Positions 1 through 64,000 of a stretch of DNA of 64,000 nucleotides are shown one piece after another. The notes beneath the pieces were generated by a model. The model saw nothing but the letters and a program-made list of their open reading frames with translations, did no database searches and was not told the DNA's origin. This stretch comes from Antricoccus suffuscus. Lineage in GTDB: Bacteria; Actinomycetota; Actinomycetes; Mycobacteriales; Antricoccaceae. A program made the translations under genes and the position numbers. Within the stretch, counting starts at the first letter, position 1. Each line of letters starts with the position of its first letter. The stretch is from contig NZ_PVUE01000006.1 of assembly GCF_003003235.1 (NCBI RefSeq), positions 124,001 through 188,000 on the forward strand, given 5' to 3'.

Positions 1-422
1 CCGAGTCGGTAGTTGATCGTCACGCAGACGACCCCGTCCCGCGCGAACGACGTGCCGGCGTACTGCGCGATCGAACCGGACCCGTTCATGAACGACCCAC
101 CGTGGATCCAGACGTAGACCGGTAGTCCGCTCGCGGTCGGGTCAGGCGTCCACACATTGAGGTTGAGACACTCGTCGCCCTCGATCGTGACCTCAGGCAA
201 TAGTGCCTGGTACTGAGGCGGGTAGTCGCCTTTCGGCACGGTCGGACCATACTGGCTCGCATCGCGTACGCCGTCCCACGACACGGGCGGGGCCGGCGGC
301 TTCATCCGCAGGTCATCGAACGGCGCCGCGGCGTACGGGATCCCGAGAAACGCCTGCATTCCACGATCGGTCGTTCCTTGGATGGCTCCCTGCTGCACGT
401 GCACGATCGGCTGGTCGGCCAT
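1..422 (-). CDS. Type B carboxylesterase/lipase, N-terminal part (cut by window edge)
   Basis: This is the first ~140 residues of an alpha/beta-hydrolase of the carboxylesterase type B family, which hydrolyses carboxylic esters. The family N-terminus is clear: GAIQGTTDRGMQAFLGIPYA, then DECLNLNVWTP, then the oxyanion-hole segment VWIHGGSF near residue 107. The catalytic Ser (GESAG), acidic residue and His would lie beyond position 1 and cannot be checked. The ATG at 420-422 is chosen because homology begins at once. No signal peptide is visible, so it is probably cytoplasmic. It is divergent from the HtrA-like gene, and the ~255 bases between them must carry both promoters. Confidence 0.88.
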   Translation of the reverse strand, partial: MADQPIVHVQQGAIQGTTDRGMQAFLGIPYAAAPFDDLRMKPPAPPVSWDGVRDASQYGPTVPKGDYPPQYQALLPEVTIEGDECLNLNVWTPDPTASGLPVYVWIHGGSFMNGSGSIAQYAGTSFARDGVVCVTINYRL

Positions 423-677
423 GGAGTACCCCCGTTCCCCGCGACGAGCGGGATTGACTCATTCGGGACCGGTGTGGCCCAGATTCTCAATCTACCGAGC
501 GATCGCTACCGGGGACAGTGCCCGACCACGCGGCATCATCAGGTCGCCGCGCCGCGCGAATCGTCATTCTCAGGCAGTTCCGTGCTTGTTCTCAGCAAAC
601 CGCAAACTACACCGCGCCTACTCAAAGGAGAGTCATAGATCGCATCGCAGCAGCACACGAAGTCATCGGAGATAAAG

Positions 678-1931
678 ATGGACGAAAACTGGCCGGACGC
701 ACTTGGCACGCACGCGCCGAGCCCGCAACCCGATCCGACGCCTCATCCCCGGCAACACCATCGGGCCGCGTGGTTGACCGGCGGTGCGCTGGCCGTCGCC
801 GCGTCGATGTGCGTGGGAGTCGCGATCGGCGCCGGTGGATCGTCACAGCAGGCCGCGGCGTCGACATCGCTGGTCCGGCCGAACACGAGTAGCCAGGGCA
901 GCTCGGCCGGCGACTTCAGTGTCGGCGGCAGTATCGCTGGCGGATATCGCAATGGGCAGCCCGGTGCCAATGCGGGCAATGGCACTGCCGGGAGCACGAA
1001 CTCGGCTACCGCTGCTCAACAGATCGGCGTGGTCGACATCGTTTCGGCGCTGGGTTACCAGAGTGCCGAGGCGGCGGGCACCGGCATGATCCTCACGCGT
1101 AACGGTGAGGTGCTGACCAACAATCACGTCGTCGATGGCGCCACGAGCATCCAGGCGACGGTCGTGTCCACCGGCGCGACCTACACCGCCACGGTGGTCG
1201 GTACCGACCCGACGGGTGATATCGCGGTCCTGCAGTTGCAGGGCGCGTCGAACCTTCAGACGGCGCAAATGGACTCTGCCGCGGCGACCGTAGGGCAGAG
1301 CGTCACCGGTGTCGGAAATGCCGGCGGGGCAGGCGGCACGCCCAGCGCCGCCAGCGGGACGGTCACCGCGACGGACCAAACCATCACCGCCTCGGACAGC
1401 AATGGCGCTAACCCGGAAACTCTTAACGGCCTGATCGAGGACAACGCCGCTATCCAGGCCGGTGACTCGGGCGGCCCGCTGTATAACAGTTCCGATCGCA
1501 TAGTTGGCATGGACACCGCAGCCGAGTCCGCGACGACAACAGCGACATCGACCTCACCGACGGCAACCAGTTACGCCATCCCGATTGGGACCGCACTTGC
1601 GGTCGCCAACCAGATCGAGTCGAATCAGGCTTCGGACACCGTCCACATCGGTTATCCGGCGTTTCTCGGCGTTGCGCTGCAACCGGGTAGCGCGGCTGGC
1701 TCTGGTAGCACGGTGGTGGACGTGGTGTCAGGTGCCCCCGCCGCGCAAGCCGGTGTTGTCGCGGGCGACGTAATCACCTCGCTGGGCGGTCGACCGGCCA
1801 CGACCAGCAGCGGACTTCAGTCAAACCTGGATAGCTACCGACCCGGGCAACAGACCACCATTACCTGGACGGACACGGCCGGACAGTCACACACCGCGAC
1901 GCTCACCCTTGCCCAGGGCCCGGCCGACTGA
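678..1931 (+). CDS. HtrA/DegP-like membrane-anchored serine protease with PDZ domain
   Basis: Predicted S1C-type serine protease of 417 aa for envelope protein quality control. A Pro/His-rich cytoplasmic tail of ~30 residues precedes one membrane anchor (about 31-53) and an Ala/Gly/Ser-rich linker. The trypsin-like domain carries the triad: His150 in NNHVVDGA, Asp181 in DPTGDIAVLQL and Ser264 in GDSGGPLY. A single PDZ domain follows (about 330-410, starting at FLGVALQPG and including AGVVAGDVI). The start is supported by GGAGA five to six bases upstream of the ATG. This tail-anchor-protease-PDZ layout is that of actinobacterial PepD/HtrA proteins. It is monocistronic; the next gene is convergent. 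Confidence 0.92.
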   Translation: MDENWPDALGTHAPSPQPDPTPHPRQHHRAAWLTGGALAVAASMCVGVAIGAGGSSQQAAASTSLVRPNTSSQGSSAGDFSVGGSIAGGYRNGQPGANAGNGTAGSTNSATAAQQIGVVDIVSALGYQSAEAAGTGMILTRNGEVLTNNHVVDGATSIQATVVSTGATYTATVVGTDPTGDIAVLQLQGASNLQTAQMDSAAATVGQSVTGVGNAGGAGGTPSAASGTVTATDQTITASDSNGANPETLNGLIEDNAAIQAGDSGGPLYNSSDRIVGMDTAAESATTTATSTSPTATSYAIPIGTALAVANQIESNQASDTVHIGYPAFLGVALQPGSAAGSGSTVVDVVSGAPAAQAGVVAGDVITSLGGRPATTSSGLQSNLDSYRPGQQTTITWTDTAGQSHTATLTLAQGPAD

Positions 1932-1997
1932 GCCGGCCGGCGGCCTCGTCCGGTCCATCGACGCGCCGAGACCGATAATGACCAACGCTAGCGCCGC

Positions 1998-2606
1998 TTA
2001 CGGCCCGTCGTCGGGCGTTCGCTCGGCCGCCGCTAAGTAGCGCTCCACCCGCCGGTCCGGCACCAGCCAGATCAGCGCAACCAGTGTGTACAAACCCAGG
2101 CCTATCGCGGGATGCACAAACGTCAGCGCAAGGCCGGTGATGTAAATAAGGGGCGAGGTCCTGCCCTTCCAGTCCCCTCCGGTCGCTTGCGCCAGAGGAC
2201 CGTCCTTGCCCTGTCGACGGATTAACGTCGAACTGAGTATGTAGTAGGCAATCCCGGCCAACAGAAGGTTGGCTCCGTAGACCAGGACCGGGATCTCGAC
2301 GAAGCCGGTCTCGTCCAGCCATCGGGTGGTAAACGGAAACAGCGACAGCCAGAACAGCAGATGCAGGTTAGCCCAGAGGATCGCGCCGTTGACGCCATCC
2401 ACCAACTGCATCATGTGGTGGTGGTTATTCCAGTAGATGCCGACGTACACAAAGCTGAGCAGGTAACTGAGGAATGTAGGGGCAACTTCGGCCAGGCCAT
2501 GCCACGTTGCCGTGGCGGGTACTCGCAGTTCGAGCACCATGATCGTGATGATGATGGCCAGTACGCCGTCGCTGAACGCCTCGAGTCGGTTTTTGTTAAT
2601 CGGCAC
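1998..2606 (-). CDS. TMEM175-family (DUF1211) membrane protein, putative potassium channel
   Basis: A 202-residue integral membrane protein with the TMEM175 signature RLEAFSDGVLAIIITIMVLE at its N-terminus (the R-x3-FSD motif of the first helix). Several more hydrophobic helices follow, with WNNHHHMMQLV in the loop after helix 2 or 3. Bacterial members form potassium-permeable channels in the inner membrane. I start at the GTG at 2604-2606, with AGAAGGG just upstream. An upstream extension in the same frame is Arg/Cys-rich and unlike the family. It is convergent with the protease gene. The 66 bases between the two genes hold no obvious terminator. Confidence 0.82.
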   Translation of the reverse strand: MPINKNRLEAFSDGVLAIIITIMVLELRVPATATWHGLAEVAPTFLSYLLSFVYVGIYWNNHHHMMQLVDGVNGAILWANLHLLFWLSLFPFTTRWLDETGFVEIPVLVYGANLLLAGIAYYILSSTLIRRQGKDGPLAQATGGDWKGRTSPLIYITGLALTFVHPAIGLGLYTLVALIWLVPDRRVERYLAAAERTPDDGP

Positions 2607-2771
2607 GGCCCTTCTACAATGACGTCCCCGATTCGAGTCGGTCAGGTACGAGGTCACCACAAAACTACGGATCCGAAAACAGACTACGCAACGAATCCCA
2701 CTCACATCCTCGGGATCACGTACGACCCGCTCAGTCTCGGCGGACTGGGCTAGAACGATTAACGGCCCATA

Positions 2772-2790
2772 TAGTTCGACGAACGAACTA
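2772..2790. promoter_or_regulatory. Probable MarR operator upstream of the MarR/ABC-exporter operon
   Basis: A perfect inverted repeat TAGTTCG-ACGAA-CGAACTA lies 21 bases before the MarR GTG start. A second, tighter dyad, GTTCG-A-CGAAC, is nested inside it. The position suggests autoregulation by the adjacent MarR protein, the usual arrangement for MarR-controlled efflux. The binding itself is inferred. Confidence 0.6.
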
Positions 2791-2811
2791 GTTTGGAGTT
2801 ACCCTCGAAAC

Positions 2812-3276
2812 GTGACCTCATCTCGCCGCGCTGCGGACCCCGACGCGCAGAGGCAGGCCGTACGGGCACTTGCCCGCATGTCCCGCGTGTTGGAGCGTTC
2901 ATCCGCGGAGCTAAATCTCGCTCACTATCGGGTGCTGTCGGCGATCGCCTCGGGTGACCAGCGGGCCTCCCGGGTAGCTGCTCGACTCGCCCTTGGCCGA
3001 CCAACTGTCAGCTCGGCGGTCGACGCTCTGTGCAAACGCGGGCTGATCGAACGCACTGGCGTCGAGGGCGACCAACGCGCCGCGTCGCTATCACTGACCC
3101 GCGACGGCGAGGCGATGCTCGAACGAGTCGAGGCCGAGATGGTCCGGCGGCTCGATCTGCTGTGTGCCCGCACGCCCGACGGCGCGCAAGTCATTCAGTC
3201 CCTGGCCTGGCTCGGGCCGGCGATCGACGCGGCAGTAGCCGAACGCCGGCCCGACAGTATCGCGACTGGCCGATGA
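2812..3276 (+). CDS. MarR family transcriptional regulator
   Basis: A 154-residue winged-helix regulator. The helix-turn-helix covers roughly residues 45-75 (ASRVAARLALGRPTVSSAVD), followed by the recognition/wing part CKRGLIERTG and DQRAASLSLTRDGEAML, which is diagnostic for MarR. It begins at a GTG; no strong ribosome-binding site is seen, so translation may be weak. Its stop lies 7 bases before the ATG of the large ABC exporter, so the two form one operon. The gene probably controls exporter expression in response to a small ligand, acting at the palindrome just upstream. Confidence 0.9.
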   Translation: MTSSRRAADPDAQRQAVRALARMSRVLERSSAELNLAHYRVLSAIASGDQRASRVAARLALGRPTVSSAVDALCKRGLIERTGVEGDQRAASLSLTRDGEAMLERVEAEMVRRLDLLCARTPDGAQVIQSLAWLGPAIDAAVAERRPDSIATGR

Positions 3277-3283
3277 CGGGACG

Positions 3284-6200
3284 ATGACGACCCGCACCGA
3301 GACGGCGCAGCGGACTCCAGCACAGGGCGCGTCCGAGCAATCTCCGAGCGGATGGATACGCCGCCTGGGCAGTTATGTCCTGCGCCATCGTCGTGATGTC
3401 ACGATCGCGTTGTCGGCGGCGGTCCTGGGCAGTGGTTGTCAAACCGTCGTACCGCTCCTTGAGCGACAAATCGTCGACAACGTAATAGTCGCGCAGACCT
3501 CAAGCCTGTGGCCGTGGCTCGTGCTGCTCTTAGTCCTTGCCGCGGCGAGCTTCGGATTCGCCTACCTGCGACGCTATCGAGGTGGCCGCGTCGCGCTGTC
3601 CGTGCAGTACGACTTGCGCAACGATATGCAGGCACACCTGCAGCGGATGGACTTTGCGAACCTGGACCGGATGCCGACCGGGCAACTCGTCGCTCGAGCC
3701 AACTCCGACTCGGCGCTTGTCCAAGGCTTACTCAGCTTCTTGCCGATCATGGGCGGCAACCTGCTGCTGATGCTGCTGTCGCTGATCGTGATGCTGTTCC
3801 TCTCACCGCTGCTCGCCATCGTCAGCCTCGTCATCGCGCCCGCGCTACTCGTCGTGTCCTACCGAATGCGGCGGCGAATATTCCCCGCGACCTGGGACGC
3901 GCAGCAACGCGAGGGAGACGTAGTACAGATCGTCGACGAGGATGTCAACGGCGTACGCGTAGTCAAGGCATTCGGCCGCGAGGCGCGGGAGATCAAGCGG
4001 GTGGCCGATTCGGCGCACACCCTGTACGGCGCACAGCTGCGCGTCACCCGCCTGCAGGCGCGCTATCAGCCTCTACTGCAGACGATCCCGTCCATTGCAC
4101 AAGTCGCGATCCTCGCCCTCGGCGGCTGGCTGGCGCTGCGGCACAATCTGACCCTCGGTACGTTTCTAGCGTTCTCGACGTACGTCGCACAGCTGATGGC
4201 ACCTGCCCGCCAACTTGCTGGCCTTCTTACGGTCGGCCAGCAGGCCAGGGCCGGCATAGAACGCATCTTCCAACTGCTCGACCTGCGACCGTCGATCGTC
4301 GATCCCCCAGACGCAATTGACCTCCGCGACATCCAGGGCGCCGTCACGTTCTCCGACGTGCGGTTCGGGTACAACGCGGACACCGAGGTGTTGCGCGGGC
4401 TGAACTTACATATTGCGGCCGGTGAACGGGTGGCGATCGTCGGGCCCAGCGGCAGCGGCAAAACCTCCGCGACGTTGCTGATCTCGCGCTTCTACGATCC
4501 GGACTCAGGGTCGGTGGCGGTCGATGGGCACGACGTACGGACCGTGTCATTACATTCACTACGGTCCGAGATCGGTGTCGTGTTTGAAGACAGTTTCTTG
4601 TTTTCGGACACGATTCGATCCAACATCACTTATGGCAGACCGAGTGCGACCGATGAGCAGGTAGGGGCGGCGGCGCGGGCAGCAATGGCCGAAGAGTTCA
4701 TCGCGGCCCTGCCCAAGGGATACGATACCGTCGTTGGCGAACGCGGACTGACCCTGTCAGGCGGCCAGCGCCAACGAATCGCGCTGGCCAGGGCCATCCT
4801 CTCCGATCCGCGGATCCTGATCCTCGACGACGCAACGAGCGCCGTCGACGCCAACACCGAAGAGGCGATCAACGCGGCATTGCGTAGCGTGATGGCCGGC
4901 CGCACGACGTTGCTGGTCGCTCACCGCCGATCGACACTCCATCTCGCGGACCGGATCGTCGTACTCGATCAGGGCCGCATTGTCGAACAAGGAAACCACG
5001 AACAACTGTTACACCGCAGCGCTTTCTACCGCACACTATTGACCGGTCTCGAGGATGACTCGGCCGAGCAGGTAGGCGACCGGATCGAGGCATTGAGCAC
5101 GATCGCCACAGCTCGCCAGCGGACCGGCGCGGCGTGGGACGACACCGCGACGCAAGCAGTACGCCGATCCGTCAGGACTGCCAGCGGCCCGCCCAGCCTC
5201 GGTTCTGGGCTCGGTCGCGGCGGCGGCGGGAGCTGGAAGGCCAACCTCGCGCCAACACCGGAACTGCTCAAGCAAGTAGCCGCGCTGAACCCAATCCGAG
5301 ATCGTGCGCAGATCGATCTCGACCAAGAAACCCGACACCAACCGGGCTTCACACTGCCCAAGTTGTTGGGCGAGTTTCGGCGGCCACTGCTCATCGCGCT
5401 CGTCCTTGTCGTGTTGGATGCAGTGGCGTCCCTCGCGGGACCGGTCTTGGTCAAGACAGGTATCGATGATGGCGTAATCGCGGGTGCCGGTGGCGTACTC
5501 GCTGCCGCCTCAGGTCTATTTCTCATCGTCACCCTCGTCGACCTGGTGATCCAAGTAGGCCAGACATTTGTCAGCGGACGTGTCGCGCAGCGAGTCATGC
5601 TGTCGCTGCGGATCCGGATCTGGGCCCAACTGCAACGATTGTCGTTGAACTACTACGAACGCGAGATGGCTGGCCGGATCATGACCCGGATGACCACGGA
5701 CGTGGATCAGTTCGAGTCTCTGATCGAAAATGGTCTGCTAGCCGCATTGGTCTCGTTCGTGACCTTCGTTGGGGTCGGGGTCGCTCTTGTCCTGTTCAAC
5801 GTGCAGCTCGGTCTCCTCACGCTGAGCGTCGTGCTACCACTGGCGATAGCGACCGTGCTCTTCCGGCGCCGCGCTTCCCGCTTATACGATCTGGCCCGGG
5901 AGCGGATCGCTGTCGTCAATGCCGACTTCCAAGAGAGCCTCTCGGGAGTCCGCGAGTCGCAGGCGTTTGTGCACGAATCTGTTGCGACCCACCGGTTCCG
6001 CAGGCTTGGTGCGAATTACCTCGACGCCCGGCTCGCCGCACAGCGCCTGGTCGCGACGTACTTCCCGTTCGTGCAATTTCTGTCTGCAGCGGCGGATGCG
6101 ATCGTGCTCAGCCTTGGCGCCGTACTCATTCATGACGGCGACCTGACTGCGGGCGCGCTCATCGCGTTCATCCTTTACGTCGACCTGTTCTTCTCCCCCA

Positions 6201-7144
6201 TCCAACAGCTGTCCCAAGTCTTCGACTCATGGCAGCAGACTCGGATCTCAATCGGCCGAATCGCGGAGCTGATGAGGCTGAGCACCGGTACGCCACCAGC
6301 TAATGACGCGGCCGATCCCGGTCGGCTCACCGGCGCGATCACACTTGACGACCTGCACTTTTCCTATTCGGTGATGTCCGAACCCCACGACGACGAGCAA
6401 CGCGGTCCCGCCGACAGCCTTCACCCGACGCCGTCCCGAAGCACGGCGAAACCCCCGGAAGCGATCCGCGGCCTGGATCTATCGATCGCGGCAGGTGAGA
6501 CCGTCGCACTGGTCGGTGAAACCGGTGCGGGGAAGACGACCGTGATCAAGATGCTGGCCCGGTTCTACGATCCGGACCAGGGCGGCGTACTGGTCGACGG
6601 TCATGACTTGCGGTCGTTGGACCTGACGACGTACCGCCGACAGCTTGGTTATGTGCCCCAGGAAGCGTTCCTATTTACCGGGACGGTTCGCGACAATATC
6701 GCCTACGGGCGACCCGAAGCGTCGGATGTCGACGTGGAGGCGGCGGCGCGGGCGGTAGGTGCGCATGAGTTCATCGCACAAATGCCTGGCGGATACCTTC
6801 ATGAGATCTCCGAGCGCGGGCGGTCGTTGTCCGGAGGGCAGCGGCAACTGATAGCGCTCGCTCGTGCCGAGCTGGTCGATCCGGTGATCCTGCTGCTGGA
6901 CGAGGCAACCTCCAACCTCGATCTTGCGACCGAGGCCCGGGTTGCCGCGGCGATGCAGCGGTTGTCGCATAATCGCACGACGATCGTGATCGCGCACCGG
7001 CTTCAGACGGCGCGATCGGCGGACCGCATCGTCGTACTCGACCACGGAAGGATCGCGGAGGTCGGCAGCCACGACGAACTACTCGCCGGCGAGGGCCGGT
7101 ACGCCGCAATGTGGCAGGCATTTGCCTCACTCGGTTCCGGCTAG
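3284..7144 (+). CDS. Single-chain ABC exporter: two fused TMD-NBD halves (multidrug type)
   Basis: A 1286-residue type IV ABC exporter with the order TMD1-NBD1-linker-TMD2-NBD2. NBD1 has Walker A GPSGSGKT (about 387), signature LSGGQRQ (491) and Walker B ILILDDATS, with Asp516 where the catalytic Glu belongs. NBD2 has GETGAGKT (about 1078), LSGGQRQ (1182) and LLLDEATS with a normal Glu1207. One ATP site is therefore expected to be degenerate, as in heterodimeric exporters such as TM287/288 and BmrCD, here fused in one chain. A glycine-rich linker (RGGGGS around residue 645) joins the halves. NBD2 also holds an extra hydrophilic insert just before its Walker A. It is co-transcribed with the MarR gene. 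The substrate is unknown; drug or lipid export is likely. Confidence 0.93.
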   Translation: MTTRTETAQRTPAQGASEQSPSGWIRRLGSYVLRHRRDVTIALSAAVLGSGCQTVVPLLERQIVDNVIVAQTSSLWPWLVLLLVLAAASFGFAYLRRYRGGRVALSVQYDLRNDMQAHLQRMDFANLDRMPTGQLVARANSDSALVQGLLSFLPIMGGNLLLMLLSLIVMLFLSPLLAIVSLVIAPALLVVSYRMRRRIFPATWDAQQREGDVVQIVDEDVNGVRVVKAFGREAREIKRVADSAHTLYGAQLRVTRLQARYQPLLQTIPSIAQVAILALGGWLALRHNLTLGTFLAFSTYVAQLMAPARQLAGLLTVGQQARAGIERIFQLLDLRPSIVDPPDAIDLRDIQGAVTFSDVRFGYNADTEVLRGLNLHIAAGERVAIVGPSGSGKTSATLLISRFYDPDSGSVAVDGHDVRTVSLHSLRSEIGVVFEDSFLFSDTIRSNITYGRPSATDEQVGAAARAAMAEEFIAALPKGYDTVVGERGLTLSGGQRQRIALARAILSDPRILILDDATSAVDANTEEAINAALRSVMAGRTTLLVAHRRSTLHLADRIVVLDQGRIVEQGNHEQLLHRSAFYRTLLTGLEDDSAEQVGDRIEALSTIATARQRTGAAWDDTATQAVRRSVRTASGPPSLGSGLGRGGGGSWKANLAPTPELLKQVAALNPIRDRAQIDLDQETRHQPGFTLPKLLGEFRRPLLIALVLVVLDAVASLAGPVLVKTGIDDGVIAGAGGVLAAASGLFLIVTLVDLVIQVGQTFVSGRVAQRVMLSLRIRIWAQLQRLSLNYYEREMAGRIMTRMTTDVDQFESLIENGLLAALVSFVTFVGVGVALVLFNVQLGLLTLSVVLPLAIATVLFRRRASRLYDLARERIAVVNADFQESLSGVRESQAFVHESVATHRFRRLGANYLDARLAAQRLVATYFPFVQFLSAAADAIVLSLGAVLIHDGDLTAGALIAFILYVDLFFSPIQQLSQVFDSWQQTRISIGRIAELMRLSTGTPPANDAADPGRLTGAITLDDLHFSYSVMSEPHDDEQRGPADSLHPTPSRSTAKPPEAIRGLDLSIAAGETVALVGETGAGKTTVIKMLARFYDPDQGGVLVDGHDLRSLDLTTYRRQLGYVPQEAFLFTGTVRDNIAYGRPEASDVDVEAAARAVGAHEFIAQMPGGYLHEISERGRSLSGGQRQLIALARAELVDPVILLLDEATSNLDLATEARVAAAMQRLSHNRTTIVIAHRLQTARSADRIVVLDHGRIAEVGSHDELLAGEGRYAAMWQAFASLGSG

Positions 7145-7188
7145 AACTGCGCCGTACCGGTGACGAGCGTTAGGGAAATCGACGCAGG

Positions 7189-7929
7189 TCAGCGTACGAC
7201 GACGGACCCGCCGTCCACCGACAGCACCTGCCCGGTCATGTAGCTCGTGTCCTCCGAGGCGAGGAACACGAACGTCGGCGCGATCTCCTCCGGTTCGGCC
7301 CATCGTTTGATCATCATGCGTTCGAGGTAGGTCTCCACGAAGCGTTCGTCGGTGCGGATCTTCTCGGTCATCGGGGTCGCCGCGGCGGGCGCGATCGCGT
7401 TGACGATGATGCCGAAGCCGGCGAGCTCGCGGGCGGCCGAACGGGTCAGCGCGAGGATCCCGCCCTTGGCCGAGGCGTAGTTGGCTTGGCCGATCGTGCC
7501 GTTGATTCCGGCGCTCGAGGTGACGTTGATGATCCGGCCCCAACCGGCCTCGCGCATCTGCGGAATGACCGTCTGAGTGCACAGCCACGTGCCCTTGAGG
7601 TGCACGTTGATGACCGAGTCCCACTGCTCGTCGGTCATCTTCCACAGCATGGCCGGTCGCGTGATCCCGGCATTGTTGACCAGCACGCCGATCGGCCCAA
7701 GGTCGAGCTGCACGTCGTGCGCGAGTGACTCCACGTCCGCGCGCTGGCTGACGTCGCAGACGTAGCCGCGGAAGCCCTCACCGAGTTCTGCCGCTATGTC
7801 TACGATCTCCGGCCGTTTGTCGACCATTGCGACCTTCGCGCCTTCTGCGACGTACGCCTTCGCTACGGCGAGGCCGATTCCCTGACCGGCGCCTGTGACG
7901 ACGGCGACCCTACCTTCAAGCTTGCCCAC
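7189..7929 (-). CDS. SDR family NAD(P)-dependent oxidoreductase (FabG-like)
   Basis: A classical short-chain dehydrogenase of 246 aa. The cofactor motif TGAGQGIG (residues 12-19), NNAG (near 88), catalytic Ser (in SSAG) and YASAK (near 152-156) are all present. The C-terminus GQVLSVDGGS is typical of 3-oxoacyl-ACP-reductase-like enzymes. The start is the GTG at 7927-7929, preceded by GAGAGGAAG. A much longer open frame continues upstream, but it lies antisense or out of frame within the adaptor gene and is Arg-rich, so it is rejected. It could be the last gene of the transporter unit upstream (95-base gap), although a functional link is not evident. Confidence 0.9.
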   Translation of the reverse strand: MGKLEGRVAVVTGAGQGIGLAVAKAYVAEGAKVAMVDKRPEIVDIAAELGEGFRGYVCDVSQRADVESLAHDVQLDLGPIGVLVNNAGITRPAMLWKMTDEQWDSVINVHLKGTWLCTQTVIPQMREAGWGRIINVTSSAGINGTIGQANYASAKGGILALTRSAARELAGFGIIVNAIAPAAATPMTEKIRTDERFVETYLERMMIKRWAEPEEIAPTFVFLASEDTSYMTGQVLSVDGGSVVVR

Positions 7930-8024
7930 TGGTCTTCCTCTCGCTACTGATCGGTTGTCTGCACCCGACAGTAGTTCCATGCGATGGCGCGTTCCGCTGC
8001 GCCGGGTCCCCAATCGGGTCGGGG

Positions 8025-9800
8025 CTACCCGCCGCCGAATGCTCGGCCGTGCCCGCCTAACCCGCGGGTGGTCGTGCTGGTAGTCGTTGGCAGTGTCTCG
8101 TCCAGGTTGGCAAGGACGACGACCGCGGTCGACTTGAGCCCGGAGACGATCTGGGTCCGGTTCGGTCCTACCAGGCCGACGACGACCGGCACCGTGGTGG
8201 TTTTTCCGCCGTTGTCGACCGTCACGGTGTGCAGGGCCGCGAAGTTGTGCACCGCCGAGGTCGGCACCGTCAGCACGTGTTTGACGCTGCCGAGGACGAT
8301 CGTGTCCTGGACCGACCCGCCGGCGTACAGGTGTGGCGCGTCGCCCGAGATCGCGATCGTAACTGGATAGCTGGCCGGTGACGAGGTCGACAGCATCCCG
8401 ATCGCCGCCACGCTGCCGGCGATCGGCGACGACTGCCCATCCGGAAGCACCTGCACCGAGTCGCCTACCTTGATCCGGCCGACCGTGGTGTCGTTGACAT
8501 GAGCGGTGACCTCGTCTGCGCCGCTGCCGACAACGACGAACTGCGGGTCTGCCGCCGTGCTCGCCTGGACCGATTGCCCGACGGTCACCGAGACCGTGGC
8601 TACGGTGCCCGCGATCGGGCTGACCACCGATGCCTGGTCGACGTTTTGCTGCGCCTGCGTCAGCTCTGCGTTGGCGAGGTCGATCTGCGCCTGGTCCGCG
8701 GCCAACTGTTGCGGGGTTGCCGGTCGTACGGCGCTTCCGCTCCTTCCTGAGCTGCCCGAATTGCCCGAGTCTCCCGAACCTCCGTTCGCCGTACCGGAGC
8801 CACCCGTGCCTGAGCCCTTGGACGTCGACGCGCCGGACCCGGCGCCGCTGGAGCGTTTGGAGTTCGCCGATGCGGACGGTCCGCTCGCGGTCGGACCGGC
8901 CGGGCGTGACGCAGGCGCCGGGGCGGTCGTCGCGGGAGGTGCCTTGCTCGGCGGTGAGGTCGTGACCGGCGCGGGGGTCGTCGTAGGCGCGGACTGCTCG
9001 GACGCGATCAGCGTGCTCAACGCGCCGGCAAGGCCCGACTCGTCGGTCCCGACGGCCGCTTGGTCGGCGTTCAGCGCTGTCTGGTCGGCTTGCACCGCCT
9101 GAACCGCCGTGGTGCAGGCCTGGCTCTGGGCCGGCGTACCGGTTGGCGATGCGGTCACGAATGCCTGACAAGCCGTTTCTTCGGCGGCCAGGTCGGTCTT
9201 TGTCTGTATAAGAGCGGCGTCGGCCGCATGCTGCGCGTCCACGAGAGCGGCTTGCTGCGTAATGATTGCCTGAAGCTGGCTGCTAGCGGAGGTCCCAGAA
9301 TCGTCGACCTGCTCGACCTGCAAAGTGCCGTTCTTGATGTATATGGCCGGTGCGGCGCCCGTGCCGAGTTCCCCAGACTGATCCGCCGCGAGTTTCGCCT
9401 GCGCTGCGGCGACGGCTGCCTGTGCCGCGGTCAGCGCGTTCTGCAGGTTCGCCGCGTCCAACGACGCTAGTGTCTCGCCGGCAGAGACCTGCTGGCCGAC
9501 CGCTACCGCGATGCTCGAGACCTGCCCGGACGTGACAAATCCGATGTTCGCCGTGTTGACCTGTTCGATGGTCCCGCTCGCCGTGACGACAGCCTGCACA
9601 TCATCCTTGGTCGCGCTTGCGACCCGGTACGACGGTTGCGGCGTACGGGTTGTGTACGCGAGAACGCCGCCGATCACCACCACGGCCGCGACTGCCACCC
9701 CGGCTCCCCGGATCAGCAGTCGCCGTCGGCCGCCGGACATTCTGTGTCGGGTTGTCTTGCGTGAGCCCAGACTCACCAACCTCGACATGAGGTCAGCCAT
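8025..9800 (-). CDS. HlyD/MacA-like efflux adaptor protein (long, Gly-rich tail)
   Basis: A 591-residue membrane-fusion-type adaptor. A basic N-tail is followed by one membrane anchor (about 30-50). A barrel-sandwich/lipoyl start follows (TIEQVNTANIGFVTSGQVSS, VGQQVSAGETLASLD), then a long Ala/Gln-rich helical hairpin with a low-complexity Ser/Gly/Thr/Pro insert in the middle. The lipoyl domain closes at VVSPIAGTVATVSVTVGQSV. Beta-barrel and membrane-proximal domains end in a glycine-rich tail (GLGGHGRAFGGG). It is larger than the sister adaptor (427 aa) because of the extra hairpin and insert. It overlaps the lipoprotein gene by 8 bases. In a Gram-positive it probably extends the ABC transporter through the cell wall. 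Confidence 0.88.
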   Translation of the reverse strand: MADLMSRLVSLGSRKTTRHRMSGGRRRLLIRGAGVAVAAVVVIGGVLAYTTRTPQPSYRVASATKDDVQAVVTASGTIEQVNTANIGFVTSGQVSSIAVAVGQQVSAGETLASLDAANLQNALTAAQAAVAAAQAKLAADQSGELGTGAAPAIYIKNGTLQVEQVDDSGTSASSQLQAIITQQAALVDAQHAADAALIQTKTDLAAEETACQAFVTASPTGTPAQSQACTTAVQAVQADQTALNADQAAVGTDESGLAGALSTLIASEQSAPTTTPAPVTTSPPSKAPPATTAPAPASRPAGPTASGPSASANSKRSSGAGSGASTSKGSGTGGSGTANGGSGDSGNSGSSGRSGSAVRPATPQQLAADQAQIDLANAELTQAQQNVDQASVVSPIAGTVATVSVTVGQSVQASTAADPQFVVVGSGADEVTAHVNDTTVGRIKVGDSVQVLPDGQSSPIAGSVAAIGMLSTSSPASYPVTIAISGDAPHLYAGGSVQDTIVLGSVKHVLTVPTSAVHNFAALHTVTVDNGGKTTTVPVVVGLVGPNRTQIVSGLKSTAVVVLANLDETLPTTTSTTTRGLGGHGRAFGGG

Positions 9801-10692
9801 TGCCGCCGGCCCCAGGGGATCCGAACCGGCCGCGACCGCTCGCCGTACTGCAGCCGGATGCTCCGGCGCTCGACACGCGAAGGAGGTTGGCGGCCACAGT
9901 GCCTGTGTCGTCGGCCGTCCCGGTGGCGATCAGGCATTTCCCGACCACCAAAGCGGACGCGTCCGCGGACACAGTATCGGTGTACGTCGTACTGCCCGTC
10001 GTCGTGACCAAAACGTTGCTGGTCGTGGGCGACGCCGCCCTACTCGACGGTGCAGTGCTCTTGCTGGACGATGCGGTCGCGGCGCTGGACTTACGTTGGA
10101 CGGCCTTGACCGTGAACCCTTGACCGTTGATCGCGGTGACCTCGCCGATGGTCGGTCGCACGAATTTGTGCGAGGTGCTGGCTTTGGAGTCGGCCGCAGA
10201 TTTGTGCGCCGTACCAGTCGATCCTTCGCCGTTCGCCGGTCGCTGTCCGTTCGCCGACCTCTGGCCACGCTGCCCACCGAAGCCGCCTTGACCGGTGCAC
10301 CCGTTCGCAGTCGCCGCGCTGACCGCCACCGTGGCGGCGGTGACCGGCACACCCGACTTCGCCGTCGAGGACGATGTGACGATTACGCAGCTGCCGACCA
10401 CGACATCGGCCAAGGTGCCGGAGGCCTCGGAGAGGACTGGCGTGTCCGCGGTATACGTCACGGTTGTCTGGCCGTTCTGCGGGTCCTGCACCTCGAGCGA
10501 CCCGGTCGTCACACTCGCGATGGTCCCAGAGACTCCCGGGTTAAACGGCGTCTGGCCCGACCCGCCGGCGCGGGTGCTCGGCGGGCTTGCCGCCGACGAG
10601 CTACCACCACATGCGGTCGCGCCCAGCAGCATCACTCCGCAGACTGCCACTATCGGGATCAAGCTATGAGCGGAACGCAGACCTCTGACCAT
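9793..10692 (-). CDS. Lipoprotein with two DUF5666-like repeats
   Basis: A 299-residue exported lipoprotein. The N-terminus has a hydrophobic stretch ending in the lipobox LGATACGG (Cys about residue 28). Two beta-rich repeats follow: GTIASVTTGSLEVQDPQNGQ and GEVTAINGQGFTVKAVQ. Each has a later VGSCVIVT or VGKCLIATG strand and a Cys near its end, resembling DUF5666. A basic Gln/Arg/Gly and Ser/Ala-rich linker separates them, and the protein ends in a Gly-rich tail (GRGRFGSPGAGGNG). The start has GGAGGA seven bases upstream. It sits between the ABC permease (37-base gap) and the long adaptor (8-base overlap), so it is most likely an accessory part of that transporter. Its biochemical role is unknown. 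Confidence 0.75.
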   Translation of the reverse strand: MVRGLRSAHSLIPIVAVCGVMLLGATACGGSSSAASPPSTRAGGSGQTPFNPGVSGTIASVTTGSLEVQDPQNGQTTVTYTADTPVLSEASGTLADVVVGSCVIVTSSSTAKSGVPVTAATVAVSAATANGCTGQGGFGGQRGQRSANGQRPANGEGSTGTAHKSAADSKASTSHKFVRPTIGEVTAINGQGFTVKAVQRKSSAATASSSKSTAPSSRAASPTTSNVLVTTTGSTTYTDTVSADASALVVGKCLIATGTADDTGTVAANLLRVSSAGASGCSTASGRGRFGSPGAGGNG

Positions 10693-10729
10693 CAGTTAGT
10701 CCTCCGTGTGGGTGTAGTGGTTCATGTCG

Positions 10730-11959
10730 CTACTCGCTCCGCAGCGCGTCGATGGGGCTGAGCCGCGCTGCACGGCTCGCTGGATAGACACCAAACACGA
10801 GCGCGATTCCGATTGCGACGACAATCGCCAACACGATCGCCGTCCCGGAGACGTCAATCGGCTGGGAAATTAGCCCCGGCAGCACGAGCGCGCCGATCAG
10901 CCCGATCATGACCCCGCACACGCCGCCGAGCAGTCCGAGCACCGAGGCTTCGACGAGGAACTGGCGCCGGATCACCCGCGGTGTGGCGCCAAGTGCCTTG
11001 CGCAGGCCAATCTCGCGAATGCGTTCGGTGACCGACACCAGCATGATGTTCATGACGCCGATACCACCGACGAGCAGAGAGATCGCGGCGATCCCCGCCA
11101 GCAGTGAAGTGAGTGTCTGGGTCACCGAGGTCGCGGTCGACAGCAACGACTGCTGGCTGGCGATGGTGAAGTCGGCGGCCGCCGGTGACAGCGCGTGGTG
11201 CAAGCTCAGCAGCTCACCGTCGATCTCCTGGTACGCCGCGGACAGTGCATCGGACGACTTCGCCTCGACGTAGATCGCCTGCACGGACGATGCAGCCGTA
11301 CCGCCGATCAGTCGGTTGGCCGCGGTGGTGATAGGGACGATCGCCTGATCGTCCTCGTTTGCCACCGCGGTAGACCCCTCCGGGTTGAGTACGCCGATGA
11401 CGGTCAGGTTGATTCCACTGACCTGCACGGTCTGGCCGACCGCGTCACGACGACCGAACAGCTCCTGCGCCGTGTCGGCACCCAACACGGTCACCGCGGC
11501 GTCGGACTTGACATCGGACGCGCTGATGAAGCGTCCTTCCGGTACCGACCGGGCACGCACTGAGAGCCAGCTCGGCATCGTGCCGACCATCGTGGTGGTC
11601 CAGTTCGTCGACCCGGACGTCAGTGACTCCGAGCCCTGGACCGTCGGCGCGACAGCTGATACATCGGGCGCAACCGTCTTGGAGGTCAGCGCTGCGGCGT
11701 CGGACTGGGTGAGCGTCGAGGCCGTCCCACCTCCTCCCCGGACGCCGCCGGTCGTGCTGCTGCCGGGCGATACGACGAGCAAGTTGCTCCCGAGGGAGTT
11801 GATCTGAGCCGATACCTTGGCCGCCGCCCCTTCGCCGAGGCCGACAGTCAGCACGACAGCGGCGATGCCGATCATGATGCCGAGCATGGTGAGGATGGAG
11901 CGCAGCCGGTGGACCCGCACTGCCTCGAGCCCGGTCCGGATCGTCTCGGCCCACTTCAC
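10730..11959 (-). CDS. MacB-type ABC transporter permease (FtsX family)
   Basis: A 409-residue permease with the MacB layout. TM1 is near residues 20-45 (RSILTMLGIMIGIAAVVLTV). A large extracytoplasmic domain follows, and then three C-terminal helices with the FtsX-domain signature ERIREIGLRKALGATPRVI between TM2 and TM3. The C-terminus YPASRAARLSPIDALRSE is typical. Translation starts at a GTG that overlaps the stop of the ATPase gene (GTGA), indicating coupled expression. It pairs with the ATPase to make a mechanotransmitting transporter or exporter. Confidence 0.92.
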   Translation of the reverse strand: MKWAETIRTGLEAVRVHRLRSILTMLGIMIGIAAVVLTVGLGEGAAAKVSAQINSLGSNLLVVSPGSSTTGGVRGGGGTASTLTQSDAAALTSKTVAPDVSAVAPTVQGSESLTSGSTNWTTTMVGTMPSWLSVRARSVPEGRFISASDVKSDAAVTVLGADTAQELFGRRDAVGQTVQVSGINLTVIGVLNPEGSTAVANEDDQAIVPITTAANRLIGGTAASSVQAIYVEAKSSDALSAAYQEIDGELLSLHHALSPAAADFTIASQQSLLSTATSVTQTLTSLLAGIAAISLLVGGIGVMNIMLVSVTERIREIGLRKALGATPRVIRRQFLVEASVLGLLGGVCGVMIGLIGALVLPGLISQPIDVSGTAIVLAIVVAIGIALVFGVYPASRAARLSPIDALRSE

Positions 11960-12687
11960 GTCGGCTGTCCGTCCTGCGCGGCGAGACGAGGCCCGCCTTC
12001 GGTCATCTGACCGTCGCGGATATGTAGCTCGCGCCCGGCCCGCGCGGCGACGTCGCGCTCATGCGTGATGAGCACGATCGTGCGACCGACATCGTGCAGG
12101 TCGTCGAGCAGCCCGAGTACCTCTGCGGTCGACTCCGAGTCCAGGTTGCCGGTCGGCTCATCGGCGAGCACCAGCGCCGGGCTCGTGACGAGCGCGCGGG
12201 CAACAGCGACTCGTTGCTGCTGGCCACCGGACAGCTCACCGGGACGGTGCATGATGCGATCGCCGAGACCGACGCTCTCGAGCGCGGCTACCGCGCGTTC
12301 CTTCCGCTCGGCTTTTGCTAGTCCCGCGTAGCAGAGGGGAAGTTCGACGTTGCGCCATGCTGGCGCCCCAGCAAGGAGGTTGAACTGCTGGAATACGAAC
12401 CCGATTTGCCTGTTGCGGATCTCGGCAAGACGCTCCTCGCTCAGTTGCGCGACGTCGTCTCCGGCCAGCAGGTACTGACCAGAGGTAGGTACGTCGAGGC
12501 AGCCGAGCACGTGCATCAACGTGCTCTTGCCCGAGCCGGACGGCCCCACGACCGCGACGTACTCGCCCTCCAGGATCGCGGCCGAGATTCCGCGCAGCGC
12601 TTCAACGGTGACCTCGCCAGTGCCGTAACGCTTGTAGACCTCGCGCAGCTCGATGACTGCAGGAGATATGGGTGCGGTAGTCATCAT
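11956..12687 (-). CDS. MacB/LolD-type ABC transporter ATP-binding protein
   Basis: A 243-residue ATPase with Walker A GPSGSGKST (about residue 46), Q-loop FVFQQFNLLAG, signature LSGGQQQRVAVARAL, Walker B LVLADEPTGNLD and the switch His in ITHERDVAARA. The DEPTGNLDS form is that of the MacB/LolD/FtsE subgroup, which energises FtsX-like permeases. The ATG overlaps the adaptor stop (TGATG), and its own stop overlaps the permease GTG. It is therefore the middle gene of a translationally coupled adaptor-ATPase-permease unit. Confidence 0.94.
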   Translation of the reverse strand: MMTTAPISPAVIELREVYKRYGTGEVTVEALRGISAAILEGEYVAVVGPSGSGKSTLMHVLGCLDVPTSGQYLLAGDDVAQLSEERLAEIRNRQIGFVFQQFNLLAGAPAWRNVELPLCYAGLAKAERKERAVAALESVGLGDRIMHRPGELSGGQQQRVAVARALVTSPALVLADEPTGNLDSESTAEVLGLLDDLHDVGRTIVLITHERDVAARAGRELHIRDGQMTEGGPRLAAQDGQPT

Positions 12688-13970
12688 CAGCCGCCCGCGC
12701 CGTTGCCGCCACGACCACCGAAGTTGCCGCCACCGCCGAAGTTCCCCCCGCCGCCGAAGTTCCCTCCGCCGAGACCGCTACGGCCGGACTTGGTGGTTGC
12801 GGTGGACGAGGAGCCGCTGCGCACCGTTGCCGGCAGGACGACCTTGTCGCCGGACTTCACGCCGGACAGGATCTGTATCCGGTTGCCCGAGCTCAGACCG
12901 GTGGTGACGGGCTTCGTGACCTGACCACCGTTCGTACTCTGCACGTACACGACCGACTTGCCGTTCGCCCTGTGAACGGCGGTTCCCGGCACGGTCAGGA
13001 CATTCTGCAGCTTCTTAGTGATGATCTGGACACTCGCGCTGGCGCCGTCATAGAGTCCGCTCGGCGTGCCCGTGACGGTGATACTGACCGGGAAGTTCGC
13101 GATCCCCGAGCTCGAGCTCGACATGATCCCGACGGACGAGACGAGCCCATACACCGGCGTGGTGGCGCCGTCCGGCGTTATAACAGCTTGCTGACCGGTG
13201 ACCACCTGTGCGATCTCCGTGTCGTCGACCGTCGCGGCGACGGTGAAGGATCCGGTGCTGATGACGATGATCTGTGCCGATGAGCTGCTCGACGATGCTC
13301 CGGAGGAGCTCGACCCCGATGAACCGCCGCCGGACGAGCCACCGCCGGCTGACCGACTGCTTGCTGAACCGCCGCCGGACGAGCCGGTTCCCGACGTGCC
13401 GTTGCCGCTCGAACCGCTACCGGATGAGCTTGTGCCCGACACCGACTGCCCGACGACCACGTTGACCGCCGCGACTGTCCCGTCGATCGGCGAGGTCATG
13501 GTCGACTCGGACTGCGCGTTTTGCGCGGCAGTGAGCTGCCCTTGCGCGGCAGCCAACGCAGCTTCGTCGGATATCAACTGTGCGCTCGAGCCAGACGACT
13601 CGTCAGAGGCGACCTTGGCCTCGTCGCTGGCAGCCGTCGCCTGTGCCTGCGCTACCTGCACCGGCAGGGACGGCGCGTCTATCGTGGCCAGCGACTCGCC
13701 AGAGGTCACCTGCTGCCCCACCGTGGCCGTGACCGATGCAACCTGCCCGGCGACGGCGAAGCTCAGGTTCGCCTGTTGGGTCGGCTGCAGGGTGCCACTT
13801 GCCGAGATCGACTGTTCAATGGTCGACAGTTGGGCCGTTGCGGTCTGTGTAGTGGCGGCGGGCGCACTGCCGGACAGGAGGGTGATGAGCACGGCCGCGA
13901 TGGCAACCACTGCGACGGCACCGCCGACTACCACACCGAGCCGGTACTCACGCACCTTGAAACGCACCAT
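12687..13970 (-). CDS. HlyD/MacA-like efflux adaptor protein (first gene of ABC unit)
   Basis: A 427-residue adaptor. One membrane anchor (about residues 11-32) is followed by a lipoyl half (GQVASVTATVGQQVTSGESL), a short helical hairpin, and the second lipoyl half (MTSPIDGTVAAVNVVVGQSV). A Ser/Gly-only spacer of about 60 residues comes next, then a beta-barrel domain and a membrane-proximal domain. The tail is a repeated GGGGNFGG run. The ATG at 13970 is preferred to an in-frame GTG five codons earlier because GGGAGAGG lies five bases before it. It is the promoter-proximal gene of the unit and overlaps the ATPase start. Confidence 0.9.
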   Translation of the reverse strand: MVRFKVREYRLGVVVGGAVAVVAIAAVLITLLSGSAPAATTQTATAQLSTIEQSISASGTLQPTQQANLSFAVAGQVASVTATVGQQVTSGESLATIDAPSLPVQVAQAQATAASDEAKVASDESSGSSAQLISDEAALAAAQGQLTAAQNAQSESTMTSPIDGTVAAVNVVVGQSVSGTSSSGSGSSGNGTSGTGSSGGGSASSRSAGGGSSGGGSSGSSSSGASSSSSSAQIIVISTGSFTVAATVDDTEIAQVVTGQQAVITPDGATTPVYGLVSSVGIMSSSSSGIANFPVSITVTGTPSGLYDGASASVQIITKKLQNVLTVPGTAVHRANGKSVVYVQSTNGGQVTKPVTTGLSSGNRIQILSGVKSGDKVVLPATVRSGSSSTATTKSGRSGLGGGNFGGGGNFGGGGNFGGRGGNGAGG

Positions 13971-14140
13971 CGATGCCTCTCCCACCCCCCGGACCGCATG
14001 CCGCGGATTCGAGCCTGGACGGACATTATCGACGGAGATTATGGAAATCCTATGAATTGGTCCTTCGCGGGCTATGCAGCGCGCGTGAAAATGGCGTCAG
14101 GTTTAAGTCCCGCGGTGGTCGGAATACCAAGGTGCCTGCT

Positions 14141-14178
14141 GCTTCAGGCTTTCGGGATGGCTTCAGGCCTTTGGGATG
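14141..14178. repeat. 19-bp tandem duplication at the 3' end of the acyl-CoA synthetase gene
   Basis: GCTTCAGGCTTTCGGGATG (14141-14159) is followed directly by GCTTCAGGCCTTTGGGATG (14160-14178), differing at two positions. The stop codon of the synthetase lies in the second copy, so the other copy is non-coding downstream sequence. It looks like a slipped-strand microduplication. Confidence 0.8.
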
Positions 14179-16301
14179 ATCAGCGCATCGACGGCGACCG
14201 CACGGTCCGGCAGCGCCAGGACCGGGTTAAGGTCGATGCTCGCGATCCGGTCTGCATTGGCCGCAGCGAAGTGCGAAACTTGCGAAAGCATCTTGGCCAG
14301 CGCGGCAAGGTCACAGGATGGTCCGCCCCGGGCGCCTTGCAGCAACGCGGATCCTTTCACCCCCATGATCAACTCCAGCGCCACGCGCTCGTCGAACGGC
14401 GCGAGTCGGTATGTGACATCGCCGAGTACTTCGACGAAGACGCCACCGAGTCCGAACATCACGACCGGACCGAATACGGGGTCGTTCTGCACTCCGATGA
14501 TCGTCTCGACACCGCCGGTCACCATCGGCGCGACGATGACGCCGTCGACGCGGGCATCGGGTGCGGCCAAGGCGACCCGGCCAAGGATCTTCGTATACCC
14601 GTCGCGGGCGACCGCAGCCGTACCGACATCGAGCAGGACACCGCCGACTTCGGACTTGTGTTGGATGTCCGTCGAGGCGACCTTCAGCACGACCGGGAAT
14701 CCCACCTTCACCGCAGCTGCCGCAGCGTCGTCGGGCGATCGGACAATCGCTTCGGCGCCGACCTCGACACCGGCTTGTGCGAGCAGCCGTTTGGCGTCGT
14801 ACTCGTTAAGGGTCGTGCCGTCATAGGCTGGCACGACAGATGGCGCTACCGGCTCAATGGCCGGTTGCCCGGCGAACCCGGAAGACAGCTGGCCGAGTCG
14901 ATGGACCGCGGCCACGGCGGCCGTCGGGTCGTCGAATACCAGGATGTTTTCGTCTGCCAACCGCCGCACCGCCTCCGGTGCCGCGAGCATTGAGACCACG
15001 ATATGACTGCCCGGAGAGCGCCGCTTGGCTTCGATGAGAGCATCGGTCATCGTGACTGTCCACGGCTGCAAAAGCCCAAGATAGGTCAGGAATACCACGA
15101 CCGTGTCGTAGTTTCCCTCGTTCAGCACCACGTCGAGGAACTGCTCGAATAGTTTCGGGTCGTTACTCGTCTGCGCGGTCGTGTCGACCGGGTTCATGAC
15201 CCCCGCCGGCGGCCACAGATCGTGCAGCTTGCGCTGCGCAGTCTCTGGCAGTGGCGCCACGTCGAGACCCAAACCGGCGGCCTGATCGGCCATCAGAATT
15301 CCGGCGCCCCCGGACCCGGTCAGGATGCCGATTTTGTTGCCATGCGGGTACTCGCCGGCGGAGCAGGCGTACGCCGTGTCAATCAGCTCCTCGATCGAGT
15401 CGACACGGCAGACGTTGTACTGCTCGAACAGCGCGTCGTACACGTTGTCCGCCCCGACCAGTGCGGCCGTGTGCGACGCGACCGCTTGTGCGCCTATTGT
15501 CGAGCGGCCTGTCTTCAGGACGATGACGGGCTTACCTCGGTCGCGTGCAAGCTGCAGCGCCGCCTTGAGCTTGGCGCCGTTCCGGCACCCTTCGATGTAC
15601 GCCGCGATGACCTTTACCGAATCGTCCATTGCCATGTATGCCAGGCAGTCCGCGAACTCGATGTCCGCCTCGTTGCCGGTCGTTACCCAGGTCTGGAAGT
15701 CGAGGCCGCGGGTGCGGGCGACCGTCAGGCAATGCGGCCCGACCGCGCCGCTTTGGCTCACGAACGCGACACCGCTGCGGTAGCTGCGATCGGCCATATA
15801 GTCGGCAACCGCCGAGAATGACGCGTAGACGCCCTGCTTGCTGTTGACCACACCAATACAGTTAGGCCCGAGCACGCGCATCCCGCTCCTGCGCGCCAAC
15901 TCGCGTATCTGACGCTGCAGGTCCGCGCCGTCCGCGCCCATCTCGGCGAACCCGGCGCTGAACACGACAGCCGCGCGGACATTGTGCTGTACGCACGACT
16001 TCAAGGCCGGCAGGACGCCGGGGGTCGGCAGCGCCACGATCGCCAGGTCTACCGGCCCCTCAACCGCGTCCAGTGATGCGAATGCGCGGAGACCCTGTAC
16101 TTCGGCGTGGTTGGGGTTCACCGGGTAGACTCCGCCGGCGTACCCGCGTTCCTTCAAAAACCGGATCGGCCGGCCGCCGATCTTCGACGGGTCCGAGGAT
16201 GCACCGAGGATCGCGATCGACTTCGCCTCGAACAAGGCGTCGAGTCCGTCGAGCGCGAAATGCTGGTCAGGTTCCCCAGGACGGTTCATCGATGGACGCA
16301 T
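14163..16301 (-). CDS. ADP-forming acetate/acyl-CoA synthetase family protein (fused alpha-beta)
   Basis: A 712-residue NDP-forming acyl-CoA synthetase of the ACD/Pat-like type, which interconverts acyl-CoA plus ADP and acid plus ATP through a phosphohistidine. The CoA-binding domain is N-terminal (AKSIAILGASSDPSKIGGRP). Succinyl-CoA-ligase-like domains follow, with the active-site His in VASHTAALVG. A C-terminal ATP-grasp domain (about 490-712) contains FPVVLKVASTDIQHKSEVGG. The ATG at 16299-16301 is chosen because AAGGAG sits upstream; a longer in-frame extension lies inside the next gene. No acetyltransferase domain is attached, unlike mycobacterial Pat fusions. The last codons lie in a 19-bp tandem duplication. 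Confidence 0.9.
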   Translation of the reverse strand: MRPSMNRPGEPDQHFALDGLDALFEAKSIAILGASSDPSKIGGRPIRFLKERGYAGGVYPVNPNHAEVQGLRAFASLDAVEGPVDLAIVALPTPGVLPALKSCVQHNVRAAVVFSAGFAEMGADGADLQRQIRELARRSGMRVLGPNCIGVVNSKQGVYASFSAVADYMADRSYRSGVAFVSQSGAVGPHCLTVARTRGLDFQTWVTTGNEADIEFADCLAYMAMDDSVKVIAAYIEGCRNGAKLKAALQLARDRGKPVIVLKTGRSTIGAQAVASHTAALVGADNVYDALFEQYNVCRVDSIEELIDTAYACSAGEYPHGNKIGILTGSGGAGILMADQAAGLGLDVAPLPETAQRKLHDLWPPAGVMNPVDTTAQTSNDPKLFEQFLDVVLNEGNYDTVVVFLTYLGLLQPWTVTMTDALIEAKRRSPGSHIVVSMLAAPEAVRRLADENILVFDDPTAAVAAVHRLGQLSSGFAGQPAIEPVAPSVVPAYDGTTLNEYDAKRLLAQAGVEVGAEAIVRSPDDAAAAAVKVGFPVVLKVASTDIQHKSEVGGVLLDVGTAAVARDGYTKILGRVALAAPDARVDGVIVAPMVTGGVETIIGVQNDPVFGPVVMFGLGGVFVEVLGDVTYRLAPFDERVALELIMGVKGSALLQGARGGPSCDLAALAKMLSQVSHFAAANADRIASIDLNPVLALPDRAVAVDALIIPKA

Positions 16302-16320
16302 GATCAGCTCCTTGGTGACA

Positions 16321-17232
16321 TCAGGAATGCAGATTAGGTAGCACGTGCCCAGCGAAGACGTCCACAATCTGCTGGCGGCGACGGCCGTCGGCCACAGGCG
16401 CGAAGACAAGCGTCTCGGCCCCGGCATCGCGGTATTCGGCAACCCGAGCGGCAACTTGGTCGGGTGACCCAAACAGCAGGTAACGGTCCGCAAGCTTGCT
16501 GAAGTCCTGCTGGTAGATCGTGCTGACCGCGTCGACCACCCACTGCTTCGATTGCGTGCCGTCCTCGTCGACCGCGCTCCAGCAGTAGATCGCGCCGCGC
16601 ACCGACTGCGGATCGCGGCCAGCTCTTTCGGCTTCGTCGCGCACCTTGCCGAGCGACTCGGCGAGCTGTTCCGGCGTGTACATATATGGCATCCAGAAGT
16701 CCGCATACCGACCCGCGCGGCAAATCGCGGCGTCCTTGCGACCGCCCATCCACAGCGGTGGGCCGCCCGACTGGACCGCGCCAGGTTTAATCGCCAGCCC
16801 CGGCACGTGGGCGAACTTTCCCTTGTGCTGCACCCGTTCGCCCGACCAGAACGCTTTGAGAATCTCGAGCGCCTCGTTAGTGCGCGCGCCGCGCTCCTTC
16901 ACCTCAACGCCAGCGGCAGTGAACTCGTCAGGAAATTCGCCGCCGACGCCGACCCCGAGGTCGAAACGGCCGCCGGACACCTGATCGAGACTCGTCGCGA
17001 GTTTCGCCGCCAACGCCGGTGGGTACAGGGGCAGTACCGTCAGCGAACTGAGCAACCGAATCTTCGTGGTCGCACCTGCCGCGGCCGCCAGCGAGACGAA
17101 CGCGTTAGGGACGGGTCCGTGAAAGAACAGATGCTCTCCGGTGGCGACCATGTCAAAGCCCGCTGCCTCGGCTTGCCGTGCTTCCTCGGCGACTTTGGAC
17201 TGGTCACCACCCAGTGTCAGCGCAACCCGCAT
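16321..17232 (-). CDS. LLM class (F420-type) oxidoreductase
   Basis: A 303-residue TIM-barrel protein of the luciferase-like monooxygenase superfamily. The N-terminal strand MRVALTLGG, GFDMVATGEH, the region KIRLLSSLTVLPLYPPALAAK and SGGRFDLGVGVGGEFPDEF are those of F420-dependent members in actinomycetes. Near the C-terminus, FGSPDQVAARVAEY is the usual LLM ending. It probably uses coenzyme F420 to reduce or oxidise a small substrate; this is inferred from the family. One base separates its start from the stop of the upstream DUF6295-like gene, so the two are co-transcribed. It is followed at 20 bases by the acyl-CoA synthetase. Confidence 0.87.
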   Translation of the reverse strand: MRVALTLGGDQSKVAEEARQAEAAGFDMVATGEHLFFHGPVPNAFVSLAAAAGATTKIRLLSSLTVLPLYPPALAAKLATSLDQVSGGRFDLGVGVGGEFPDEFTAAGVEVKERGARTNEALEILKAFWSGERVQHKGKFAHVPGLAIKPGAVQSGGPPLWMGGRKDAAICRAGRYADFWMPYMYTPEQLAESLGKVRDEAERAGRDPQSVRGAIYCWSAVDEDGTQSKQWVVDAVSTIYQQDFSKLADRYLLFGSPDQVAARVAEYRDAGAETLVFAPVADGRRRQQIVDVFAGHVLPNLHS

Positions 17233-17233
17233 G

Positions 17234-17500
17234 TCAGAGCGTCATCTCGGCGGGTGCGGACGCGAGGGCGCCTTCGATGGCAGCGACGAGCCTGCGGGCC
17301 GAGTCCGCTGTCAGTTCGACCGCGACCCGCTGGGACGGGCCCGCGGCAGGGTCGGCCAGGTCGATATTCAGCGTGTGCTCGGCCATCGCATGCACGGGAT
17401 GGTCGAAGTAGACCGTCGCATTGGTGGCGTGGAACCACTTGCCACCCGGCCCTTTGGCGCTGCCGTCGATGTCCGTCTGCAATGTTGCGTAGGTGCACAT
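17234..17500 (-). CDS. Small DUF6295-like protein
   Basis: An 88-residue protein beginning MCTYATLQTDIDGSAKGPGG, with the conserved-looking core WFHATNATVYFDHPVHAMAE and an ending RVAVELTADSARRLVAAIEG. I associate this pattern with DUF6295, a small actinobacterial family with no assigned reaction. It has no signal peptide or membrane helix. A candidate site, GGGAGAG, precedes the ATG. It is the first gene of a pair with the LLM oxidoreductase. Small proteins in this position could be partners or carriers for the enzyme, but nothing in the sequence shows that. Confidence 0.72.
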   Translation of the reverse strand: MCTYATLQTDIDGSAKGPGGKWFHATNATVYFDHPVHAMAEHTLNIDLADPAAGPSQRVAVELTADSARRLVAAIEGALASAPAEMTL

Positions 17501-17542
17501 TGGTGTCGTCTCTCCCGTCCTACGGCGATTGTTCTAAAATTC

Positions 17543-18283
17543 TCAGGTGAGGTGCTGACCATAAAAGGCAGTGATCTTTTCCCAACCGTCGTTTGCGGCG
17601 GCCACGCGATAGGACGGTCGGTCGGGGGCGAAGAATGCATGACCCGCATCGTCGTACCGGTGGAAATCGAAATCCTTGTCATTGCTGGAGAGGATCTGCT
17701 CAAGCTCGTCGACGTTCTCGGGCGACGGATACTTGTCCTCGACACCGAATAGCCCCAACAGCGGACATTTCAGCGACGGCAGGTCCTCTACGAGGTTGCC
17801 TACCTGTAGCGGGAATCCCTCCGGTGGGGTACCGGTGACAAACGCGCCATAGCAGTCGACGGCGGCATTCACATCGACGTGACACGCGGTCAACACCGAC
17901 TGTCTGCCGCCGGAGCAGAACCCGATCACACCCACCTTGCCGTTGGAGGAGTCCAGAGCACGCAGGTACGCCACCGCGCCCGCGGCATCACCGAGGAAAC
18001 GTTCATCCGGTACGCCGCCCGCGGCACGCGCGGTCGCCGCGGCGTCGTCAGGCGCTGCGCCGGGTGCTTCGCGCCAGTAGAGGTTAGGGCAAATCGCGTC
18101 GTACCCGATCTCGGCGAATCGCCGCACGATCTCCTTGGTGGCTCGGTCATAGCCGGGCATGTGATGAATCACCAGAACCCCGCCGCGATTGGACTGTTCC
18201 GCGGGACGCGCGAGATAGGCCTCGATGTCGTCGCCATTGTGGCCGGAGATATGAATTGTCTGCGCGGTTAGTGCGTCACTCAT
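17543..18283 (-). CDS. Dienelactone hydrolase family protein
   Basis: A 246-residue alpha/beta-hydrolase with the dienelactone-hydrolase triad: Cys123 in GFCSGGRQS, Asp in FGVEDKYPS and His in DDAGHAFFA. The early motif VLVIHHMPGYDRATKEIVRRF fits the family. The ATG at 18281-18283 begins just before the conserved N-terminal part; no clear ribosome-binding site is seen. The start lies 23 bases after the stop of the cation-antiporter gene on the same strand, so it may depend on that transcript. The substrate is not predictable. Confidence 0.87.
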   Translation of the reverse strand: MSDALTAQTIHISGHNGDDIEAYLARPAEQSNRGGVLVIHHMPGYDRATKEIVRRFAEIGYDAICPNLYWREAPGAAPDDAAATARAAGGVPDERFLGDAAGAVAYLRALDSSNGKVGVIGFCSGGRQSVLTACHVDVNAAVDCYGAFVTGTPPEGFPLQVGNLVEDLPSLKCPLLGLFGVEDKYPSPENVDELEQILSSNDKDFDFHRYDDAGHAFFAPDRPSYRVAAANDGWEKITAFYGQHLT

Positions 18284-18305
18284 GAACCCATGCAACCACT
18301 GATCG

Positions 18306-19505
18306 TCATCCAGATCCAGGGTGGGGTCGCTGCGCCTTGCGCGCCCGACTTCGCTGACCCATCGCGATCGCCGGAAACAGCAGCACCGACAGCATTCCCG
18401 CACCTACGAGCGCGGATGCGGTCCCCGGTGCCAGGTATTTCTCGTCGACGCCGATTGCCGTGACGGCCACGATGATTGGCAGCCCGGTGGCGGTGAACAG
18501 CACTAGCGCAAGCCTGTCGGCAAATCTCGATCCCGGCGGCGCAGCGAAGCCACCAGGAACGCCGCGCACGACCAACAGAAAAAGCACGAAGATGGGCAAC
18601 AGGATGAGCGCCCTTCCGTTGGAAAGGAGCGCGTGTAGGTCGAAGGTGATACCGACGTTGATGAAGAAGATCGGCACGAGAAAGCCGAACGACACGGCCT
18701 CGAGTTTGGTCTCGATCAGTTCCTTATGTTCGGGTCGCGCCCCGGAAAGTAGCACTCGACAGATCACACCTGCGGTGAATGCGCCCAGCAGCATGTCCAG
18801 ACCGAGGGCGATGCTGAGCGCGGCGAGCGCGGCGACGATCATTACGACGATGCGTACGGCTAGTTGGGTGCTGGTGTGCAGGGTCGACGCGATCAGCTTG
18901 TAGAAACTTGCGGTCCGTCCGCGCGAGGCAGCGAATACCGCGATCGCCGAAATAACAACGAATGCGACCAGGACCACGCTGGCGCCGGCGGTCGTACGGC
19001 CGCTGAGGAAAAGCGAAATCGCCACCAGCGGCCCGAACTCCCCCACTGCGCCGACAGCTATCACGGCTCGACCGAACGGTGTGCTCATCTCATGTGCGTC
19101 GCGCAGCATCGGCATGATCGTGCCAAGCGCGGTCGATGTAAGAGCGATACCGATAATAATGCCTCCGACCGCGGAGAGGCCGACCGCGATCCCAATGGAC
19201 ACGCCGATGATCAACGAGAGTAGCCATCCGGCCAAGGCCGTCGCTGCCAATCGCCCCTTAATGGCGGAGAAGTCCGTTTCGCTGCCGGCCATGAAAAAGA
19301 GGAACGCGAGCCCAAAGTCGGCGATCTGCGTCGTGAACCCGTTCGAAGGGACCCACCCGAGCACGCTAGGCCCGACCAGTAGCCCAAGCAGGATCTCGAA
19401 GACAACCACGTGAACCCTGGCGATGCGGCCGACGAGGCCGGCAAGCAGCGGGGCCACGACGGCGAGCGTCGGAACGATGATGAGTGCGCTGAGCGAAAAC
19501 TCCAT
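18306..19505 (-). CDS. Cation:proton antiporter (CPA2/Kef-type)
   Basis: A 399-residue membrane protein of the Na+/H+ exchanger superfamily with about 11-12 hydrophobic segments. Landmarks are VFEILLGLLVGPSVLGWV (helix 2 region), SETDF (the acidic pocket region), ALTSTALGTIMPMLRDAHEM and the later FLVPIFFINVGITFDL. There is no C-terminal TrkA-N domain, so it is the short form. The ATG at 19503-19505 follows a GGGGGG run; a start 13 codons upstream is possible but less family-like. The divergent hydrolase gene begins ~200 bases away, across a candidate operator. Confidence 0.87.
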   Translation of the reverse strand: MEFSLSALIIVPTLAVVAPLLAGLVGRIARVHVVVFEILLGLLVGPSVLGWVPSNGFTTQIADFGLAFLFFMAGSETDFSAIKGRLAATALAGWLLSLIIGVSIGIAVGLSAVGGIIIGIALTSTALGTIMPMLRDAHEMSTPFGRAVIAVGAVGEFGPLVAISLFLSGRTTAGASVVLVAFVVISAIAVFAASRGRTASFYKLIASTLHTSTQLAVRIVVMIVAALAALSIALGLDMLLGAFTAGVICRVLLSGARPEHKELIETKLEAVSFGFLVPIFFINVGITFDLHALLSNGRALILLPIFVLFLLVVRGVPGGFAAPPGSRFADRLALVLFTATGLPIIVAVTAIGVDEKYLAPGTASALVGAGMLSVLLFPAIAMGQRSRARKAQRPHPGSG

Positions 19506-19628
19506 GCGTCCCCCCGCTATGTAGACCGCTCCAAAACTATGCATCGCGGTTTACTTCGAATGCTAACGCGTGTCCCGCAGGATCAAGACGCAGCGCAGTG
19601 GATTCGACCTTTGCTGCAATAATTCGCG

Positions 19629-19643
19629 ACAACGTGACGTTGT
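19629..19643. promoter_or_regulatory. Palindromic operator-like site between divergent genes
   Basis: ACAACG-TGA-CGTTGT is a perfect 6-bp inverted repeat in the intergenic region between the antiporter (minus) and the hydrolase (plus). Its position fits a regulator site for either promoter. No candidate regulator gene lies next to it, so its use is unproven. Confidence 0.35.
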
Positions 19644-19702
19644 GCTATTGGCGCGCGATGGTAGTTGAGCCATGATTCATTCATTACGACAAAGGCGGAC
19701 CA

Positions 19703-20506
19703 ATGGTCGATGACGCGGAAACGTCAGGAACAATTCAGCTTCCCGATGTGCTGCTGTCTTATTCGGCGCGCGGGCGCGGGCCAGTCGTCGTCAACGCGCA
19801 CGGGCTGACCCGTAGCCGTCGATCGGTGGCCCGCTTTGAGCTCGCGGACTTTTCTCCTGTCGCATCGGCCGGACACCGGCTCGTGTCGTACGACGCGCGC
19901 GGACACGGTGAGTCCAGCGGTACGCCGTCGCGTGAGGACTACACCTGGTCCGCGCTGAGTGGCGACATGCTCGCACTCATCGATCATTTCTCGCCGGACG
20001 CCCCGGTCGATGGCATTGGACTGTCCATGGGCACCGGGACTCTGCTGCATGCGGTGACCCAATCTCCTGAACGGTTCAACCGCGTCGTCCTCACCGCTCC
20101 CCCGACCGCGTGGGAGACGCGCACGGCACAGGCCGATATCTATCGTCAAATGGCCGAGCTCGTGGAGAAGGCACCACCCGACGAGGCAGCCGATATCCTC
20201 GCGCAGTCCCGTCGACCGGCACCGATATTCGACGACGTACCAGGCTATCCACCGGCTCCCGACATCTCCTACGAACTGCTTCCCACCGTGTTTCGCGGCG
20301 CGGGAATCGCGGACTTCCCCACTCGCGAGGCCATCGGCGCGATCAGTAAGCCGACCCTGATCCTGGCGTGGGCTACCGACCCCGGACACCCGATCTCGAC
20401 CGCAGAAGAGCTGGCCTCGCTCATCCCCCGCTCCGTGCTGCACGTGTCGGAGACCAGCGCGGACCTGCGCACATGGGGCGACCGCGCAGCCGAGTTCCTC
20501 AGCTAA
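19703..20506 (+). CDS. Alpha/beta-hydrolase, catalytic His not evident
   Basis: A 267-residue alpha/beta-hydrolase. It has the oxyanion segment VVNAHGLTRS, the strand-4 motif VSYDARGHGESSG, the nucleophile elbow GLSMGTG with Ser108, and an acid position in LAWATDPGHP. The C-terminal stretch that usually holds the catalytic His reads LHVSETSADLRTWGDRAAEF and contains no His at the expected place. The enzyme may therefore be inactive or use another residue. No signal peptide is visible. The start ATG follows AAAGGCGG. It is divergent from the antiporter. The glutathione-peroxidase gene follows in the same direction after about 50 bases. Confidence 0.82.
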   Translation: MVDDAETSGTIQLPDVLLSYSARGRGPVVVNAHGLTRSRRSVARFELADFSPVASAGHRLVSYDARGHGESSGTPSREDYTWSALSGDMLALIDHFSPDAPVDGIGLSMGTGTLLHAVTQSPERFNRVVLTAPPTAWETRTAQADIYRQMAELVEKAPPDEAADILAQSRRPAPIFDDVPGYPPAPDISYELLPTVFRGAGIADFPTREAIGAISKPTLILAWATDPGHPISTAEELASLIPRSVLHVSETSADLRTWGDRAAEFLS

Positions 20507-20558
20507 CAGACTCAGTCACAACTCAAACAACCAAGTGCACTCCAACGAAAGGCAACAC

Positions 20559-21047
20559 GTGTCGATCTACGACTACGACGTCACCACTCTGGCCGGCGAA
20601 CCGGCGAATCTGCACGACTACGAGGGCAAGGCGCTGCTGATGGTCAACGTCGCCTCCCGCTGCGGTTTGACCCCGCAGTACGAAACTCTTGAGCAACTGC
20701 ACGCGCAGTACGCCGACCGTGGTTTCGCCGTACTCGGCTTCCCGTGCAACCAGTTCGGCGGCCAGGAGCCCGGCACCGCCGATGACATCGCGGAGTTCTG
20801 CTCGGCGACGTACGGCGTCACGTTCCCGATGTTCGCAAAGACCGAGGTGAACGGCGACAATCGCGATCCGTTGTACACCGAGCTCGTCCAAGTGCCTGAT
20901 GCAGAAGGAAAGACCGGGGACATCCAATGGAACTTCGAGAAGTTCCTCATCTCCCCGGCGGGCGAGCCGGTGGCCCGATTCCGTCCGCGCACTACCCCAG
21001 ATGCACCCGAGGTCGTCTCGGCGATCGAGGCTCAGCTCCCGCGCTGA
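20559..21047 (+). CDS. Glutathione peroxidase family (Cys-type)
   Basis: A 162-residue thioredoxin-fold peroxidase. The peroxidatic residue is Cys35 in VASRCGLTPQY; selenocysteine is not used here although the organism has a selenocysteine system. The other family motifs are present: FPCNQFGGQEPG (containing the catalytic Gln) and IQWNFEKFLI (containing the catalytic Trp and Asn). It likely reduces hydroperoxides with thioredoxin or mycothiol-type reductants. I choose the GTG at 20559, with GAAAGG upstream, over an in-frame GTG eight codons earlier. Confidence 0.93.
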   Translation: MSIYDYDVTTLAGEPANLHDYEGKALLMVNVASRCGLTPQYETLEQLHAQYADRGFAVLGFPCNQFGGQEPGTADDIAEFCSATYGVTFPMFAKTEVNGDNRDPLYTELVQVPDAEGKTGDIQWNFEKFLISPAGEPVARFRPRTTPDAPEVVSAIEAQLPR

Positions 21048-21124
21048 CGTCTTCGTAAGGTCATGCGAAGTGGCTGCGATTCCGGCCGTTTCGCATGACC
21101 TCCCACAGCTCCCCGGAGGCATAG

Positions 21125-21775
21125 ATGGCCGAACGCAACAGGGTCACCCCGCACGGAGACATTGTCGCCGTGCCGTTACGAGGTGCGTGGACCGGCAATC
21201 GCGGCCAACTCCACGACGGACACAAGATCGTGAGATTTCACGGCGGCGATCTGTGGATCACCTGCGCGCTGGACTTTCGGGGTCGCTTCAACGAACAGTG
21301 GCAGCCGGGTCACTACACCTTTCTGTTCTTTCACGATGAGGCAGTCTCGTTCGCCGCCGGGCACCGGCCCTGCGCAGAATGCCGGCGGGACAGTTATCGC
21401 GCATACCAAGCCGCGTGGGCCGCGGAGCTCGGCGTCGACGTACCGTCGGCGCAGCAGATCAACCGGCAACTACACGGCGAAAGGATCGTGAGAGGCACCC
21501 ATCGTCGGCGGCTGCATCCGATGCCGTGGCGCGGACTGCCAACGGGCGTGTTTGTGTCCATTGACACCACGCCGTACCTGGTCCTCGGCGGCAAGATCGT
21601 CGAGTGGACCGAACATGGCTACGCCGCGCGCCGCACTCGCCCAACCGAGGGCGACGTAGAGGTCATCACGCCACCCTCGAGCGTCGCGGTACTTCGGGCC
21701 GGCTACCCGGTCCAGATCGATACGTCCGCCAGCCATCCGCCAAGCACCGGCGCCGCACCGAACGACGGGGACTAA
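21125..21775 (+). CDS. Uncharacterised protein with a CxxC motif
   Basis: A 216-residue soluble protein that I recognise only as a conserved actinobacterial hypothetical. Its most conserved-looking parts are FAAGHRPCAECRRDSYRAYQ (a CxxC that could bind zinc or be redox-active), HRRRLHPMPWRGLPTGVFV and YLVLGGKIVEWTEHGY. It is Arg- and His-rich with no membrane helix or signal. The basic CxxC segment could suit nucleic-acid binding, but this is a guess. The ATG follows GGAGG. It is in line with the glutathione peroxidase, about 77 bases downstream, and may share its transcript. Confidence 0.8.
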   Translation: MAERNRVTPHGDIVAVPLRGAWTGNRGQLHDGHKIVRFHGGDLWITCALDFRGRFNEQWQPGHYTFLFFHDEAVSFAAGHRPCAECRRDSYRAYQAAWAAELGVDVPSAQQINRQLHGERIVRGTHRRRLHPMPWRGLPTGVFVSIDTTPYLVLGGKIVEWTEHGYAARRTRPTEGDVEVITPPSSVAVLRAGYPVQIDTSASHPPSTGAAPNDGD

Positions 21776-21834
21776 CCGGTTCGTTGAAACGCTGGTACGC
21801 GTCTCACAAACGCAGGTAGAGGAAGGATCGGCTC

Positions 21835-22104
21835 ATGCCCAACAAAAAACCAGGCCCCAGCGTCAAAGACGACAAACTCTACGAAGAACTCCGAAACGAC
21901 GGCGAGAGCAAAGAAAAGGCGGCCAGAATCGCTAACGAGTCAGCGTCGAGTTCACGCTCTGACGTCAGTCGTCGCGGTGGAAAGTCCGGATCGTATGAGG
22001 ACTGGAAAGTCGAGGACCTACGCCGACGTGCGGCAGAGATAGGTATCGACGGGCGGTCATCGATGAAGAAGGACGAGCTCGTCAAGGCTCTTCGCAACCA
22101 TTGA
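21835..22104 (+). CDS. Small basic protein with a Rho-N/SAP-like C-terminal motif
   Basis: An 89-residue, highly charged protein. The N-terminal half (KPGPSVKDDKLYEELRNDG, then SKEKAARIANESA) resembles the small DUF7218-type proteins. After a Ser/Arg/Gly linker, the C-terminal ~30 residues (VEDLRRRAAEIGIDGRSSMK, then KDELVKALRNH) match the helix-extended-helix of Rho-N or SAP-like domains, which bind nucleic acids. AGGAAGG precedes the ATG. It stands alone. A role in chromosome or stress biology is plausible but not shown. Confidence 0.85.
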   Translation: MPNKKPGPSVKDDKLYEELRNDGESKEKAARIANESASSSRSDVSRRGGKSGSYEDWKVEDLRRRAAEIGIDGRSSMKKDELVKALRNH

Positions 22105-22308
22105 GCGACATCGGCCTTGCCGTTGCGGCCGCAATGCGGATTCACGCACGCCACCCTCGGAGGCAGTAGAAATCCCCTTTCCGCCAGGGTTTAGAACTTC
22201 CCGACTTTGGGCACAACCAACGTAGTTCGCTCCTATTGCGTCGCCGTAGGAGTCGTTTGGGCGGTCATACGCCGGACACACTAAGAGATGCCGATTGTGG
22301 AAGGCGAC

Positions 22309-22974
22309 ATGACAATTTCCAAAATTGTGGTGGTGATCCCGGCGCATAACGAGGAAGACCTGCTTGAGTCGTGCCTTGTGAGCGTTCGGACCGCGGCGCT
22401 GCACTCATCCGTGCCCGTCGACACAATCGTCGTAGCCGACTCCTGCACCGACCGCACTGCCGAGATCGCGGCACGATTCGGCCAGGTGTTGCAGGTGGCT
22501 CATCGGAATGTAGGTGCGGCACGACGAGCCGGGTTTCGCGCCGTGAAAGGACCGCATAGCATCTGGATGGCGACCACCGACGCCGATTCCGTAGTACCCA
22601 ACGACTGGCTTTCCAGCCACATGATGCACGCAGAGGCAGGCGTTGAGTTGTTGGCCGGGACTGTGCAGGTAACAAACTGGGGCGCTTTCCCAGCGGAAGT
22701 GCAACGCGATTATGAGCGTCGGTATCGGATGGCGCTTCCCTCCACCCGCATCCATGGGTGCAACCTAGGCTTTGACGGACGTCGTTACGTCTCCATAGGG
22801 GAATTCGCGCCGTTGGCGCTCCACGAGGACGTAGATCTGGTTCATCGTTTCGTCGAGGCCGGCGCACGCGTGGTGTGGAGCGACGAGTCTCCGGTTGTGA
22901 CATCGTCGCGGCGAACTAGTCGCGCGCCTGGGGGCTTCGCCACGCACCTCACGAGTTTAGAAGTGGTGCGATGA
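22309..22974 (+). CDS. Family 2 glycosyltransferase
   Basis: A 221-residue GT-A-fold glycosyltransferase. The N-terminus is IVVVIPAHNEEDLLESCLVS; the nucleotide-binding parts are VVADSCTDRTAEIAARFG and NVGAARRAGF. TTDADSVVPNDWLSSH supplies the metal-binding DAD, and HEDVDLVHRFVEAG is the acceptor/catalytic ED region. There is no membrane segment. The ATG at 22309 (GAAGG upstream) is preferred over one seven codons earlier. Its end overlaps the next gene by 4 bases, starting a compact four-gene unit. The sugar donor and acceptor are unknown. Confidence 0.87.
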   Translation: MTISKIVVVIPAHNEEDLLESCLVSVRTAALHSSVPVDTIVVADSCTDRTAEIAARFGQVLQVAHRNVGAARRAGFRAVKGPHSIWMATTDADSVVPNDWLSSHMMHAEAGVELLAGTVQVTNWGAFPAEVQRDYERRYRMALPSTRIHGCNLGFDGRRYVSIGEFAPLALHEDVDLVHRFVEAGARVVWSDESPVVTSSRRTSRAPGGFATHLTSLEVVR

Positions 22975-23894
22975 CGCCCGATCTCAAAGCAAAACTCCTG
23001 GATCTCACAAGGGTCCCGCTCCCGCTCCCGGGTGGCGGAGCGACGGTAGAGCGCTGGCTGCGGTTGGCGCAGAACTGCGACTACGACATCGCGATCGGAC
23101 GTTTGGTCGAAGCGCACGCAGACGCGGACGCCATTCTGCATGAGATCGTCGGCCAGCGGGTGGAAGCTCGTCAGCTGTGGGGCGTGTGGGCGGCCGAACC
23201 GCCACACCCGTTGCTGACCGCTACCCGGCAGTCGGGACGTTGGCGGCTGGACGGGACCAAGCTCTGGTGCTCGGGCGCGTCGATCTGTACCCACGCTCTC
23301 GTCACGGCCTCGGACGGTGGTGAATCACGGCTCTATGCGGTTGATCTGAACCAAACTGGCGTTCGCCCCAGGAAAGGAACCTGGGTGAACGCAGGCATGC
23401 GCGTGTCGGACACCGAACCGGTCGACTTCACCAATGTCCAAGCTGAGCCAGTGGGAGACACGACGTCGTACTTGGATCGTCCCGGCTTCTGGTACGGCGC
23501 GGCGGGTGTGGCGGCATGCTGGTACGGCGGAGCCGTGGCAGTTGCGGAACCGCTAAAAGCACGGCTGCATAAAGCAAATTCACACCAGTTGGCGCATATG
23601 GGGGCAATCGATGCGGCTTTGGCTGGCGCGCGCTGGGCACTCGTCGGTGCAGCAGGTGAGGTCGATAACGACCCGCATGATCACGCTCGACAGGCGCGGA
23701 TCCGTGCACTCCGGGTGCGCACGATTGTCGAGAACGCTGCCACGCAGGTGATCGACGGCGTTGGACGCGCGCTTGGGGCGGGTCCACTCTGCCAGGACGA
23801 GCGGCACGCGCAGCGAGTGGCAGACCTCAGCATCTACGTTCGGCAAAGTCACGCGGAGAGCGACCTGGCCGCGCTAGGGGGCCTTTTAGCGTGA
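22971..23894 (+). CDS. Acyl-CoA-dehydrogenase-like flavoprotein
   Basis: A 307-residue protein, short for the acyl-CoA dehydrogenase superfamily (usually ~380). The middle beta-domain is recognisable: GRWRLDGTKLWCSGASICTH (the GxKxWxTG-type region), then VNAGMRVSDTEPVDFTNVQA. A reduced C-terminal helical domain ends NAATQVIDGVGRALGAG. Catalysis cannot be assumed, because the usual catalytic Glu region is not obvious. It is coupled by ATGA overlaps to the glycosyltransferase before it and the PIG-L deacetylase after it. It may act on an acyl or amine group of the glycan product. Confidence 0.78.
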   Translation: MTPDLKAKLLDLTRVPLPLPGGGATVERWLRLAQNCDYDIAIGRLVEAHADADAILHEIVGQRVEARQLWGVWAAEPPHPLLTATRQSGRWRLDGTKLWCSGASICTHALVTASDGGESRLYAVDLNQTGVRPRKGTWVNAGMRVSDTEPVDFTNVQAEPVGDTTSYLDRPGFWYGAAGVAACWYGGAVAVAEPLKARLHKANSHQLAHMGAIDAALAGARWALVGAAGEVDNDPHDHARQARIRALRVRTIVENAATQVIDGVGRALGAGPLCQDERHAQRVADLSIYVRQSHAESDLAALGGLLA

Positions 23895-24652
23895 GCGTGG
23901 ACAGATTTCTGAACGCACCAACGAGTGGAAAAGGTACGCCGGAGAGCCAATGGGCTGCAGCGGATCTACGCTTCCCGGAATTCTCGCTCGACGGCTGCGA
24001 GCGGTTGGTCATTATTGCGCCCCACCCTGACGATGAGGTGCTCGGAGTCGGTGGCATCGCTACATCGGCCGCCGAACGCGGCATCGAGACCCACGCCGTC
24101 ATCGTGACCGACGGCCAGTCGTCACACCCTGGCTCACCGACGTACACGCCAAATCAACTGGCCGCGCTGCGCCGCATCGAGTCGGCGCGGGCCAATGCGA
24201 CACTCGGGCTGCGCAAACCGGTACATCTGGGTTTCACCGACGGCCAGGTCGAAACGTCCGAGAAGACACTCGCTCGGGCACTGAAGCAGTACGTCGATAA
24301 CTCCTGGGTCTTGGTCACCTGGGCCGGTGACGGACACCCAGACCATGAAGCCTGCGCGCGAGCGACCCGACTCGCGTGCGCAGACACCGGGTCTCGCGTT
24401 CTGGAGTATCCGATCTGGATGTGGCATTGGGCGCTGCCACAGGACACAGATGTGCCGTGGGGCCGAGCCCGTCGGTTCGACCTGTCGACGACTTCCGCGG
24501 CGCGCAAGGCCGATGCAGTCAACGCATTCACCACTCAGATTCGGCCGCTGTCAGAGCACCCCGCCGACGCGGCAGTCCTTCCCTCACACGTTCTCGAGCG
24601 ACTGTTACGCCCATACGAAGTCGTGTTGATATCTGAAGATGACGGTAAATAA
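23891..24652 (+). CDS. PIG-L family (LmbE-like) deacetylase
   Basis: A 253-residue zinc deacetylase of the PIG-L/MshB fold. The zinc motif is IIAPHPDDEVLGVGG (His45, Asp48), and the second metal/catalytic part is GDGHPDHEACARATRLA. Members remove the N-acetyl group from GlcNAc-type sugars, as in mycothiol or GPI synthesis. It starts at a GTG overlapping the previous stop (GTGA), and the next gene starts 3 bases after its stop. Within this unit it most likely de-N-acetylates the sugar transferred by the glycosyltransferase. Confidence 0.9.
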   Translation: MSVDRFLNAPTSGKGTPESQWAAADLRFPEFSLDGCERLVIIAPHPDDEVLGVGGIATSAAERGIETHAVIVTDGQSSHPGSPTYTPNQLAALRRIESARANATLGLRKPVHLGFTDGQVETSEKTLARALKQYVDNSWVLVTWAGDGHPDHEACARATRLACADTGSRVLEYPIWMWHWALPQDTDVPWGRARRFDLSTTSAARKADAVNAFTTQIRPLSEHPADAAVLPSHVLERLLRPYEVVLISEDDGK

Positions 24653-24655
24653 CCA

Positions 24656-25279
24656 ATGGATCCCGAGTACTTCGACCGTATATATTCCACCTCGAGTGAC
24701 CCGTGGGGATTCACCACCCGCTGGTACGAGCGGCGCAAGGTCGCACTTACCATGGCGATTCTGCCTCAGGAACGCTTCGGCAGCTGTTTCGAACCTGGTT
24801 GCTCGATAGGCGTACTGACCGCGGAACTCGCCCAACGGTGCGACCGCGTTGTTGCCACAGACATCGCGGACGCGGCGCTGGCCCGTGCCCAGTCCCGATT
24901 GAGCGCCACCGGTATCGGCAACGTAGAAATGCGCCACTGGGCGCTGGGCGCCTCTTGGCCCGATGAAATGTACGACCTCGTCGTACTCAGCGAAGTTGGT
25001 TACTATCTCGAGCCGGGGAGCGCCCGACGCGCGATCGACTGCGCGGCCCAGCATCTCCACCCGGACGGCGCCCTACTTGCTGCTCATTGGCGCCATCCTG
25101 TCGCAGAGTATCCCTCAACCGGCGATGATTTCCACGCCCTTCTGAACAGCACCCGCGGAATGGAGCGGGCAAGCCGATATATCGACGAGGACGTCGTCAT
25201 CGACCTGCTCCGCCCCAGTGGTACGCGGTCCGTTGCGGAACAAGAAGGGCTGGTGACGCCTGCCGATCAAGTCCTGTGA
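24656..25279 (+). CDS. NodS-like SAM-dependent methyltransferase
   Basis: A 207-residue class I methyltransferase. The N-terminal YFDRIYSTSSDPWGFTTRWY is characteristic of the NodS family, which N-methylates the deacetylated glucosamine of Nod factors. The SAM site is CFEPGCSIGVLTAEL (motif I), with VVATDIADAALARAQ (motif II) and YDLVVLSEVGYYLEPG (motif IV). It is the last gene of the four-gene unit and follows the PIG-L deacetylase directly, the natural order if it methylates the freed amine. No phage or transposon sequence flanks it. Confidence 0.87.
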   Translation: MDPEYFDRIYSTSSDPWGFTTRWYERRKVALTMAILPQERFGSCFEPGCSIGVLTAELAQRCDRVVATDIADAALARAQSRLSATGIGNVEMRHWALGASWPDEMYDLVVLSEVGYYLEPGSARRAIDCAAQHLHPDGALLAAHWRHPVAEYPSTGDDFHALLNSTRGMERASRYIDEDVVIDLLRPSGTRSVAEQEGLVTPADQVL

Positions 25280-25283
25280 CGCG

Positions 25284-25790
25284 CTAGGAAGGCTTCTTTG
25301 CCGCAGATTTCGCCGCTGCCGCGGACTCCGTAGCCGCGCCGCGGGTGGCGAGGCGGCCGGACGCGTTTTCTAGATGGGCGCGCACGAACCATTGAAACAG
25401 TTCGAGCTGTTTAGTGTGACCGATCAGCATGTCCTCGGTGATCGGGTCGATCTTCCCGATCGTATCGATCGCTTCACGCTCACTGGAGATGACGCCGTCG
25501 TAGACGATGTCAAGAGCACCCAGATGCTCGCTCGTGTCCGCGAGGCCGATGTCGTAGTCGTCCCAGGTGCGCGTCGAGACCAAGGCACCCGGCGTACCCA
25601 CCGGAGAGACTCCAAGGGTCGCCATCCGCTCGGCAGTCTCGTCAACCATCGCCCGCACCGCGTCGATCTGCGGGTCGAGCATCTCGTGTACGCCGATGAA
25701 GTCCGGGCCCACCACATTCCAATGCGCGTGCTTCAGTGTGAGCTGGAGGTCATTCAGCGCGTGTAGGCGCATTTGAAGGGTCTTGCCCAC
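25284..25790 (-). CDS. dps: Dps-family ferritin-like protein, main ORF after a frameshift
   Basis: This holds nearly all of a DNA-starvation protein (Dps): LTLKHAHWNVVGPDFIGVHE (ferroxidase His), DPQIDAVRAMVDETAERM (the Asp/Glu ligands), LFQWFVRAHLENASG, and an Ala/Lys-rich DNA-binding tail. The open frame can only start at the GTG at 25788-25790 and lacks the usual N-terminus. That N-terminus (MADKVGSGRKSEYTVPGLK) is present just upstream in another frame. Removing one G from the run at 25789-25797 would join them into a normal mycobacterial-type Dps. The gene is therefore frameshifted, or the assembly has a one-base error. Confidence 0.85.
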   Translation of the reverse strand: MGKTLQMRLHALNDLQLTLKHAHWNVVGPDFIGVHEMLDPQIDAVRAMVDETAERMATLGVSPVGTPGALVSTRTWDDYDIGLADTSEHLGALDIVYDGVISSEREAIDTIGKIDPITEDMLIGHTKQLELFQWFVRAHLENASGRLATRGAATESAAAAKSAAKKPS

Positions 25791-25866
25791 CCTTGTGCCC
25801 TTCGGCGACCTTCAGCCCGGGGACGGTGTATTCACTCTTGCGACCGGAGCCGACTTTGTCTGCCAT
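25750..25866 (-). pseudogene. N-terminal fragment of the frameshifted Dps gene
   Basis: The ATG at 25864-25866 has a good site (GAGGA) and opens with MADKVGSGRKSEYTVPGLK, matching the flexible N-terminus of actinobacterial Dps proteins up to AEGHK. It then runs out of frame and stops at 25750. The downstream frame resumes with VGKTLQMRLHALNDLQ, continuous with the family if one base is removed. Upstream, to the selA stop, there are ~120 bases with the promoter and a weak hairpin (25894-25914). Confidence 0.75.
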
Positions 25867-25988
25867 CGTTGATCCTCGTTTCCATGTAGGCGAGAAGGCT
25901 GATTCTTTGCCTTCACGAGGTTTGTTACCCACACGCCGCATCGATAAACGGTGAAACGCTGAAGACATCGGGGCCGAGCATGCTGCGA

Positions 25989-27293
25989 CTACGCGCTCGA
26001 CTTGGTCGCGTGTATCGCGCGGTGTATGGCTTCGACGATGAGCGCGTCGTCGGCCGGCGCCACCGCTATCAGGTCGAGAAGTAGTCGTCCGCGTTCGACT
26101 CTGCCAACCACTGGTGGGTCGCCGACCCTCAGGGCATGTGCCAAGGACGCCGGCACTGCTAGAGCGGCACTTGGCAGCTCGACACCGGGCGCGCCTCCCC
26201 CACCTACAGCGGCCGCCGAATCGACGACCGCAGCACCGATCCCGTCCAGCGCGGCGCAGATTCGCGTTGCCCGCGCATGCAACTGCGCAGCCGTGACCGT
26301 TAGGGAGGTCGATACGGGCGGCGGCGGGCCGATCAACGTTGCCTCGAGCGCAGCCAGGGTCAGCTTGTCCACGCGTACGGCGCGCGCGAAGGGATGACGT
26401 CGAAGCCGATCGACCAGACTGGCCTCCCCCAGCATCAGGCCACATTGCGGGCCGCCCAACAGCTTGTCGCCGGACGCGGTGACCAGGTCCGCGCCCGCAT
26501 CAAGCCAGGCGGACGCGCTCGGCTCGTCAGGCAGCCGCGGATGCGGGCCGAGCAGCCCGGAGCCGATGTCGGCCACGACGGGCACGGGGAGCGTCGCGAG
26601 CTCGGAAACCGCCACTGACGACGTGAATCCGGAGACCAGGAAGTTGGAAGGGTGCACCTTGAGCACGTACGCCGTGTCGTCGTCGATCGCCGACTCGTAG
26701 TCGGCGAGCCGGACACGGTTGGTGGTGCCCACCTCGCGCAAAGTGGCACCAATCGACTCGATCAGCTCCGGCAACCGGAACCCATCGCCGATCTCAACCA
26801 TCTCTCCCCGGGCCACGATGATGTTGCGGCCCATCGCGAGCGCGCACGTGACTAACGCGAGCGCCGCCGCTCCATTGTTGACCACGTGCACACCACCCGC
26901 GGATGGAACGGCAGCGGCAAGCGCCGCCAATGCGGCTTCGCCGCGCCTGCTGCGCCTACCGGACTCGAGATCCATCTCGACATCAGTGGCTCCGGCGGCT
27001 ATCTGTATCGCGTCAACGGCGGCCTGCGACAGCGGTGCCCGGCCGAGGTTGGTGTGCACGACTACGCCGGTCGCGTTGATGACGCGTCGCATCGACGTGG
27101 CGGCCGCAGGCAGGGATTCCCAAGCCCAGTCCGCTACCGCTCCTGGGTCGAGTTCATCCGCCCGGCACCGTTGCAGCGCCAGCGTCACCGCTCGCTTCAC
27201 GATGCCAATACCTAGTACGCCGACGGCCTCGGCCAGCCGCGGGTCGGCAAGGACATGGTCGGTCCGCGGCGTAGCGCGACGCGAATCTTGCAA
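25989..27293 (-). CDS. selA: L-seryl-tRNA(Sec) selenium transferase
   Basis: SelA (434 aa) converts seryl-tRNA(Sec) to selenocysteyl-tRNA(Sec) using selenophosphate and PLP. The sequence shows INATGVVVHTNLGRAPLS, DLESGRRSRRGEAALAAL, VVNNGAAALAL, VADIGSGLLG and the PLP lysine Lys277 in TASGDKLLGGPQCG. The start is TTG at 27291-27293, with a perfect AAGGAG five bases upstream and no better alternative. It is divergent from the selenocysteine formate dehydrogenase operon and shares a ~125-base promoter region with it. The partner gene selD lies after that operon. The start choice and the divergence suggest moderate, linked expression. Confidence 0.95.
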   Translation of the reverse strand: MQDSRRATPRTDHVLADPRLAEAVGVLGIGIVKRAVTLALQRCRADELDPGAVADWAWESLPAAATSMRRVINATGVVVHTNLGRAPLSQAAVDAIQIAAGATDVEMDLESGRRSRRGEAALAALAAAVPSAGGVHVVNNGAAALALVTCALAMGRNIIVARGEMVEIGDGFRLPELIESIGATLREVGTTNRVRLADYESAIDDDTAYVLKVHPSNFLVSGFTSSVAVSELATLPVPVVADIGSGLLGPHPRLPDEPSASAWLDAGADLVTASGDKLLGGPQCGLMLGEASLVDRLRRHPFARAVRVDKLTLAALEATLIGPPPPVSTSLTVTAAQLHARATRICAALDGIGAAVVDSAAAVGGGGAPGVELPSAALAVPASLAHALRVGDPPVVGRVERGRLLLDLIAVAPADDALIVEAIHRAIHATKSSA

Positions 27294-27417
27294 GGTGACT
27301 CCTTCTGGCCGGCAGATCTTCGGCCTTCACTGTAGTGTCCGCGGTTGTGGCTCCTTCTCTAATCGCGGCGGGGTCGCTAGATTGGAGCGGCAAGCCAAAT
27401 AAGTGGCGGGAGGACCG

Positions 27418-30400
27418 ATGGGTGATCACGCGTTCGTGAGTTTGTGGCCGCTGCTTCGCCAACTGCGCGGCGATCGGCTGGGGCGCGGCACCGCAGCGAT
27501 GTCGTCCCGCAGCGAGACGCTTCGTCCGCGCACCGCCGAAGCCGACAAGGTCGTCGACTCAATCTGTCCATACTGCGCAGTGGGCTGCGCCCAGAAAGTC
27601 TTCGTCAAAGACGGCACGGTCACCCAGATCGAGGGAGACCCGGCCAGTCCGATTTCGCGTGGCAGGCTCTGCCCCAAGGGCAGCGCGAGCAAGCAGCTGG
27701 TGACCTCCCCGGGCCGGGTGACCAAGGTTCGTTATCGACGCCCGTTCGGCACCGAATGGGAAGACCTCGATCTGGACACCGCGATGGACATGATCGCCGA
27801 CCGCGTGATCAAGACACGCAAACAGTTCTGGGAGTGGGAGTCCAAGGACGGCAAACGGCTGCGGCGGACGATGGGCATCGCCAGTCTCGGAGGAGCGACC
27901 CTCGACAACGAGGAAAACTACCTCATGAAGAAGCTGTATACGGCGATGGGCGCGATCCAGATCGAGAACCAGGCTCGTATTTGACACTCCTCCACCGTTC
28001 CCGGTCTGGGGACTTCGTTTGGTCGCGGTGGTGCGACGAGTTTCCAGCAGGATCTGGCTAACGCTGACTGCATCCTGATCGAGGGATCCAACATGGCCGA
28101 GTGCCACCCGGTCGGTTTCCAGTGGGTAATGGAGGCAAAACAGCGCGGCGCGACAATTATTCACGTCGACCCGCGGTTCACCCGTACATCGGCAGTCGCC
28201 GACCTACACGTGCCGATCCGCGCCGGCTCGGACATCGCGTTTCTTGGCGCCCTAGTGAACTTTGTGCTGACCAACGGGCTCGACTTCCGTGAGTACGTCG
28301 TGAACTACACCAACGCGGCGGCAATCGTGAGCGAGGATTTCCGGGACACCGAAGATCTCGACGGGCTGTTTTCCGGTTTCGATCCCGAGACCGACACCTA
28401 CGACCCAACGAGCTGGCAGTACGAAAACGTCACAGAGGCGCCAGCCGCCGGCCAGCGTGATTCCGCGCAGCCGGGCGGGCCAAAAAACGGGCCCGATCAG
28501 GAAGCCAGCCGAACCGACGCCGAGACGCGGCACGAGAGTGCTCAGTCCGAGACGGCCGGCTCCGGCGGTCCATCGATCGCCGAGAAGCCGAGGCGGGACG
28601 AGACTCTGCAGCACCCACGGTGCGTTTACCAGATCCTCAAGCGGCACTTTGCCCGCTACACCGCGGATGTCGTGCAGGCGGTTTGTGGTATCTCCCCTGA
28701 GCAGTTCCAGCAGGTCGCCGAGGCACTGACGCGCAACAGCGGACGCGACCGCACCTCGGCGTTCTGCTATGCGGTCGGCTGGACCCAGCACAGCACCGGC
28801 GTACAGAACATCCGGACCGCGTCGATCTTGCAGCTGCTGCTGGGCAACATCGGACGGCCCGGCGGTGGCATCATGGCGCTGCGTGGGCACGCCAGCATCC
28901 AAGGCTCGACGGATATCCCGACGCTGTTCAACATCCTGCCCGGCTATATCCCCATGCCGCACGCTGCTCAGCATGAAAACCTGGATCAGTTCGTAGCCGC
29001 CGACGCGGGCAAGACCGGGTTCTGGGGCAACATGCGCTCGTACACAGTGAGTCTGCTGAAATCCTACTGGGGCGATGCGGCCACCGCGGCCAACGACTAC
29101 TGCTTCGACTACCTACCCCGGCTGACCGGTCACCACGGGACTTACGACACCGTAGTCGGACAGATCGAAGGCCGTGTCAAGGGCTATTTCCTTGTCGGCG
29201 AGAACCCTGCCGTCGGCTCGGCGAACGGCAAGATGCAGCGGTTGGGCATGGCCAACCTCGACTGGCTGGTCGTCCGCGACCTGGCCATGATCGAGTCGGC
29301 CACCTTCTGGAAAGACGGTCCCGAGATCGCGACCGGTGAGCTCGCGACCGAGCAGATTGGCACCGAGGTGTTCTTCTTGCCGGCCGCCTCGCACGTGGAG
29401 AAGGCCGGCTCGTTCACCAATACCCAACGGATGCTGCAGTGGCGCACCAAGGCCGTCGAACCACCCGGTGATGCGCGCAGCGAGCTGCAGTTCTATTACG
29501 AGCTCGGGCAGCGTATCCGGTATAAGCTCGCCGACTCGGCCGACGAGATGGACCGGCCGGTCTTAGACCTCACCTGGGATTACCCGACCGAGGGACCGTT
29601 GAACGAGCCGAGCGGCGAGGCGGTGCTGCGCGAGATCAACGGCACCGGGCCAGACGGTGGCCCGTTGTCGTCGTACACCGAGCTCAAGGACGACGGGTCG
29701 ACCGCGTGCGGCTGCTGGATCTACTGCGGCGTCTACTCAGACGGAGTCAACCAGGCGGCCCGCCGCAAGCCGCGGTGGGAACAGTCGTACGTCGCACCAG
29801 AGTGGGGATGGGCCTGGCCGGCAAACCGGCGGATCCTGTACAACCGCGCGTCGGCCGATCCCGACGGAAAGCCGTGGAGCGAGCGGAAGAAGTACGTGTG
29901 GTGGGACGCCGACGAGGGGCGGTGGACCGGCGTCGACGTACCGGACTTCATCGCCGACCGGCCGCCGGACCACGTGCCCGCCGACGGTGCGCAAGGGCCG
30001 GATGCCATTGGCGGACGAGATCCGTTCATCATGCAGACCGACGGTAAGGCGTGGTTGTATGCGCCGTCAGGGCTCGCGGACGGTCCGATGCCGGCCCACT
30101 ACGAACCACCGGAGTCACCGGTGCACAACCCGCTCTACGGCCAGCAGAACAACCCGGCCCGCCAAACGGTCGAGCAGGGCGACAACCCGCTCAACCCGTC
30201 ATACAGCGAGGTCTTTCCGTATGTGTTCACTAGCTACCGGTTGACCGAACACCACACGGCCGGCGGCATGAGCAGAACGCTCCCCTACCTATCCGAACTG
30301 CAGCCGGAGATGTTCTGCGAGGTCTCACCGCGCCTGGCCGCGCAGCGGTCGCTCGAGAACGGCGGCTGGGCGACGATTGTGACGGCCCGGGCCGCGATTG

Positions 30401-30690
30401 AGGCTCGGGTGCTGGTGACCGGGCGAATGCGTTCGCTGCGGGTCGGCGACCAATACGTCGAGCAGGTCGGGCTGCCCTATCACTGGGGGCAGGGTGGTCT
30501 GAGCACAGGCGACTCCGCCAACGACCTGGTCAACCTGACCTTGGATCCCAACGTTTTCATCCAGGGCAAGGTAGGCACGTGTGACATCCAAGCCGGGCGC
30601 CGACCACGCGGACCGGCATTGGTCGAATACGTCGAGGACTACCGGCGCCGCGCAGCTGCCGATCCGACCGACGAAGGGAGCGACGCATGA
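27418..30690 (+). CDS. fdhA: Formate dehydrogenase alpha subunit, selenocysteine-containing (UGA recoded)
   Basis: A molybdopterin-bis-MGD formate dehydrogenase catalytic subunit of 1090 residues when UGA at 27982-27984 is read as Sec189. The [4Fe-4S] cysteines are at 50, 53, 57 (CPYCAVGC) and about 84 (GRLCPKG). Just before Sec is AIQIENQARI, and after it HSSTVPGLGTSFGRGGATS, exactly the FdnG-type active site; NMAECHPVGFQWVMEAK continues it. A Sec-insertion hairpin follows the UGA. A conventional search would split this gene at the UGA. The ATG at 27418 has GGGAGG four bases upstream. There is no twin-arginine signal, so the enzyme appears to face the cytoplasm. A charged low-complexity insert (about 342-394) is unusual. 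The next gene overlaps by 4 bases. Confidence 0.95.
27982..27984 (+). other. In-frame UGA decoded as selenocysteine
   Basis: The TGA interrupts the frame exactly where family members carry Sec or Cys (NQAR-[V/I]-U-H). The same frame stays open for 37 codons to the next ATG and on to the end of the gene. selA, selD and a SECIS hairpin are present locally. Confidence 0.95.
27985..28013 (+). promoter_or_regulatory. Bacterial SECIS element in fdhA
   Basis: Directly after the UGA, GUUCCC (27997-28002) pairs with GGGGAC (28008-28013) around the five-base loop GGUCU (28003-28007). The loop begins 18 bases after the UGA. In E. coli fdhF the SelB-binding loop is also GGUCU, and it also begins 18 bases after its UGA, from memory of the published element. 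An outer pairing, CCACCG (27992-27997) with CGGUGG further on, may compete. Confidence 0.9.
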
Positions 30691-31628
30691 GCAACAGGTT
30701 CTCCGGCCCATTGGACGACGTGAGCGGTGATGCGGGACATCAGGAACATCCGCCACGGATGGGGTTCTTCACTGATACGTCGGTCTGCATCGGCTGCAAG
30801 GCATGCGAAGTGGCCTGCAAGGAATGGAACCTCGTGCCTGAGGACGGCATCTCGTTGTCCGGCATGTCCTACGACAACACTCAGGCACTCGGCGCGGACA
30901 CCTGGCGGCACGTCGCGTTTATCGAAAAGCCGGTATCGACCGCTACCGACCTCGGAATGCCCGGCATGGGCCCGCCCGGTCTGCCAACGGCCTTCGACGA
31001 GTCTGGCCTCGACGTACTGGCCCTCGCCGCGGGTGACAGCTCGGCCGAGTCCGACGAGTCAGGCGTCCGTTGGCTGATGTCCTCCGACGTGTGCAAACAC
31101 TGCACCCATGCCGCCTGCCTGGACGTGTGCCCCACCGGGTCGCTGTTTCGTACCGAGTTCGGCACCGTCGTCGTCCAGCCGGACATCTGCAATGGTTGCG
31201 GATATTGCGTGCCCGCCTGCCCGTACGGCGTTATCGACATCCGGCCCGAGGATGGCCGGGCGTTCAAGTGCACGCTGTGTTACGACCGGCTCAAGGACGG
31301 GGGGATGCCGGCATGCGCGCAAGCCTGCCCCACCGAGTCCATCCAGTACGGCGAGCTCGACGAGCTGCGTGAGCGCGCGCAGCAGCGCGTCACCGCGCTT
31401 CAAGAGCAGGGCGTGCAGGAGGCCCGGCTGTACGGCGCCGACCCGACGGACGGAGTCGGCGGCGACGGCGCCTTCTTCCTGCTGCTGGACGAACCGGAGG
31501 TCTACGGTTTGCCGCCGGACCCGATAGTGACGACCCGCGATATCGGCTCGATCTGGAAGCATGTCGGCGCCGCCGCGGGCACGTTGCTGGCGATGGCCGC
31601 CGCGTCATTCCTCGGGAGGCGCAAATGA
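30687..31628 (+). CDS. fdhB: Formate dehydrogenase beta subunit, four-cluster ferredoxin-like
   Basis: A 313-residue iron-sulfur electron-transfer subunit. Four cysteine motifs are visible: CIGCKACEVACKEWN, CKHCTHAACLDVCPTG, CNGCGYCVPACPYG and CTLCYDRLKDGGMPACAQAC, for four [4Fe-4S] clusters carrying electrons from the alpha subunit. The C-terminus ends in one membrane helix (IWKHVGAAAGTLLAMAAASF), as in FdnH/FdoH. There is no export signal, consistent with the alpha subunit. It overlaps the alpha stop (ATGA), and its own stop overlaps the membrane-subunit start. Confidence 0.93.
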   Translation: MSNRFSGPLDDVSGDAGHQEHPPRMGFFTDTSVCIGCKACEVACKEWNLVPEDGISLSGMSYDNTQALGADTWRHVAFIEKPVSTATDLGMPGMGPPGLPTAFDESGLDVLALAAGDSSAESDESGVRWLMSSDVCKHCTHAACLDVCPTGSLFRTEFGTVVVQPDICNGCGYCVPACPYGVIDIRPEDGRAFKCTLCYDRLKDGGMPACAQACPTESIQYGELDELRERAQQRVTALQEQGVQEARLYGADPTDGVGGDGAFFLLLDEPEVYGLPPDPIVTTRDIGSIWKHVGAAAGTLLAMAAASFLGRRK

Positions 31629-32536
31629 GAGAACGGGCCGTCGTACCCGAGCCCGAGTTCGAGTCCTACTACGGCAAGGCCATCATCAAGACCCCGACCT
31701 GGAAGACGCCGGACGTGCCGCTGTACCTGTTCCTCGGCGGTCTGGCCGGCGCTTCTTCGGTCTTGGCAGAGGGAGCAGCGCTGTCCGGAAACCCTGCTCT
31801 GCAACGGATCGCCCGCTCGGCTGCGGCAGGAGGTGCCGCGGCCGGCACCGTTGCACTGATCCATGACCTCGGGCGGCCCGAGCGATTCTTAAATATGCTG
31901 CGGGTGTTCAAAGTGACCTCTCCGTTGTCGGTCGGATCGTTCATCCTGGCGCCATTCGCAGGACTCGCGTCCGCCGCGCTCGCCTCGGACGTAACCGGCC
32001 TGCTGCCGCGGCTCGGCCGCCTGGCCGGCGTCGGCGCGGCTGTGCTCGGGCCTCCCCTGGCCACCTATACCGCCGCGCTGATCTGCAACACTGCCGTACC
32101 GGCCTGGCACGAGGCGCATCGCGAAATGCCGTTCGTGTTCGCGGGGTCGGGCGCCGCCGCGGCGGGCGGGCTGGCGATGATCGCGGCACCTACGGCCCAG
32201 GCCGCACCGGCCCGACGGCTCGCGATCGCCGGAGCCGCGTTGGAGATGGGCAGCATGAAGGTGATGCACGAGCGGCTCGGCATGGTCGGTGAGCCTTACG
32301 AACAAGGCCGCCCAGGCCGGCTGCTGCGGCTGGCGCGGGGACTGACCGCCGGCGGAGCGGCCCTGTCGCTCATGGGCCGCCGCTCACGTGTGGCGTCGGC
32401 GCTCAGCGGCGCGGCGTACGTCGCCGGTTCGGTGTTGACACGCTTCGGTGTCTTCGAGGCCGGCATCGCATCGGCAAAAGACCCGAAGTACACCGTCGTA
32501 CCGCAGAAGGACCGCCTCGCACACGCCGCTCGGTAG
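31625..32536 (+). CDS. NrfD-like membrane subunit of the formate dehydrogenase
   Basis: A 303-residue integral membrane protein of the NrfD/PsrC family. It begins with the family-like segment YYGKAIIKTPTWKTPDVPLY, then LFLGGLAGASSVLAEGAALS, with six to eight hydrophobic segments. HDLGRPERFLNMLRVFKVTS is diagnostic for NrfD proteins. It replaces the cytochrome b subunit (FdnI) of the E. coli enzyme, so electrons probably pass to menaquinone without haem. It is the third gene of the coupled fdh operon; selD follows within ~35 bases. Confidence 0.9.
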   Translation: MRERAVVPEPEFESYYGKAIIKTPTWKTPDVPLYLFLGGLAGASSVLAEGAALSGNPALQRIARSAAAGGAAAGTVALIHDLGRPERFLNMLRVFKVTSPLSVGSFILAPFAGLASAALASDVTGLLPRLGRLAGVGAAVLGPPLATYTAALICNTAVPAWHEAHREMPFVFAGSGAAAAGGLAMIAAPTAQAAPARRLAIAGAALEMGSMKVMHERLGMVGEPYEQGRPGRLLRLARGLTAGGAALSLMGRRSRVASALSGAAYVAGSVLTRFGVFEAGIASAKDPKYTVVPQKDRLAHAAR

Positions 32537-32570
32537 TCGCGCGCCCGAGGGGTAGTTGTACGGTGACGGT

Positions 32571-33566
32571 ATGAGTATTGCCACGCCCGCGCTTCGATTG
32601 ACTCAATTCGCTTCGGGAGGCGGCTGTGCCTGCAAAGTGCCTCCCGGCGAGCTAGAGCGAGTACTCGGCGGTCTGCCTGTCAGTCTGGAAGGCGGAGACC
32701 TGCTCGTCGGGCTGGACCACGGAGACGACGGTGCGGTGGTGCGCATCGACGGGGACCGCGCGGTGGTGGCAACGGCGGACTTCTTCACCCCCGTCGTCGA
32801 CGACGCGTTCGACTGGGGCCGCATCGCGGCAGCCAATGCTCTTTCGGACGTGTACGCCATGGGCGGGACACCCGTGGTCGCAATCAATCTGCTGGCCTGG
32901 CCGCGAGAGAAGATTCCCTTCGAGCTCGCCGCAGAAGTGCTCCGGGGCGGCGCCGAAGTCTGTTCCGCCGCAGGTTGCTACCTCGCCGGCGGACACAGCA
33001 TCGACGACCTGGAGCCGAAGTATGGCTTAGCAGTCACCGGTCTTGCGGCGCCGGATCGGTTGCTGCGCAACGATTCTGGCGTTGCCGGCGTACCGCTAAC
33101 GCTCACCAAACCTCTCGGACTCGGCGTACTCAACAACCGCCACAAGGCGACCGGTGAACGTTTTGACGAGGCCGTCGCCGTGATGACGAGCCTCAATGAC
33201 AAGGCATCTGCGGCGGCACTGGCCGGCGGCGCCGTCTGCGCGACCGATGTCACTGGCTTCGGGCTGCTCGGTCATCTCTACAAGATGACCCGCGCAAGTG
33301 GTGTCGCTGCGGTGATCGACTCCGCCGCGGTGCCCTACATCGCTGGCGCGCGTGAAGCACTGTCGGCCGGCTATATTCCGGGTGGCAGCCAACGCAACCT
33401 GGATTGGGTGCGACCCCATCTCGAGGCGTCCGTCGACGAAGACGAGTTGATCCTTCTCGCCGACGCCCAGACCTCTGGTGGGCTGCTGGTCGCGGGCGAA
33501 ATACCCGGCTCTCCTATCATCGGTGAGCTTGTCGCAGGCACGCCGGGACACATCACCGTGCTCTAG
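32571..33566 (+). CDS. selD: Selenide, water dikinase (selenophosphate synthetase)
   Basis: SelD (331 aa) makes selenophosphate from selenide and ATP, feeding SelA. The N-terminal catalytic motif is GGGCACKV, with Cys19 and Lys22 in the places of E. coli Cys17 and Lys20, so this SelD uses Cys rather than Sec. The ATP-binding landmarks follow: DFFTPVVDDAFDWGRIAAAN, ALSDVYAMGGTP, GGHSIDDLEPKYGLAVTG and TDVTGFGLLGHL. The ATG at 32571 is preferred; a TTG five codons upstream, with GAGGGG before it, is an alternative. It is the last gene of the fdh transcript. Confidence 0.95.
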   Translation: MSIATPALRLTQFASGGGCACKVPPGELERVLGGLPVSLEGGDLLVGLDHGDDGAVVRIDGDRAVVATADFFTPVVDDAFDWGRIAAANALSDVYAMGGTPVVAINLLAWPREKIPFELAAEVLRGGAEVCSAAGCYLAGGHSIDDLEPKYGLAVTGLAAPDRLLRNDSGVAGVPLTLTKPLGLGVLNNRHKATGERFDEAVAVMTSLNDKASAAALAGGAVCATDVTGFGLLGHLYKMTRASGVAAVIDSAAVPYIAGAREALSAGYIPGGSQRNLDWVRPHLEASVDEDELILLADAQTSGGLLVAGEIPGSPIIGELVAGTPGHITVL

Positions 33567-34726
33567 GTCTGCGGCATGTTGGCATCGCCCTCATTCGATG
33601 TCGGCAGCGGCCAACCGGAGGCTGCCTTATTGCCACGGTACGGCCGGAGCCAGCCTTGCCAGTCTCGAGGGACGAGATCGATCGGGTCCTGTCCGCCCAA
33701 TTCTCTTGCAGCCCACACCGGCCAGTGCGGGTTCGAGAGTGCGGGCCGGCCGAGATAGACGAGGTCGCTCCTCTCCTGCCTAATCACCTGATCGGCCACC
33801 GACGGCTTCCCCAGGTTCCAACTTGTCGCAACGGGGATCCCGACCTCCGCACGCACGCGTGCGGCCCGATCGACCATAAAGCCCATGTCGCTGAACGGGA
33901 CCTGGTTGATCTCGGGGCTGTTCATCCCGAGGCTCAGGTCGACCAGGTCGAGCCCGTGTTCCTTCATCCACCTGATCGCGGCGATCGACTCGTCAAACTG
34001 AAGCCCGTCGGCGTGCAGGTCGTCACAACCCACACGCGCGGTGAGCGGGAACCGCTCAGGCCACGCCTTCCGTACTGCATCGAGGGTCTCAAGGTGGAAT
34101 CGGGCACGGTTCTCGGAACTGCCCCCATATTCATCGCCGCGCTGGTTTGCCAACGGCGACAGGAAACTAGCACCGAGGTACCCATGCGCAAAGTGCAACT
34201 CCAGCCACTCGAACCCGGCTTCGGCAGCCCGGTATGCCGCGGCCGCGAACTGGGTGTGGATCTCGGCAATCTCCATTTTCGACAACTCACGTGGGGCATA
34301 AGGCATTCGTCCGCCGTACGCAATCGCGGACGGGCCAACTGTCTGCCAACCATCGGGATGCTCAGGCGGAAGCATCCGACCACCGGCCCAATCCGGCTCG
34401 GCACTGCCTTTGCGACCGGTGTGCGCTAGTTGGATAGCCGGTACGGCTCCCATGTCCTTGATCATCGCGGTGACTCGCTTCAGCCCATCGATCTGATCGT
34501 CGTCATAAATGCCAGCGCACTTGACGCTCGTCCGGCCGTCTGGCGCGATCGCGATCTGCTCGGGAAACACCAGCCCAAAGCCGCCCGCCGCGCGTGCGCC
34601 GAGGTACATCAGGTGAAAGTCGTTCATCTTCCCGTCGACCGAGCGGTGCATGGTCATGGGTGACATCGCGATCCGATTCCGCAGTGTCACTCCCTTAAGC
34701 GTAAAGGGAGTAAAGAGATTTGACAT
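33563..34726 (-). CDS. NADH:flavin oxidoreductase, old yellow enzyme family
   Basis: A 387-residue FMN TIM-barrel oxidoreductase. It has the N-terminal LFTPFTLKGVTLRNRIAMSP, QLAHTGRKGS, LHFAHGYLGASFLSPLANQR and the C-terminal FMN-phosphate region DLVYLGRPALSNPHWPVWAA. This matches the YqjM/xenobiotic reductase type, which reduces activated C=C bonds with NAD(P)H. The ATG at 34724-34726 has AAAGGAA upstream; the longer in-frame extension is rejected. It is convergent with selD, their ends overlapping by 4 bases, and divergent from the acyl-CoA synthetase. Confidence 0.91.
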   Translation of the reverse strand: MSNLFTPFTLKGVTLRNRIAMSPMTMHRSVDGKMNDFHLMYLGARAAGGFGLVFPEQIAIAPDGRTSVKCAGIYDDDQIDGLKRVTAMIKDMGAVPAIQLAHTGRKGSAEPDWAGGRMLPPEHPDGWQTVGPSAIAYGGRMPYAPRELSKMEIAEIHTQFAAAAYRAAEAGFEWLELHFAHGYLGASFLSPLANQRGDEYGGSSENRARFHLETLDAVRKAWPERFPLTARVGCDDLHADGLQFDESIAAIRWMKEHGLDLVDLSLGMNSPEINQVPFSDMGFMVDRAARVRAEVGIPVATSWNLGKPSVADQVIRQERSDLVYLGRPALSNPHWPVWAARELGGQDPIDLVPRDWQGWLRPYRGNKAASGWPLPTSNEGDANMPQT

Positions 34727-34917
34727 GAGTTCCTTTCCGCCCTTGCCTGCCGCAGACTCGCGCGTCAACCTCACGCTAACAAGGTGCGGATTGCTCGTTG
34801 TTGGTCGTATGCGATGTCGATCACGATCACAAAGGGCCGCCGTGGTCGCGGCGCTGGCCGGCTCCGTGGCGCGTCGACCGATAGGCTTCAGACATCCGCC
34901 ACAGTGAGGAGCTCATC

Positions 34918-36531
34918 ATGGCCTGGGAGCCGATGCTTACCCGTGTCGATAACTACGACGACCTTTGGAAACAGATCGACTACTCGTCACTGCAGATCCC
35001 GAAGACGTTCAACATCGGCTCAGCGATCATTGACGGCCGCGATCCGGCCGCCCGCGCGATCACCGAGGTATACGGCGACCGGACCTCGAAAGACTTCAGT
35101 TGGGCGGACCTGACCGAACTGAGCAATCGCATCGCCAATGCGCTCCTTGCACGCGGCATCAAGCCCGGCGATATCGTCATGGTCATTAATCCGCAGTCGC
35201 TGCAGACAGCCGCCGCATTTACCGCTATCTGGCGGATGGGCGCCGTCGTACTACCCGTTTCGCACCTATTCGGGCCCGAGGCCTTGGACTACCGTTTCGA
35301 TAATTCTGGCGCCCGCGCGGTCATTACGTTCGCGTCGCATCGCGACCGCGTCGTCGAAGGCATCGGGGATCGCGACGTCGAGCTTCTGGTCATCGGCGCC
35401 GATGCCGACGACCAGAATTCGTTCGAGACCGCGATCGCCGACGCCGCACCGGGCTTCACCGCGGTAGAGACCGGCGCCGATGACGGCGCCTTCTTGATCT
35501 ACACCTCCGGCACCACCGGCAATCCGAAGGGCGCACTGCATCTGCATCGGCAGGTGTTCGGACAGATGCCGCCCATCGAGATGTGCTACGACTTCCTGCC
35601 GCAGCCAGGCGACGTGTTCTGGTCGGTCGCGGACTGGGCATGGATGGCCGGAATCATGTGCATCATGGTGCCGGCGCTGTTGTACGGCGTGCCGCTCGTC
35701 GTCGATCGCGAGGACGGATTCGACCCTGAGCGTTCGGCCTGGCTGATGCGCGAACACAAGGTCACCTTGACCCTGCTCCCAGCGACCGCCCTACGCGGAT
35801 TCCGCGCGTCAAGCGTCGAAGGCGGCGGATTCTCGCTGCGCGCCACCATGTCCGGCGGCGAACCGCTTGGCGCCGAGCTGCGCGGCTGGGCGCAAGAGTA
35901 CTTCGGCGGCGATATCAACGACGCCTACGGGCAGACCGAGATGAACGCCTTCTTCCTCCACAGTTCGCAAGTGTTTCCGACGAAGCCGGGTGCCGCGGGA
36001 CGGCCAGCACCCGGCAGCAAGGGAATGGTCGTCGACGACGATTTCAACCCGGTCATCAATCAGACTGGGCGCGTCGTCGTATGGCGACACAATCCCCTGG
36101 TCATGGCCGAATACTGGCGTAACCCAGAGGGAACCAGAGAAAAGTTCCACGGTGATTGGCTGATATCGGGCGATCTGGGTCGCATGGACGAGGACGGCTA
36201 CGTCTGGTTCGAGATGCGTGATGACGACGTCATCAACGCCTCGGGATACCGCATCGGTCCTACCGAGATCGAAAACTGCTTGTGCGCCAACGAGTCCGTC
36301 GCGCTCGCGGCTGTCATCGGCGTACCGGACGAGAGGCGTGGCGAGGCACCGAAAGCGTTCGTCGTCCTGCGCTCCGAGGTCGAGGCACGTCCCGAGCTCG
36401 AGCAAGAACTCCGCAACCACGTCCGTACCCGCCTTGCCGCACACGAGGTGCCGCGGGAGATTGTCTTCGTCGACGATCTTCCGCGCACCGCCACCGGCAA
36501 AATCATGCGGCGGGCGCTGCGCGGCACATAA
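34918..36531 (+). CDS. Acyl-CoA synthetase (AMP-forming, medium-chain/benzoate-CoA-ligase-like)
   Basis: A 537-residue ANL-superfamily ligase that activates a carboxylic acid to its CoA thioester through an acyl-adenylate. The P-loop-like motif is IYTSGTTGNPKGALHLHR (about 194). A5-like NDAYGQTEMNAFF, the A7/A8 hinge WLISGDLGRMDEDGYVWF and the catalytic lysine in RTATGKIMRRALRG at the C-terminus are all present. The sequence resembles medium-chain (ACSM-like) and aryl-CoA ligases more than acetyl-CoA synthetase. It starts with ATG after GAGGAG. The thioesterase gene follows after a repeat-rich spacer. Confidence 0.92.
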   Translation: MAWEPMLTRVDNYDDLWKQIDYSSLQIPKTFNIGSAIIDGRDPAARAITEVYGDRTSKDFSWADLTELSNRIANALLARGIKPGDIVMVINPQSLQTAAAFTAIWRMGAVVLPVSHLFGPEALDYRFDNSGARAVITFASHRDRVVEGIGDRDVELLVIGADADDQNSFETAIADAAPGFTAVETGADDGAFLIYTSGTTGNPKGALHLHRQVFGQMPPIEMCYDFLPQPGDVFWSVADWAWMAGIMCIMVPALLYGVPLVVDREDGFDPERSAWLMREHKVTLTLLPATALRGFRASSVEGGGFSLRATMSGGEPLGAELRGWAQEYFGGDINDAYGQTEMNAFFLHSSQVFPTKPGAAGRPAPGSKGMVVDDDFNPVINQTGRVVVWRHNPLVMAEYWRNPEGTREKFHGDWLISGDLGRMDEDGYVWFEMRDDDVINASGYRIGPTEIENCLCANESVALAAVIGVPDERRGEAPKAFVVLRSEVEARPELEQELRNHVRTRLAAHEVPREIVFVDDLPRTATGKIMRRALRGT

Positions 36532-36532
36532 G

Positions 36533-36606
36533 TGTCACCGGCACCCGGGAGACTGGCACCTGGGGCGCTGGCCCAGTGACACTGGCACCAGTGACATTGG
36601 CACCAC
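36533..36606. repeat. Short repeats and palindromes of the type TGACACTGGCACCAG
   Basis: The spacer between the ligase and thioesterase genes contains several close copies of a GTGACA(C/T)TGGCAC-like word. One pair is CAGTGACACTGGCAC next to CAGTGACATTGGCAC. It also contains the palindrome CACTGG-CA-CCAGTG and further related copies (GTGTCACCGGCACC, GACTGGCACC). It could fold as a transcript-end hairpin or be an extragenic repeat. Confidence 0.6.
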
Positions 36607-36721
36607 CACGGTCAAACCGTCGCGCCGGCGGCGTACGGTCATGCAGTGGTGGAGTGTCCCAACCCGGCTCGGCATGCCACCATTTCGACAACGCTCACGC
36701 ACGACAGGACTCTATTTCCCG

Positions 36722-37276
36722 ATGACCTCGCCCACTACCCCGGAACCGGCATCCCACACGCTCGATGACGACCTAGCCCGCCATATGTCGGGCTGGTCGA
36801 AGCGATTCGACAAGGACCACGACGACCAGTCGCCGCTCCCATCGCATCACCCGATGTGTCTCGGCTGCGGTCAGGACAATCCACACGGGCACCAGCTGGA
36901 AGTCCTCCGCGACGGCGACGGCGTACTCGCGCGCCACGTGTTCGATGCGCGCCACACCGGCGCACCGGGGATCGCGCACGGAGGGGCTGTGGCGACGGTC
37001 ATCGACGATCTTTTCGGTTTCGTGCTGTACTCCGTCGGCGAACCGGGAGTGACCCGCCACCTCGGGGTCGACTACCTAGCCCCAGTTCTGCTCGGTACGC
37101 CGTACGTGTTTCGCGCCCGCCTGGACCGCCGCGACGGACGCAAACTCTTCGTCAGCGCCGAGGGTACCGACGAGACCGGCCGGGTCGTGATGAAGGCCGA
37201 GGCGCTGTTCATCGTCGTCGGGCTGACTCACTTCAAGGACGTCAACGCACAGTCCAACCCACCGGTAGCGCCGTAG
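36722..37276 (+). CDS. PaaI/THEM4-like hotdog-fold thioesterase
   Basis: A 184-residue hotdog thioesterase. After a polar N-terminal region with HPMCLGCGQDNPHGHQLEV (the small Cys motif common in actinobacterial PaaI-like proteins) comes the active-site helix GIAHGGAVATVIDDLFGFV, where GGA and Asp are the usual catalytic elements. HLGVDYLAPVLLGTPYVFRA and GRVVMKAEALFIVV complete the fold. The ATG at 36722 is chosen because homology starts shortly after it; a long upstream frame runs antiparallel through the ligase gene and is not used. It probably hydrolyses a CoA thioester related to the ligase product. Confidence 0.85.
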   Translation: MTSPTTPEPASHTLDDDLARHMSGWSKRFDKDHDDQSPLPSHHPMCLGCGQDNPHGHQLEVLRDGDGVLARHVFDARHTGAPGIAHGGAVATVIDDLFGFVLYSVGEPGVTRHLGVDYLAPVLLGTPYVFRARLDRRDGRKLFVSAEGTDETGRVVMKAEALFIVVGLTHFKDVNAQSNPPVAP

Positions 37277-37298
37277 CTCATCCGCCCTCTATCGCTAA

Positions 37299-37338
37299 TG
37301 GGAGGATCGGTACCGGACTACCGGTACCGATCCTCCCA
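37299..37338. terminator. Strong bidirectional terminator hairpin (18-bp perfect stem)
   Basis: TGGGAGGATCGGTACCGG (37299-37316) pairs perfectly with its reverse complement (37321-37338) around the loop ACTA. It lies between the convergent thioesterase (+) and acyl-CoA dehydrogenase (-) genes. There is no long T-tract, as is common in actinomycetes. A second small hairpin, CCGTAGC-GTG-GCTACGG, lies at 37355-37371 and spans the dehydrogenase stop codon. Confidence 0.85.
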
Positions 37339-37365
37339 TCTATCCGCGAAATAGCCGTAGCGTGG

Positions 37366-38514
37366 CTACGGAGTAGTCAGACTCGCATATCGGGCTCGGT
37401 GAAAGTCCGCGGACCCGAACTCGCTCTCGATCGCCGTCAGCCGCCTGAAGTAGTGCCCGATCGCGAGCTCTTGGGTCATCCCCATGCCGCCGTGCAGCTG
37501 GACGGCGTTCTGACCTATAAACCGCGCCGCCTGACTGACGGTGGCCTTCGCAGCGGACACCGCACGCCCGCGGACCGCACGGTCATCGCCAAGATGCAGG
37601 ATCGCAAGATAGGCAGCGGACACCGCGCGTTCCAACTCGATGTGCATGTCGACCATGCGGTGTTGCAGCACTTGGAACGTGCCGATCGGCTGACCGAACT
37701 GCCGCCGCTCCTTGGCGTACTGGACCGTGTCGGCGACGACCTTGCGCATGAGACCGACGGCTTCCGCGCAGACAGCCGCAGTCCCCTCGTCGAGCATCGG
37801 CTCGATAACCGACCACGCCTCATCGACCTCACCGATCAACGCGTCGGCCGGGAGCCGGACGTCGCTCAAGTCGATGTCTGCGGCATGCCGATCGTCGATG
37901 GTCCGGTAGCTGTGCACGCTCATTCCCGCGGGCGCGTTGGCGGCGTCGAACTCCAGCAGGAATAGGGAAAGTCCGCCGGTCGCGCGCCGGTCACCGGACG
38001 TGCGCGCGCAGATGACCAGATGGGTCGCCAACGGCGCATCAAGCACCAGCGTCTTTGCGCCACTGAGCACCCAGCCGTCTCCATCCCGGACAGCCGTCGT
38101 CGTCACATCGTGACCAGACGGATAGGAATCCGGCTCCGCAGCGGCATAAGCGACCCGGACCCGTCCGGACGCGATTCCCTCTAGCACGGCGTCTGCCGCC
38201 GATCCCCCGGCCCGCCGCAACAGCCCCGCCCCAACCACAACCGTCCCAACGAACGGCTCTACAACGAGCGCCCGGCCGAGCTCTTCGGCGATCACCATCA
38301 GTTCTTCGGCGCCACCGTCGAGACCTCCGGCGTACGCCGGCAACGTCGCGCCCAGGATACCGATCTCATCGGCGAACGCCTGCCATATCTCCGGCTGCCA
38401 GCCGACCCCCGATCGAGCCGCTCGCCGACTGGCGTCGAGGTCGTATCGCTTCGACAGAAACGACGAGACCGTTTTGCGCAGCGATTCCTGTTCGGAAGTA
38501 AGAGAGAAGTCCAT
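37366..38514 (-). CDS. Acyl-CoA dehydrogenase (pair member 1)
   Basis: A 382-residue acyl-CoA dehydrogenase. It opens MDFSLTSEQESLRKTVSSFL. The middle domain is DGDGWVLSGAKTLVLDAPLA, and the C-terminal helical part has YAKERRQFGQPIGTFQVLQH and QLHGGMGMTQELAIGHYFRR. It is immediately followed upstream by a second, different acyl-CoA dehydrogenase gene (their junction is 1 base). Such pairs in actinomycetes commonly form alpha2beta2 enzymes acting on sterol side-chain or other bulky CoA esters, as with ChsE1-ChsE2. The substrate here is not known. Confidence 0.9.
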   Translation of the reverse strand: MDFSLTSEQESLRKTVSSFLSKRYDLDASRRAARSGVGWQPEIWQAFADEIGILGATLPAYAGGLDGGAEELMVIAEELGRALVVEPFVGTVVVGAGLLRRAGGSAADAVLEGIASGRVRVAYAAAEPDSYPSGHDVTTTAVRDGDGWVLSGAKTLVLDAPLATHLVICARTSGDRRATGGLSLFLLEFDAANAPAGMSVHSYRTIDDRHAADIDLSDVRLPADALIGEVDEAWSVIEPMLDEGTAAVCAEAVGLMRKVVADTVQYAKERRQFGQPIGTFQVLQHRMVDMHIELERAVSAAYLAILHLGDDRAVRGRAVSAAKATVSQAARFIGQNAVQLHGGMGMTQELAIGHYFRRLTAIESEFGSADFHRARYASLTTP

Positions 38515-39744
38515 CTATAGCCCCAATGCAGCTTTGGCGAGAATGTTTCGCTGGATCTCGTTGCTGCCGGCATAGATCGAACCGGCGCGGTCGTTGAAGT
38601 AATGCAGCGCGGCAACGGCCTGCCACGGATCCCCACTGACATAACCGTCGCTGGGCGCGGCAAACTCGTCGACCGGACCGCCGGGCATCGTGGCATGCGG
38701 CTGATACGCATGTCCCTGCGGTCCGGCCGCCTCAAGCGTGAGTGTGGTGATGTCCTGGCTGAGCTCGGTCGCGAGGATCTTGAGCATCGAGGATGCGGGA
38801 CCGGGATTCTTCCCCTCAGACAGCACGGCCAGGGTCCGATATTCCACGACTTCGAGTACGTCACAGCGGATCCGCAGATCCGCGAGCTTGACTGCGAACA
38901 TCGGATCATCGATGAGCCGTCCGGTCGGACCTGGCTGGGTGCTCGCGACGTCTGCGAGCCGGTCGAGCATCACCTGCAAGCGCGGTGATGACGCCCCACC
39001 GCCACGCTCGAACTCGAGCAGGTATTTCGCGACGGTCCACCCGTCGTCGATCTCGCCGATTACATTCTTCTTCGGCACTCGTACGTTGTCGAAGAAGACC
39101 TGGTTTTGGACCTCCTCACCCGACGTCATGACAAGCGGGCGCACCTCAATTCCCGGCGCGGTCATGTCAAGCAGGAGAAACGTAATCCCCTGCTGCTTCT
39201 TGTCATGTTTCGAGGTGCGGACCAGCGCGAACATCCAGTTGGCCTCGCCCGCATGCGTGGTCCAGATCTTGCTGCCTGTGCACAGCAAATCGTCGCCATC
39301 GTCGACGGCAGCCATGGTCAGCGAGGCGAGATCTGAACCCGACTCCGGTTCGGAGTATCCCTGGCAGAAGAACACCTCGCCAGTCAGAATCCTCGGCAAG
39401 AAAAAGTCTTTCTGCGCGGCGGTGCCGAACTTCATGATGGCGTGCGAGACCATCCGGATACCCATCGGCGACAGAGTCGGCGCACCCGCGAGCGTGGCCT
39501 CACGGCTAAAGATGTAGTGCTGAGACGCGCTCCAATCGCACCCGCCGTGCTCTACCGCCCAGGCGGGAGCGGCCCAACCGCGCTGACGGAGGATCTCCTG
39601 CCACTGCATGCTGGCGTGGTGGTCGGGATAGACGCTCGTCGCGAGCCTCCCCGCGCGCCGCAGATCGTCAGTGAGGTTGGCGTCGAGAAAAGCACGCACC
39701 TCGTCGCGGAATGCCTCGTCGGCTGGCGAATACTGTAGATCCAT
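38515..39744 (-). CDS. Acyl-CoA dehydrogenase (pair member 2)
   Basis: A 409-residue acyl-CoA dehydrogenase of the longer type. It contains CDWSASQHYIFSREATLAGA, the FAD-domain sequence FFCQGYSEPESGSDLASLT, KIWTTHAGEANWMFALVRT and the C-terminal RAGSIYAGSNEIQRNILAKA. I start at the ATG at 39744; a GTG four codons upstream is a close alternative, because the GGGTGAG and GTGAGGG sites fit either. It is the first gene of the pair. With the ligase and thioesterase nearby it suggests beta-oxidation of an unusual acid. Confidence 0.9.
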   Translation of the reverse strand: MDLQYSPADEAFRDEVRAFLDANLTDDLRRAGRLATSVYPDHHASMQWQEILRQRGWAAPAWAVEHGGCDWSASQHYIFSREATLAGAPTLSPMGIRMVSHAIMKFGTAAQKDFFLPRILTGEVFFCQGYSEPESGSDLASLTMAAVDDGDDLLCTGSKIWTTHAGEANWMFALVRTSKHDKKQQGITFLLLDMTAPGIEVRPLVMTSGEEVQNQVFFDNVRVPKKNVIGEIDDGWTVAKYLLEFERGGGASSPRLQVMLDRLADVASTQPGPTGRLIDDPMFAVKLADLRIRCDVLEVVEYRTLAVLSEGKNPGPASSMLKILATELSQDITTLTLEAAGPQGHAYQPHATMPGGPVDEFAAPSDGYVSGDPWQAVAALHYFNDRAGSIYAGSNEIQRNILAKAALGL

Positions 39745-39826
39745 ACCCTCACTCACCCTTGAGTCGTCTGCCCTGACCTGAAACTAACCCACCGACTCAA
39801 GCCCTCGTGACACCGGGCGGTGGTGA

Positions 39827-40786
39827 CTAGCCAAGCCGGCCGCGGACGTCGGCGGCGCGGACGTAGTCGACGAGCTGGTCCCAGCCGACGATGCCGGCGT
39901 CCGAGCCAAGCCCCGTCGCGGTCAGGCTGCCGGCGGCGGTCGCGAGCTGCAGACGCTCCGGGACGTCCACACCGCGGAGCGCGCCCATGAGGTACGCCGC
40001 GCAGAAGGCATCGCCGCAGCCGGTGGTGTCCAATACCTCGACCGGATATACCGGCGTACGACGTCGCTCCACGCCGCTGCCGTAGAGCGATCCGTCCGGA
40101 CCAAGCGTGAGGATGACCGACGCGGCCCCATGATTGAGCAGAGCTAAAAGCACTGCCTCAGGATCGACGGCATTTACCAGAGACTGGGCTTGCTCGAGAT
40201 TCGGCATGAACACATCGACGTATGGCAGCAGGTCCAGGATGTCGGAGCGATTGTCGGCGGGCCGGCCGGACTGAACGTCCATCGACACGAACACGCCTGC
40301 CGACTTCGCCGCTTTCAGCACGCCAACTAGTTCGGTGGTCTCGAGATTCCGCATGGCATCGACGCCACCGAGGTGTAGTCCGTCGATCCCCTCCCAGGCA
40401 GGGAACGTGAGGTCGCTGACCCGCACAAGACCGTTGATCCCAGGTACATGTAGCGCGGGGCGGTCCCCGTTCGGCCGGATCGGCAGCATTGACGCGGAGG
40501 TCTGCGCACCGTCCAACACCTTGAGGAGCGAGGAGTCGATCCCCTCGTCGGCGAGCAATCCAGCCAACACGGTGCCGATCACATCGGTGCTACGTGCCCC
40601 GACGCCGTATACCTTGGCCCCGAGTCGCGCCAGATCGACCGCCGTACCGGCACCGGAGCCAGCGGCGGTGATCCGGATCTGCTCGATCCGCACGCTTGCC
40701 TGACCCTGCGGGATGTCGCCGACCGGGCGACCAAGGATATCTACGAGAAACGTCCCAATAACGGCGACTGTTGGCTGAGCGCTCAT
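39827..40786 (-). CDS. PfkB family carbohydrate kinase
   Basis: A 319-residue ribokinase-family sugar kinase. It has the N-terminal VAVIGTFLVDILGRPVGDIP, the glycine-rich RITAAGSGAGTAVDLARLGA, the anion-hole and catalytic motif DTTGCGDAFCAAYLMGAL near the C-terminus (GxGD, with catalytic Asp), and LTLGPDGSLY. It phosphorylates a sugar or nucleoside hydroxyl. Its start overlaps the aldolase stop (ATGA). The kinase and the class II aldolase downstream of it in pathway logic would turn a keto- or deoxy-sugar into DHAP plus an aldehyde. Confidence 0.91.
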   Translation of the reverse strand: MSAQPTVAVIGTFLVDILGRPVGDIPQGQASVRIEQIRITAAGSGAGTAVDLARLGAKVYGVGARSTDVIGTVLAGLLADEGIDSSLLKVLDGAQTSASMLPIRPNGDRPALHVPGINGLVRVSDLTFPAWEGIDGLHLGGVDAMRNLETTELVGVLKAAKSAGVFVSMDVQSGRPADNRSDILDLLPYVDVFMPNLEQAQSLVNAVDPEAVLLALLNHGAASVILTLGPDGSLYGSGVERRRTPVYPVEVLDTTGCGDAFCAAYLMGALRGVDVPERLQLATAAGSLTATGLGSDAGIVGWDQLVDYVRAADVRGRLG

Positions 40787-41424
40787 GCTTCGTACGCCAG
40801 CCGTGCGCCCTGGTCTCGCACGGCCTGCAATTCTGCCGCACTCAGAATGCGCGGCGTGCCGGCGACACTGGCATGCCAGTAGATCTCGGCCAGCCACTCC
40901 AATTTTACCGTCCGGTCCAATGCCTGCGCGAGGACCGATCCGTAGGTAACCGCGCCATGGTTGCGAAGGAGGATCCCCTGCCGATCAACGAAAGCCGCCG
41001 CGGCGGCCGCGGCGAGCTCGCGCGAGCCAAAGACTTCAAACGGCACTACGCGGACCGGACCACCGAGGACGTTGATCGTGTAGTGGATTGCGGGAAGTTC
41101 GTCGGCGATTGTCCCCACCGCAACGGCGTACTTCGAATGGGTATGGATGATCGCCTGCGCATCCGAGCACCGGTAGGTCGTCAGATGCAAAGGCACCTAT
41201 GAGGTCGGTCGGCGGCGGCCGCTCAGCACGTTACCTTCTAGGTCGATGACTACGAGGTCGTCGGGGGTGATGCTTCGGTAATCCAGTCCGCTCGGCGTCA
41301 CGATAACCTCGTCACCGATCCGGACACTGAGGTTGCCGGACGTGCCGACGTTAAGGCCAGACTCGTGCAGGCTGATACCGGTCCGGATGATCGCGTCGCG
41401 CGCGCGTTCCATTTCGAGGGTCAT
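40783..41424 (-). pseudogene. Class II aldolase (FucA-like) interrupted by an in-frame amber codon
   Basis: The whole locus encodes a ~213-residue L-fuculose-phosphate-aldolase-like protein, the normal family length (about 215). It has GLNVGTSGNLSVRIGDEVIV, then RRRPTS, a TAG at 41197-41199, and in the same frame VPLHLTTYR, AIIHTHSKYA (metal His94 and His96), LLRNHGAV and LAEIYWHA. The TAG is codon 76, aligned with catalytic Glu73 of E. coli FucA (SSEW). A single GAG-to-TAG change would explain it. Without suppression only a 75-residue fragment is made, and the downstream GTG has no ribosome-binding site. Neighbouring genes overlap it on the kinase side. Confidence 0.8.
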
Positions 41425-41461
41425 GCGTTGCCTCCTAATCGCACCGCGCGAAGCCCGCAGC

Positions 41462-43717
41462 TCACTTCTCGACGTTGCGGTGCAGAAAGTCTCGAAGGAC
41501 GTTCTCAGTCATCCGCGCCACGTTGTTGTCAAAATTGTTGTAGGCGAGACTGCCGGCCCAGGTGATGGATCCAACCGAGAAGACGGCGCCACCGGCCGGC
41601 GTCTGAAGGAAGGTGATATCCGAGCGCACCTTTGGGTTGTTCTCGCCGGTGATCATCGGTGTCGGCAGTCGCATCTCTTCTGTAGCCAGCAAGTAGTACT
41701 TCGAGTGAGGCTCAGACGTGGCTACGGTGAGCGCATGTCGCGGCGTACCGAGGGCCGGATCTGCACGGTCAAGCTCGTCACCGGAGGCACCGCCCATAAC
41801 AAGACCGAAATCGCCGATCAGCTCGTCATCGATCCCGTTGAAGATGAACTTCGCGCGGGGATCCATCGCATGCTCTGTGCGCGCAAAACCCGGCGCCTTG
41901 GTGTCCCAGCCCTGACTGGTCATCCCGATACCGACGAGCTTGTTGGGGCTGCGCCCGCGGTAGCGCCACAGGCTGCCCATTTCACCGCTCTGGCTGTGGT
42001 ACAGCTCGCCGGGGTCACTTTCCCAGCTGCGGATCGCGGACGTGCCGCGGCGAATCTCGATCAGGTGCGGCCGGTCCTTCGATGCGCTGGTGACCCAGTA
42101 GAACCCGTTTGCACCGAGATACATAATGCTTCCGCCGGCGGCCTTGTACTCCTCCGCCGCGTCGAGCATCCGTGAGCTCCAATACTCCGGATGGCTGCCG
42201 GTGATAAGTACCGTGTAGTCCTTAATCTCGTCGTATCCGCGCGCGTGCAGGCCGTGATCGGTGAGGACGTCGTAACCAGCCCCAAGCGAATCGAGCCAGG
42301 TCGTCAACGCCAGATCTGCGGCGAAATGCCGTGGGGCGTCTTGGATCGCGCTGCGATGATCATTGCGCATGGTCAAGACGGGCCGCAGGTGGGAGGAATA
42401 GCAGACGCCGGAACCGTCTGTGTGCAGGTCATATGTTGATGATCCGTACTCCAGATGCTGGCGGACCTGCCTTTCCCTCTCGCAAAGGACAACCGTTCGG
42501 TTGGTGAGCCCGGACCCTTCGTAATCGACCTCGTCGGCGAGCCGGCCGTTCGCGTAGGCCAAATAGGTAAATGTCGGGGTCAAAAACGCGACCTTGGCGC
42601 GCGGCGCACCCACGGCCGGTACGACGAAAACCGGTATGTGGTCTTCGGCGCCGTCACAGGACAGCGTGACCGCATACATGCCGGATGACAGGTCCGCAGG
42701 CAGCGACACAACTGCGCTGCATTCCCACGAAGCATCCTCCAGATCATCATCGTGGAAGTAGACCGCACGATAGTTGACCGCATCGAAGTTGAAGTCCAGG
42801 CAGTCGCCCTTCCACCGGTATCCCGTCACCGCGCGCATCGGAGCATTGACGAACTCGCCGTGATATCCGTGGCCCGATGCGTCGGCGAAGGTCACGCCCG
42901 CAGGATCGGCCCCGAGATTCCAGCGCGCGATCACCGATCCCTCGTCGTCGATGTCGGTATGCGGCAGCCGTTGTGCGGCGAGTGACGGCTCGACGCTTCC
43001 CACGCGCAGGAGCGGTGTGTCGATTTTTCCGTTGTAGAAACCGTCGGCGTTGACTCGTCGAAGGCCGTCGGCCGACCGACGCCCTGCCAGGGTCATAGCC
43101 AGCTCGGTAGGCAGCATGACCGCATGGTCTAACGGCACCGTTGCGTCGACTTGCGCATCACCGGGCACCGGCGAGTCGATCGGCAGTGTGGTCGCTCGGA
43201 GCGTACCGGTCTTCGCATCAAGGGTCGCCTCGACGAGGTACCAATAGCGGCTGTGCAGCTGACCGGCAGTGACGATCGTCCGGTCGTCGCCTGAGGCGCC
43301 GGCGACGGCGCGCAGCCATCCCTCCGGCGACAACTCGAGTGCGAACATAAGCCCCTCGGCCGTAAGTTCGATGACGGTCTGGCTGCGGCCCAGATCCGCC
43401 AAGGTCGGCCAGATTACGGCGCTGATCGTCAACGTGTCGGTGCCCGCCGGGGTCACTATCGCGTCTACCCAACCGTAGGACCCGGCTCGACAATGTTGCA
43501 CCTTGCCTGCCAGGATCTGTTCATCGACTCCACCGACGGGCTCGAGCGCGTGACTAAGCTCGTCGGTCCCGCCACTCGCACTTGCCTTAGCCAGTCCCAA
43601 TCGAAACTGGTTGGCCGTAGTCGAGACCATGACTCGCACGTCCGTCCCGGGCGGGGCCTCGAGTACCGAGCAATAGCCGCTTATTTCAGCTGTCACGGAG
43701 TTTCCGCTGGTGGACAT
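41462..43717 (-). CDS. N,N-dimethylformamidase large-subunit-like protein
   Basis: A 751-residue protein of the DMFase beta-subunit family. Known members hydrolyse N,N-dimethylformamide to dimethylamine and formate, with a mononuclear iron held by Tyr and Glu residues. The conserved parts visible are YLAYANGRLADEVDYEGSGL, LRPVLTMRNDH, GYDVLTDHGLHARGYDEIKD, VLITGSHPEYWSSRMLDAAE and GGSIMYLGANGFYWVTS. The N-terminal half (1-400) is a concanavalin-like/beta region. No small alpha subunit gene is adjacent. The ATG at 43717 has AGAGGA nine bases upstream. It is downstream of the oxidoreductase gene on the same strand. The substrate may be another amide. Confidence 0.85.
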   Translation of the reverse strand: MSTSGNSVTAEISGYCSVLEAPPGTDVRVMVSTTANQFRLGLAKASASGGTDELSHALEPVGGVDEQILAGKVQHCRAGSYGWVDAIVTPAGTDTLTISAVIWPTLADLGRSQTVIELTAEGLMFALELSPEGWLRAVAGASGDDRTIVTAGQLHSRYWYLVEATLDAKTGTLRATTLPIDSPVPGDAQVDATVPLDHAVMLPTELAMTLAGRRSADGLRRVNADGFYNGKIDTPLLRVGSVEPSLAAQRLPHTDIDDEGSVIARWNLGADPAGVTFADASGHGYHGEFVNAPMRAVTGYRWKGDCLDFNFDAVNYRAVYFHDDDLEDASWECSAVVSLPADLSSGMYAVTLSCDGAEDHIPVFVVPAVGAPRAKVAFLTPTFTYLAYANGRLADEVDYEGSGLTNRTVVLCERERQVRQHLEYGSSTYDLHTDGSGVCYSSHLRPVLTMRNDHRSAIQDAPRHFAADLALTTWLDSLGAGYDVLTDHGLHARGYDEIKDYTVLITGSHPEYWSSRMLDAAEEYKAAGGSIMYLGANGFYWVTSASKDRPHLIEIRRGTSAIRSWESDPGELYHSQSGEMGSLWRYRGRSPNKLVGIGMTSQGWDTKAPGFARTEHAMDPRAKFIFNGIDDELIGDFGLVMGGASGDELDRADPALGTPRHALTVATSEPHSKYYLLATEEMRLPTPMITGENNPKVRSDITFLQTPAGGAVFSVGSITWAGSLAYNNFDNNVARMTENVLRDFLHRNVEK

Positions 43718-43760
43718 ACTGATCATTCCTCTATCTCTCAATTATGGTTGGCAAGTTTTT

Positions 43761-43768
43761 TATTTCGG
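43761..43768. promoter_or_regulatory. TATTTCGG motif upstream of the dimethylformamidase-like gene
   Basis: TATTTCGGAC lies about 44 bases before the start of the minus-strand gene at 43717. The same word recurs in two other promoter regions of this cluster (45130 and 49152), which suggests a shared regulator site. Confidence 0.35.
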
Positions 43769-43850
43769 ACGTCTGATCACTGCCTTCGACGTACTTTAGG
43801 GCGCCCTTGACGATCGGTCAATGATCTTTCATGGCGATGCGCGCCAACCG

Positions 43851-45002
43851 CTACCGTCGTGTACCCGCCGAGGAGACCTGCACTGAGAAGCGTTCCGGAC
43901 TGACCGAGTCCGACCTCAGTCCGCGAGCCTCAAGATCGGCGGGTACACCCTCGCCATCTATCAATGACGCCACGAGCGAGGCAGCGGCGGGGGCGGTTTG
44001 GATGCCGTAGCCGCCCTGTCCTGCAAACCAGAAGAATCCCTCGACCTCGCGGTCATAGCCGATGACCGGCACCCGGTCCGGCGCAAAGTTGCGCAGGCCC
44101 GCCCAGGTACTGCGGACATGTCGCACGTCCAGGCCGGTCGCGTCATTGATGACGTCGATAGCGCGGGCGATCTCGAGTTCATCGGGGCGCGGGTCGCTGG
44201 GCTGTTGGAGCACTTCGTCCGCGGGCGAGCACAAATACTGCTCGCCGTCAGGTTTGACGTAGAACTCGTCGTTGACATCAGCAGCCATCGGCAGTCCCGC
44301 CGTACGCGAGCCGCCCGGCGACGGCACCATGAAGATCGTTCTGCGCAGCGGCCGGATTCCGATCCCCCGCGCGCCGTGAATCGCCGCCACCACGTCAACC
44401 CAGGCTCCCGCCGCATTGACCACCAGTGGCGCTCGATAACGCTGACCTCCGGAGTCGGCGAGGGTCCACATGCCATTCTCGCGATGCGCGGCGACGACCC
44501 GCGCGGCCGCGTGAACGACACCGATTCCCTTGAAGCCGCGCGCGTATCCCTGGTGCAGCGCGTGAACATCGATCTCCCTGGCCTCGGGCTCATAGAGCGC
44601 GGCCGAGACGTAGTCGACGTTGAGGATCGGATTGATTTCGGTCGCCTGCTCGGGCGAGACAATCTGCACGCTCGGCACGAGGCCACGCATCTCGGCGTAC
44701 ATCCGGTCGACCTTCGCCTCATCGCCCTCGGTTGCCACCCAGACCAGTCCCAGTGGCGAGAGCGGCGATCTGTCGAACGTCTCTGATGGGTTTTCGAGGA
44801 ACGCCCGGCTGCCGGTCGTCAGAGCGCGGATCTCGGGTCCACCATAGGTTTCCAAGAAGGTAGCTGCCGACCGTCCCGTCGTGTGAAACGCGAGCGTGGA
44901 CTCCATTTCAAGTATGGCGACCGAGCGCGTCTTCCCCAGTTCGTAGGCCGCCGCGACACCGGCGATGCCACCGCCGATCACAATTACGTCATAAGAGTTC
45001 AT
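43851..45002 (-). CDS. FAD-dependent oxidoreductase, D-arginine-dehydrogenase/DAO type
   Basis: A 383-residue flavoprotein. The dinucleotide motif at the N-terminus is VIVIGGGIAGVAAAYELG. AFHTTGRSAATFLETYGG matches the D-arginine dehydrogenase (DauA) type. VVNAAGAWVDVVAAIHGARG and the C-terminal FWFAGQGGYGIQTAPAAASL are DAO-family signatures. It oxidises an amine or amino acid to an imine. The ATG at 45002 is chosen from homology; no strong ribosome-binding site is seen. It is divergent from the split transketolase operon, sharing ~190 bases of regulatory DNA. Confidence 0.88.
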   Translation of the reverse strand: MNSYDVIVIGGGIAGVAAAYELGKTRSVAILEMESTLAFHTTGRSAATFLETYGGPEIRALTTGSRAFLENPSETFDRSPLSPLGLVWVATEGDEAKVDRMYAEMRGLVPSVQIVSPEQATEINPILNVDYVSAALYEPEAREIDVHALHQGYARGFKGIGVVHAAARVVAAHRENGMWTLADSGGQRYRAPLVVNAAGAWVDVVAAIHGARGIGIRPLRRTIFMVPSPGGSRTAGLPMAADVNDEFYVKPDGEQYLCSPADEVLQQPSDPRPDELEIARAIDVINDATGLDVRHVRSTWAGLRNFAPDRVPVIGYDREVEGFFWFAGQGGYGIQTAPAAASLVASLIDGEGVPADLEARGLRSDSVSPERFSVQVSSAGTRR

Positions 45003-45129
45003 GATCAACAGCGTATCTTTTTCGAGCGCCTGAGCGATATAGGTTCGAGCCACAAAACGTGCAAGCATCCCGGTCTACAGTCGGATTTGGGCGGATCCCT
45101 TGCCTAGGATCCTCGATGTCGGCTATCTT

Positions 45130-45155
45130 TATTTCGGACGATCGCTATATTTCCG
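45130..45155. promoter_or_regulatory. Paired TATTTCGG/TATTTCCG motifs in the divergent promoter
   Basis: TATTTCGG (45130-45137) and TATTTCCG (45148-45155) stand 18 bases apart, close to two helical turns, between the oxidoreductase (-) and transketolase (+) genes. The word recurs upstream of the dimethylformamidase-like gene and between the TetR and ABC-F genes. This is the best candidate TetR site in the island, though it is not a palindrome. Confidence 0.4.
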
Positions 45156-45191
45156 TCAAGTTGACCTCAACACTAAGCAAGGAGCTGCCAC

Positions 45192-46061
45192 GTGGAAACT
45201 ACCGCGCTAGCCGCGCGCCGTGCCTCGATAGCCGATCTAGAGGAGCGGGCGAAATTCATTCGCCTGGAAACTGTGCGCCTCACCCGGATCGCCGGCGCCG
45301 GTCACTATTCCGCCGTCTTCTCGTGCGCGGAGCTTCTGTCGGCCCTCTACTATCACCAGCTCAGGCTCAATCCCGACGAGCCAAGGCATCCCGACCGGGA
45401 CCGCCTAGTCTTAAGCAAAGGGCACGTGGCAATCGGTCTCTACCCTGTGCTGGCTGATCTCGGGTACTACGACTCCGCATTGCTGGACTCCTTCACTCGG
45501 CTCGGCAGCCCATTCGGCGATCACCCAGACATGAAGAAGATCCCCGGCGTCGATTTCAGCGCCGGGTCACTCGGCCACGGACTGTCTGTCGGAGTTGGCA
45601 TGGCACTGGCCGGCCGCATGTCGCAGCGTTCTTACAACACCTGGGTGCTACTTGGCGACGGCGAGCTCGGCGAGGGCCAGATCTGGGAGGCGGCAATGTC
45701 CGCGGGCCACTACAAGCTGGGCCGCCTGCGCGCGATCGTCGATGCCAACCAGCTGTGCATTGATGGGTTTACGAAGGACGTAATGACGGTGGAGCCGATC
45801 GAGGATCGGTTTGCGTCGTTCGGCTGGAACACCGTGCGGATCGACGGTCACGACCTGCCGACCATCCTTGAAACCTTCGCGGCGATCGAGGACGAGGACC
45901 ATACGCGGCCAACATGCATCATTGCCGACACCATCAAAGGCAAGGGCGTCGCTCGCATGGAGCTGAGCCCCGACTGGCACGTTGGCAATCTCGTCGGGCA
46001 GGACTACGACGACGTGGTCGCCGAGCTCACCGTCGGCGTACCGAACGGAGATGTCCGATAA
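45192..46061 (+). CDS. Transketolase, N-terminal (TPP-binding) subunit
   Basis: A 289-residue half-transketolase. It has RLTRIAGAGHYSAVFSCAEL, RDRLVLSKGHVAIGLYPVLA, SLGHGLSVGVGMALAGRM and the TPP/Mg motif LLGDGELGEGQIWEAAMSAG, and ends with DTIKGKGVARME. The start is a GTG seven bases after AAGGAG. The C-terminal half is the next gene, with a one-base overlap (TAATG). Split transketolases are usual in specialised sugar pathways (for example apulose-4-phosphate or sulfoquinovose routes) rather than the pentose cycle. The substrate here is not defined. Confidence 0.93.
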   Translation: METTALAARRASIADLEERAKFIRLETVRLTRIAGAGHYSAVFSCAELLSALYYHQLRLNPDEPRHPDRDRLVLSKGHVAIGLYPVLADLGYYDSALLDSFTRLGSPFGDHPDMKKIPGVDFSAGSLGHGLSVGVGMALAGRMSQRSYNTWVLLGDGELGEGQIWEAAMSAGHYKLGRLRAIVDANQLCIDGFTKDVMTVEPIEDRFASFGWNTVRIDGHDLPTILETFAAIEDEDHTRPTCIIADTIKGKGVARMELSPDWHVGNLVGQDYDDVVAELTVGVPNGDVR

Positions 46062-47080
46062 TGGCTGACTGGCAGGACCAATCCGAAATCTTCAACGGCA
46101 CAGCGAACACCGGCCTGCGTGACACACGCTCCTTCGACGGAAAAGACACTCGCGCGATCCCGGCGTTCGTCTTCGGCGAGGAACTCGCGGACATCGCCGA
46201 CAACGACCCACGCGTCGCCGTACTCACCGCAGACCTAGGGCGCTCCAACCGTGCAATCGACTTCGCCGCCCGGCATCCTGAACGGTTCGTCAACGTCGGG
46301 ATCGCCGAAAAGAACATGATCACCATGGCGGCCGGGATGGCCAGCTGCGGATATGTCACCTTCGCTGCGACTTTCGCGTCCTTCTCGGCGCTGCTGGGCA
46401 CCGAGCAGATCCGCACCGACTGCGCCTACCCGAAGATGCCGGTGCGCGTCGTCGGGCACCATTCGGGCATTTCGATGGGCTTCTACGGCACCAGTCATCA
46501 CAGCCTGGAGGACCTGGGACTGATGCGTACGATCGCCGACCTGACAGTCGTCTGCGCAACCGACGCCAACCATCTTCGCGCCGTACTGCGCGCATCGATG
46601 GATCACCCGGGCGCGATGTACATCCGGCTCGGCCGCGGCCGCGATCCCGAGGTGTACGCCGACGTACCGCAGATTGAGTTCGGCAAGGCGATACGCGTCC
46701 GCGAAGGTAAGGACCTCACGATCTTCGCGACCGGGTCGACGGTGCACCCCTCGCTAGTTGCCGCGGAAACGTTAACTGCGCAGGGGATCCAGACCCGGGT
46801 GGTCGATATGTTCACCGTCAGCCCGCTCGATGTCACAGAGGTCTTGGCCGCCGCGAGAGACACCGGCGCCGTACTCACCGTCGAAGAAGCTAACCGCACC
46901 AACGGACTCGGCACTGCGATCGCCGAGACCCTTTTCGAGGCCGGCGTCTCGGGACTGCGGTTCAAGCGGCACGGCGTACCAGACGAGCACGTGCCGGTGG
47001 GGCCGCCGGCCGCGCTTTATGACCTCTACAAACTCGATGCCCCGGGCATCACACACACCGCATTGGAGCTCTTGAAATGA
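46061..47080 (+). CDS. Transketolase, C-terminal subunit
   Basis: The partner half, 339 aa. The pyrimidine-binding domain has VAVLTADLGRSNRAIDFAAR and RFVNVGIAEKNMITMAAGMA (containing the catalytic Glu of the TPP activation network), and the rest of the active site lies in SHHSLEDLGLMRTI. The C-terminal transketolase domain follows (GSTVHPSLVAAETLTAQGIQ). The ATG at 46061 overlaps the stop of the first half; an earlier in-frame start is rejected. It overlaps the aminotransferase gene by 4 bases, so all three are translated together. Confidence 0.93.
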   Translation: MADWQDQSEIFNGTANTGLRDTRSFDGKDTRAIPAFVFGEELADIADNDPRVAVLTADLGRSNRAIDFAARHPERFVNVGIAEKNMITMAAGMASCGYVTFAATFASFSALLGTEQIRTDCAYPKMPVRVVGHHSGISMGFYGTSHHSLEDLGLMRTIADLTVVCATDANHLRAVLRASMDHPGAMYIRLGRGRDPEVYADVPQIEFGKAIRVREGKDLTIFATGSTVHPSLVAAETLTAQGIQTRVVDMFTVSPLDVTEVLAAARDTGAVLTVEEANRTNGLGTAIAETLFEAGVSGLRFKRHGVPDEHVPVGPPAALYDLYKLDAPGITHTALELLK

Positions 47081-48312
47081 CCGCACCTACGGTCTCCCAT
47101 GACCAGGATCACGCCCTCCGGGAACGTGCCAAGACCGTCCTACCCGGCGGGATGTACGGGCACATGAGCATGCGCCGGATGCCCGATGGGTTCCCACAGT
47201 TCATGGCCCGCGGCAAGGGGTCTCGGCTGTGGGACACCGATGGGAACGAGTACATCGACTTCATGTGCGGCTGGGGGCCGATCGTGCTGGGCCGCCAAGA
47301 CCCGATCGTCGAGGCCGCCGCCGCGAAACAGATGGCCGAGGGTGATTGCCTCAACGGGCCCGGACCGATCATGGTCGAGCTCGCCGAGCTGCTGTGCGAC
47401 ACGATCCCGCACGCCGACTGGGCAATGATGGCCAAGAACGGCACCGATGCCACTACCGCCTGCGTCACGACCGCGCGCGCCGCGACCGGCCGCCGCAAAA
47501 TCCTCATCGCCGGCGGCGCCTATCACGGAGCGATTCCGTGGTGCACGCCCTTGACCGGTGGTGTCATCGCAGAAGACCGTGCCCACCTGGACTACTTCGA
47601 GTACAACGATATCGAGTCGCTGCGCAAGGCCGTCGACGCGGCCGGCGACGACCTGGCTGGCATCATCATCAGCCCGGTGCGCCAAGAACTCGCCCGCACG
47701 CAGGAGCCGGCGACGAGAGAGTTTGCGCAGGAATGCCGCACACTGTGCACCAAAACCGGAGCCGTACTGATCCTCGACGACGTGCGCTGCGGATTCCGCA
47801 TCGACCTCGCCGGCAGCTGGAACTCCCTCGGCGTACAGCCGGACCTCGCCGCGTGGTCGAAGGCGATCGCCAACGGTTACGCGCTGTCGGCGGTCACCGG
47901 TCGCGAGTCGCTGCGGGAGGCGACCCAGACGATGTATGTCACCGGTTCGTTTTGGTACTCGACGGTGGCCATGGCCGCGGCGGTCGCCACCATTACCCAG
48001 CTGCGCGAGACCGACGCACTCGGCCGGATGCGCGCCGCGGGCGAGCAGTGGCGTGCCGGGTTGCTGACCTTGGCCGCGTCGCACGGACTGACAGTCGAGC
48101 ACAGCGGTCCAGTCCAGATGCCGCTCCTGCAGTTCCAGGGCGACGTCGACAGCAAGCTCGCCTTCACGTGGGCGAACGAAGCCGTCAAGCGCGGAGTGTA
48201 TGTACATCCCATACATAACGGGTTTGTCTCCGCCGCGCACACCCCGGCCGACGTCGATGAAGCACTAGACCGGATCGATGGTGCGTTCGCCACTGTCGCA
48301 GCGAGTATCTAG
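47077..48312 (+). CDS. Class III aminotransferase (glutamate-1-semialdehyde-aminomutase-like)
   Basis: A 411-residue PLP enzyme. It has SRLWDTDGNEYIDFMCGWGP, AMMAKNGTDATTACVTTARA, the PLP Asp in LILDDVRCGFRI and the Schiff-base lysine Lys262 in AAWSKAIANGYALSA, close to the HemL/GSA pattern. In this operon it is unlikely to be HemL for haem. It more likely transaminates an aldehyde or keto product made with the transketolase, or moves nitrogen from the amine oxidised by the flavoprotein. It is the last gene of the operon, closed by a strong hairpin. Confidence 0.88.
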   Translation: MTAPTVSHDQDHALRERAKTVLPGGMYGHMSMRRMPDGFPQFMARGKGSRLWDTDGNEYIDFMCGWGPIVLGRQDPIVEAAAAKQMAEGDCLNGPGPIMVELAELLCDTIPHADWAMMAKNGTDATTACVTTARAATGRRKILIAGGAYHGAIPWCTPLTGGVIAEDRAHLDYFEYNDIESLRKAVDAAGDDLAGIIISPVRQELARTQEPATREFAQECRTLCTKTGAVLILDDVRCGFRIDLAGSWNSLGVQPDLAAWSKAIANGYALSAVTGRESLREATQTMYVTGSFWYSTVAMAAAVATITQLRETDALGRMRAAGEQWRAGLLTLAASHGLTVEHSGPVQMPLLQFQGDVDSKLAFTWANEAVKRGVYVHPIHNGFVSAAHTPADVDEALDRIDGAFATVAASI

Positions 48313-48351
48313 CGGTAACGCGGGTTTCTCCAAAATAGAGGCACTTGCGCT

Positions 48352-48397
48352 AACGTCCGGCAAAGTGGTCGTTATAGCGACCACTTTGCCGGACGTT
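48352..48397. terminator. Strong bidirectional terminator hairpin (20-bp perfect stem)
   Basis: AACGTCCGGCAAAGTGGTCG (48352-48371) pairs perfectly with 48378-48397 around the loop TTATAG. It is followed by TTAA and then CAAAAAT, a T/A-rich flank for either direction. It separates the convergent aminotransferase (+) and TetR (-) genes. Confidence 0.85.
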
Positions 48398-48435
48398 TAA
48401 CAAAAATACTCATACCGGCTGTCGATCGCGAGCGA

Positions 48436-49026
48436 TTACTTCTTGCTCACAATCCGGGCAAGTACCTCGTCGAGCATCCGAACCTGCTCCTCACGGGAGG
48501 CACTTCCCTTATATAGTGCGGCTTGCACACTCAACCCGTCCATCAACACGTGTAGCTCGCGGATGGTCCGGTCGATATTGACACCGGGCTGGAGCTCACC
48601 GGCCGCCTCAGCCTCGACAAGGCGCCGACGTACCCGCCCTTGGTAGGTATCCAACTCGTCACCGTTAATCGCGATGAGTTGTTTGTTGCCAACGGCCTGG
48701 CCCCAAAAACTTACCTCTATCGAGGCCAGCAGGCGACGGCGCTTGTCCAACGGAAGGCACTCAAGCATGTACTCGCGCAGCGCAGCGATTCCGGTGAGCT
48801 TTGTCCCTGCGACTCGCTCGACCACCTCGTTGTGTGCGGCGCGCATCGCGGAGGCCATGATGTCTGCCTTGTCTTTGAAGTAGTGCGCGAGCACGCCACT
48901 CGAACAGTTCGCTTCCTTGGCGATCTCACGTGTGGTGGCATTGGCGATACCTTGACGCGCGATTACCCGCCAGGTCGCCTTGATGATGGCGCGACGTCGT
49001 TCCTCATGGTCGACAATCTTTGGCAC
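48436..49026 (-). CDS. TetR family transcriptional regulator (BetI-like)
   Basis: A 196-residue TetR regulator. The N-terminal HTH is IIKATWRVIARQGIANATTR, then EIAKEANCSSGVLAHYFKDK, close to the BetI/choline-regulator pattern with HYF in the recognition helix. The ligand domain begins about residue 60. I start at the GTG at 49024-49026 (GAGG eight bases upstream); a longer in-frame extension is unlike TetR proteins. It is convergent with the aminotransferase operon and divergent from the ABC-F gene, and could regulate either. A CCGAAATA motif lies in its upstream region. Confidence 0.88.
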   Translation of the reverse strand: MPKIVDHEERRRAIIKATWRVIARQGIANATTREIAKEANCSSGVLAHYFKDKADIMASAMRAAHNEVVERVAGTKLTGIAALREYMLECLPLDKRRRLLASIEVSFWGQAVGNKQLIAINGDELDTYQGRVRRRLVEAEAAGELQPGVNIDRTIRELHVLMDGLSVQAALYKGSASREEQVRMLDEVLARIVSKK

Positions 49027-49151
49027 TAAAGGACCTCGACTCAGCAAGCGCGAATAGGGACCGAGAACTCTGCCTCGGAATTCCACCCTAGATGGGACGC
49101 TCGCCCGTGCGTGCCGATGTCCGCCCGTGTCGGAAAAACGGTAAGCGGCAA

Positions 49152-49159
49152 CCGAAATA
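49152..49159. promoter_or_regulatory. CCGAAATA (reverse TATTTCGG) motif between TetR and ABC-F genes
   Basis: The third promoter-region copy of the word found at 43761 and 45130, here in the region that would hold the TetR gene's own promoter. This is what an autoregulated TetR with two further targets would show. Confidence 0.35.
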
Positions 49160-49194
49160 TTCTGGGCTAGCGCGGCAGCCAAGAGGTTAAAACA

Positions 49195-50910
49195 ATGCAG
49201 CGAAAGCCTCCCGTCGTGCAGACTGTCCTAGCCATGGTTCATATAGATATCGCGCAAGTTAGCCACCACCTGCCAGACGGGCGAGTGCTGCTCGATGACG
49301 TGTCGTTTCGCGTCGGCGATGGCACCAAGATGGCGCTCATTGGGGCGAACGGTGCGGGAAAGACCACCCTGATGCGGATCGTGAGCGGTGAGACTGCCGC
49401 TCAGTCGGGCAGCATTTCGCGGGCAGGTTCGGTGGGTGTTATGCGGCAGATGGTCGGGGCCGGCAACGAGAACATTCGGGAGCTGTTGCTTTCGGTGGCT
49501 CCTCCCCGCGTGCGTGCTACAGCCGCCGCAGTCGACGACTGCGAGCTAGCTCTCATGGACACAGACGATGAATCGACCCAAATGACGTACGCCCACGCGT
49601 TGTCCGATTACGCCGACGCCGGTGGCTACGACGCCGAAGTCTTGTGGGACACCTGCTGCATTGCAGCCCTCGATGTTCCCTTCGAACGGGCGAAGTACCG
49701 CGAACTCACGGCGCTGTCTGGTGGTGAGCAGAAGCGCCTTGTTTTGGAAGCGTTGCTGCGCGGGCCGGACAACATACTGCTACTTGATGAGCCGGACAAC
49801 TTCCTGGACGTACCCGGCAAAACCTGGCTCGAAGAACAGCTCACGTCCTCAAGCAAGACCATCTTGTACATCAGCCACGACCGCGAGCTACTCGCGAACA
49901 CCGCGACACAGATCGCGACCATAGAGCTCGGCGGCGCAGGCAACACGGTCTGGATTCATCCGGGCGGTTACCGCACCTACAATGACGCGCGCACGGCCCG
50001 GTTCGCGCGTTTCGAGGAGCTACGTCGGCGCTGGGATGAAGAACACGCCAAGCTGCGCGAACTAATGCTGATGTACAAGAACAAGGCGGCGTTCAACTCC
50101 GACATGGCGAGCCGCTATCAGGCCGCGCAGACCCGCCTTCGCAAATTCGAGGACGCGGGCCCGCCCCAAGGAGTACCTCGAGAGCAGCACGTCTCGATGA
50201 GACTGTCTGGCGGGCGGACGGCCAAACGTGCCGTCGTGTGCGATGCCCTGGAATTGACCGGTCTTATGAAGTCCTTCAGCACCGAGATTTGGTACGGCGA
50301 GCGCCTCGCCGTACTGGGATCGAACGGTTCGGGCAAGTCCCACTTCTTACGTCTCCTCGCCCGCGGCGGCAGCGATCCGGACGCGGAGCACCAGCCGATC
50401 GGCGATGTCGATATCTCTGAAGTCGCACACACCGGCATCGCGAGGCTCGGTTCGCGGGTGCGGCCTGGTTGGTTCATCCAGACTCATGAGCACCCCGAAC
50501 TGATGCGCCGCACCTTGCTGCAGATACTGCACCACGGCGATACGTTCCGAAAAGGATTACCCAGAGAGCAGGCGTCCCGGGTCCTCGACAGATACGAGCT
50601 GGCGCGCAACGCCGAGCAGAAGTTCAGTTCGCTGTCCGGCGGTCAGCAGGCCAGATTCCAGATTCTGTTGCTTGAGCTGTCGGGCGCGACGCTGCTGCTA
50701 CTCGACGAACCGACCGACAACCTTGACCTGCAGTCGGCTGAGGCGTTGGAAGATGGCCTCAACGGGTTCGACGGCACCGTGGTCGCGGTAACCCACGATC
50801 GATGGTTTGCCCGAGGTTTCGATCGATTCCTCGTCTTCGGTACGGACGGCAGCGTGTACGAGTCACCCGAACCGGTGTGGACGGAGACCCGCGTACACCG
50901 TGCACGTTGA
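49195..50910 (+). CDS. ABC-F family ATPase
   Basis: A 571-residue soluble protein with two tandem ABC domains and no membrane segment, the ABC-F layout (ribosome-associated ATPases, some giving antibiotic resistance). ABC1 has GANGAGKTTL, signature ALSGGEQKRLVLEALL and Walker B ILLLDEPDNFLD, which departs from the usual DEPTNHLD. The inter-domain linker (about 270-340) is charged and helical (RRRWDEEHAKLRELMLMYKN). ABC2 has GSNGSGKSHF, SLSGGQQARFQILLLE and LLLDEPTDNLDLQ. The ATG at 49195 has AAGAGG eight bases upstream; an ATG 13 codons later is possible. It is followed by a strong hairpin, so it is monocistronic. Confidence 0.9.
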   Translation: MQRKPPVVQTVLAMVHIDIAQVSHHLPDGRVLLDDVSFRVGDGTKMALIGANGAGKTTLMRIVSGETAAQSGSISRAGSVGVMRQMVGAGNENIRELLLSVAPPRVRATAAAVDDCELALMDTDDESTQMTYAHALSDYADAGGYDAEVLWDTCCIAALDVPFERAKYRELTALSGGEQKRLVLEALLRGPDNILLLDEPDNFLDVPGKTWLEEQLTSSSKTILYISHDRELLANTATQIATIELGGAGNTVWIHPGGYRTYNDARTARFARFEELRRRWDEEHAKLRELMLMYKNKAAFNSDMASRYQAAQTRLRKFEDAGPPQGVPREQHVSMRLSGGRTAKRAVVCDALELTGLMKSFSTEIWYGERLAVLGSNGSGKSHFLRLLARGGSDPDAEHQPIGDVDISEVAHTGIARLGSRVRPGWFIQTHEHPELMRRTLLQILHHGDTFRKGLPREQASRVLDRYELARNAEQKFSSLSGGQQARFQILLLELSGATLLLLDEPTDNLDLQSAEALEDGLNGFDGTVVAVTHDRWFARGFDRFLVFGTDGSVYESPEPVWTETRVHRAR

Positions 50911-50918
50911 ATCACCGC

Positions 50919-50957
50919 ACGGGCAACCCGGATCGGTCGGCAACCGATGTTGCCCGT
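50919..50957. terminator. Terminator hairpin after the ABC-F gene
   Basis: ACGGGCAAC (50919-50927) pairs with GTTGCCCGT (50949-50957). Inside, ATCGGT pairs with ACCGAT. It starts 9 bases after the ABC-F stop and lies between this gene and the convergent glycine-rich protein gene. Confidence 0.78.
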
Positions 50958-51035
50958 CCTCACGTAATACGAACGTCGCCGGACAGAATGTGGAACGCAG
51001 GCTAACCGGCTTGATTGCCGCATGTCGGTTGAGGG

Positions 51036-52457
51036 CTATGTGTGGCGTCCCCGGCTTCGTGTCATGAGCAGCACGAGTCCGCCTGCCAGGATAAGGCCGA
51101 CTCCACCAAGCGCCGCGGGCAACAGCGGCGCGCCAGTCTTTGCCAACTGCGCGTCGTACGCCGTCGGTGTGGCTGCCACCGAATCGACCGAGCCAGCGGT
51201 TGCCGGCGTAGTTGCTGTTGAGGTAGCTGGCGTCGTCGCCGTTGTGGTCGTAGGTGTTGACGGGGGAACGATCTGCGCGGTGACCGTAAGTTGCGTCGTC
51301 TGGGTCGTCGCGCCCAGTTGTGCGGTGATCGTCGTCGTGATCGCGTCAGCAACCTCCGTGGTGTTGATCGAGAACGTCGCGCTGGTCGCGCCGGCCGGGA
51401 TCGTCACGGTCGCCGGCAACGTGATCGCGGGTGAAGACGCGGACAACGCTATGACCGTGTCGCTACCGCTCGCCGGATTCACCGTAACGGTACCGGTCGT
51501 CTCACCGCCGCCGACGAGGCTAGAGTCCGCGACTGTGACACTGGTCAACGAGGTCAACGTATAACTGATGACGACCTGCGGCGCGGCGTCGAGCGCCGCG
51601 GTGCCGGTGGTGCCGCCGGGCGCATAGCTCGACCCGCCGCCACCTGAAGCGAAGTAGCCTCCGCCACCACCGCCGTAGAGACCGCCGCCACCACCGCATC
51701 CACCGCTGTCGCCATTCAAGTCAAAGGTGGGAGTCGCTCCGGCACCGCCTTGACCGATCGCGCCGGGCGATCCCCCGGTTAGTCCTGCGGCACCGCCGCC
51801 GTTAACGCTCGCACCCCCACCCCCGGACCACCCATTGAAACTATCGGCGCCGTCAGCGCCGGGTCCACCACCACCGTCGGCCGAGTAGCACCCCCCGCCA
51901 CCGCCAGGAGCAACGACCAGCCGAGAATCCAGCGAACTGCCACCGCCGCTGGATACGGTGCGCACGTCCGACGCACCACCGCCACCAGCGCCGTTATCGT
52001 GCGGGTCGCCATCCCCAGTGGGAACACCGACACCACCGTCTCCGCCGCCGTTAAACCCACCTGCCACCGACCCGTCGGGACCGCCGTTCGCCCCCGGTCC
52101 GCCGACCTCCACAAAAAGCGTCTGCCCGGCCGTGACCGAATAGCCGGTAATCGACGCTGTTCCACCCGGCCCGCCGGTCGAAAACGGATTGGCGCCGCCG
52201 GGCGCACCGACGGCGGACACATCAACCATCGCCACCCCGTCCGGCACGGTGAATGTCTGTTCGCCCCCGGTGTAGCCGTAGGTGCACGTGACCACCTGGC
52301 CCGACTGCACGCAGCCGTTCGGCAGGCCCGGAGCCGCGTAGGACGGCGTACTGAAACCTGGAAGCGTCACCGCCACCAACGGAGCCAGCAGTAGCGCTCC
52401 GACGGCCATGCGCCGCGATGAGCGCCCTTTCCTTGTACGACGGACCCCTGCTGGCAT
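51036..52457 (-). CDS. Glycine-rich surface protein with LAKTG sortase signal
   Basis: A 473-residue cell-wall protein. A signal peptide (RRMAVGALLLAPLVAVTLPG, cleaved near SYAAPG) leads to a beta-rich part with TCTYGYTGGEQTFTVPDG, then a Gly-rich domain with many GGGG runs. An Ig-like part follows (VTVNPASGSDTVIALSASSP), then a Thr/Pro/Ala-rich stalk. The end is a sorting signal: LAKTG (438-442), a hydrophobic helix and SRGRHT. The LAxTG motif is that used by class E sortases of high-GC Gram-positives. The ATG has GAGGGG six bases upstream. No sortase gene is in the window. Its function is unknown; adhesion is possible. Confidence 0.87.
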   Translation of the reverse strand: MPAGVRRTRKGRSSRRMAVGALLLAPLVAVTLPGFSTPSYAAPGLPNGCVQSGQVVTCTYGYTGGEQTFTVPDGVAMVDVSAVGAPGGANPFSTGGPGGTASITGYSVTAGQTLFVEVGGPGANGGPDGSVAGGFNGGGDGGVGVPTGDGDPHDNGAGGGGASDVRTVSSGGGSSLDSRLVVAPGGGGGCYSADGGGGPGADGADSFNGWSGGGGASVNGGGAAGLTGGSPGAIGQGGAGATPTFDLNGDSGGCGGGGGLYGGGGGGYFASGGGGSSYAPGGTTGTAALDAAPQVVISYTLTSLTSVTVADSSLVGGGETTGTVTVNPASGSDTVIALSASSPAITLPATVTIPAGATSATFSINTTEVADAITTTITAQLGATTQTTQLTVTAQIVPPSTPTTTTATTPATSTATTPATAGSVDSVAATPTAYDAQLAKTGAPLLPAALGGVGLILAGGLVLLMTRSRGRHT

Positions 52458-52639
52458 ACACAACCCCTCGTCAAGGGATCAAGCATTAGCGCAGGCCAGA
52501 CCCCAAATTGCGTCAGTTTCGCCGACGTTACGGGATGCACTTGCACATAAGAAGACCCAGAAGCGACATCGCAACAGCACCGATACCTACGCGCCGTACG
52601 CGCTGGCCGTGCCGCGATACGTCGTTCGCCCTGATTGTT

Positions 52640-53902
52640 TCAGGGTGTAATCGCCGCTGGCGCGACCGCCTCAGCAACGACTTCTTCTTTGAATTCGGTG
52701 GCCTTGCCGGCGAGCGACATGACCGCAGCGCCACACACCGACAGGGCACCGGCGACGAGGTAGGGCACCTTATAGTTGCCAGTCAAGTCGTATAGCCAGC
52801 CGAGCAGGAACGGTCCCCCTGCCGTACCAACGACGACAATCAGCTGCGACACGCTGAAGATTCGCCCGTAGTCGCGTACGCCGAACCGGTGGCCGATCAG
52901 CACCGACTGCAATAGCAGGACGTTGCCGACGGTCGCGCCGAAGACCACGATCGTGCCGAACAGCGCCCAGGCACCGTAGGCAAATGCCATCACCACCAAC
53001 GACGCGCCCTGCAGGATCCCGAGGACGATCGTGAAGCCGGTCATCGGCACGCGATGCACAATTCGTCCGGCCGCAAGACGTGCGATCACAGACATTCCCG
53101 CTAATACCAGCGTCGCGAACGACGCTGCGACAGCGCCGGTTCGCTCTTCCGCGAGCTTGACTATTTGCTGTAGTCCGCCGACCTGCGCGGCCATCATCAG
53201 CACATACGCAATTGCCATTGCGATGAAGAAGCGGGATCGGACCGCGGTAGCGTATGCCTCTCCGGTCGGCGGCGGGGGCGTGATGTCACGCTCGACGCGC
53301 GCGCCGTCAGGCAGCCAGCCCATCGGCTGTGGCGCCGGCTTGATCATGAAGATGATGACCGGGACAGTTCCGAGCAGCCAAATGACCGCCAGGATCGGTG
53401 AGGCCGTCCCGAGGCCGACTGAGTCGGACAGCCACTTCGCGATCGGGGTGAACACCATGCCACCAACGGACAACCCGGTCGAAGCGACGGAAAGCGCGAC
53501 CGCACGACCGGTCTGATACCAGCGGGTGACGACCGTGGTCGTGGGGATCAGGCCCGACGCGGCGAAACCGAACGCGAAGATGATGTAAATGGCGTACAGC
53601 TGCCATATCTCGTGCGCCTGCCCGAGTAAGGCAAGCGCAACCGCACCGACGATAGCGCCGACCACCATGACCTTGCGGGCATCGATGCGGTCGATTAGCT
53701 TCGCCACGAGCAGCCCGAGGATGCCCGACGTCACGAAGAACACCGTCGTCGCGAGCGAGATCGACGACAACGACCAACCGCGTTCGTTGCTGAACGCGTT
53801 GAGGTACACCGCGAGCCCGTAGAAACACAGTCCGGACGTCGTCGTCAGTGAAATAAAACAGCCGGCAACAACCATCCGCCCCGGAAACCGCTCATTAGCC
53901 AC
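52640..53902 (-). CDS. MFS transporter, OFA/monocarboxylate-like (copy A)
   Basis: A 420-residue major facilitator with ~12 hydrophobic segments. It opens FPGRMVVAGCFISLTTTSGL, then YGLAVYLNAFSNERGWSLSS, a pattern of oxalate/formate or monocarboxylate antiporters. The GTG at 53902 is chosen because its paralogue at 55362 starts at the matching place. It is strikingly similar to that paralogue along the whole length, with the same segments GFAASGLIPTTTVVTRWYQ and VRDYGRIFSVSQLIVVVGTA. Its ~70-base promoter region is shared with the divergent DUF2252 gene. The substrate is unknown. Confidence 0.9.
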   Translation of the reverse strand: MANERFPGRMVVAGCFISLTTTSGLCFYGLAVYLNAFSNERGWSLSSISLATTVFFVTSGILGLLVAKLIDRIDARKVMVVGAIVGAVALALLGQAHEIWQLYAIYIIFAFGFAASGLIPTTTVVTRWYQTGRAVALSVASTGLSVGGMVFTPIAKWLSDSVGLGTASPILAVIWLLGTVPVIIFMIKPAPQPMGWLPDGARVERDITPPPPTGEAYATAVRSRFFIAMAIAYVLMMAAQVGGLQQIVKLAEERTGAVAASFATLVLAGMSVIARLAAGRIVHRVPMTGFTIVLGILQGASLVVMAFAYGAWALFGTIVVFGATVGNVLLLQSVLIGHRFGVRDYGRIFSVSQLIVVVGTAGGPFLLGWLYDLTGNYKVPYLVAGALSVCGAAVMSLAGKATEFKEEVVAEAVAPAAITP

Positions 53903-53973
53903 GATTCGGGACTCTATCGGCAAAGCGAAGGACGTCGTACCGTGGGCATACAACTTTGTACGGGGGGTCCTTT

Positions 53974-55365
53974 GTGAACGCTTCTGTGGGCAGACTCCGG
54001 TTCGAGCATGAACACGTGGTGACGTACGACGAACTCATCGAGCAGGGTATCGCCGCGCGCACCAGGGTTCCGCGCAGTGCGCACCGGGTCTATACGCCGG
54101 ATCCAAAGCGCGACCCGCTGGGCATCCTGGCCCGGCAGCACGAGAGCCGGCTCCCCGACTTAGTCCCGCTGCGCATTGAGCGGATGCTTCAGGACCCATT
54201 TTCCTTCTATCGAGGCACCGCGGCCCTCCAGGCCGCCGACCTGGCCACCGAAACGGTCACCGGCGTCAACCTGTGTATTTGCGGTGACGCGCATATAGCC
54301 AACTTCGGCCTGTTTGCCTCACCACAACGCACGATGGTGTTTGACCTTAACGACTTCGACGAGGCCGCTTTCGGCCCGTGGGAATGGGACGTAAAGCGCT
54401 TCGTCACCAGCGTCATCATCGCCGCCCAGCACAAGGGCAGAAGCGTCAAACAGACCTACGCGACCGCGATGCACGCGGCCGCCGCATACCGCGTCGACTT
54501 GCGCCAGATGTTTGACCTCAGCGCGGTTGAGCGTTACTACGTGCGCGCCGACGTCAAGGCAAGTGACCCGCGATTCCACCCGTCGTGGCAAAAAGTTATC
54601 AATCAAGCGCTGAAGGGTGCAAAACGACGTACCTCTGAGCGGGCGATCAGGAAGATCACTCGCCGTGCCGCGGACGGAACGCTCACCATCGTCGAAGACC
54701 CACCCACCCTCATGCACGCCGACGTCGGCGACGAGCGCGAAGTAGCGCAGATTGTTGACCAGTACCGCGCGACCTTGCCACCCGATGTCTCGGTCCTGCT
54801 GTCCCAGTACACCGCCACCGATGTCGTACGACGCGTTGTCGGCGTCGGCAGTGTCGGCACGCGTTGCTACATCGTCGTCATGACCGGCGCGCGCGGTGAA
54901 CCACTTGTGTTACAGGTTAAAGAGGCCACCGACTCCGCGCTCACTACGTTTGGCGTCGCGCCGGCATCGCTTCCACCCGGGACGCATGGGCCGACCGATC
55001 ACAACGGGTACCGCGTGGTGGCGAATCAACGCATTTTGCAGGCGGTGTCTGATCCGTTTCTCGGCTACATCGAGGTTCATGAGCACACCTATTACGTGCG
55101 GCAGTTCCGCGACGGCAACGTCTCCATCGACGCGGCCGACCTCGAACCAAGGGTATTCAACGAGTATGTGGAGGCCTGTGGCACTGCGCTCGCACGTGCC
55201 CACTCTCAAAGCCCGAATGCCGCGTTTATCGCCGGCTACCTCGGCGATAAACCTAAGTTCGACGAGGCCGTCGTGCGGTGGGGTTTGGCCTACGCGCGCC
55301 AGTCGAACGAGGATTATCACGCGCTGCGTAAGGCATCACCGACGCTGCACGAACGTGACAGCTAA
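53974..55365 (+). CDS. DUF2252 family protein
   Basis: A 463-residue protein of the DUF2252 family, related to the protein-kinase-like/aminoglycoside phosphotransferase fold. It has RIERMLQDPFSFYRGTAAL, LCICGDAHIANFGLFASPQR (the GDxHxxNF catalytic-loop-like motif) and VFDLNDFDEAAFGPWEWDVK (a metal-binding DFD-like motif). YYVRQFRDGNVSI is near the C-terminus. The reaction is unknown; small-molecule phosphotransfer is suggested by the motifs. GTG at 53974 follows GGGGGG. It lies between two paralogous MFS genes and overlaps the end of the second by 4 bases. Confidence 0.9.
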   Translation: MNASVGRLRFEHEHVVTYDELIEQGIAARTRVPRSAHRVYTPDPKRDPLGILARQHESRLPDLVPLRIERMLQDPFSFYRGTAALQAADLATETVTGVNLCICGDAHIANFGLFASPQRTMVFDLNDFDEAAFGPWEWDVKRFVTSVIIAAQHKGRSVKQTYATAMHAAAAYRVDLRQMFDLSAVERYYVRADVKASDPRFHPSWQKVINQALKGAKRRTSERAIRKITRRAADGTLTIVEDPPTLMHADVGDEREVAQIVDQYRATLPPDVSVLLSQYTATDVVRRVVGVGSVGTRCYIVVMTGARGEPLVLQVKEATDSALTTFGVAPASLPPGTHGPTDHNGYRVVANQRILQAVSDPFLGYIEVHEHTYYVRQFRDGNVSIDAADLEPRVFNEYVEACGTALARAHSQSPNAAFIAGYLGDKPKFDEAVVRWGLAYARQSNEDYHALRKASPTLHERDS

Positions 55366-56627
55366 CCGCCTTCGTTACCGGCGACGGGGAGTTCGGATGC
55401 CATCGCGTCGTCGCGATATTCGGTGGCCCGGCCAGCCAGCGACATGACTACGGCGCCGGATACCGACAGCGCGCCCGCGATGATGTACGGCACCTCGTAA
55501 CTACCGGTCACGTCGTACAGCCAGCCCAGCAGGAACGGACCGCCCGCCGTACCGACGACTACGAACAACCTGGACACGCTGAACAGGCGCCCGTAGTCGC
55601 GTACGCCGAAATGGTGCCCGATCAGCACCGACTGCATCAGCACGATATTGCCGATAGTCGCGCCGAATACCAGGATCGTTCCGAACAGTGCCCAGGTCCA
55701 ATAGGAAAATGCCATGAGGACCAGCGAGGCGCCTTGGGTGAGTCCAAGCCCAACGGCGAATGCAGTCATCGGCAGTCGATTGACCATCCGGCCGCCTGCG
55801 AGCCGGGCCACCACGGACATCGCGGCGACGGCGAACGTCGCGAACGCGGCCGCAACCGGACCAGCGCGTTCTTGGGTCAGCTTCACGATCTGCTGAAGGC
55901 CGCCGACCTGCGCCGCCATGATCAGCACGTAGGCGACGGTCATCGAGCGGAAGAACCGCGACCGCCAAGCAGTCGCGAATAGTTCACCGGTGGGCGCCGG
56001 CGGCACGACGTTGCGTTCGACGTGCGCACCGTCCGGTAACCACCCCATCGCCTGCGGTGCAGGTTTGATCATGAATACGATGACCGGCACCGTGCCGACC
56101 AACCAGACAATGGCCAGGATCGGCGAGGCCTTGGCGAGACCGACGGCGTCGGACAGCCATTTCGCGATCGGCGTGAGCACCATGCCCCCGACCGACAGGC
56201 CGGTGGACGTGACGGCGAGCGCGACCGCCCGACCGCTTTGATACCAGCGAGTGACGACCGTCGTAGTCGGTATCAGGCCAGCGGCCCCGAACCCAAACGC
56301 GAAGACCGCGTAGATGAGATAGAGCTGCCACCGCTCGTGCGCCTGGCCGAGTAACGCAAGCGCGACCGCTCCGACGATCGCGCCGGCCACCATGACTCGC
56401 CGCGCATCGAAGCGTGCGATCAGTTTCGCGACGAAATAGCCGAGGACGCCCGAGGACACGAAGAACACCGTGCTCGCAAGCGAGATCGACGACAGCGACC
56501 AGCCGCGCTCGTTGCTGAACGCGTTCAGGTACACGGCGAGCCCATAGAAGGACAGACCCGACGTCGTCATCAAGGTAATGAAGCAGCCAGCAACCACCAT
56601 CCGACCGGGAAATCGCGCAGCAGCCAT
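55362..56627 (-). CDS. MFS transporter, OFA/monocarboxylate-like (copy B)
   Basis: A 421-residue paralogue of the transporter at 52640. The two share long identical blocks, such as YGLAVYLNAFSNERGWSLSS, VMVAGAIVGAVALALLGQAH (close to VMVVGAIVGAV in A) and the whole loop MGWLPDGA. The ATG at 56627 follows AGAGTCCG. It is divergent from the sulfur operon, with its start ~400 bases before that operon's first large gene. It is convergent with the DUF2252 gene. Copy A and copy B point the same way, so the DUF2252 gene sits inverted between them. Confidence 0.9.
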   Translation of the reverse strand: MAAARFPGRMVVAGCFITLMTTSGLSFYGLAVYLNAFSNERGWSLSSISLASTVFFVSSGVLGYFVAKLIARFDARRVMVAGAIVGAVALALLGQAHERWQLYLIYAVFAFGFGAAGLIPTTTVVTRWYQSGRAVALAVTSTGLSVGGMVLTPIAKWLSDAVGLAKASPILAIVWLVGTVPVIVFMIKPAPQAMGWLPDGAHVERNVVPPAPTGELFATAWRSRFFRSMTVAYVLIMAAQVGGLQQIVKLTQERAGPVAAAFATFAVAAMSVVARLAGGRMVNRLPMTAFAVGLGLTQGASLVLMAFSYWTWALFGTILVFGATIGNIVLMQSVLIGHHFGVRDYGRLFSVSRLFVVVGTAGGPFLLGWLYDVTGSYEVPYIIAGALSVSGAVVMSLAGRATEYRDDAMASELPVAGNEGG

Positions 56628-56703
56628 GTTTCGGACTCTATGCCCACGCGCCGCTGACAAAGGTCACATATATCGTCGAACCGCTGCGTGCTAACGTGTT
56701 TAA

Positions 56704-56795
56704 CAAGGTTACGAGCCCCAGTGACAAGGTCCGGCTGGCTGGGCAGCAACCCTCGTACTTGCGGCGGGGTGCTCCGGATAACGACCAGGCAGGTC
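56704..56795 (+). promoter_or_regulatory. SAM riboswitch (SAM-I/SAM-IV clan, SAM-IV-like)
   Basis: The leader upstream of the MHS-transporter/monooxygenase operon carries the SAM-IV-type core. GCCCCAG (56714-56720) and CTGGGC form the P2 stem. GCAACCCTC follows, then GCGGCGGGGTGCTCCGG and AACGACC, in the order and with the invariants of SAM-IV aptamers. An extra 3' part (CAGGCAGGTC) would supply the pseudoknot. S-adenosylmethionine binding would reduce expression of the downstream sulfur genes. The exact end and pairing need a covariance search. Confidence 0.82.
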
Positions 56796-56852
56796 TCATC
56801 CGAGTCCCTGCAAGTGCAAGCCCATTGGGCTTCGGTATGTAGGAGTTCCACC

Positions 56853-56873
56853 ATGTCGCGCTGTTGTTGCTGA
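56853..56873 (+). CDS. Poly-cysteine leader peptide (MSRCCC), putative cysteine attenuator
   Basis: A seven-codon ORF: ATG TCG CGC TGT TGT TGC TGA. AGGAG lies seven bases before the ATG, so it should be translated. Three consecutive Cys codons before the stop match the short Cys-rich upstream ORFs known in mycobacteria to act as cysteine-responsive attenuators. Ribosome stalling when Cys-tRNA is scarce would change folding of the structured leader that follows. It sits after the SAM riboswitch and about 155 bases before the MHS gene. Confidence 0.75.
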   Translation: MSRCCC

Positions 56874-56898
56874 CTGAGCTAATCACCATTTAGCGCCT

Positions 56899-56972
56899 GA
56901 CCCGCACCGCGGTACAGGCTATTTCGAGCGCGCCTGCGGCCGCTCGCCACCCCTCGCTCCCCTTCGCGGGTC
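56899..56972 (+). promoter_or_regulatory. Structured leader (possible attenuator) after the poly-Cys ORF
   Basis: GACCCGC (56899-56905) can pair with GCGGGTC (56966-56972), enclosing a GAGCG...CGCTC hairpin (56926-56945, loop TGC). This lies 25 bases after the leader-peptide stop, a plausible place for terminator/antiterminator switching. The rest of the leader to 57028 holds no other gene. Confidence 0.5.
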
Positions 56973-57028
56973 TCTGCACGCTTGCCATTACGTCGGCGGC
57001 GCTACAGGCCTGCCCTGAAAGGAAACTT

Positions 57029-58384
57029 GTGTCCGCACCTGTCTCGACTGCGGCTCCTGTCCGAGTCCGCAATTCCACCCGAAAGGTCGCCGCGGCATCG
57101 TTCGTCGGCACCGCAATCGAGTGGTACGACTTCTACATCTACGGCACCGCCTCGGCGCTTATCCTCGGCCCGCTGTTCTTCCCGGGCGCCAGCGCGTCGG
57201 GCGGCGTGCTCGCCTCCTTCGCGACGTACGCCGTCGGATTCTTGGCCCGCCCGCTCGGCGGTGCGATCGCCGGACACCTCGGTGACCGGATCGGTCGCAA
57301 ACGTGTGCTCGTGGCATCCCTGCTCCTGATGGGAACCGCTACCTTCCTCGTTGGTTTCCTTCCGACCTACGCCACGATCGGCATTGCCGCCCCTCTCCTG
57401 CTAATCCTGCTGCGTCTTCTCCAAGGGCTCTCGGCAGGCAGCGAATGGGGTGGCGCGGTATTGCTTGCGGTCGAACACGCCCCGGCCAAACGACGAGGCT
57501 TGTATGGCGCAATCCCGCAGACCGGCTCGGCCGCGGGCATGATCCTCGCGACCTCGACGTACGCCGGAGTTCAGGCATTGGTCGGTCACGAGGCCTTCCT
57601 GTCCTGGGGTTGGCGGATTCCCTTCATCGCCAGCGCCGTACTCGTCGTCGTCGGATTGATTGTGCGGTTGTCCATCACCGAATCGGCCGAGTTCCTCGCC
57701 CTGCGCGACGAGGACCGCTTGGAGAAGGCGCCCGTCGTCGAGGTGTTCCGGAGCAACTCCCGCGAAGTGCTGCTGGCCGTCGCGATGCGCCTCGGCCAAA
57801 TCGGCTCATTCACCCTCTACACCGTGTTTGCACTGACCTACCTCGCCAACCACGTCCGCGCGGACGGCGCCGACATCGGCCTCGTCGCGACCATTATCGC
57901 GTCGGTGATCGGCCTGGCCAGTACGCCGCTATGGGGCGCCCTATCCGACCGATTAGGACGCCGGCCGGTCTACCTGTTCGGCGCAATCTTCACTGCCGTG
58001 TTCGTCGCTCCGGCCTTCCTGCTGCTCGACACCGGTTCTAGCGTGCTGATCATCGTGACGTTCATCCTCGGCATCAACATCGGACACGACAGCCAGTACG
58101 GCGCGCAGGGAGCGATGTTCTCCGAGCTGTTCCCCACCCAAGTGCGCTACAGCGGCGCCTCACTTGGCTACGCGATTGGCGCCGTACTCGGCGGTGGCTT
58201 GACTCCTCTTGCCGCGGCGTGGCTGCTCGGTGTTGGCGCTAACGCACCGTGGCTTGTGGCGGCGTACATCGCATTCCTGGCAGTACTTTCAGCGACCGGG
58301 GCCTACTTCGCCAAAGAGACCCGACATGTGACCCCTACTCCAACTACGCCCGAATCCCCCAACGAACTGGTAGGTGCCCGATGA
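57029..58384 (+). CDS. MFS transporter, metabolite:H+ symporter (MHS) family
   Basis: A 451-residue 12-TM symporter. The MHS signature is near the N-terminus: ASFVGTAIEWYDFYIYGTAS, then GHLGDRIGRKRVLVASLLLM; later GSEWGGAVLLAVEHAPAKRR and GALSDRLGRRPVYLFGAIF. The family imports small acids or betaine-like solutes. GTG start with GAAAGG upstream. Its stop overlaps the ATG of the monooxygenase gene (ATGA), so it probably imports the organosulfur substrate of that enzyme. It is controlled by the SAM riboswitch and the Cys-leader region. Confidence 0.9.
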   Translation: MSAPVSTAAPVRVRNSTRKVAAASFVGTAIEWYDFYIYGTASALILGPLFFPGASASGGVLASFATYAVGFLARPLGGAIAGHLGDRIGRKRVLVASLLLMGTATFLVGFLPTYATIGIAAPLLLILLRLLQGLSAGSEWGGAVLLAVEHAPAKRRGLYGAIPQTGSAAGMILATSTYAGVQALVGHEAFLSWGWRIPFIASAVLVVVGLIVRLSITESAEFLALRDEDRLEKAPVVEVFRSNSREVLLAVAMRLGQIGSFTLYTVFALTYLANHVRADGADIGLVATIIASVIGLASTPLWGALSDRLGRRPVYLFGAIFTAVFVAPAFLLLDTGSSVLIIVTFILGINIGHDSQYGAQGAMFSELFPTQVRYSGASLGYAIGAVLGGGLTPLAAAWLLGVGANAPWLVAAYIAFLAVLSATGAYFAKETRHVTPTPTTPESPNELVGAR

Positions 58385-59763
58385 ACCGCAAGCTATCCCT
58401 CAACGCATTCGCCATGGCCTGTGTCGGACACCAGTCGCCCGGCCTATGGGCACGCGACGATGATCAAAGCGCCGACTACACGAGCCTCGAACATTGGATC
58501 GACCTGGCGCGCCTCCTTGAGGATGGCGGATTCGACTCGCTGTTCCTCGCCGACGTACTGGGCACGTACGACGTCTACGGCGGGTCCCGTGACGAGGCCG
58601 TCCGGGTGGGCGCTCAGGTGCCGGTCAGCGATCCGATCCCCGCTATATCGGCGATGGCGGCCGCCACCAAGAATCTCGGATTCGGCGTGACGGTGACGAC
58701 GACGTACGAACAGCCCTATGCGCTCGCGCGACGCTTCACCACGCTCGATCACCTCACCAAGGGCCGAATCGGCTGGAACGTCGTCACCGGTTACCTCGAC
58801 TCGGCAGCCAAGAACCTCGGCTTTACCGCGCAGATCCCCCACGACGAACGCTACGAGATCGCCGACGAATACCTTGAGGTCTGCTACAAGCTCTGGGAAC
58901 ACTCGTGGGAGGACGACGCGGTCGTCCGTGACCGTGAGCGCGGCATCTACGCCGACCCGGCGAAGGTGCATGACATAGGCCATCACGGCCAGTACTACGA
59001 CGTACCCGGCGCGTTCCTGTGTGAGCCCTCGCCGCAGCGGACCCCGGTGATTTTCCAGGCCGGCGCGTCACCTAGAGGCCGTCAGTTCGCCGCCAAGCAT
59101 GCTGAGGCAATCTTTGTCATCGGCCCGACTCCGGCTGCTGTGCGGCGTACCACTTCGGCCCTGCGCGAAGAGGCCGAGAAGGCCGGCCGAGATCCATACT
59201 CCATCAAGATCATCGCGGGGCTGACCGCGATCGTGCGTGAATCCGACGAGGAGGCGGCCGACCTTCTGGAAAGCTACCGCCAATCGGCAAGCCTCAGCGG
59301 GGCACTCGCGTTGTTCGGCGGCTGGACAGGGGTCGACCTCGCCGAGTACCCGTACGACGCGCCGCTCGTGCACATCACCACGGACGCGAATCGATCGGCC
59401 CTGGATGCCTTCACGCGCGACGCCGATCATGAGTGGACCGTAGAAGAGTTGGCGCGCTGGGTCAGCATCGGCGGCCGGGGACCCGTCATGGCCGGCTCCC
59501 CCACCACGGTGGCGGACACGCTCGAGGAATGGCAGCAGGAAGCCGACGTCGACGGGTTCAACTTCATGTATGTGACCCGGCCGGGGACCTTCACCGACAT
59601 CGTCACGCACCTGGTGCCGGAGTTACGTCGCCGCGGACTCGTCGCACCAGCGCCGGCTACACCCGCGAGCCTGCGCGAGCGTCTCGGCACCGGCGATGGC
59701 GCGCGGTTATCCGCAGCGCACTACGCGCGCTCGCTGCAGATCGCCGCGCCCACGCCTCGCTGA
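58381..59763 (+). CDS. NtaA/SnaA/DszA-family FMN-dependent monooxygenase
   Basis: A 460-residue luciferase-fold monooxygenase of the DszA/SnaA/NtaA group. It begins with KLSLNAFAMACVGHQSPGLW. WIDLARLLEDGGFDSLFLAD and LGFGVTVTTTYEQPYALARR follow; KGRIGWNVVTGYLDSAAKNL is the group hallmark. PVIFQAGASPRGRQFAAKHA completes the barrel. These two-component enzymes use reduced FMN to split C-S or C-N bonds. Riboswitch control makes an organosulfur compound (sulfone, sulfide or sulfonate) the likely substrate. The ATG at 58381 overlaps the transporter stop. No flavin reductase is adjacent. Confidence 0.92.
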   Translation: MNRKLSLNAFAMACVGHQSPGLWARDDDQSADYTSLEHWIDLARLLEDGGFDSLFLADVLGTYDVYGGSRDEAVRVGAQVPVSDPIPAISAMAAATKNLGFGVTVTTTYEQPYALARRFTTLDHLTKGRIGWNVVTGYLDSAAKNLGFTAQIPHDERYEIADEYLEVCYKLWEHSWEDDAVVRDRERGIYADPAKVHDIGHHGQYYDVPGAFLCEPSPQRTPVIFQAGASPRGRQFAAKHAEAIFVIGPTPAAVRRTTSALREEAEKAGRDPYSIKIIAGLTAIVRESDEEAADLLESYRQSASLSGALALFGGWTGVDLAEYPYDAPLVHITTDANRSALDAFTRDADHEWTVEELARWVSIGGRGPVMAGSPTTVADTLEEWQQEADVDGFNFMYVTRPGTFTDIVTHLVPELRRRGLVAPAPATPASLRERLGTGDGARLSAAHYARSLQIAAPTPR

Positions 59764-59859
59764 TCCGAGCACGGGAATGGCACCTCGGACAGGAACCCGA
59801 CGCTTCGGGTAGGGCATTATCCGCCCGAAGCGCCACCTTCCTTTCCCGAAGCACCAGAT

Positions 59860-60192
59860 CTACGATCGCCCCTCGGCTACCGCCTTGATGCGTGACAACC
59901 GACGGTCCCAGCCGGAAGCGATGCGCTCGAGGTCGGCCGCGACAGTGACCAGGCGCGCCCCGAGGGCGACGTACTGCAGCTCTCGTCCGCGTCGCTCTGC
60001 GGACACGAGTCCGACTTCCTCGAGTACGCCGAGGTGTCGCGCAATCGCCTGACGACTGACCGGAAGCTCCGCGGCAAGCGCGGACGCCGAGGCCGGCGCC
60101 CGGCCGAGACGGGTAAGGATTCCCCATCGAGTGTCGTCGGCGAGCGCCGCAAACACGGCCACCTGGCCGGCGGCTGGCTCACCGGTCGGCAT
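59860..60192 (-). CDS. ArsR-like winged-helix regulator
   Basis: A 110-residue HTH regulator of the ArsR group. It has VFAALADDTRWGILTRLGRA, ALAAELPVSRQAIARHLGVL (the HTH) and EEVGLVSAERRGRELQYVAL. The N-terminal ATG at 60190-60192 lies inside the end of the SRPBCC gene (14-base overlap), so translation is coupled. A longer Arg-rich frame upstream is antisense-like and rejected. In many bacteria this HTH/SRPBCC order occurs where the regulator and a small lipid-binding protein work together. It probably represses its own operon at the dyads near 60661. Confidence 0.87.
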   Translation of the reverse strand: MPTGEPAAGQVAVFAALADDTRWGILTRLGRAPASASALAAELPVSRQAIARHLGVLEEVGLVSAERRGRELQYVALGARLVTVAADLERIASGWDRRLSRIKAVAEGRS

Positions 60193-60634
60193 CGGCACCG
60201 ACCTGGGCAAGATGCTTTGCAGCCAAAGCAATCTCTTTGGTCCAGCCGTCGGCATGGTCATCGAACCGCGCGCGGCGTTGCTCGGCACTCTCGGACAGCG
60301 ACTCGAAACCACTCTCGGCGACTCGTAGAAGCACCGCGTCGGGCGCGGTTTCCTCGATCCAGAACTCGACCAGAGTCGACGTGCTGTCCGTGTCGTCCTT
60401 GTCGATGAGCCAGCGGAATGCCGCATACTTCGGCTCATCTAACTCGACCGTGCGAAACGCGAATTCGCCGTATTCGGCGTGGTGCACTACCTGCAGGTCT
60501 CCGCGTTGCTCGATCCGCTGTTCGGTGATCTCACCGTTGTTGATGTACCAACCGGGCTGGCTGATCAGGCCCCATACTCGAGACGCCGATGCGTCGATTG
60601 CAATCTCCCGCTCGATGCGGTCCATGTTGTCCAT
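60179..60634 (-). CDS. SRPBCC family protein (START-like)
   Basis: A 151-residue helix-grip protein: MDRIEREIAIDASASRVWGL and LISQPGWYINNGEI at the N-terminus, and the C-terminal helix FDDHADGWTKEIALAAKHLA. SRPBCC/AHSA1 proteins bind small hydrophobic ligands. The ATG at 60632-60634 has GAAAGG eight bases before it. It is the first gene of the pair with the ArsR regulator. Strong inverted repeats lie just upstream, so its expression should respond to that regulator. Confidence 0.86.
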   Translation of the reverse strand: MDNMDRIEREIAIDASASRVWGLISQPGWYINNGEITEQRIEQRGDLQVVHHAEYGEFAFRTVELDEPKYAAFRWLIDKDDTDSTSTLVEFWIEETAPDAVLLRVAESGFESLSESAEQRRARFDDHADGWTKEIALAAKHLAQVGADADR

Positions 60635-60660
60635 GTCCTGTACCTTTCCCTTATGCGTTA

Positions 60661-60712
60661 AGTGCAACATCAGTGTTGCACTACAACTTCGATAGCGCAA
60701 CACTTCAGTTGC
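60661..60712. promoter_or_regulatory. Operator dyads upstream of the SRPBCC-ArsR operon
   Basis: AGTGCAACA-TCAG-TGTTGCACT (60661-60682) is a perfect 9-bp inverted repeat. A second, shorter dyad of the same word, GCAAC-ACTTCA-GTTGC, lies at 60697-60712. Both are within 80 bases of the SRPBCC start, where an autoregulatory ArsR site is expected. The shared GCAAC/GTTGC core supports one regulator binding both. Confidence 0.65.
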
Positions 60713-60881
60713 AGATAAGTTGTGGACCGGAGCGCGTCACGAGCCTGGCGAGACCCCGCACCAAGTAGGAAAGACGCCGGTCGAGGCATCGATTCCTGGC
60801 CGAAGCAAGCCGTGGCGGGCCGTTCCGGCTAATGTGCGACATAGCGAAAAACCCTACGCATCACTAACGAAGGAGCACTCC

Positions 60882-61982
60882 ATGGCTGGACCACTCACCG
60901 GTCTGAAGGTCGTCGAACTGGGCGGCATCGGGCCCGGACCCCATGCGGCAATGTTGCTGTCCGATCTCGGCGCCGACGCCGTACGGGTGGAGCGACCCGC
61001 GGGCGGGCTGAGTCTGCGCAACGGCGCGAAAACCGACTGGTCACAGCGCGGACGCCGCTCGGTTGCCGCCGACATGAAGACCGACGAAGGCGTGGCCCTC
61101 GTTCGCGCGTTAATCACTAAGGCCGACGTCGTCATCGACGGATTTCGCCCCGGCGTGGCCGAACGCCTCGGAATCGGACCGGACGAGTTCACCGAGTCCA
61201 ACCCCGGGCTCGTGTTCGCGCGGATGACCGGCTGGGGTCAAGCCGGTCCGCTGTCCTCGGCGGTCGGACACGACATCAACTACATCGGGCTGACCGGCAT
61301 GCTGCACGCGATGGGGACGACCAATGCCCCACCGTCACCACCGCTCAACCTGGTCGGCGACTTCGGCGGCGGCTCGCTCTATCTCGTGCTCGGCGTACTC
61401 GCGGCACTGCACGAACGCGGCCAGTCCGGACGCGGCCAGGTGGTCGACGCCGCGATTGTCGACGGCGTCAGTTCCCTCGGCCAGCCCATCTGGTCGCTGC
61501 TCAACGGCGGGGTCTGGCAGAACCGCCGGCAGGCCAACATCCTCGATGGTGCCGCACCGTTTTACCGCACGTACCCTTGCTCCGACGGCAAGTACGTCGC
61601 TGTGGGCGCGATCGAGCCGCAGTTCTACGCGGCCCTGCTGACCGGTCTCGAGCTAGACCCGAAAGACCTGCCGACGCAGATGGACCAAAGCACCTGGGCC
61701 GACGTCAATAAGCAGTTTGCCGAGATTTTCGCGTCCCGCACCCGCGCCGACTGGGAACAGGTCTTCGGCGGCACCGATGCCTGCGTAACGCCCGTGCTGG
61801 ACTTCGATGAGGCCGCGGCCAACACGCATCTGCGTGAGCGTGGCGCGCTCATCGAGATCGACGGCGTGGTGCAGTCCGGTGTCGCTCCACGCTTCTCGCG
61901 GAGCGCGACCGACGTACCTAAGGCCCCGACCACACCCGGATCGAGCACGGACGAGGTCTGCGCGGACTGGGGTATCAAGTAA
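60882..61982 (+). CDS. CaiB/BaiF CoA-transferase family: alpha-methylacyl-CoA racemase-like
   Basis: A 366-residue class III family protein. The catalytic pair of alpha-methylacyl-CoA racemase is visible: His130 in GHDINYIG and Asp160 in NLVGDFGGGS, with the same 30-residue spacing as His126/Asp156 of mycobacterial MCR. It starts MAGPLTGLKVVELGGIGPGP and has GRGQVVDAAIVDGVSSLGQP. It racemises 2-methylacyl-CoA esters, needed to degrade branched or sterol side chains. The ATG follows AAGGAG; the longer upstream frame is not used. It fits with the SDR and thiolase nearby. Confidence 0.92.
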   Translation: MAGPLTGLKVVELGGIGPGPHAAMLLSDLGADAVRVERPAGGLSLRNGAKTDWSQRGRRSVAADMKTDEGVALVRALITKADVVIDGFRPGVAERLGIGPDEFTESNPGLVFARMTGWGQAGPLSSAVGHDINYIGLTGMLHAMGTTNAPPSPPLNLVGDFGGGSLYLVLGVLAALHERGQSGRGQVVDAAIVDGVSSLGQPIWSLLNGGVWQNRRQANILDGAAPFYRTYPCSDGKYVAVGAIEPQFYAALLTGLELDPKDLPTQMDQSTWADVNKQFAEIFASRTRADWEQVFGGTDACVTPVLDFDEAAANTHLRERGALIEIDGVVQSGVAPRFSRSATDVPKAPTTPGSSTDEVCADWGIK

Positions 61983-62065
61983 CCGTCGTTCGGTCGCCCG
62001 GGTTGCGCGCTTCGCGCACCCGGCGGCCGCGTGCGGTTATCCGCGTCCACGCATAGCATGACCAA

Positions 62066-62464
62066 ATGCGGATCCTTGCCCGAATCATCGCCACCGCCCT
62101 GGCGACGGCACTCGCTGCATGGTTGGTCAGCGGCATCACGCTCGGCGGAGGCACCGATCAGCGCAAGATCCTGACCCTTGTCTGCGTCGCGGTCATCATC
62201 GGCATTGTCAACGCCGTCGTACGCCCGATTGTCACCGTCCTGTCCGGCTGCATCGTGGTGCTGACCCTCGGCCTGTTCCTGCTTGTCATCAACGCGCTGA
62301 TGCTGCTACTCAGCTCCTGGGTCGCCGGCAAACTCGGCCTCGGCTTCCACGTCGACGGGTTCTGGCCGGCGTTGTGGGGTTCCATCATCATCAGCATCGT
62401 CAGTGGCGCCATTTACGCGGTGCTGCGCCCGCACCGAGACGATCGATCCGCGAACCACCACTGA
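62066..62464 (+). CDS. Phage holin-4-2-like small membrane protein
   Basis: A 132-residue protein with four hydrophobic segments: LARIIATALATALAAWLVSG, ILTLVCVAVIIGIVNAVVRP, VLTLGLFLLVINALMLLLSS and GSIIISIVSGAIYAVLRP. The pattern VNAVVRPIV and LFLLVINALML fits the phage-holin family 4, superfamily II, which is common as a chromosomal gene in bacteria. There are no lysis or phage genes nearby, so I do not take it as prophage. It is monocistronic. Confidence 0.82.
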   Translation: MRILARIIATALATALAAWLVSGITLGGGTDQRKILTLVCVAVIIGIVNAVVRPIVTVLSGCIVVLTLGLFLLVINALMLLLSSWVAGKLGLGFHVDGFWPALWGSIIISIVSGAIYAVLRPHRDDRSANHH

Positions 62465-62484
62465 ACCAGACCCCGTCCACAGCG

Positions 62485-63258
62485 CTAGTGTGCGCCGTAC
62501 GCCGAACCGCCGTCGACCTTGATAATCGTGCCGGTCGTGTACGACGACGCGTCACTGGCGAGATAGAGCGCGGCGCCGACGATCTCGCCCGGCTGTCCCC
62601 CGCGCTGCAATGGGATGTCGTTTTGTGCCCGCCGCTCGAAGGCCTCCATGTCCCATGCCTCGGAGATATCGGTCAGGAACGGTCCCGGCATGATGCCGTT
62701 GACTCGGACCGTCGGCGAGAAGCCGCGGGCCAGGCCGAGAGTCATCGCGTTGAGACCCGATTTGGCCATGGCGTAAGGAATTATGTCGCCGCGGGGAGCA
62801 ACTGATCCGGTGCTCGAGACGTTGATGATCACGCCACCACCGGCAGACACCATCTGTTCACCGACGAGTGCAGACAGCCGGAATGGACCTTTCAGATTTA
62901 CGTCGAGGACCTTGTTGAACAGTTCCTCCGATACGTCGGTGAGCTTGTCGTAGAGCGGCGACATGCCGGCGTTGTTGACGAGTACGTCGATCTTGCCGAA
63001 CCGCTCAAGCACGGTCGAGGCGAGTCGGTCGCAGTCGGCCCACTTACCAACGTGACATCCGATCCCGAGGGCGGTCGCGCCGGTTGCAGCGGTGATCTCC
63101 TTCGCGGTCTCGATGCAGCTGTCTTCCTTGCGACTGGCCACGACGACGGTCGCGCCTTGTTCGGCGAAGGCGAAGGCCATCTCCCGGCCAAGTCCGCGAC
63201 TACCACCGGTAATTACGGCGATTTTGTCATCGAGACGGAATGGGGGCGTTGCAGGCAT
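62485..63258 (-). CDS. SDR family oxidoreductase
   Basis: A 257-residue classical SDR. TGGSRGLG is at about residues 14-21, VNNAG at ~91, and the catalytic YAMAK follows NVSSTGSVAPRGDIIPYAMA. The C-terminus IIKVDGGSAYGAH is family-like. The ATG at 63256-63258 has GGAAGGA upstream. A longer frame through the thiolase antisense region is rejected. It is convergent with the small membrane protein gene and divergent from the thiolase gene (215-base spacer). It possibly acts in the same fatty-acid or sterol breakdown as the racemase and thiolase. Confidence 0.9.
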   Translation of the reverse strand: MPATPPFRLDDKIAVITGGSRGLGREMAFAFAEQGATVVVASRKEDSCIETAKEITAATGATALGIGCHVGKWADCDRLASTVLERFGKIDVLVNNAGMSPLYDKLTDVSEELFNKVLDVNLKGPFRLSALVGEQMVSAGGGVIINVSSTGSVAPRGDIIPYAMAKSGLNAMTLGLARGFSPTVRVNGIMPGPFLTDISEAWDMEAFERRAQNDIPLQRGGQPGEIVGAALYLASDASSYTTGTIIKVDGGSAYGAH

Positions 63259-63474
63259 AAGCGTCCTTCCGGTTGAAACCGACGTTGTCTTGCTATCACA
63301 TTCTGCACAAATGTCCGATAGCCGGGCACTGGCGGCGGGCGCTAGGCTAATGCGACGTAACATAATGGAGCATCGACACAATCGTCGTGTTTTCTTCAGA
63401 TGACTCTTCACGATCGGCCACGGTGCCGCCTCGCTGAGGATGTCCAGGTTCTCATTTAGGCAGGGAGCATCACC

Positions 63475-64000
63475 ATGGCAGACGCTTACATCATCGACGC
63501 GGCGCGCACGCCTCGCGGTATCGGCAAGGTCGGGAAGGGGTCGCTCGCGCATCTGCACCCGCAGCACCTGGCCGCGACCGTCCTGAAGGCAATCAAGGAA
63601 CGCAACAACCTCGACACCAAGGACGTGCAGGACGTCATCTGGTCGACCTCGACGCAGGAAGGCAAGCAGGGCGGCGACATGGGCCGGATGGCTGCCCTCG
63701 ACGCCGGCTTCGACCAGACCGTCAGTGGTGTGTCGCTGGACCGCTTCTGCGGCGGCGGCATTTCGTCGGTCGCGTTTGCGACGGCTCAGGTCATGAGTGG
63801 CATGGAAGACCTGGTCATCGCCGGTGGCACCGAGATGATGAGCCTGACCGGCACCATGGCGGCACAGAAGCGTGAAGCTGGTCTGCCGCCGGCCCTGATG
63901 GGTTCGCACAACGAGCACCTGGACGAGATCCACCCCCAGTCGCATCAGGGCATCTGCGGCGACGCGATCGCGGCGATGGAAGGCATCTCCCGCGAGGCGC
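63475..64000 (+). CDS. Acetyl-CoA C-acyltransferase (thiolase), N-terminal part, cut by window edge
   Basis: The first 175 residues of a thiolase: MADAYIIDAARTPRGIGKVG, then the acyl-enzyme Cys in SLDRFCGGGISSVAFATAQV (about residue 91), and VIAGGTEMMSLTGTM. It catalyses the last step of beta-oxidation. The C-terminal His and Cys are beyond 64000. The ATG at 63475-63477 has GGGAG upstream. The 215-base region to the divergent SDR holds no gene; a promoter is expected there. Confidence 0.93.
   Translation, partial: MADAYIIDAARTPRGIGKVGKGSLAHLHPQHLAATVLKAIKERNNLDTKDVQDVIWSTSTQEGKQGGDMGRMAALDAGFDQTVSGVSLDRFCGGGISSVAFATAQVMSGMEDLVIAGGTEMMSLTGTMAAQKREAGLPPALMGSHNEHLDEIHPQSHQGICGDAIAAMEGISREA

Follow-up and report, generated by a model that had tools for sequence, protein, structure and literature searches.

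Related systems

Riboswitches are usually considered apart from amino-acid leader peptides, the two being seen as distinct devices. Tandem riboswitches act as logic gates, bringing two metabolite signals to bear on one leader. A SAM-IV riboswitch (RF00634) preceding the O-acetylhomoserine sulfhydrylase gene has already been reported in M. avium (PMC3774663), and the cryo-EM structure of SAM-IV places the pseudoknot PK-2 at the 3' end of the aptamer (PMC6890682). In M. smegmatis, Canestrari et al. 2020 established polycysteine ORFs that respond to cysteine, as related in a passage of PMC9031893 in which the mycobacterial polycysteine ORFs are described as leaderless short ORFs. A riboswitch and an upstream ORF (uORF) occur together in M. 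tuberculosis, where, according to the relevant extracts of PMC11260477, a B12 riboswitch and a uORF share the leader of metE and of ppe2 and both affect the gene. By the authors' account, the influence of uORFs associated with riboswitches had not been addressed before; cysteine or amino-acid sensing by these uORFs is not mentioned in those extracts.

In the window analysed here, a stretch of 64,000 nucleotides from Antricoccus suffuscus, a riboswitch and a leader peptide are found in series on one RNA. The locus resembles known SAM-IV systems in its full-length aptamer, in a PK-2 change that keeps pairing and in the sulfur genes downstream; it differs from them in that the first translated frame is a Cys leader peptide rather than a metabolic gene. 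With the mycobacterial polycysteine ORFs (Ms4527A, Ms5788A; NF042933, NF042934, NF042936) the uORF of the window shares its very short length, its consecutive terminal Cys codons and its position upstream of sulfur genes. In related genomes, SAM-IV is followed by longer members of this mycobacterial class too. Unlike the Ms4527A/Ms5788A class, the window uORF has a Shine-Dalgarno sequence (SD), consists of only six codons without the RRHIDL core, and is placed under a riboswitch. Like tandem riboswitches, the leader would integrate two signals, its sensors being an aptamer and a translating ribosome; unlike in tandem riboswitches, the aptamer probably controls the other sensor.

We lean towards reading this leader as a two-signal sulfur device, in which SAM-IV would control translation of the polycysteine peptide and stalling at the Cys codons would control the organosulfur operon behind. 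If this is correct, a single transcript combines the SAM signal with that of charged tRNA-Cys, the length of many SAM-IV leaders is explained, and the design is a simple and testable one in which the aptamer decides whether the ribosome-based sensor is on.

The SAM-IV aptamer

The elements of the leader are as follows.

56707-56822, forward strand: SAM-IV riboswitch aptamer (Rfam RF00634, full length)
56758-56762, forward strand: 5' strand of PK-2, CTTGC, in the P3 loop (compensatory change)
56816-56820, forward strand: 3' strand of PK-2, GCAAG, sharing bases with the next hairpin (compensatory change; cryo-EM precedent)
56818-56832, forward strand: expression-platform hairpin AAGCCC-ATT-GGGCTT, 6 bp (same-position hairpin across SAM-IV leaders)
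56841-56845, forward strand: SD of the leader ORF, AGGAG, 7 nt before the ATG (sequence)
56853-56873, forward strand: leader ORF Met-Ser-Arg-Cys-Cys-Cys-stop (sequence, shuffles, comparative set)

A SAM-IV-like aptamer had been proposed in a first-pass annotation of the sequence, and a covariance search confirms it. RF00634 matches 56707-56822 of the forward strand over model positions 1-116 with 80.8 bits (E 8.3e-13), against a curated Rfam gathering cut-off of 38 bits, and SAM-IV is the sole RNA element from Rfam within the whole window. The PK-2 consensus CCGC:GCGG is replaced by TTGC:GCAA, both sides having changed with the pairing kept. Over 142 leaders, full pairing with their own loop is found in 13 of the 21 SAM-IV tails that depart from the consensus, compared with 7% when the loops are swapped. 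The window aptamer would be expected to bind SAM and to lower expression.

The genome of A. suffuscus contains four SAM-IV aptamers. From the sequence as read by eye, one of the others precedes a cysteine-desulfurase-like gene, one metY, and one a rhodanese-like gene that is followed by a metZ-like gene; no Cys uORF was seen by inspection in two of these three leaders. The genome's own metY leader (L002 / L275, G000 contig 21) has SAM-IV followed by an SD-preceded ORF, V-S-T-L-C-R-stop, apparently the same uORF in a version with a single cysteine.

The polycysteine leader ORF

The codons ATG TCG CGC TGT TGT TGC TGA at 56853-56873 encode the Met-Ser-Arg-Cys-Cys-Cys-stop peptide that the annotation had placed after the aptamer. 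This ORF is not leaderless: 146 nt separate its ATG from the aptamer start, and an SD precedes it. A short SD-preceded ORF with three consecutive Cys codons arose in just 1 of 5000 dinucleotide shuffles of 56819-57028, and in the whole genome (4.68 Mb) the pattern ATGNNNMGNTGYTGYTGYTRR is present once, at this locus. MSRCCC does not match NF042933, NF042934 or NF042936 of NCBIfam, its six residues being too short for these models.

A second M-CCC ORF of the genome, on contig 11, was rejected as a leader, as it sits inside an ABC-F-type ATPase gene. Over 399 genomes of the order, the loose pattern GCAACC..CCAGG..TGYTGY occurred at background level, a reversed-pattern control being about equally frequent. 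A strict pattern with M-x-x-CCC-stop returned the window alone from the 399 genomes and was dropped as too strict, because other leaders read MCCC, MHCCC and so on.

The operon and its orthologue

Behind the leader ORF lie the following features.

56874-57028, forward strand: spacer of 155 nt between leader ORF and transporter (composition, folding)
57018-57025, forward strand: SD of the transporter gene, AAAGGAAA (sequence)
57029-58384, forward strand: MFS metabolite/H+ symporter, shikimate/ProP-like (TIGR00883 1e-122, under its curated cut-off)
58381-59763, forward strand: DmoA-like FMN-dependent monooxygenase of the NtaA/DmoA family (TIGR03860 531 bits, cut-off 279.7)

The stop of the transporter gene and the start of the monooxygenase gene overlap as ATGA. 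The best solved structure for the monooxygenase is the dimethyl-sulfide monooxygenase 6ak1 (E 3.5e-154), DszA (5tlc) giving a weaker match of 6e-74. Thus the transporter of the first-pass annotation stands, and its 'DszA/SnaA-type' monooxygenase is of the DmoA type instead. Activity on dimethyl sulfide is predicted by similarity to 6ak1. Upstream of the leader, two closely similar MFS transporters (52640-53953 and 55362-56627; SfMCT/oxalate-formate-antiporter-like) flank a gene at 53956-55365 and are probably the product of a duplication.

Another genus of the family has the same transporter-monooxygenase pair (G004, L163), its proteins being 73% and 80% identical to those of the window. There, SAM-IV (88.1 bits) lies directly in front of the operon, and the transporter ATG, 36 nt after the aptamer, takes the place that the MSRCCC ATG has in the window. 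L163, the only orthologous SAM-IV leader compared, has no Cys uORF, and SAM-IV is absent from those more distant operons of the order that were compared; the host genus was represented in this comparison by one genome. Since L163 has SAM-IV but carries the transporter ATG at the uORF site, the uORF of the window is lineage-specific. From this sequence comparison SAM-IV is probably the older layer of the operon, to which the Cys uORF would have been added in one lineage. Conservation of the Cys codons, which the annotation had looked to as a check, accordingly fails for the orthologous leader of this operon and holds for other SAM-IV leaders, as set out in the next section.

The orthologue also bears on another history, in which SAM-IV is functional and MSRCCC is the old transporter start, stranded by an insertion of ~176 nt and without any part in cysteine sensing. 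The equivalent position of the orthologous ATG is as this history would have it, no attenuator fold was found (see below), and the insert is present in the genome as a single copy, which also led us to reject its derivation from a repeat. We nevertheless regard a stranded start as improbable: three consecutive Cys codons after a good SD are the 1-in-5000 outcome given above, Cys uORFs recur at this position in many genomes, and the genome has Cys leaders before other organosulfur genes.

Recurrence of the SAM-IV/Cys uORF pair

SAM-IV leaders were sampled from 150 genomes of the order, chosen without regard to cysteine. Most of the stronger matches (~94 bits and above, among the matches listed), together with those of the window's genome, gave 114 leaders; the window aptamer, at 80.8 bits, falls below this ~94-bit range. 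A metY (O-acetylhomoserine sulfhydrylase) gene follows in 33 of the 114. Counted from the aptamer start, 11 of these have metY itself beginning at about +154 to +182, and the remaining 22, the long leaders, have it beyond +200. An SD-preceded Cys uORF is present at about +150 to +215 in 17 of the 22 long leaders, examples being MSRRMCCCRS, VCARMCCRR, MRASLHPLTRCCCR, MCIHQAHSRRFVCRR and VCTSRMCSSR. A stricter SD list again gives 17 of 22 for any Cys (shuffle mean 0.61) and 8 of 22 for CC, for which the shuffle mean is 0.01 and none of 400 shuffles reaches 8, although leaders from one genus are not independent and these enrichment figures therefore overstate the evidence. CC is the commonest homodipeptide in the uORFs of the long metY leaders, and the Cys-uORF cases among the sampled metY leaders span several families. 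Two architectures are thus seen at one SD position, with either the gene starting directly at ~+154-182 or a Cys uORF there and the gene further on, and they match the contrast between the orthologue and the window.

These figures bear on the possibility that the uORF works through translation coupling, re-initiation or Rho protection, as in the B12 cases of M. tuberculosis, with its cysteines incidental. Such a role has a precedent in M. tuberculosis, where, according to the extracts of PMC11260477, downstream expression is modulated by uORFs that lie under B12 riboswitches, but we judge it highly improbable here: cysteine is specifically enriched (CC in 8/22, any Cys in 17/22), and the 155-nt gap makes coupling unlikely.

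A scan of the GTDB collection (~85,000 genomes) for a SAM-IV core and tail with three Cys codons returned 65 stretches, a selection for Cys that makes this number a guide to spread and not to frequency. The Cys codons fall in a short in-frame ORF with an SD start in 39 of the 65, mostly before metY; a recognised metY lies behind the uORF at 33 of the scan loci, and at L178 and L184 additionally by eye. The uORF reads MCCCRR in Rhodococcus, Prescottella and Aldersonia, MCCCP in Mycobacterium, and MCCCCRM or MHCCCTRT in Nanopelagicales and other actinobacterial MAGs. Several matches outside Actinomycetota look like noise.

The pairing of SAM-IV and a Cys uORF on one leader, as proposed in the annotation, therefore recurs elsewhere with its position, SD and cysteines conserved. 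It occurs in many Actinomycetota, including Mycobacterium and Rhodococcus, at the branch point of methionine and cysteine synthesis. The metY leaders are the strongest cases, and the window carries the same design on an organosulfur operon. Dozens of related bacteria have this pair ahead of genes for methionine synthesis, which gives it the look of a genuine two-signal sulfur switch. The annotation had called the arrangement rarely described. It is not rare, being widespread before metY in Actinomycetota; as to its description, we found no published pairing of a SAM-IV or other SAM riboswitch with a leader peptide, uORF or polycysteine ORF in the open-licence literature, an absence that is no proof. 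The leader is real and represents a widespread combination of two known devices that is apparently undescribed. On a broader proposal we are evenly divided, namely that there is an unrecognised, widespread class of actinobacterial leaders in which SAM-IV gates a Cys-sensing peptide, repeatedly placed at the riboswitch's start site, so that metY and operons that scavenge organosulfur would be governed by a hierarchical AND gate requiring low SAM together with low cysteine.

Predicted masking of the uORF start site

A hairpin follows the aptamer in nearly all leaders, its arms varying widely yet remaining complementary (n=109); the mean stem is 6.75, compared with 4.71 in shuffles (p 3e-16, 109 leaders). 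The 5' arm of the hairpin has bases in common with the 3' strand of PK-2. In fold predictions, which leave out the aptamer, proteins and kinetics, the accessibility of the window uORF SD (GGAG) falls from 0.49 with the PK-2 strand free to 0.00 with it blocked, and a change as large is seen in 0 of 40 shuffles. For 39 tandem SAM-IV/uORF leaders, the predicted accessibility falls on blocking from 0.39 to 0.25 (mean shuffled change -0.016, p 0.004), a result that needs independent confirmation because this subset was chosen after the ranked list had been seen. There is no such effect of blocking in 70 non-tandem leaders, and over all 122 SAM-IV leaders it is not significant (p 0.16). Several tandem leaders show no masking, and in L222 the change is strongly in the opposite direction. 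These models suggest that the riboswitch probably acts on the start site of the uORF.

The computations show the aptamer and its PK-2 covariation, the hairpin, the recurrent Cys uORF that is beyond chance, and the predicted masking; to these we add, as inference, SAM binding, a direction of control, stalling and a release of the transporter gene by stalling, in the following manner. With SAM plentiful, PK-2 would hold the 3' tail of the aptamer, leaving the adjacent hairpin incomplete; the SD of the uORF would then be covered and the uORF would go unread. With SAM scarce, the hairpin would form and the uORF would be read. Were charged tRNA-Cys also scarce, ribosomes would stall at Cys-Cys-Cys and the downstream genes would be released, so that the operon would be fully on only with both SAM and cysteine low.

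The annotation had read the leader as two layers. Its aptamer and its Cys uORF, the latter beyond chance, are indeed on one leader, but the predicted SD masking speaks against independent layers: the two are probably not independent, since the site on which the riboswitch seems to act is the start of the uORF itself. Independence would mean that SAM-IV acts on transcription elongation (for example, Rho-dependent) or on message stability and that attenuation of the transporter gene by the Cys uORF is a separate process, sulfur still being sensed by both. We consider this rather unlikely, though it deserves serious weight. The spacer after the uORF is C-rich, with 48% C and 21% G at 56939-56990, Rho is possible since no terminator was found, and the tandem leaders that show no masking are in keeping with it; on the other side, the riboswitch adjoins the first SD, the uORF replaces a directly controlled gene start, and masking is significant in the tandem leaders taken together.

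From the uORF to the transporter gene

The second step of the two-signal reading was sought in the 155-nt spacer, the structure of which is weak (z -0.98). No intrinsic terminator was found in the leader downstream of the uORF, and in the fold model the accessibility of the transporter SD stayed at about 0.45 throughout, irrespective of the position of the stalled ribosome. By eye, the Cys codons showed extended complementarity to a segment preceding the transporter SD; this match is not significant, 17.5% of shuffles being as good. The fold and complementarity analyses thus demonstrated no attenuator structure downstream of the window uORF, and it is by analogy with the M. smegmatis polycysteine ORFs that uORF stalling would control the transporter gene.

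Complementarity of Cys codons and spacer reaches the 5% level in 6 of 44 tandem leaders. These are L049 and L100, of Mycobacterium type, and L185, L194, L222 and L224, from Nanopelagicales or other actinobacterial MAGs; the complementary spacer segment of L049 and L100 is close to the metY SD. A classical attenuator fits these six leaders.

Longer Cys leaders

Peptides of the form RRHIDLxRVSSALCC also follow SAM-IV, RHIDL being found in the sense direction in 10 of 113 leaders and in none of the antisense and reversed controls. These RRHIDL...CC leaders match the NCBIfam leader models NF042934/NF042936. SAM-IV followed by an RRHIDL...C peptide is seen in L131, L142, L127, L103, L121 and L124, from other families of the order. 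Downstream of these peptides lie, among others, genes for a DmoA/NtaA-family monooxygenase (L131 and, by eye, L142), an SsuE-type FMN reductase (L127) and ABC permeases, that of L124 being an amino-acid ABC permease; this cargo is of the same kind as that of the window operon.

The window's genome has three further Cys leaders, of SRRAIDLMRAxTxxCC type, which give weak matches to the NCBIfam leader models.

L281, G000 contig 3, 128129-128182: Cys leader peptide SRRAIDLMRACTCTCCR, before a flavin-reductase-like gene
L282, G000 contig 1, 470098-470133: Cys leader peptide SRRAVDLMRFCSDRCC, before sfnG (dimethylsulfone monooxygenase)
L283, G000 contig 3, 125069-125122: Cys leader peptide SRRAIDLMRASTSACCC, before an ABC substrate-binding protein

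Two observations concern the metY leaders. Among L189-L242, the polycysteine uORFs of GC-rich Rhodococcus and Mycobacterium use mostly TGT rather than TGC, a preference for which an RNA-level or decoding constraint is a possible cause. L061, from a Mycobacterium-type family, contains between +160 and +290 a CCRWCRC stretch that is out of frame with an SD-preceded ATG and is possibly a decayed or frameshifted Cys uORF.
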